Positions 1-20,349 of a stretch of DNA of 20,349 nucleotides are shown in pieces. Source of the stretch: a virus; IMG/VR virus record IMGVR_UViG_3300027734_000385, positions 1 through 20,349 of that record. One strand, written 5' to 3'. The number at the start of each line of letters is the position of its first letter. Within the stretch, counting starts at the first letter, position 1. A program made the translations under genes and the position numbers. The notes below the pieces were generated by a model. It was not told where the DNA came from. It was given only the letters and a program-made list of their open reading frames with translations, and ran no database searches.

Positions 1-756
1 GAAGAGCCGCAGACTTTCACCGTCAAAGTAGATGGCAAGGAAGTTACTGTAACGCTTGACGAACTCCAGCAAGGTTACTCACGCACTCAAGACTACACGC
101 GGAAAACCCAGCAGATTGCCGAGGTGCGCAAGCAAGTCGAGCAAGAAAGCCAGGCCATCCGCGCCGAGCGTGCGCAGTACGCTCAATTGTTAGGAGCATT
201 GGAGCAGCAAGTTCAGCAGGCGGCAGCGCCTCAAATCGATTGGGACCGTCTTTATCAAGAAGACCCCATCGAGTGGGTGAGGCAGAAAGAGTTAGTGCGT
301 GAGAACCAGGCCAAGTACGCCGCTATTCAGAGCGAACAGCAGCGACTTGCAGAAATCTCTAACTATGAACAAGCGCAGTCTATGCAGGCATTTCTTGCTC
401 AAGAGCAAGACAAATTAATGGAAGTCCTACCCGAGTGGAAAGACCCCGTCAAGGCCAAGGCAGAGAAAGCGTTACTCATTGAATTCGGCCAGAAGGCAGG
501 ATTCCAGCCTGATGAATTGAAGAACATTTTTGACCACCGTGTCGTAAGCGTGTTGCGTAAAGCGGCACTGTACGAGCAGATGATGTCCAAGCGGGGCAAC
601 ATCAAGCCGGTGACTAACAATGGCCCAAGACCAGCCAAGCCAGGAGCAGCGGGTCGAGTCTCCACAACAAGCGAGTCAACGCGTGCAAAACAACGTCTTG
701 CAAAAAGTGGTCGCGTCCAAGACGCGGTCTCCGCAATTGAACTTTTATTAAAGTGA
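1..756 (+). CDS. Phage scaffolding-type protein, 5'-truncated by the window edge
   Basis: The reading frame is open from base 1 to the TGA at 754-756, so the gene begins before the window; the first internal ATG-like start would be a GTG at 124, but coding clearly continues upstream of it. The visible N-terminal part reads VDGKEVTVTLDELQQGYSRT, a beta-rich segment followed by a long Glu/Gln/Lys-rich helical region, then a basic, low-complexity C-terminus (many Lys/Arg/Ser). This architecture and its place directly before the major capsid gene match phage scaffolding proteins, which guide procapsid assembly and are then lost. The call rests on position and character rather than a catalytic motif. 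The stop is 7 bases before the capsid ATG, so the two genes are probably cotranscribed and translationally linked. Confidence 0.72.
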   Translation, partial: EEPQTFTVKVDGKEVTVTLDELQQGYSRTQDYTRKTQQIAEVRKQVEQESQAIRAERAQYAQLLGALEQQVQQAAAPQIDWDRLYQEDPIEWVRQKELVRENQAKYAAIQSEQQRLAEISNYEQAQSMQAFLAQEQDKLMEVLPEWKDPVKAKAEKALLIEFGQKAGFQPDELKNIFDHRVVSVLRKAALYEQMMSKRGNIKPVTNNGPRPAKPGAAGRVSTTSESTRAKQRLAKSGRVQDAVSAIELLLK

Positions 757-763
757 GTAAATC

Positions 764-1726
764 ATGGCAATCGTAACTAATACTTTCACCACCTTTGACG
801 CCAAAGGTATCCGTGAAGACCTGTCCAACATCATCACCAATATCGCACCCGAAGAAACTCCCTACATGAGTAACATCGGACGTGAGTCAATCAGCAATTC
901 GCTGTTTGAATTCCAAAGCGATACCCTGGCGGCAGCAGCGGCTAACAAGCAGATTGAGGGTGACGATGTCGCCTCTTTTGACGCTGTTACCGCAACCGTT
1001 CGCCTGCAAAACTACGCTCAGATTTCGCGCAAGACAATCATCTTGTCCGCGACTGAAGAGGTGGTTAACAAGGCTGGCCGTCGCAGCGAACTGGCTTACC
1101 AGATCGCCAAGCGTAGCGCCGAACTGAAACGCGACCAAGAGTTCACCATGCTGAACGGCGCTGTGGCTGCTGCTGGTAGCACCAGCACCGCACGCGGTAC
1201 TGCATCTTTGGGCGCGTGGGTCAAGACCAACGTAGACAAGCAGACTGATGGTACTAACCCATCCTATACCACGCTGCCAAGCAGCGCCCGTACTGACGGC
1301 ACTGTGCGCACTTTCACTGAGACCATTCTCAAGAATGTGATTCAGCAAGTGTGGGCTGCTGGTGGTTCGCCTAAGATTCTAATGACCGGCCCTGTTAACA
1401 AGCAGCGCGTCAGCGGATTCTCTGGTATCGCCTCTAGCCGTTTCAACATCAACGGCGGTGAAAAACCTGCGACATTGATCGGCGCGGTTGATTTATACGT
1501 CAGCGATTTCGGGACAGTGGCCGTTATAGCGAACAGGTTCCAACGTGAGCGTGATGCATGGGTACTCGATCCTGAGTACGCCAAGATGGTTGTGCTGCGT
1601 CCTTACCAGCAAATTGAACTTGCTAAGACCGGCGACGCTGAGAAGCGTATGTTGCTGGTGGAGTGGGGTCACAAGGTGCTGGCCGAGAACGCCCACGGCC
1701 TGGCTGCTGACCTGATTACGTCGTAA
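764..1726 (+). CDS. Major capsid protein, DUF5309 / SU10-type
   Basis: This 320-residue protein should form the capsid shell. The opening (TNTFTTFDAKGIREDLSNII, then an ETPYMSNIGR segment) and the region with SRKTIILSATEEVV and a KRSAELKRDQEFTMLNG helix are the hallmarks I associate with the DUF5309 (SU10 major capsid) family, an HK97-fold group found in podoviruses such as SU10. A later block (ILMTGPVNKQRVSGFSG) and the C-terminal end (LLVEWGHKVLAEN) also fit. Length is normal for the family. It follows the scaffolding gene by 7 bases, with only a weak Shine-Dalgarno (GAG at 755-757). It is followed almost immediately by a strong terminator, which is usual for a very highly expressed capsid gene. 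I see no decoration domain insertion. Confidence 0.9.
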   Translation: MAIVTNTFTTFDAKGIREDLSNIITNIAPEETPYMSNIGRESISNSLFEFQSDTLAAAAANKQIEGDDVASFDAVTATVRLQNYAQISRKTIILSATEEVVNKAGRRSELAYQIAKRSAELKRDQEFTMLNGAVAAAGSTSTARGTASLGAWVKTNVDKQTDGTNPSYTTLPSSARTDGTVRTFTETILKNVIQQVWAAGGSPKILMTGPVNKQRVSGFSGIASSRFNINGGEKPATLIGAVDLYVSDFGTVAVIANRFQRERDAWVLDPEYAKMVVLRPYQQIELAKTGDAEKRMLLVEWGHKVLAENAHGLAADLITS

Positions 1727-1736
1727 TCAACTAGAA

Positions 1737-1764
1737 GGGATCAGGGCAACCTGGTCCCTTTTTT
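1737..1764 (+). terminator. Strong intrinsic terminator after the capsid gene
   Basis: A 9-bp stem (GGGATCAGG 1737-1745 with CCTGGTCCC 1750-1758, one G-T wobble) closes a GCAA tetraloop, a member of the stable GNRA class, and is followed by six T (1759-1764). It starts 10 bases after the capsid stop and ends 5 bases before the next ATG. It probably lets capsid transcripts end here and reduces, rather than abolishes, transcription of the downstream genes, which share the same strand and have no obvious new promoter. Confidence 0.88.
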
Positions 1765-1769
1765 AACGC

Positions 1770-2084
1770 ATGAACAATCAAGTATTTGACGATAACAAGG
1801 AAGCGGGTATTACCCGCTTTTGGCATTACAACGATGAAACCGGCCAGGCAACAATTCAGACTCAGCAGGATGTCACAGCAGTTGTTGAAGCGAACAAGGC
1901 AGATTTCAACCATGTAGATGAGCGTGCAAACTGGAAGGGCGAGTGGCATCACGTTGCCAGCATTCCAGAAGGCGTCTACTACAAACTCAAGGCCGAGGGC
2001 AAGCTGGATGATCAGGCGTACATGAAACGCTGGCTCAATGACCCCGACAACAGATTTTTTAGAACGAGACCTGGACAAGTATGA
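1770..2084 (+). CDS. Conserved phage hypothetical, 104 residues
   Basis: I do not recognise a named domain. The protein is small, acidic and soluble, with aromatic-rich segments (ITRFWHYNDETG near residues 14-25; ANWKGEWHHVASIPEGVYYK in the middle; MKRWLNDPDNRFFRTRPGQV at the end). It has no signal peptide, membrane segment or Cys cluster. The ATG lies 5 bases past the terminator T tract, and no Shine-Dalgarno precedes it, so initiation may be weak or depend on other features. Its end overlaps the next start by four bases (ATGA at 2081-2084), so it is coupled to the glycosyltransferase. Being between the capsid and adaptor genes suggests a role in head completion or virion assembly, but that is only context. 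Confidence 0.75.
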   Translation: MNNQVFDDNKEAGITRFWHYNDETGQATIQTQQDVTAVVEANKADFNHVDERANWKGEWHHVASIPEGVYYKLKAEGKLDDQAYMKRWLNDPDNRFFRTRPGQV

Positions 2085-2746
2085 ATAACTACATTGCAGT
2101 CTGCACTCCAGCGCGGGACATGGTTCACGCCAACTTTACCTATTGCCTGGTGAATATGGTTTGCTACCACACGTTGAACACGACAGATGCAGTGAGTTTG
2201 AAAATCATGCAGGGTACGCTGATACAGAACCAGCGTGCTGATCTAGCGCTGGATGCGATGGCCGAGGGCTGCAGCCATATCCTGTTCATCGACTCCGATA
2301 TGACATTCCCCCAAGACATGATTGAGCGTCTGCTCAAGCACGATCTGGACATCGTGGCGACTAACTGCGCACGCCGACGTATCCCTACAGGTCCGACTGC
2401 CCAGAAGTACGATTCTGATGGAAAGCGCGAATTGATTTACACCATGCCCGAGTCAACCGGCATTGAGGAAGTTGGTAGCATCGGCATGGGCGTGATGCTG
2501 ATCAAGCGCAACGTATTTGAGAAGCTAACAGAACCTTGGTTCGAGACACCTTGGCGCACTGACGCCAGAGGCTACATCGGAGAGGACATCTTCTTCTGCC
2601 GCAAGGCGCAGGACGCAGGGTATAAAATCTACATAGACCACGACGTGAGCAAAGAGATCGGCCACATTGGGACGTTTGAATTCAAGCACGACCACACCTG
2701 GATGATGCGCGACATCGAGAAGGAAAAGGCAGAGCATGGCACTTAG
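2081..2746 (+). CDS. GT-A fold glycosyltransferase
   Basis: This 221-residue protein has the layout of a small, cytoplasmic GT-A glycosyltransferase. It has a beta strand ending in the metal-binding DxD motif (HILFIDSDMTFP, Asp71-Ser72-Asp73). A Gly-rich segment (VGSIGMGVMLIKR, about residues 131-143) and a GEDIFF motif (about 167-172) likely carry the acidic catalytic residues. HIG (about 195-197) likely gives a third metal ligand. It should transfer a sugar from a nucleotide sugar; donor and acceptor cannot be read from the sequence. It overlaps both neighbours (ATGA with the gene before, 11 bases with the adaptor after). It sits inside the head gene cluster, so modification of a virion protein or of a host surface sugar are both possible. 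No membrane segment is present. Confidence 0.85.
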   Translation: MNNYIAVCTPARDMVHANFTYCLVNMVCYHTLNTTDAVSLKIMQGTLIQNQRADLALDAMAEGCSHILFIDSDMTFPQDMIERLLKHDLDIVATNCARRRIPTGPTAQKYDSDGKRELIYTMPESTGIEEVGSIGMGVMLIKRNVFEKLTEPWFETPWRTDARGYIGEDIFFCRKAQDAGYKIYIDHDVSKEIGHIGTFEFKHDHTWMMRDIEKEKAEHGT

Positions 2747-3356
2747 CACCTACGCTGAACTAAAAGCCTCGGTTGCCGATTGGCTCAACCGTAGCGATCT
2801 CACATCTGCCATTACCGACTTTGTCTCTCTTGCTGAAGCGCAGATGGAGCGCACATTGCGCACCACTCAGATGATTACACGCGCTACAGCCACCATCGAT
2901 GCCGAGTACAACTCAACGCCAAGCGACTTCTTAGAGGCGCGGACGTTCAAGATGGACACCAACCCAGTTAGCCCGTTGCAGTTTGAGACTATCGACAGTC
3001 TGGATGACTTACTGACAATTTATACATCTAGCGGGAAGCCTAAGTTTTTTGGCGTTGTCGGGTCTCAGATTCGCGTTGTCCCCATTCCAGATTCTAGCTA
3101 CACCGGAGAGTTGATCTACTACAGCAAACTCGCCAAGCTATCCACGTCCAACACTACCAATTGGCTGCTTACCAAAGCGCCTGACGTGTACCTGTACGGT
3201 TCACTGCTCCAAGCTGCACCATACCTACAGGATGACGCAAGAATTCAAGTGTGGGCTGGCTTGTACCAGAGAGGTATTGAAGAACTGCAAATTGCAGATG
3301 AGCGCGGAGCGACTAGCGGTGGCGCTCTAAAGTCACGCGCAAGGTCTTTCGGTTAA
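2736..3356 (+). CDS. Head-tail adaptor, gp6-like / SU10 adaptor-type
   Basis: The 206-residue protein is mainly helical at the N-terminus (LSTYAELKASVADWLNRSDL, then FVSLAEAQMERTLR), has a beta-rich centre (KFFGVVGSQIRVVPIPDSS, then ELIYYSK), and a helical C-terminus (YGSLLQAAPYLQDDARIQVW). That layout matches the phage adaptor that docks on the portal ring and joins head to tail (SU10 adaptor-type, related in fold to gp6/T7 gp11-like adaptors). The start lies inside the end of the glycosyltransferase gene, with an AAGGAAAAGG purine run at 2720-2729 as a likely ribosome site. The identification rests on recognised motifs in a phage tail-junction context; a T7-style name is not justified. Confidence 0.72.
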   Translation: MALSTYAELKASVADWLNRSDLTSAITDFVSLAEAQMERTLRTTQMITRATATIDAEYNSTPSDFLEARTFKMDTNPVSPLQFETIDSLDDLLTIYTSSGKPKFFGVVGSQIRVVPIPDSSYTGELIYYSKLAKLSTSNTTNWLLTKAPDVYLYGSLLQAAPYLQDDARIQVWAGLYQRGIEELQIADERGATSGGALKSRARSFG

Positions 3357-3371
3357 AATTTTCCCAGTTTT

Positions 3372-3375
3372 GGAG
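3372..3375 (+). promoter_or_regulatory. Ribosome binding site deciding the start at 3382
   Basis: GGAG lies 6 bases before the ATG at 3382. It also lies inside what would be the first codons of a longer version starting at TTG 3370, so the ATG at 3382 is preferred. Confidence 0.75.
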
Positions 3376-3381
3376 AACAAA

Positions 3382-3936
3382 ATGCAATCTGAACGCATCA
3401 ACAGTAAAGACGCCGCAAGCGTAGTAATTTCACGCCAATCCGACATGAATGAAAGCATCGGCATCACCGGTTCTTATGAATTGACTTGCTTTGACAAGGA
3501 TGGCAATCTGAAGTGGTCACAGCAAATAAAAAATTTGGTGGTGACTGTTGGTAAGAATGACTTGTTAGACAAGTATTTTGCTGGCTCTGCTTACACCGCA
3601 GCCTGGTACGTTGGCTTAGTTGATGGAGCCTCTACCCCAACCTATGCCGCTGGTGACACTATGTCCTCGCACGCTGGCTGGAGCGAGACTGTTCCTTACT
3701 CCAATGCAACCCGTCCATCGGTAGCATGGAACGCGGCCGCATCTGGTTCTAAGGCATCCACCGCTACATCTTTCACAATTAACGCCACAGCTACCGTGGC
3801 TGGTGCATTTCTGACCACTGTAAGCACTAAATCGGGTACTACGGGTATTTTGTACTCTGCTGGTAGCTTTACTGGTGGCAATCGTTCTATCGCCTCTGGT
3901 GACACCTTGAACGTCACCTATACCGCGTCGGTCTAA
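3382..3936 (+). CDS. Phage virion-associated beta-rich protein, 184 residues
   Basis: The protein has a short polar N-terminal stretch (to about residue 30), then ITGSYELTCFDKDGNLKWSQ, then KNDLLDKYF and AWYVGLVDGAST, and a Ser/Thr/Ala-rich half (ATSFTINATATVAGAFLTT, then a GILYSAG block) that looks like a stack of beta strands. I know this pattern from many tailed phages as a small uncharacterised protein among structural genes; a decoration or tail-appendage role would fit, but no function is established here. It has no signal peptide. The start was placed at ATG 3382 because GGAG sits 6 bases upstream. The stop TAA overlaps the ribosome site of the next gene. Confidence 0.78.
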   Translation: MQSERINSKDAASVVISRQSDMNESIGITGSYELTCFDKDGNLKWSQQIKNLVVTVGKNDLLDKYFAGSAYTAAWYVGLVDGASTPTYAAGDTMSSHAGWSETVPYSNATRPSVAWNAAASGSKASTATSFTINATATVAGAFLTTVSTKSGTTGILYSAGSFTGGNRSIASGDTLNVTYTASV

Positions 3937-3946
3937 GGAATTATTT

Positions 3947-4123
3947 ATGACATTCAAGACAGGCGATAGCGTGATCATTAGCGGAACATCCATGATCGGC
4001 ACAATTGTGGTCGGTGCAGTTGTAGATGACGAGTCCACCTTGCTGTTCAAGGTTCAATACACCGATCAATACAACCAGGCACAAGAGCGTTTCTTCAAAG
4101 AAAACGAACTTGTCGCAATCTGA
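3947..4123 (+). CDS. Small phage protein, 58 residues, SH3-like barrel possible
   Basis: A short frame opening MTFKTGDSVIISGTSMIGTI and ending RFFKENELVAI. The pattern of a short 'KTGDSVII' strand, a glycine turn, further strands (ESTLLFKVQYTD) and a final ENELV is reminiscent of small SH3-like/KOW-type barrels, but this is only a pattern impression. The ribosome site AAGGA (3935-3939) is 7 bases before the ATG and overlaps the stop of the gene before, giving tight coupling. It fills the only gap between two structural genes and keeps codon use like theirs, which supports it being real despite its length. Function unknown. Confidence 0.7.
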   Translation: MTFKTGDSVIISGTSMIGTIVVGAVVDDESTLLFKVQYTDQYNQAQERFFKENELVAI

Positions 4124-4139
4124 ACTATAGGAGTCTTTA

Positions 4140-5408
4140 ATGGCTCTAGTCCTTGATGACCGAGTACAGGAAACCACTACCACTACGGGTACTGGAACCA
4201 TAACGCTTGCCGGTGCAACGATTGGATATCAGTCATTTGCCGCAGTTGGTAATGGCAATACGACCTACTACTGCATTACCGACGGTACAAATTGGGAAGT
4301 TGGAATTGGAACCTATACATCTTCTGGTACAACACTTTCCAGGACAACTGTACTAGAGTCAAGCAACTCAGGCAGTTTAGTAAATTTTTCAGCAGGGACA
4401 AAAAACGTCTTTATTACATATCCTGCAAGCAAGGCTCTTTATACAGACATTCCAAACACATTTGGATTCAAAAACCGTCTTATCAATGGTCTGATGCAGA
4501 TTGCTCAACGAGCAACTTCTGGGACATCTGGAGCAGCAGTACCGACTACTGCGCCTACCTACCCATCCATAGACCGCTGGTACGCTTACGCTACAGGAGC
4601 AACAGTCACCGTAGCGCGAGTTGCTGGGTCGGGGTCAAATCAGTACAACCTACAGGTAACAGGAGCGGCATCTGTAACGGCGGTTGGAGTAGGTCAACGT
4701 ATTGAGCAGTCCAACAGCTATGACATGGCTGGAAGCACCGCCACGTTGTCTGTAAATATCTCAAATTCGCTGCTGACTACAGTTACATGGACTGCCAACT
4801 ATGCGACTAGTGCTGATACATGGTCTGCCAAAACACAAATTGCTACAGGCACTTTCACCGTCACATCGACCCTAACAAATTACACCGTAAACATTAGCAT
4901 CCCAGCCGCAGCCACTACCGGCATTGAAATATTGTTTACTGTAGGCGCTCAGACAAGTGGAACTTGGGTAATTGGCAATGCACAATTAGAAAAGGGTAGT
5001 GCAGCTACAACTTTTGATTATCGGGACATAGGTAGAGAACTAATCTTATGCCAAAGATATTTTGAAAAAACTATAAATCAATCTCAAGCATTAGGTACAC
5101 AATCACCATCAAATAATAATTATAATCTTAGAAGGGTTGCTCCCACTAATGTCACAATGAGTGGAGTAATATACACCTTGTCACAGAGCTATATGGTGGT
5201 TAAAAGGTCTCAACCAACTATCACTCTATACGCCGCAGATGAGTCTTCTAGTGTGTCTGGGTCTTGGACTGGCTACCCAGCTACTGGGGCTAGTGGGTTA
5301 ATTGCACCTACCGTAAATAATATAGGGGATACATCTTTTGCAATGTATAGCTCTACAGCAACTTATGTATTTTGGCAAGGATTTTACGCGGCATCTGCGG
5401 AGTTGTGA
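4140..5408 (+). CDS. Modular tail fibre / receptor-binding candidate
   Basis: A 422-residue, Thr/Ser/Gly-rich beta protein with a strong ribosome site (TAGGAG ending 4133, 6 bases before ATG). Residues 1-100 form an adapter-like module (ALVLDDRVQETTTTTGTGTI, then NTTYYCITDGTNWEVGIG). From about residue 112 a second module begins with NRLINGLMQIAQRATS and DRWYAY, runs through a Thr/Val-rich jelly-roll-like region, and ends near residues 280-310 with AQLEKGSAATTFDYR and LCQRYFEK. This pattern is common in phage fibres with carbohydrate-binding-like folds. The last part (about residues 300-422) is a distinct tip whose DNA is much AT-richer. A role in attaching to host surface sugars is inferred; no enzymatic residues are evident. 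Confidence 0.78.
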   Translation: MALVLDDRVQETTTTTGTGTITLAGATIGYQSFAAVGNGNTTYYCITDGTNWEVGIGTYTSSGTTLSRTTVLESSNSGSLVNFSAGTKNVFITYPASKALYTDIPNTFGFKNRLINGLMQIAQRATSGTSGAAVPTTAPTYPSIDRWYAYATGATVTVARVAGSGSNQYNLQVTGAASVTAVGVGQRIEQSNSYDMAGSTATLSVNISNSLLTTVTWTANYATSADTWSAKTQIATGTFTVTSTLTNYTVNISIPAAATTGIEILFTVGAQTSGTWVIGNAQLEKGSAATTFDYRDIGRELILCQRYFEKTINQSQALGTQSPSNNNYNLRRVAPTNVTMSGVIYTLSQSYMVVKRSQPTITLYAADESSSVSGSWTGYPATGASGLIAPTVNNIGDTSFAMYSSTATYVFWQGFYAASAEL

Positions 5409-5411
5409 ACT

Positions 5412-5567
5412 ATGTATAAATTATCAAAAGACCCAATGACGCAACAAACAAATAGCGTCCAGCGATTATCCGATAAAGCATGGATACCATTTGACCCCGC
5501 CAACACCGACTATCAGCAGTATTTGGAGTGGATTGCTGAAGGCAATACGCCGTTACCGGCTGACTAA
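5412..5567 (+). CDS. 51-residue tail-fibre-assembly-like protein
   Basis: The frame starts 3 bases after the stop of the fibre gene and ends 2 bases before the next start. It encodes [12 protein letters not shown] at the start and a recognisable end, [19 protein letters not shown]. That C-terminal pattern (Tyr...Leu-Glu-Trp/Leu...Gly-Asn-Thr-Pro-x-Pro-Ala-Asp) is a motif common at the end of phage tail-fibre-associated small proteins and fibre assembly chaperones. Here it stands alone without the large N-terminal domain of a typical chaperone. The placement directly behind a fibre gene supports a fibre-linked role, such as assisting folding or attachment, but this is inference. No clear Shine-Dalgarno precedes it; reinitiation after the fibre stop is likely. 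Confidence 0.72.
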
Positions 5568-5569
5568 CC

Positions 5570-6604
5570 ATGTTCGGTCTTGCGCCATTCGGTACACCAT
5601 TCAGCGCACCAGGCAATTCGTACTCTGTTTACGCTTCTTCTGGTGGCTATGGGGCAAATTTATATGGATATGGTGCGTATGGTATTGGAGGTTACGAGTC
5701 TCTTATAGGTGGATTTGGATATGACAAGTCGCTGACTGAGTCAGGATCAGCAGCAGATGATAATTCAGCAATTACAACGCTTGGCCTAACCATATCGGAG
5801 ACTCTATCAGCGTCTGACATCCTCACCAATATTGCCACGATGTTGGCAAGCATTGCTGAGTCAGCATCTGCTGCTGATGCGATAGATACCAGCCTGGTGG
5901 CAGTTGCCTTTGCCAGCGAGTCTGTAACGGCCTCCGATTCACGCAGCAGCACCATTGTATTTTTGGCGCTGGTATCTGAAAGTGCCAGCGCATCAGATGC
6001 GCAAGTTTGCATCTTGACAATACCGGTTCAAGTGTCGGAGACACTAAGCGTATCGGATGCAATCACAAACGCATTGCAAGCAGTGGCAGCTGTCTCAGAA
6101 TCACTTACCGCATCAGATACAAGCGTAAGTACGCTAACTATGTATCTTGCTGTTGCGGATGCACTGACTGCGACAGAGTCAATATTTCCAACATTTACAT
6201 ATCAAGTATTTAATGATGAGTCCATAACGGCCTCGGACTCTTCAACTATGACAGCATCATTCCTAGTTGATGTTGCCGAGTATTTGGCCGCTATAGATGC
6301 GTATGAGAACGTCGGGATTTTTGTAGGTGACATTTCCGAATCAGGATCGACGCTGGACGATTACTTGCCAGGCTTAGATTTCCTAGCGTCAATTTCTGAG
6401 GCTGCAAGCGCACTAGACTTTATCACTCAGAGGCTTAAATGGGAGCCAGAACCAATCAATCCAGAGACATGGACAGACTCTGGCACATCCACTGCCACTT
6501 GGACTACACAGTCCCCAGATTCGCGTAGCTGGACTATAATTTCTGACAATACCGATACTTGGACACCATTAGGCGTAACGTCCAAGGATTGGACAACCCA
6601 ATGA
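5570..6604 (+). CDS. Repeat appendage protein with 20- and 10-residue periods
   Basis: This 344-residue protein has three zones. Residues 1-56 are Gly/Tyr-rich (several GYG-type turns). Residues 57-276 are eleven consecutive repeats of exactly 20 residues with consensus E-S-x-[ST]-A-[SA]-D, a variable stretch, then a hydrophobic run ending in Ser; a partial twelfth follows. Examples begin ESVTASDS, ESASASDA and ESITASDS. Residues 301-341 hold five Trp spaced exactly 10 apart (301, 311, 321, 331, 341), each followed by Thr where a repeat begins. No indels disturb either register, which suggests a solenoid or other stacked fold, presumably a fibre-like virion part because of its neighbours. No catalytic motif is seen. 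I do not recognise a named family. The stop overlaps the GAGG ribosome site of the next gene. Confidence 0.8.
   Translation: MFGLAPFGTPFSAPGNSYSVYASSGGYGANLYGYGAYGIGGYESLIGGFGYDKSLTESGSAADDNSAITTLGLTISETLSASDILTNIATMLASIAESASAADAIDTSLVAVAFASESVTASDSRSSTIVFLALVSESASASDAQVCILTIPVQVSETLSVSDAITNALQAVAAVSESLTASDTSVSTLTMYLAVADALTATESIFPTFTYQVFNDESITASDSSTMTASFLVDVAEYLAAIDAYENVGIFVGDISESGSTLDDYLPGLDFLASISEAASALDFITQRLKWEPEPINPETWTDSGTSTATWTTQSPDSRSWTIISDNTDTWTPLGVTSKDWTTQ
5738..6397 (+). repeat. Eleven protein-level repeats of 60 bp
   Basis: Tandem units of exactly 60 bases (20 codons) inside the appendage gene. Units agree at the Glu-Ser and Ala-Ser-Asp positions but differ widely at the DNA level, so the repeats are old and kept by selection on the protein rather than recently copied. 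Confidence 0.85.
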
Positions 6605-6612
6605 GGTAAATC

Positions 6613-8214
6613 ATGGCTGATACGACAACGACCAACCTACTACTAACCAAACCCGAGGTTGGGGCTAGTACTGATACTTGGGGAACCAAGATCAATACCG
6701 ACCTAGACTCGGTTGACGCGGTATTTGCTGCGGCTGGAACCGGAACCAGCGTTGGTCTAAACATTGGCACTGGTAAGACGATCACGCTTGCTGGCACTAC
6801 AAAGTTTGCAGGGTCTACGTCAGGAACAACCACGGTGCAGGCTACAGCAGTTGCTGGCACTACAACCCTTACGCTGCCAGCGGCTACAGATACCCTGGTT
6901 GGCAAGGCGACTACCGACACTCTGACCAATAAGACGCTGACTGCTCCTACTCTTGCATCTGCAAATATCACAACTGCATTGACTTTGACGGGTGCTTCTG
7001 GAACATCAGGCCAAGTACTTACATCTGCTGGGTCAGGCGCTGCGCCTACTTGGACAACTGCTTCTGGTGGCGGCGGGGGAACCCTAACCATTTCCAACAA
7101 AACGGGAGCCTACACGGTTGTTGCTGGTGACAACGGTACGGTGATTAACTGCACCAGTGGCACATTTACAGTGAGTCTGACTGCTGCGGCTACGTTGGCC
7201 TCTGGATTTAATGTTCAGATTATCAATACTGGAACGGGAACTATTACGATTGACCCATCAGGTTCTGAGACGCTTGACGCGAATACGACTTGGAAACTTT
7301 CAAAGGGGCAAGGTGTTCGTATTCTTTGCGATGGAACAAATTTCCAAACGATTGCAATCCGCACCAGCGGTCAATCAGCAAATAGCGTTGCTCTTGGGAA
7401 TAACAGCGGAGGCACTCCATCGGTAGCCATTACAGGCGCAGGAGCAATGGCGCTGGGTGGTTCCTACGCATCAGGTACAGATAGTTTTGCTGCTGCTATT
7501 ACGGATAATACAAGCACCTATGGTGCAACTGCCACTAGTGCAGTAGCACTTGGGTCAATAGCCGCTGCATCAGCAAATTATTCATTTGCTTTAGGGCAAT
7601 ATGCTAGTACCTTTGCTGCTAATTCTGGAGTTTTTGCTGGTTCTTCTAATACCGCATCAACTTCTAGCGCGGTAGTTTTAGGTGGTGAAAATAACGCTGC
7701 TAATGGTGTAAAGTCAGCCGTTATAGGTGGGAATTACGGCAGTGCTCGCGGAACTAATGGAAAAATAGTATCAGCAGCATCTGATGCACCAATTGCAAGT
7801 TCTTTGGGCGTTTCGCAGCTTGGAATGCTTATTCTTGGTAGGCAAACAACAAATGCAACTGCCACTGTAATAGCTTCTGATGCAAACACAGTATCAACAG
7901 ATAACCAGTTAACTTTACCCAACAATTCAGCATATTATTTTCGTGGTGAAGTCATAGCTGGTGTCACAGGCGGCGGTAATACCAAGGGTTGGTTTATTGA
8001 AGGCGCAATCAAGCGTGGTGCTAATGCTGCGGCTACGGCACTCGTTGGTACACCCACAGTGACATCAAGTTATGCAGATGCAGGGGCATCAACATGGGCA
8101 GTAGCTGTCACAGCAAATACTACTTTGGGCTGTATAACAATCACAGTTACTGGTCAAGCGTCCACCACAATTCGCTGGGTTGCACAAGTGCGAACAACTG
8201 AAATGACTTACTAA
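6613..8214 (+). CDS. Tail fibre-like protein with YadA-type head repeats
   Basis: A 533-residue Gly/Ala/Thr-rich protein, preceded by GAGG (6603-6606) 6 bases before the ATG. The N-terminus ([20 protein letters not shown]) and [10 protein letters not shown] near residues 101-110 are common in phage fibres. Residues 130-156 hold a [18 protein letters not shown]-type linker and a five-glycine run. About residues 254-378 show repeats of the trimeric-autotransporter (YadA-type) head kind: [35 protein letters not shown] compact beta-rich C-terminal module from about residue 445 ends [14 protein letters not shown], a pattern seen in other phage tail proteins. It likely forms a trimeric fibre. Which of the two fibres binds the receptor cannot be told from sequence. 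Confidence 0.8.
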
Positions 8215-8224
8215 GGAAACAATC

Positions 8225-8524
8225 ATGGCTATTCAACTCAATCTCTCCACTTCGCAGTATGGCGTTCCTTTTGCGGGTGCTTACTTTCGCATTGTTACAG
8301 CAGCAGTAAGCCGCACGCGCAGCGTAGACAGCCGTCACTCAGTGATGATTGATGTCGCTGGCTACGCAACGCAGCCAAGTGATGATGACACGCGGGATGT
8401 GGATTTTCGCCGTTACCACTGCCCGTTGGCTGAAGTAGAGGCGCAAACTGGTGCTACTTTCTTGGCTAAGTGCTACGCATGGGTTATGGCTCAAACTGAC
8501 ATGACAGGGTCAACCGGCGTTTAA
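8225..8524 (+). CDS. Conserved phage hypothetical, 99 residues
   Basis: A soluble 99-residue protein opening AIQLNLSTSQYGVPFAGAYF with a beta-like N-terminal half, a central SVMIDVAGYAT segment, and a C-terminal AKCYAWVMAQTDM. I have seen this pattern as a small uncharacterised gene after fibre genes in tailed phages, but no function is known to me. AAGGA (8213-8217), overlapping the fibre stop, sits 7 bases before the ATG, so it is coupled to the fibre gene and may help build or cap it. It has no membrane segment, signal peptide or metal-binding motif. Confidence 0.78.
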   Translation: MAIQLNLSTSQYGVPFAGAYFRIVTAAVSRTRSVDSRHSVMIDVAGYATQPSDDDTRDVDFRRYHCPLAEVEAQTGATFLAKCYAWVMAQTDMTGSTGV

Positions 8525-8546
8525 CACTTAGCACTGGAGCGCGTAA

Positions 8547-8780
8547 ATGGAATTTCAACCAATGTTCAACTTCATCGGTGGAGCGATCCTGGTCGCCGTT
8601 GGCTGGTGGTGCAAAGAAATATGGGACTCGGTCAAGGCATTGAAGAATGACATCAAGGCCATCGAGATTGATCTGCCAAAGAACTACGTCAGCAAAGCAG
8701 ACATTGAGAGCCGCCTGGACAAGATTGACGCGACATTGGAGCGCATCTTTGACAAGCTGGAAAACAAGGCAGACAAGTGA
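8547..8780 (+). CDS. Small membrane-anchored coiled-coil protein
   Basis: The 77-residue protein has one likely membrane segment near residues 7-23 (MFNFIGGAILVAVGWWC) followed by a charged, heptad-like helix (KALKNDIKAIE, then IESRLDKIDATLERIFDKLE). It opens the lysis cassette: GGAG (8536-8539) lies 7 bases before the ATG, and its stop overlaps the next gene start (GTGA, 8777-8780). Single-spanning proteins with this outline occur next to holins in phages and may be holin-like, antiholin-like or part of a spanin-type complex. The role cannot be assigned from sequence, since there is no lipobox or second membrane segment. Confidence 0.75.
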   Translation: MEFQPMFNFIGGAILVAVGWWCKEIWDSVKALKNDIKAIEIDLPKNYVSKADIESRLDKIDATLERIFDKLENKADK

Positions 8781-8944
8781 TTGATCAGGTGGTCTCAGCA
8801 GAAAGTCCCTGGCCTAACACTGAGACAAAGACAGTTTTAGTTTGTCGGATTCCTAAACGAGAAGAGGACAAAAAGATGGGTGCAAACGAATTCACTGACA
8901 AAGATGGACGCATCTGCCGTTGGGTAGTTGTGAACGCAAAGTAA
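8777..8944 (+). CDS. Small unknown protein, 55 residues, GTG start
   Basis: This frame starts at GTG 8777, overlapping the stop of the gene before (GTGA), and ends at TAA 8942-8944, overlapping the next ATG by one base. It reads MIDQVVSAESPWPNTETKT at the start and KMGANEFTDKDGRICRWVVV near the end. The tight junctions on both sides and the absence of stop codons support a real gene. The second half (KDGRICRWVVVNAK) could be a small beta hairpin. There is no membrane segment or metal-binding motif. A shorter version starting at ATG 8876 would lack the coupling. I do not recognise the family. Confidence 0.65.
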   Translation: MIDQVVSAESPWPNTETKTVLVCRIPKREEDKKMGANEFTDKDGRICRWVVVNAK

Positions 8945-9081
8945 TGGACCCCATAACGGCTTTTATGGCGGCACAAGCTGCTGTTGCTGGAATAAAAAAG
9001 CCATTGCTCTTGGTAAAGACATCCACGGCCTATACAAAGAATTCAGCGGTTTTTATCAAGCAGCGGATACAGTTCACCTAG
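8944..9081 (+). CDS. Short zero-frame product of the frameshift locus, 45 residues
   Basis: Without slippage, ribosomes would release a 45-residue peptide that shares its first 19 residues with the long product and ends with IKQRIQFT. The unique part is basic and short and has no recognisable domain. If the frameshift is programmed, this peptide would be the more abundant product; if the locus is a simple mutation, it is junk. Confidence 0.4.
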   Translation: MDPITAFMAAQAAVAGIKKPLLLVKTSTAYTKNSAVFIKQRIQFT

Positions 9082-9431
9082 CAAGCAGCAAAGCCAGGAT
9101 TGCGAGCATAGGAAAGACAGATGCACAAATCAGTTCTCAGGCTCTACAGATTGCAATGGCATCTAAAGCATTGCGGGAACATGAGAAGGAACTGAAGGAC
9201 ATTCTCTTTTATTCGGGGAATGCCCAGGTTTGGGAAGAGATGATGGCAGAGCGCACCAGGATGATCAAGGAGCGCAACACGCTAGAGAGAGAAGAAGCGG
9301 AGCGCAAACAAAAGGACAAGGAAGTGAAAGTTGCAATCATTATGAACACACTCTGGATTTCTGGTGCATCAGCTATCGTTGTTCCGTTACTGAGTATTAC
9401 GGTTCACGTTATAACGAACAGGGGTTTTTGA
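8944..9431 (+). CDS. Membrane coiled-coil protein made by -1 frameshift (or broken by a lost A)
   Basis: Reading starts at ATG 8944 (overlapping the preceding TAA) with MDPITAFMAAQAAVAGIKK. In that frame a TAG at 9079-9081 ends a 45-residue product. At 8994-9000 lies A_AAA_AAG in the correct phase for a -1 slip; from 9000 the -1 frame is open to TGA 9429-9431. The joined 162-residue protein continues AIALGKDIHGLYKEF, has a long charged helix (EHEKELKDILFYSGNAQVWE, then ERTRMIKERNTLERE) and a C-terminal membrane segment (SGASAIVVPLLSITVHVI). This restored outline, an MDPI start with helix and C-terminal membrane anchor, resembles a family I know from tailed phages of aquatic bacteria, function unknown. 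Either programmed frameshifting or a one-base deletion explains the split. An ATG at 9156 in the -1 frame has no good ribosome site, so it probably is not the true start. Confidence 0.75.
8994..9000 (+). promoter_or_regulatory. Candidate -1 ribosomal frameshift site A_AAA_AAG
   Basis: The heptamer has the X_XXY_YYZ form and is in phase with the zero frame (codons ATA, AAA, AAG). It is the same slippery sequence as in E. coli dnaX. I found no strong stem-loop in the next 30-40 bases (only GCCA...TGGT with a 7-base loop) and no good Shine-Dalgarno-like stimulator 8-14 bases upstream, so efficiency would be modest unless a longer-range structure exists. Confidence 0.5.
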
Positions 9432-9432
9432 T

Positions 9433-9780
9433 ATGAGCGAAGAGAAAATCCAAGCAATGGAAACAAAAAGCGCCTTGGTTGAGAAAATCACATTTGCTTT
9501 GTTGCCGCTATTGTTTTCGTGCGTGGTTTATCTCATGTCGGCTCTGTCTAACCTGTCCCACGAAGTCACTATTCTCAATAGCAAAATAAGCTTGGTGGTG
9601 ACCTCTGACAACAAGCAAGCAAGCAACACGGGCGCTGAGTTGGCAAGGGAAAAGTTACGCCAAGACTTGGAAAAAGAAATCCAAAAAAACAGGGATGACA
9701 TTCAAGTCAACCGTCTGCACATTGCCATTTTGGAAGACAGGGCCGGGATGAAAACCACGTTTAAAAAGGAAGATAAATGA
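9433..9780 (+). CDS. Single-span coiled-coil membrane protein, i-spanin-like candidate
   Basis: The 115-residue protein has a short polar N-terminus, one membrane segment at about residues 18-38 (EKITFALLPLLFSCVVYLM), and then a long helical, heptad-like region with many Lys/Glu (AELAREKLRQDLEKEIQKNR). This outline (short cytoplasmic end, one span, periplasmic coiled coil) matches inner-membrane spanins of Rz type, but no outer-membrane lipoprotein partner is evident nearby, so a spanin call is only a candidate. It starts 1 base after the stop of the frameshift gene and overlaps the holin-type gene by four bases (ATGA 9777-9780). Confidence 0.75.
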   Translation: MSEEKIQAMETKSALVEKITFALLPLLFSCVVYLMSALSNLSHEVTILNSKISLVVTSDNKQASNTGAELAREKLRQDLEKEIQKNRDDIQVNRLHIAILEDRAGMKTTFKKEDK

Positions 9781-10289
9781 TTCCAATCATCGGCGCACTA
9801 CTCAGCACGTTAGCTGAAAGCGGTTTAGGACTGCTATCCAGCGCTATCCAGGCCAAGGGTAAGGAGGTGGTCGAAAACACGCTAGGCGTGAAGATTCCCG
9901 ACAATCCAACTCCCGCTGATGTTGAGCGCTTGCGTGAGTTGCAGTATCAGCACGAAGAGCGCCTGATTGAATTGGGTATTGAGAAGGCCAAGTTAGAGAT
10001 GGCCGAGTTGGAACTGCTGGCAAGGGCGGCACAGTCTGATGCGGAGAACGTTACAGACCGTTGGCAGGCAGACATGAACTCTGATTCATGGCTCTCAAAG
10101 AACATTCGGCCTATGAGCCTTATAGCCATATTTATGGGCTATTTCCTGTTTGCCATGATGAGCGCCTACGGCCTCAACGCCAACGAGTCCTATGTGACCC
10201 TGCTGGGTAACTGGGGAATGCTAATCATGGGCGCTTACTTTGGTGGCAGAACGGTAGAGAAGCTGGCAGAAATGAGGAGTTCAAAATGA
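9777..10289 (+). CDS. Holin, 3TM gene-transfer-release type
   Basis: The 170-residue protein has an N-terminal hydrophobic segment (IIGALLSTLAESGLGLL, residues 4-20), a long charged amphipathic helix (residues 45-95, ADVERLRELQYQHEERLIEL), and two C-terminal membrane segments (about 113-133, MSLIAIFMGYFLFAMMSAY; about 140-157, LLGNWGMLIMGAYFGG). The SWLSKNIRPMSLIAI motif and FGGRTVEK after the last span fit the 3TM holin family associated with release of gene-transfer agents and phages. It should form inner-membrane holes letting the endolysin reach the cell wall. It overlaps the endolysin gene by four bases (ATGA 10286-10289), fitting paired expression. Confidence 0.85.
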   Translation: MIPIIGALLSTLAESGLGLLSSAIQAKGKEVVENTLGVKIPDNPTPADVERLRELQYQHEERLIELGIEKAKLEMAELELLARAAQSDAENVTDRWQADMNSDSWLSKNIRPMSLIAIFMGYFLFAMMSAYGLNANESYVTLLGNWGMLIMGAYFGGRTVEKLAEMRSSK

Positions 10290-10624
10290 GCCTAAGTCAA
10301 GAGCAGGCAGCTTTCCTGTTGGATATGTGCAAGCTGATCCAGCACGCCACAGAACAGGGTTTTATGGTCACTGGTGGCGAGTTAGCCCGTACACCGGAGC
10401 AGCAGGCCATCTACGTTAAGACAGGTCGGTCTAAGACCATGAACTCTATCCACCTAAAGCGGTGCGCGATGGACTTAAACTTCTTCAAGGATGGAAAAAT
10501 AATCTGGGACAAAGCTATCCTGGCTCCGATTGGAGCCTACTGGGAAAGCCTGTACCCAAAGAACCGCTGGGGCGGTAACTTCAGATCGCTGGTGGATTGC
10601 CCACACTTTGAACGAAACATATGA
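10286..10624 (+). CDS. M15 family peptidase endolysin (L-Ala-D-Glu type)
   Basis: The 112-residue protein is a compact M15-type zinc peptidase, the endolysin type that cuts peptidoglycan stem peptides. Zinc ligands are visible in order: His56 in SIHLKRCAMDLNFF, Asp63 in the same segment, and His107 in DCPHFER. The nearby Asp104 is a candidate catalytic residue, and Arg35 in TGGELARTPEQQ also fits the family. There is no signal peptide, membrane anchor or wall-binding domain, so it depends on the overlapping holin gene for release. Length matches other short phage M15 enzymes. Its stop overlaps the next start (ATGA 10621-10624). The cleaved bond is a family-based inference. Confidence 0.9.
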   Translation: MSLSQEQAAFLLDMCKLIQHATEQGFMVTGGELARTPEQQAIYVKTGRSKTMNSIHLKRCAMDLNFFKDGKIIWDKAILAPIGAYWESLYPKNRWGGNFRSLVDCPHFERNI

Positions 10625-11274
10625 GCGATTACAGCGGCCAGATCACAACGCCAGCGCAGCCGAATATCGGTAACCCTGGTGATACATATGACCGCCTGTT
10701 CTTTAGCCAGACATTCAGCAACATCGGGAACTACGCTAACCGCGTCACAAACGCCCTAGCAGCGTTATTTGGACCGCGTGGCGGCAAGTATCTCAACGCA
10801 CCTTATGGCGCGTTCCAGGACTCCACAGACCAGGTGGCGGCTAACACTACAACCGCCTACGCCATCACGCTTAACACCACCGACTTCAGCAACGGCGTTA
10901 CGCTCTCAAACTCATCTAGGCTGAACGTATCGCAGTCTGGCATCTACAACGTGCAGTTTTCTATCCAGTTTACGAACACGACAAACGCATCTCAAGACGT
11001 TGACGTTTGGTTCAGAAAGAATGGAACAAACATTGACAAGTCGAACTCAAGGTTTGGGTTTGCACCCAGAAAAGGCGCTGGCGATCCGTTCCACATAATT
11101 GCCGCAATGAACTTCTTTGTCAACCTTAACGCAAACGATTATGTGGAAATCATGTGGCGGCCTACTGATGTCGGAGTGTCGATTGAGCAGTATCCGGCAG
11201 GCACTTCCCCAACCAGGCCAGCAGTACCGTCGGCCATCGTTACACTGTCGTTTGTCTCCAACCTATCGGTGTAA
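10621..11274 (+). CDS. Virion protein with TNF/C1q-like jelly roll
   Basis: The 217-residue protein begins with an unstructured-looking stretch (QITTPAQPNIGNPGDTYDRL) and a short helix with NYANRVTNALAALFGPRGG. From about residue 60 it has a run of beta strands of the kind seen in phage and bacterial C1q/TNF-like modules: AFQDSTDQVAANTTTAYAI, RLNVSQSGIYNVQFSIQFTN, VDVWFRKNGTNI, and NFFVNLNANDYVEIMWRPTD. The last strand ends AIVTLSFVS. Modules like this usually form trimers and often sit at tail tips. The gene lies between the lysis enzyme and the nozzle candidate, so a tail role is likely but inferred. It overlaps the endolysin stop by four bases. Confidence 0.8.
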   Translation: MSDYSGQITTPAQPNIGNPGDTYDRLFFSQTFSNIGNYANRVTNALAALFGPRGGKYLNAPYGAFQDSTDQVAANTTTAYAITLNTTDFSNGVTLSNSSRLNVSQSGIYNVQFSIQFTNTTNASQDVDVWFRKNGTNIDKSNSRFGFAPRKGAGDPFHIIAAMNFFVNLNANDYVEIMWRPTDVGVSIEQYPAGTSPTRPAVPSAIVTLSFVSNLSV

Positions 11275-11276
11275 TC

Positions 11277-12755
11277 ATGGCACTCATTCCTCTCAAAATT
11301 CCCCCAGGCGTTTACCGCAACGGCACTGAGTACCAGGCGGTTGGCCGCTGGTACGACTCCAACTTGGTGCGCTGGTTTGAGAATACTTTGCGCCCGATTG
11401 GCGGGTGGCGGGTCAAGTCCACGTCTGCCATGACGGGTAAGTGTCGAGGGCTTATCACCTGGAGAGACAACAGCGCGGCACGTTTTGCTGCTGCTGGTAC
11501 TCAGTCCAAGTTGTACGCGATGAATGTCGGAGGTACTCTGAAGGACATCACGCCAACAGGGTTTACTGCGGGTTCCGCTGACGCCACCTCCACAACCGGA
11601 TATGGTTACTACACTTATGGGAATTTATCGTATGGCACTGCGCGTCTTGACACCGGATTAGTACCGGCCACAACTTGGAGCATGGATACCTGGGGAGAGT
11701 ACCTGGTTGCGTGCAGCAGCACAGACGGCAAGCTATACGAATGGCAACTAGGTTTCACAACTCCTACGCTGGCGGCAGTTATCACCAACGCACCGACAAG
11801 CTGCGCGGCGGTGATGGTCACCAGTGAGCGCATCATGTTTGCTTTGGGTGCATCGGGTAACCCGCGCTTAGTAAAGTGGTCGGATCAGGAGAACAACACA
11901 ACCTGGACGGCGGCAGCCACCAACCAGGCCGGTGACTTTGAATTGGCGACACCAGGTTCTTTGAGGTGCGGCAAGCGCGTGCGTGGCGTCAACATCTTGT
12001 TTACCGACACCGACGCGCACGTCGCCAGCTACATCGGACTGCCCTACGTCTACAGCTTTGAGAAGGTTGGTAGCGGGTGCGGCGTCATCTCCTCGCAAGC
12101 TGTAGCGGCAATCGACACGTCCGCAATGTGGATGAGTCAATCTGGATTTTGGAGTTACGACGGGTTTGTCAAGCCTATGATGTGCGACGTTGGTGACTAT
12201 GTATTCAATAACATGAATCTGAACCAAGCGTCCAAAGTCTACGCCGTCCACAACTCTAGCTATGGAGAGGTGACCTGGTTGTACCCGTCACTATCCTCAA
12301 CCGAATGTGATAGCTATGTCACCTATAACTATCGGGAAGGTACATGGTATTTCGGACTGATGGCACGCACCGCTGGAACAGATAGAGGCGTATTTGTCAA
12401 CCCTATGATGGTTGGAACTGACGGGTACATCTACGACCATGAGGTCGGATATACATACGACTCGGTGGCTCCTTACGCGCAGTCCGGTCCGATTGAACTT
12501 GGGAACGGCGACAACGTGATGGCCGTAAGATCGGTAATTCCTGACGAGCAGACTCTGGGAGAGGTCGCCATCTCATTCACGGCCAGGATGTACCCGACAT
12601 CGGCAGAGACAAGCTACGGCCCGTTTAACGCCAAAGCGCCAACCGATACCCGATTCTCTGGCCGGTCAGTCAAGATGAAGGTAACCGGCAATGTCCTGGA
12701 AGATTGGCGGGTTGGCGTGATGCGGTTGGAGGCTACGTCGGCAGGGAAACGGTAA
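11277..12755 (+). CDS. Tail nozzle-type protein
   Basis: The 492-residue, beta-rich protein opens ALIPLKIPPGVYRNGTEYQA and WFENTLRPIGGWR, then has a long series of strands with repeated 'TWRDNS', 'LYAMNVGG', 'LYEWQLGF' and 'RLVKWSDQ' elements that look like propeller blades, and FWSYDGFVKPM with a final C-terminal sheet. Phage nozzle or tubular-tail proteins (T7 gp12-type, SU10 nozzle) have this size and propeller-like organisation and close the end of the short tail. The neighbour genes on both sides are tail and internal virion genes, which supports this. There is no clear Shine-Dalgarno and only 2 bases to the previous stop, so translation is probably coupled. The end overlaps the next ATG by one base (TAATG). 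Confidence 0.7.
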   Translation: MALIPLKIPPGVYRNGTEYQAVGRWYDSNLVRWFENTLRPIGGWRVKSTSAMTGKCRGLITWRDNSAARFAAAGTQSKLYAMNVGGTLKDITPTGFTAGSADATSTTGYGYYTYGNLSYGTARLDTGLVPATTWSMDTWGEYLVACSSTDGKLYEWQLGFTTPTLAAVITNAPTSCAAVMVTSERIMFALGASGNPRLVKWSDQENNTTWTAAATNQAGDFELATPGSLRCGKRVRGVNILFTDTDAHVASYIGLPYVYSFEKVGSGCGVISSQAVAAIDTSAMWMSQSGFWSYDGFVKPMMCDVGDYVFNNMNLNQASKVYAVHNSSYGEVTWLYPSLSSTECDSYVTYNYREGTWYFGLMARTAGTDRGVFVNPMMVGTDGYIYDHEVGYTYDSVAPYAQSGPIELGNGDNVMAVRSVIPDEQTLGEVAISFTARMYPTSAETSYGPFNAKAPTDTRFSGRSVKMKVTGNVLEDWRVGVMRLEATSAGKR

Positions 12756-13114
12756 TGGAGGACTTCTGGCGGTTGGCACAACACATTGAAGCCGCCTTAG
12801 AATACTCAGAAGGCACTCATACCCTTGAAGATGTTGCGCAGGGTGTTGAGGAAAACAGATTCCAGCTTTGGCCTGGGGTCAATAGCGCAGTCATTACAGA
12901 GATCATTGTCTATCCGCGACTCAAGAATCTGCACTATTTTCTTGCTGGCGGCGACCTAGATGAACTCAAGCGGATGCGACCATACATCGAGGCTTGGGGT
13001 AAGCAGATTGGTTGCACGCGAGTTACCTTGGCTGGCCGTAAAGGTTGGGCAAGGACATTTTTAGCAGATGAAGGATATGTCCCTAAATGGCATATTTTGT
13101 CTAAGGAGTTGTGA
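12755..13114 (+). CDS. GNAT-fold virion-associated protein
   Basis: I chose ATG 12755, which overlaps the nozzle stop by one base, over a longer version that would start inside the nozzle gene at 12704. The 119-residue product has an N-terminal helix (DFWRLAQHIEAALEYSEG), a central beta region (AVITEIIVYPRLKNLHYFLA), and the C-terminal CTRVTLAGRKGWARTFLADE segment. The Gly-Arg-x-Gly-Trp pattern followed by a helix and a final strand resembles the acetyl-CoA-binding half of GNAT-fold proteins, and phage tail clusters often carry such proteins (T7 gp13-like). Catalytic activity is unlikely to be certain from sequence; a structural or assembly role is equally possible. Confidence 0.72.
   Translation: MEDFWRLAQHIEAALEYSEGTHTLEDVAQGVEENRFQLWPGVNSAVITEIIVYPRLKNLHYFLAGGDLDELKRMRPYIEAWGKQIGCTRVTLAGRKGWARTFLADEGYVPKWHILSKEL
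13103..13108 (+). promoter_or_regulatory. Ribosome binding site deciding the start at 13116
   Basis: AAGGAG lies 7 bases before ATG 13116; a longer version starting at 13068 would place it inside coding and overlap the previous gene by 47 bases. Confidence 0.85.
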
Positions 13115-13115
13115 T

Positions 13116-14156
13116 ATGAGTCTAGGTGGTCAAAATGCATCTCCATCAGTGATTGTGTACGGTCCTGATGGGACAGCGTATGGTAGTCCTGCTGATGCAG
13201 CAGCCGCTGGCGTGAGCAACGCTACTATGTCGCAGCCTATTGGCGTTCCAGATAACCAATATGTACCTATGCAGGTTCGTACGCCTCAATACTACACTCC
13301 TCCAGCATATCAACCCTACACGCCAGTTGCTGCGCCACTACCTAATATCCCAACTCAACCATCTGGTGGGCGTAATCGTTATGCAGAGATCATGGCGAAT
13401 TACCAGCAAGCGCAGCCTAGTATGCCGCCTAGCTACAGCGGTGGGTTTACTGGGTATCCATCCGACTACACCGGAGGATTTACGCCGTACAAACCCACAG
13501 TTCCGACCCCCGCACCTATAGTAGATCAACCATCATCTGGTGGACTTCTTACTGGTGGCGGGGGCGGTAAATATGGCGCATCCTCTGATGGAGAACCAGG
13601 AGCAGGATTTATTGCACCGACTAGCCAAAATGCATATGACGTATCTCAGCTTGGAAAAAATATAAGCTATGTATCTCCTTTAGTTGGCTCTTTAACTGGT
13701 ATGTACGGGAATTATTTGGCAAGCCAAGTAGACCCAAACTACAGCAATGAAGGAAGAAACTATCCAGCACCAACTGGTGGGTTTGTCAGCACACCAGACA
13801 CGCAAGCAGTTCGGGATGCCATAAACAGCACTGACTTTTCTGGAATGGATAGGGGTAGCGGAGATAGAGGTGGTGACAGTGATGGTGGTGGCAGAGCCAC
13901 TGGTGGAAACAATGGTGACGCATCAGGCGGCGGTGATCGCGGAACACGCGGTGGCTTTGCGCAAGGCGGCTACGTCTCCATGCAGAACTTGGGAGGACTA
14001 GACCCAATGGGACCAGATGACGGTTACGCCACTCTCAAGGATGGCGAGTTTGTCATCAACGACAAGGCGGTCAAGAAGTACGGTATCGAATTGATGAACG
14101 CTATCAACTCGGGCAAGATTTCAAAGGGCAAGCTACGCGGCTTGCTCGAAATGTAA
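13116..14156 (+). CDS. Pro/Gly-rich internal virion-type protein
   Basis: The 346-residue protein is mostly low complexity. Its first 120 residues are rich in Pro, Tyr, Ala and Gln (YTPPAYQPYTPVAAPLPNIP), then come Gly/Pro/Ser-rich stretches and a Gly/Asp/Arg-rich segment at about residues 245-285 (RGSGDRGGDSDGGGRATGGN). The C-terminal 60 or so residues are ordered: GPDDGYATLKDGEFVINDKA, VKKYGIELMNAI, then SKGKLRGLLEM. That conserved end is common in phage proteins near ejection or tail genes. The disordered body would allow packing inside the head or tail. It is the first of four consecutive ejection-type genes. Its specific function is not known to me. Confidence 0.68.
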   Translation: MSLGGQNASPSVIVYGPDGTAYGSPADAAAAGVSNATMSQPIGVPDNQYVPMQVRTPQYYTPPAYQPYTPVAAPLPNIPTQPSGGRNRYAEIMANYQQAQPSMPPSYSGGFTGYPSDYTGGFTPYKPTVPTPAPIVDQPSSGGLLTGGGGGKYGASSDGEPGAGFIAPTSQNAYDVSQLGKNISYVSPLVGSLTGMYGNYLASQVDPNYSNEGRNYPAPTGGFVSTPDTQAVRDAINSTDFSGMDRGSGDRGGDSDGGGRATGGNNGDASGGGDRGTRGGFAQGGYVSMQNLGGLDPMGPDDGYATLKDGEFVINDKAVKKYGIELMNAINSGKISKGKLRGLLEM

Positions 14157-14166
14157 GGAGAACGAT

Positions 14167-15870
14167 ATGTCTAAAGGCGGCGGCAGCACAACTTCAACAA
14201 CATCCATTGACCCTGATCTGAAGAAGGCTTATCTAGCCAACATCGGACAGGCTCAGAGCGTGGCTGGTGCATTACCAGTACGGCAATTTGCAGGGTTCAA
14301 CCCGCTGTACACGGCGGGTGAAGAGCAACTGATAAATACAGGACTTAATGGCCCAGGTATTCAGTCAGTTGACCAGGCTGCATATCAAACTGCTCAAGCT
14401 GGAGGCTACCAACCTCAGATGGTTGGAGGAATTAGCGGTGGACCGGCGGCAATGGCTGGTGCAACTGGTTACCAAGCATCTAATTTTGGTGGAGCGCAAA
14501 CAGGACCAGCATCAATGGCCGGTGCAATGGGCTATCAGGCAGCTAATTTTGGTGGAGCGCAAACTGGACCGGCAGCACTTGCACGTTCACAAGGTTATCA
14601 GGCAGCTAATTTTGCTGGAGCGCAAACAGGCCCAGCAGCATTAGCTGGCGCAATGGGTTATGGTGCAAGTGACGTTAATGCGGCGCAGGCAAACATGGGT
14701 GACATTGGGCGCTACATGAACCCATACTCGCAAAACGTCACTCAAAATGCTTTGTCTGATTTAGAAAAACAGCGTCAAAAATCCTTGCTTCAAATTTCAC
14801 AGCAGGCCGGTGCTGCAAAAGCATTTGGTGGATCGCGCCAAGGAGTTGCAGAGGCACAAACCAACATTGGATATGGGACTGAGGCTGGCAATTTATCGTC
14901 AAAATTAAATGAGCAGGCTTACAACAATGCTATGGCTGCGCAGCAGCAAGACCTTGCACGCCAACAGCAAGCTGCAATGCAGAATGCTGCGCAACGTACA
15001 TCTGCCTCACAGTTTGGCGCTGGTGCAGCAAACCAAGCTGCATTGGTAAATGCCGCTGCTAAAAATGCAATGGCTCAATTTAATACTGGCAATTTGCAGC
15101 AAGCCGGTTTGAGTAATGCAGCATCACAAAATGCTGCCTCACAGTTTGGCGCTGGTGCAGCGAACCAGGCTGCACTAACTAATGCCGCTGCTCAAAATGC
15201 AATGCAACAGTTTAATACTGGAAATTTGCAGCAAGCCGGTTTGAGTAATGCAGCATCACAAAATGCAGCTTCACAATTTGGCGCTGGTGCAGCGAACCAG
15301 GCTGCACTAACTAATGCCGCTGCTCAAAACGCAATGGCTCAATTCAATGTTGGTAACCTCCAGCAAGCCGGTTTGACTAACATGGCCGCACGAAATGCAG
15401 CATCACAGTTTGGCGCTGGCGCACAAAACCAGGCTCAGTTAACTAATGCTGCCTCTATAAATGCAATGAATCAATACAATGCGGGACTCGCGCAGCAGTC
15501 TGCACTGGCTAACCAAAACATTGGGCTTGCTGGCGCTCAGTTTAGGCTTGGCGCTGCAAACCAGTTGGGTAATCTTGGAACTCAGCAGCAGGGTCTGCGA
15601 ATGAGTGGTGCGCAAGCAGCAATGCAAGCTGGAAGTGCGCGTCAGCAGTTGGAGCAGGCTCAGATGGATGCAATGCGCAACATCGGTATGGAGAAACTGG
15701 GGATTTCATCTGGCGCTCTTTCCGGTCAGCTACCCAACCTTGGCATGACTCAGACGCAACCGTACTACCGTAACCAGGTTGGTGGTGCTTTGGGTGGTGC
15801 TGCTGCTGGTTACCAGTTTGGTGGACCAATTGGCGCTGGTATCGGCGGTCTGCTTGGATACTTTGGATAA
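14167..15870 (+). CDS. Repeat-rich internal virion / DNA-ejection-type protein
   Basis: A 567-residue Ala/Gln/Gly/Asn-rich protein with a perfect ribosome site (AAGGAG 14155-14160, 6 bases upstream). Residues 92-168 hold units of 21 residues (GYQAANFGGAQTGPAALAGA-like). Residues 178-225 carry a segment I know from other phage proteins (IGRYMNPYSQNVTQNALSDL, then AKAFGGSRQGV). From about 280 to 477 it has an 11-residue helical repeat organised into 44-residue super-units (ASQFGAGAANQ, AALVNAAAKNA, MAQFNTGNLQQ, AGLSNAASQNA). Hendecads favour right-handed coiled coils. The C-terminus (GGALGGAAAGYQFGGPIGAG) is glycine-rich and could insert into membranes. This mix fits a protein ejected with DNA into the host envelope, by analogy to T7-like inner core proteins. 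Confidence 0.75.
   Translation: MSKGGGSTTSTTSIDPDLKKAYLANIGQAQSVAGALPVRQFAGFNPLYTAGEEQLINTGLNGPGIQSVDQAAYQTAQAGGYQPQMVGGISGGPAAMAGATGYQASNFGGAQTGPASMAGAMGYQAANFGGAQTGPAALARSQGYQAANFAGAQTGPAALAGAMGYGASDVNAAQANMGDIGRYMNPYSQNVTQNALSDLEKQRQKSLLQISQQAGAAKAFGGSRQGVAEAQTNIGYGTEAGNLSSKLNEQAYNNAMAAQQQDLARQQQAAMQNAAQRTSASQFGAGAANQAALVNAAAKNAMAQFNTGNLQQAGLSNAASQNAASQFGAGAANQAALTNAAAQNAMQQFNTGNLQQAGLSNAASQNAASQFGAGAANQAALTNAAAQNAMAQFNVGNLQQAGLTNMAARNAASQFGAGAQNQAQLTNAASINAMNQYNAGLAQQSALANQNIGLAGAQFRLGAANQLGNLGTQQQGLRMSGAQAAMQAGSARQQLEQAQMDAMRNIGMEKLGISSGALSGQLPNLGMTQTQPYYRNQVGGALGGAAAGYQFGGPIGAGIGGLLGYFG
14437..14664 (+). repeat. 63-bp tandem repeat array (21-residue units)
   Basis: Units beginning at codons for Gly101, Gly122, Gly143 and Gly164 of the ejection-type protein recur every 63 bases, with a partial unit upstream. 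Near-identical DNA in places (for example ggtggagcgcaaac) suggests fairly recent duplication. Confidence 0.8.
15004..15531 (+). repeat. 132-bp tandem repeat array (44-residue, 4 x 11 units)
   Basis: Four consecutive copies begin at 15004, 15136, 15268 and 15400, exactly 132 bases apart, each starting with codons for Ala-Ser-Gln-Phe-Gly-Ala-Gly-Ala. Copies two and three are nearly identical; the fourth is diverged. Each copy divides into four 11-residue helical subunits. Confidence 0.88.
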
Positions 15871-15874
15871 GGAG
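15869..15874 (+). promoter_or_regulatory. Ribosome binding site deciding the start at 15881
   Basis: AAGGAG lies 6 bases before ATG 15881 and overlaps the previous stop; an earlier in-frame start at 15779 would sit inside the previous gene and add an unlikely hydrophobic leader. Confidence 0.85.
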
Positions 15875-15880
15875 AACAAG

Positions 15881-17386
15881 ATGGCATACCCATATGATTA
15901 TTTAATGGAATTAAATCGTAGAAAAATTGCTCCACTAGATTTACTTAGCACGCAAGCAGAAGTTCCACAAATACCATCTCCGCAATCCAATTGGGAGCGT
16001 TATTTATTAGAAAATTCTGGACCATATCAAGTGGCTCCAGGGGATAACCCAATGGGAATTCCTCTTGGTAATCTAGCCGCTAATGTTCCTGATATGGCAC
16101 TTCAAAATCAGGCACAGCAAGCAGCGCCACCAGCAGCACCACAGCGCACACTTGGTTTGCTGGGTGATATGTTTGGCGGTGCATCCGCGCTAAACGAGTA
16201 CATGACGCCAGAACAAAAGGCGCAGCTACAGAACCAAGGAGTTATGGCAGCGGCCATGCAACTGCTGGCATCGTCAGGCCCGAGCCGCACGCCTGTGGGA
16301 CTCGGTCAGGCGCTTGGTCAGGCTTATGGCGCAGGACAGCAGGGCTACACGGCAGCGCAGCAGAATCTGCTACAGAGCATGGAAGCCAAGCAGAAGATGG
16401 AAGAGGCAAAATCCAAAAAGGATATGCAGGCCAATGTGTCAAATTTTCTGTCGCAGAAAGCACCGGAAGGTATTGAAGCTAATGCATTCAAGGCGCAGCA
16501 GTACATGAAGTTGGCAGACGTTTACGCTGCCAGCAATCCTGACCAGGCCAGCAAGTTTTTTGACATGGCGCAGAAGCTGATGCCTGCAAAAGAGGCAACT
16601 CCTGATGACATCAAGAAGTTGCAGGCTTTGAATCTGCCCATTACTTTGCAGAATTTGCAATCATTGAAAGAAGAAGCAAGTCCTGCTGAAGTCAGAATTT
16701 TGAAGGCTACAGGTACACCAGTGACCTTTGAAAATGTAATGAAACTACGTCAATCAGGTGCTGCTGGTGGAACAAACGTATCGGTGAATACTGGTGAAAA
16801 AACAAGATCCGTTGAAATCAACAAGGACATTGTTGCTCAAATGGGCGCAATGACAGATCAAGCTAGGTCTGCCAACGAGACCCTAATGAATGTTGATAGG
16901 ATTCTTCCAGCACTCAGCGGAGCTATTACCGGACCATTGGCCGACTACCGCACCACTCTCACGCGAGTAGGTCAGCAGTTTGGCATTGTTGGTAAAGACG
17001 CCAACGATGTTCTTGCTAAGACTCAGACACTGGTGCAGGGACTTGCGCAGCAGGAACTTACAGCAGCCGGTCAGATGAAGGGCCAAGGTGCTATCACTGC
17101 ACCAGAGCGTGAATTGCTACGTCGTGCAGCAGTTGGAGATCAGAATATGAGTGCGGCTGAATTGCAGACTGCATTACAGACTGCTCAGAAGGTTGCGCAG
17201 TACCGTATTGGTCAGCATCAACAGTATCTGAATAAATTCTCTGCGCTGCCTGGTTCTGAGCAATATGTGCCTTTCTACAGTGTTACGCCATACCAATCAA
17301 CTGGTGGCGGCAATCCAATGCAAAGCGCAATTGACGCTGAGTTGCAACGACGCGCTCAGACACAACGTGGAGGTGCAATGCGATGA
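15881..17386 (+). CDS. Internal virion / DNA-ejection-type protein
   Basis: A 501-residue protein, mostly helical, starting AYPYDYLMELNRRKIAPLDL. The N-terminal 100 residues are Pro/Ala/Gln-rich. The middle (about 105-260) has repeated Ala/Gln/Lys helices (LQSMEAKQKMEEAKSKKDMQ). The C-terminal third has a conserved-looking helix pair with LAQQELTAAGQMKGQGAITA and PERELLRRAAVGD, a pattern I know from phage proteins in ejection or internal-core gene positions. The end is basic and disordered. There is no signal peptide or catalytic motif. It lies between two other ejection-type genes and overlaps the next by four bases (ATGA 17383-17386). The role is inferred from context and composition. Confidence 0.72.
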   Translation: MAYPYDYLMELNRRKIAPLDLLSTQAEVPQIPSPQSNWERYLLENSGPYQVAPGDNPMGIPLGNLAANVPDMALQNQAQQAAPPAAPQRTLGLLGDMFGGASALNEYMTPEQKAQLQNQGVMAAAMQLLASSGPSRTPVGLGQALGQAYGAGQQGYTAAQQNLLQSMEAKQKMEEAKSKKDMQANVSNFLSQKAPEGIEANAFKAQQYMKLADVYAASNPDQASKFFDMAQKLMPAKEATPDDIKKLQALNLPITLQNLQSLKEEASPAEVRILKATGTPVTFENVMKLRQSGAAGGTNVSVNTGEKTRSVEINKDIVAQMGAMTDQARSANETLMNVDRILPALSGAITGPLADYRTTLTRVGQQFGIVGKDANDVLAKTQTLVQGLAQQELTAAGQMKGQGAITAPERELLRRAAVGDQNMSAAELQTALQTAQKVAQYRIGQHQQYLNKFSALPGSEQYVPFYSVTPYQSTGGGNPMQSAIDAELQRRAQTQRGGAMR

Positions 17387-19362
17387 GCGATGGACTAGGC
17401 CAATTCACTGACGATCAATTGCGCAAGGCGCAGGCCGGTGACTTATCCGGTTTCACTACAGAGCAACTTATGGCACTACGCGCTGCGCTGGCTACACCGG
17501 CAGCAGCGCCAATGGCGCAGCAAGCGCCAGCGCCAGTTGAGCCGCAGCGGATGCGCTCTATGGCGCAGGGTCTGCTGCTGGGTGGAGCTGACGAGGCAGA
17601 GGCGTATCTGAGATCAATGGCCGGTGAGAACTACGACGCTGCACTTGCAGACATTAGGAAAAAGATTGAGGCGTACCAGCAGGCAGAGCCAGGCGCTGCA
17701 CTTGGATATGAAGTCGCAGGCGGGTTGCTGCCAACTGCTGCCACCATGCTGATGCCTGGTGCGCAGGCCGCTGCACCGGCAGCCATAGCGCGTACAGCGC
17801 CAATGATGGCGAGATTGGGCGGTATGGCCGCTAGGGGCGCAGGAATCGGTGGAGTGACAGCGTTTAACACCGGAGAGAGTGACGTGACAGACAGACTATC
17901 TCGCGTCCCTATGGGTGCAGCGGTTGGCGCTGTAGCGGCTCCTGTTGTGTCTGGCGTTATCGGTGGCGGAGGGGTTGTCGTTGACAAACTGATGGATTCC
18001 GCGCGTCGCCTTACTGGTGACCGTGGAGCGAAGATCGTTGAGACTGAGATTCAGCGCATTGTCAGAGAGTCAGGCTTGACTCCAGAGCAAGTTGTGCAGG
18101 GCATTGTCAGCGGCAACATCATGGCCGAGAACGCCACCATGTCAATGGCAGTGCGCGGTATGTACGCAAAAGGTGGAGAGGCAGCCACAACCATCCAGAA
18201 GGGCATTCAGGATCGTCCTGACCTTTTGCGTGGCTTGGCAGTGTCTGAGATGCAGCAGAGGCTGGCCGGCCAACCTGGCAACGTCATGGCGCAGTACAAA
18301 CTGTCTGACGCTGCCGCAAAACAAGTCGAAGAAGAGGCGTACACAAATGCCTTTGGCAAGGGTGGCGTCATATCCCCATTGCTGCTGTCTGGGTTAACAG
18401 ACGCGCTCAAGCGTTCACCTCAGTCGGTGAAGAACATCAACGAGTTGTATGTCGCGCAAACCGGTAAGAAACCATTTTTCTCATTTAACGCATCTGGAGA
18501 TGTTGAGTTCAGTCGCGCACCTACGCTTGAAGATGCCGAGATTATTCGCCGTGGCATCCAAACATCGGTCAACGAGGCTTATACCGGTGGCCGTGGCGCT
18601 GTAGGTGAGGCGCTCAAAAATGTTGAGGGTTCATTACGCGCTGCAATTGATAGTTCATCCAAGGCGCTGGCAGATGCACGCGCCCAGGCTGCTGCACGAC
18701 GTTCTACCCGTGACGCATTCAATGAAGGACGCAAGATATTTGGAAAGAGCGCGGATGAAACTGAAATCTATTTCAACGACCTGATAAGCGATCCAGCATC
18801 AGTTAGTGCATTGCGTGCTGGTGTCATGGATGCGTTGCGCAACAAGATGAGTACCGGCCAGCGTTCATCGATGATGGCGACACTTGCAAACCCTGAGAGT
18901 AAAGAGGGACGCATCTTGCGTACCATTTACCCGCAGGATGACTTGCAAGGGATATTGTCTAGGCTTGAACTGGCGGCACAATCTCAGCGCACTAAGAATG
19001 TTGTTCTTGGTGGCTCAACTACCGCACCTACACAAGGCCAAGCTGCACGAGTAGGGATGGACATCTCAGCGGAAGAGTTGATGAATATCACGAACCCAAT
19101 GACAGCCATGCGGGTCCTTGGTAAGTTCATCAACAAGCAGGCTCCGAACCTTAATGAAGAGCAGCGCAATGCAGTCGCCAAGGTAATGGTGTCTAGTGAC
19201 CCGCAACTGGTGCAGAAAGCTATTGTTGACAATAGCGCAATGGCACTGCTACAGCAGAAGGTTAATACAGCCGTTAAGCTGATTGGAACTCAAGCTGGAC
19301 GGCGTGCTGCTTACATGGGCGGCCAAGGGATACCTAATAGTGGCGGACTACTTGGGGATTGA
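17383..19362 (+). CDS. Large internal virion / ejection-type protein with Gly/Ala membrane-like segment
   Basis: This 659-residue protein is the longest in the window. The N-terminal part starts SDGLGQFTDDQLRKAQAGDL and is followed by an Ala/Pro linker. Residues about 105-205 form an Ala/Gly-rich hydrophobic zone (YEVAGGLLPTAATMLMPGAQ; GAAVGAVAAPVVSGVIGGGG) that could interact with or cross a membrane. The rest is a long helical body with no recognisable catalytic motif (for example SQRTKNVVLGGS and ELMNITNPMTAMRVLGKFIN). Length and layout fit large ejection proteins that form a channel across the host envelope, but unlike T7 gp16 I see no transglycosylase motif. It overlaps the previous gene by four bases; its end overlaps the opposing gene by 15 bases. 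Confidence 0.72.
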   Translation: MSDGLGQFTDDQLRKAQAGDLSGFTTEQLMALRAALATPAAAPMAQQAPAPVEPQRMRSMAQGLLLGGADEAEAYLRSMAGENYDAALADIRKKIEAYQQAEPGAALGYEVAGGLLPTAATMLMPGAQAAAPAAIARTAPMMARLGGMAARGAGIGGVTAFNTGESDVTDRLSRVPMGAAVGAVAAPVVSGVIGGGGVVVDKLMDSARRLTGDRGAKIVETEIQRIVRESGLTPEQVVQGIVSGNIMAENATMSMAVRGMYAKGGEAATTIQKGIQDRPDLLRGLAVSEMQQRLAGQPGNVMAQYKLSDAAAKQVEEEAYTNAFGKGGVISPLLLSGLTDALKRSPQSVKNINELYVAQTGKKPFFSFNASGDVEFSRAPTLEDAEIIRRGIQTSVNEAYTGGRGAVGEALKNVEGSLRAAIDSSSKALADARAQAAARRSTRDAFNEGRKIFGKSADETEIYFNDLISDPASVSALRAGVMDALRNKMSTGQRSSMMATLANPESKEGRILRTIYPQDDLQGILSRLELAAQSQRTKNVVLGGSTTAPTQGQAARVGMDISAEELMNITNPMTAMRVLGKFINKQAPNLNEEQRNAVAKVMVSSDPQLVQKAIVDNSAMALLQQKVNTAVKLIGTQAGRRAAYMGGQGIPNSGGLLGD

Positions 19363-19719
19363 GTAAAAAGCCGCCATCAGCGGATCAACCTTGATCTTCC
19401 TGCGCTTGCCTCGCTCACGCGCCAGACGAAAATCTTTCTCCTCCTGGGACTCACGCTCACGCACTTTCTTGACGCGCTCATACGTTGAGTAAGCTGGTGG
19501 ACGTGGGGCGTCGGTTCCTATCCCCCAAGCGTAGACCCTGGCAGTCCTCCCGCTGGTGCGCGACCAGCCTGCAACGTAGACCTGGCCGCGCTCATGCATC
19601 CTCTTCACGTTGTACATCACCGCACGCTCTGACAGGAACACGGCAACGGCCAATTCCACGCAAGTCATGGGACGTTTTCTGAGTGCCTGCTCAATCTGTT
19701 TTAGTCGGGTGGGCTGCAC
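19348..19719 (-). CDS. Winged-helix DNA-binding protein, likely regulator
   Basis: The 123-residue protein has an N-terminal winged helix-turn-helix (about residues 4-65): RLKQIEQALRKRPMTCVELA is helix 1 and 2, FLSERAVMYNVKRMHERGQV the recognition helix and start of the wing, then YVAGWSRTSGRTARVYAWG the wing. The tail is very basic (RLARERGKRRKIKVDP). It starts at GTG 19719 and overlaps the upstream zinc-ribbon gene by 29 bases. Probably a phage transcription regulator of the small - strand block or of the late genes; a target cannot be seen. It converges on the late operon and its 3' end overlaps the last ejection gene by 15 bases. Confidence 0.78.
   Translation of the reverse strand: MQPTRLKQIEQALRKRPMTCVELAVAVFLSERAVMYNVKRMHERGQVYVAGWSRTSGRTARVYAWGIGTDAPRPPAYSTYERVKKVRERESQEEKDFRLARERGKRRKIKVDPLMAAFYSIPK
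19370..19383 (-). terminator. Weak candidate terminator for the - strand block
   Basis: On the - strand, CCGC-TGATG-GCGG (19383 down to 19371) is a 4-bp GC stem with a 5-base loop, followed by one C and five T. It lies inside the last codons of the winged-helix gene. The stem is short, so efficiency is doubtful. Confidence 0.3.
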
Positions 19720-19858
19720 GATTTACTTTCACTTTTTCCATCGTGGAGAACCGGTGGCCGTTGGCGCACTCATACCGGCGGTAGACTTCATTGTCGTATT
19801 TGTGCCGCGTCTCCAGCACGCGCGTCCACGCCTTGCACTGGGGTTGATTGCAAATCAT
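19691..19858 (-). CDS. NrdR-like stand-alone zinc ribbon, 55 residues
   Basis: I chose ATG 19858, which overlaps the upstream gene's stop (ATGA, 19858-19855), over a TTG eight codons earlier; GGGGGA also lies just upstream. The 55-residue protein reads MICNQPQCKAWTRVLETRHK, then YRRYECANGHRFSTMEKV. It lines up with the N-terminal zinc ribbon of NrdR (Cys pair, then V-x-[ED]-[ST]-R, then RRRxxC and RF[ST]T-x-E), but it has CX4C and a CX3H second pair instead of four standard Cys, and it lacks the ATP-cone that gives NrdR its nucleotide sensing. It may bind DNA or a protein partner as a small regulator. A NrdR-like target is only speculation. Confidence 0.75.
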   Translation of the reverse strand: MICNQPQCKAWTRVLETRHKYDNEVYRRYECANGHRFSTMEKVKVNRAAHPTKTD

Positions 19859-20043
19859 GCGTCCCCCTGTGGTGGTGTGCAAGTGTGGATAACAGTCAGG
19901 TCTGCCGTGCGCTTACCGCAGCGTTCGCAGAAGTTCCATTCCCGCCCAGCCAGTGCTGCTTGTTTGCCATCGTGGTAACCGCTTTGGTACACAATGGTCA
20001 GAATCTCAGACTCCTGCGCCAGCTTCAATGCTTCACGTTCCAT
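19855..20043 (-). CDS. Small Cys/His-containing phage protein, 62 residues
   Basis: I chose ATG 20043, which has an AAGGAG ribosome site (20056-20051) 7 bases upstream; a TTG nine codons earlier is less likely. The 62-residue product is a helix (EREALKLAQESEILTIVYQS) followed by GKQAALAGREWNF and a C-terminal Cys/His cluster (CERCGKR, then HTC), which could bind one zinc with CxxC...HxC geometry. It overlaps the downstream zinc-ribbon gene by four bases (ATGA) and the upstream gene by 11 bases. This forms a tight small-gene block typical of phage early regions. No function is known to me. Confidence 0.78.
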   Translation of the reverse strand: MEREALKLAQESEILTIVYQSGYHDGKQAALAGREWNFCERCGKRTADLTVIHTCTPPQGDA

Positions 20044-20349
20044 TGTTCTTCTCCTTGAGTTTGGCTCCAATCATGGATGCAAATTCCTGTGGCCCCATTC
20101 GTTTGTGATAAGTGTCGTGTATCTCTTGCACTTCTTTCTGCGTCAGCTCTACCCATTCGCGCTTTGGTGGGGCGGTTCGTTTGTTCATCATGTGCGTCAA
20201 CAAAGGACTGTGTTGTCCGTTTGATTGCACAATGTGTAAAGGCTCCTGCACTGGCTGTGCCTCAAGTTCAGCCATCACTTTATGCGTAGCGCGAACCACT
20301 GCGTCTTCAAAGCTTGCCCGCGTGTCGCGTTTAATTGATGCCAACTGCT
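20033..20349 (-). CDS. Conserved phage hypothetical, partial at the window edge
   Basis: The frame is open on the - strand from the window end down to TGA 20035-20033, so the true start may lie outside; the first possible start inside is a TTG at 20344. The visible 104 or so residues have a Lys/Arg/Asp-rich start (SIKRDTRASFEDAVVRATHK), a variable middle, and a C-terminal helical segment (REWVELTQKEVQEIHDTYHK, then EFASMIGAKLKEKN) that I recognise from many small phage proteins of unknown function. It overlaps the next gene by 11 bases, so both belong to one transcript. An internal ATG at about 20190 could also serve as a start. Confidence 0.68.
   Translation of the reverse strand, partial: QLASIKRDTRASFEDAVVRATHKVMAELEAQPVQEPLHIVQSNGQHSPLLTHMMNKRTAPPKREWVELTQKEVQEIHDTYHKRMGPQEFASMIGAKLKEKNNGT
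20051..20056 (-). promoter_or_regulatory. Ribosome binding site for the gene starting at 20043
   Basis: AAGGAG on the - strand, 7 bases before ATG 20043; it lies downstream of the alternative TTG 20070 and so favours the shorter protein. Confidence 0.8.

What the first reader, a model, noticed from the sequence alone, without database searches (positions are those of the whole stretch)
8944..9431. Lysis-cassette membrane protein split exactly at a dnaX-type -1 slippery heptamer
Directly seen: the zero frame from ATG 8944 stops at TAG 9079-9081; A_AAA_AAG at 8994-9000 is in phase for a -1 slip; the -1 frame is open from 9000 to 9431, including 52 codons before its first ATG; the joined 162-residue protein has a continuous helix and a C-terminal membrane anchor. 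Established: A_AAA_AAG is the dnaX frameshift heptamer, and phages use -1 shifts to set product ratios, as in tail assembly genes. Inference: slippage here could make a minor long membrane product next to a holin and endolysin, a possible timing device. Caveat: losing one A from ATA AAA AAA GCC would create this same heptamer automatically, and I see no strong stimulator, so a mutation or assembly error is a fair alternative.
Basis: partly seen in the sequence, partly recalled or inferred. Interest (0 to 1): 0.78.

Follow-up and report, generated by a model that had tools for sequence, protein, structure and literature searches.

The report
Conserved ribosomal frameshift before phage holin
A group of uncultivated phages known from metagenomes appears to make a small membrane protein of its cell-bursting gene set only when ribosomes slip back one base at a fixed, strictly conserved spot, which gives a clean natural case of how a programmed frameshift is born and kept.

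Summary
The ATG frame (8944-9081) and the -1 frame (9000-9431) are halves of one 162-residue protein; A_AAA_AAG (8994-9000) is in phase for a -1 slip. In 79 of 79 related loci with the site held, none selected on it, the run is six A and the split is kept; 96 distinct split sequences, down to 67% nucleotide identity, share ATA AAA AAG. Purifying selection switches frame at the site: pN/pS 0.085 upstream (zero frame); downstream 0.054 (-1 frame) against 1.86 (zero frame). In 92 of 95 the -1 frame has no upstream start codon. More distant relatives (56-67% identical) are continuous; the split arose once and was kept, bar one lineage (L090, L093). The long frame's stop overlaps the next start codon in 86 of 92, mostly before a holin gene. 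Verdict: programmed -1 frameshifting, new member of a known kind. That it meters holin translation is inference.

The parts
8944..9081 (+). zero-frame ORF, 45 aa: shared N-terminus up to the slip site, then an unconstrained tail
   Evidence: overlap pN/pS in this frame 1.86
8994..9000 (+). slippery heptamer A_AAA_AAG (zero-frame codons ATA AAA AAG)
   Evidence: 79 of 79 loci; 96 of 96 distinct split sequences
9000..9431 (+). -1 frame, 143 aa plus stop: rest of the protein including a C-terminal hydrophobic (membrane-type) helix
   Evidence: pN/pS 0.054 over its first 24 codons; joined protein matches phrog_32327
9001..9005 (+). 5-nt spacer between heptamer and stem; first base C
   Evidence: alignment; spacer of 5-9 nt usual (PMC5009743, passage)
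9006..9013 (+). 5' arm of predicted stimulatory stem (GCUCUUGG)
9056..9064 (+). 3' arm of stem (UCAAG C AGC, C9061 bulged); pair 9008-9062 covaries C-G 50 / U-A 43 / C-C 3 of 96
9420..9424 (+). AGGGG in the last codons (NRGF), Shine-Dalgarno-like for the next gene
   Evidence: SD-like motif in the 16 nt before the next ATG in 87 of 92 split loci
8777..8944 (+). small upstream gene (55 aa, ...SPWPNT...GANEF...), its TAA stop overlaps the ATG of the split gene (TAATG)
   Evidence: homologue in 79 of 91 eligible split loci
9433..9780 (+). 115-aa protein (hydrophobic stretch, then charged) between split gene and holin in this lineage
   Evidence: homologue in 4 of 74 eligible split loci
9777..10289 (+). 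holin (phrog_3427)
   Evidence: E 5.9e-14
10286..10624 (+). endolysin, peptidase M15 type
   Evidence: Pfam PF13539 E 5.9e-7; phrog_465 E 1.3e-16

Best explanation
A programmed -1 ribosomal frameshift. Ribosomes start at ATG 8944, reach A_AAA_AAG, pause before a stem 5 nt downstream, slip back one base and go on in the -1 frame, giving a 162-residue protein with a C-terminal membrane-type helix. Ribosomes that do not slip stop after about 20 to 46 residues (45 in the window) and give a peptide whose tail is not conserved. Shown by comparison: one protein in two frames, an invariant heptamer, a conserved stem, no other start codon in 92 of 95. Inferred: the pausing, the efficiency, and the use. 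I think the use is to hold down the amount of this protein, and probably the flow of ribosomes into the next start codon (mostly a holin's), which the -1 frame's stop codon overlaps.
For: Split and heptamer kept: 79 of 79 loci not selected on the site; 96 distinct sequences at down to 67% nucleotide identity; 11 of 11 loci cut short in the DNA held, 5 of them not identical to one of the 96 over that piece. Frame of selection switches at the site. Joined protein matches phrog_32327 at E 3.7e-9 over residues 1-137 against 0.0046 for the -1 part alone; three named phages have continuous full-length members of that family. Stem: all 8 pairs in 91 of 96; 98.3% of cells paired against 23-69% when slid, and covariation score and cells changed on both sides above all 500 shuffles; mutual information of pair 9008-9062 0.99; predicted stem probability over 0.5 in 91 of 96, mean 0.91 against 0.206 for codon shuffles keeping the protein; 3 of 21 continuous relatives reach 0.5. 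Split clade on a 98% branch, one gain and one loss. No ATG, GTG or TTG in the -1 frame upstream in 92 of 95. With stimulators, A_AAA_AAG is among the three most efficient heptamers in E. coli, and stimulating structures begin 5-8 nt downstream (PMC4066793, passages); a 3' C, and CC most of all, favours shifting (PMC5009743, passage).
Against: No measurement of frameshifting. No Shine-Dalgarno-like stimulator in 91 of 95. Five of 96 (L106, L107, L140, L206, L211) lack the stem. Total folding energy is not unusual (mean z -0.47). Two of the five stem measures do not stand out from shuffles: pairs changed on both sides (59 of 500 reach it) and further pair types (500 of 500). Tree-aware test of the covarying pair: only 4 well-supported independent contrasts, all in agreement, p 0.125. 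One continuous relative, L222, has all 8 pairs and L088 has 7 and folds well, so part of the stem follows from the protein. L090 and L093, inside the clade, have the site continuous. The role of the protein is unknown.
Confidence: 0.92

Rival explanations
1. Transcriptional slippage: RNA polymerase adds an A in the six-A run and normal translation gives the long protein.
For: The run is conserved and an added A in the transcript would join the frames.
Against: Run is exactly six in all 79; slippage sites cited in print are runs of over 7 A (PMC3711429, passage) or nine A in a large share of genomes (PMC1088944, abstract and passages, which also say shorter runs may slip in some bacteria). No longer run was seen in the 96, which were defined by the six-A motif, nor in the continuous-frame search; it does not explain the stem 5 nt downstream.
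Confidence: 0.05
2. Frameshifting is real but only corrective: a frame-breaking change was fixed by chance and is merely tolerated because slippage rescues enough protein.
For: Short product looks useless; single origin; 'corrective' frameshifting is a recognised class (PMC5009743, passage).
Against: Indels in A runs are common (general knowledge), yet a search for continuous forms gave 19 stretches, of which only L090 and L093 are of this clade, and those differ in another way; the heptamer codons and stem are maintained. This speaks for benefit, not mere tolerance.
Confidence: 0.2
3. Mutation, assembly error or pseudogene.
Against: 96 distinct sequences, 53 metagenome identifiers behind the 80 loci, and strong purifying selection in both halves.
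Confidence: 0.01
4. The -1 frame is translated from its own start.
For: In 3 of 95 an ATG, GTG or TTG lies upstream in that frame.
Against: 92 of 95 have none; the ninety-sixth, L178, is cut off before an upstream stop. The -1 frame upstream of the site is not under protein selection (pN/pS 5.6); starting at an internal ATG would leave the conserved first 52 codons untranslated.
Confidence: 0.02

Closest known systems
E. coli dnaX and IS-element -1 frameshift sites
   Same: A_AAA_AAG in phase; downstream stem (passages on dnaX in PMC3711429; on IS911/IS3 in PMC4066793)
   Different: no internal Shine-Dalgarno stimulator in 91 of 95; short product apparently useless; stem closes a 42-nt loop; different gene
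Phage tail assembly chaperones (lambda G/GT)
   Same: phage -1 frameshift conserved in a gene family (PMC5009743 passage)
   Different: beside lysis genes and of another protein family; [quoted passage not shown]
RNA phage MS2 lysis gene
   Same: frameshifting tied to lysis gene expression (reported in PMC10885494 passage)
   Different: there frameshifted ribosomes end early at the start of the lysis gene; here frameshifted ribosomes make the protein and then end at the next gene's start codon, mostly a holin's
Corrective frameshifting
   Same: non-shift product useless (PMC5009743 passage)
   Different: here with a conserved heptamer and stem throughout a clade of DNA phages; that passage places most known cases in mitochondria
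phrog_32327 (phage protein, unknown function)
   Same: same protein family over residues 1-137
   Different: continuous frame in the relatives outside the clade: 19 distinct sequences and three loci, and in ctjtQ328, ctYwJ313 and Roseobacter phage CRP-4

Membership tests
Programmed -1 ribosomal frameshift site | slippery heptamer X_XXY_YYZ in zero-frame phase | tested here: met
Programmed -1 ribosomal frameshift site | site and split conserved among homologues | tested here: met
   79 of 79; 96 distinct sequences; exception L090/L093
Programmed -1 ribosomal frameshift site | stimulating structure about 5-9 nt downstream | tested here: met
   predicted stem at 5 nt, complete in 91 of 96, covariation; not probed
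Programmed -1 ribosomal frameshift site | both halves under selection as one protein | tested here: met
   pN/pS switch; phrog_32327 match across the junction
Programmed -1 ribosomal frameshift site | measured frameshifting above background | not testable with these tools
   needs reporter or proteomics
dnaX-type signal | upstream Shine-Dalgarno-like stimulator | tested here: not met
   AGGA, GGAG or GAGG absent within 20 nt upstream in 91 of 95
Tail assembly chaperone G/GT | profile match to a tail assembly chaperone family | tested here: not met
   PHROG scan of the joined protein up to E 1: phrog_32327, 2990, 35801, all of unknown function
phrog_32327 | profile match over most of the length | tested here: met
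   E 3.7e-9, residues 1-137 on 2-130 of 152
Transcriptional slippage site | A run of about 8-9 or more | tested here: not met
   six A in 79 of 79

The most novel reading that the evidence does not exclude
The frameshift is a lysis metering device: because the -1 frame's stop overlaps the next start codon, mostly a holin's (TRATG or ATGA in 86 of 92), and its last codons hold that gene's Shine-Dalgarno-like sequence, the share of ribosomes that slip sets both the dose of the membrane protein and the flow of ribosomes into the holin, and so the time of lysis; it arose once from a continuous gene by a frame-breaking change and was kept.
Probability: 0.25. Interest if true: 0.8.

Novelty: new member of a known kind. 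Interest (0 to 1): 0.62.

Why it matters
The mechanism is textbook, but annotated frameshifting in phages is mainly that of tail assembly chaperones (PMC10885494, passages). Here it sits among lysis genes, in a protein family of unknown function whose other members seen here are continuous, so the before and after states of a programmed frameshift are both at hand. That makes its origin, the recruitment of a stimulator and its effect on lysis testable. It also suggests that gene prediction would miss this protein: a plain ORF scan lists only a 91-residue piece starting at 9156; no gene caller was run.

Tried and rejected
Upstream Shine-Dalgarno stimulator: looked for, not found in 91 of 95. 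Pseudoknot: a helix scan gave one weak candidate between the loop and a stretch about 105 nt downstream, not pursued. Whole-region folding energy: unremarkable. Bacterial genomes: 67 pattern matches, none a relative by tblastn. Named phages: the -1 part had no hit at E 0.01; the joined protein 6 weak hits, E 0.05 or worse; a continuous relative, L088, one hit at E 0.003; profile search then placed three named-phage proteins in the same family. AlphaFold model of a continuous relative (L225): all-helical, low confidence (pLDDT 65); the 10 Foldseek matches in the viral library at E 0.001 or better are uncharacterised or unnamed, so no function follows. Assembly error and alternative start were tested and rejected. 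Haplotype linkage instead of pairing: the covarying pair stands out from the sites between its arms, but sites next to the 3' arm show some linkage too, so it is not wholly excluded.

Full report
What is there. The window is a virus record of 20349 bases with head, tail and lysis genes; its capsid protein is 64% identical to that of an uncultivated Manatee Spring phage and 51% to that of Sinorhizobium phage phiM5. At 8944-9081 the ATG frame gives 45 residues; at 9000-9431 the -1 frame gives 143. They meet at A_AAA_AAG (8994-9000), and joining them by a -1 slip gives 162 residues.

Is it chance or error? The -1 part was used to fetch relatives: 132 were found and the best 80 kept. In 79 of the 79 that hold the site the run is exactly six A; the eightieth, L054, begins 2 bases before the G. 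The 80 contigs carry 53 metagenome identifiers. Further scans brought the set, window included, to 119 distinct sequences: 96 split, 17 labelled continuous by script and 2 more continuous on inspection (L223, L224), 2 odd (L090, L093), and 2 cut short (L054, L227). 14 fetched loci lacked the core motif used there: 11 end before it in the DNA held and are split at the same site (6 are identical over that piece to one of the 96, 5 are not), and three (L294, L295, L297) are continuous. Two cautions: 'split' was defined by the motif ATAAAAAAGC, but every non-split row was listed and inspected; and loci were found with a pattern that required AAAAAG (the third Ile base was left free). The loci were not selected on the site.

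Conservation at the site. In the 96, nucleotide identity of the downstream part falls to 67% (median 82%). Ile is ATA 96/96, Lys AAA 96/96, then AAG 96/96, while the preceding Gly codon and the following Ala codon each use all four codons. Elsewhere in these genes Ile is ATA in 218 of 1285 and Lys is AAA in 419 of 1169. In continuous relatives the Ile codon is ATT, ATC or ATA, ATA in 3 of 21. A search of the viral collection for continuous forms of the peptide [A/G]GIKKA[I/M/V]ALGKD gave 19 stretches, no limit being reported; only L090 and L093 belong to the split clade.

One protein in two frames. Upstream of the site (15 codons, 67 distinct sequences) pN/pS is 0.085 in the zero frame and 5.6 in the -1 frame. 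Downstream (24 codons, 84 distinct) it is 0.054 in the -1 frame and 1.86 in the zero frame. The zero frame ends 27 codons after the site in 69 and 2 codons after it in 27 of 96, with 8 changes on the tree, so the short product's tail is not conserved. The joined protein matches phrog_32327 across the junction (residues 1-137, E 3.7e-9; the -1 part alone 0.0046). Continuous relatives have nearly the same length, 161-165 residues, and 19 of them are 56-67% identical to the window's joined protein. Of 95 sequences in which the -1 frame's upstream stop is held, 92 have no ATG, GTG or TTG in that frame between the stop and the site. So a frame change during expression is required.

A stimulator. 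Consensus folding of 20 sequences suggested a stem beginning 5 nt after the heptamer: window 9006-9013 with 9056-9064, one bulged base, loop of 42 nt. All eight pairs are kept in 91 of 96. On 82 distinct rows 98.3% of cells pair (23 to 69% when the partner is slid by 1-3 columns); covariation score, percentage paired and cells changed on both sides exceed all 500 shuffles, but the number of pairs changed on both sides (59 of 500) and of further pair types (500 of 500) do not. The pair 9008-9062 is C-G in 50, U-A in 43 and C-C in 3, never C-A or U-G; its mutual information (0.99) is the highest between distant sites, though sites beside the 3' arm (9053, 9065) show weaker linkage. On a tree from codons outside the stem the pair changes state 12 times; only 4 well-supported independent contrasts exist (11 counting all branches), all 4 in agreement, p 0.125. 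Predicted stem probability exceeds 0.5 in 91 of 96 (mean 0.91), against a mean of 0.206 when codons are shuffled within each gene keeping the protein; but total folding energy is ordinary (mean z -0.47). Among 21 continuous relatives 3 exceed 0.5, and one of these, L222, has all eight pairs. Five of 96 (L106, L107, L140, L206, L211) lack the stem. No upstream Shine-Dalgarno-like sequence in 91 of 95.

Origin. In a protein tree of 107 distinct proteins the 85 split ones, with L054, L090 and L093, sit on one branch (98% SH-aLRT) apart from the 19 continuous ones (few columns, many unresolved forks). L090 and L093 are nested within: the site is continuous there, but the ATG is out of frame, while a TTG overlapping the upstream gene's stop codon is in frame (read by eye). 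With two sequences of one lineage this is an anecdote, but it fits a clade in which a continuous frame behind a strong start is avoided.

Context and likely use. The gene before it overlaps its start (TAATG in the window). After it come holin and M15 endolysin: of 74 split loci with enough sequence, 56 have a homologue of the window's holin and 62 of its M15 protein. The -1 frame's stop overlaps the next ATG in 86 of 92 (TRATG 78, ATGA 8); in 87 of 92 an SD-like motif (AGGGG 66, AGAGG 19, two others) lies just before it; the next gene begins MIP (holin type of the window) in 65, MEW or MDW in 18, MSEEK in 6 and MFDIL in 3. The MEW/MDW type resembles by eye a protein annotated as holin in ctYwJ313; its PHROG match, phrog_1544, is of unknown function (L011). 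In the window itself the MSEEK gene (9433-9780) lies between the split gene and the holin, and its ATG is one base after the stop. I infer that slipping sets the dose of the membrane protein and, through coupling, helps to set translation of the next gene, mostly a holin. This is not shown.

Known relatives and novelty. The mechanism is that of dnaX and IS elements: with stimulators A_AAA_AAG is among the three most efficient heptamers in E. coli, and structures generally start 5-8 nt downstream (PMC4066793, passages); spacers of 5-9 nt and a 3' C are favourable (PMC5009743, passages). Annotated phage cases are mainly tail assembly chaperones (PMC10885494, passages: 2397 of 2476 joined genes in the SEA-PHAGES set, the other 79 hypothetical); the same passages name lysins among genes known to contain a frameshift, so frameshifting near lysis functions is not without precedent. 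Searches for frameshifting with holin, lysis cassette, lysis, spanin or lysis protein (open-access papers only; listings and starts of abstracts seen) showed no report of this gene; some searches were on origin and mechanism (two found nothing). Hence a new member of a known kind, in a new gene and with an unusually clear origin.

Noticed in passing
L090 and L093 (contigs 3300013014_000081, 3300027798_002563): Inside the split clade, the slip site is continuous but the ATG is out of frame; a TTG overlapping the upstream gene's stop codon is in frame. Possibly a weak start replacing the frameshift as the brake.
   Followed up: partly
window 9433-9780: A 115-aa gene sits between the split gene and the holin here, but a homologue is present in only 4 of 74 eligible split loci; the next gene begins MSEEK in 6 of 92.
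   Followed up: partly
window 9420-9431 and split loci: The C-terminal residues NRGF are encoded by AGGGG/AGAGG-containing codons that look like the Shine-Dalgarno sequence of the next gene, so part of the C-terminal conservation may be for RNA, not protein.
   Followed up: partly
split loci, first gene after the split gene: Two different genes (MIP..., holin; MEW/MDW..., phrog_1544, resembling an annotated holin) follow the same split gene with the same stop-start overlap, so the next gene seems to be swapped while the junction is kept.
   Followed up: partly
L088, L092, L097, just after the continuous gene: A second protein of similar start (MDPLTLFALANGAVSA..KAG..LYKDIK) follows with a TAATG overlap: possibly tandem paralogues of the same family (by eye).
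   Followed up: no
window 14167-15870: Protein with many internal repeats of a NAASQNAASQFGAGAANQAAL type unit; no PHROG match at E 0.001.
   Followed up: no
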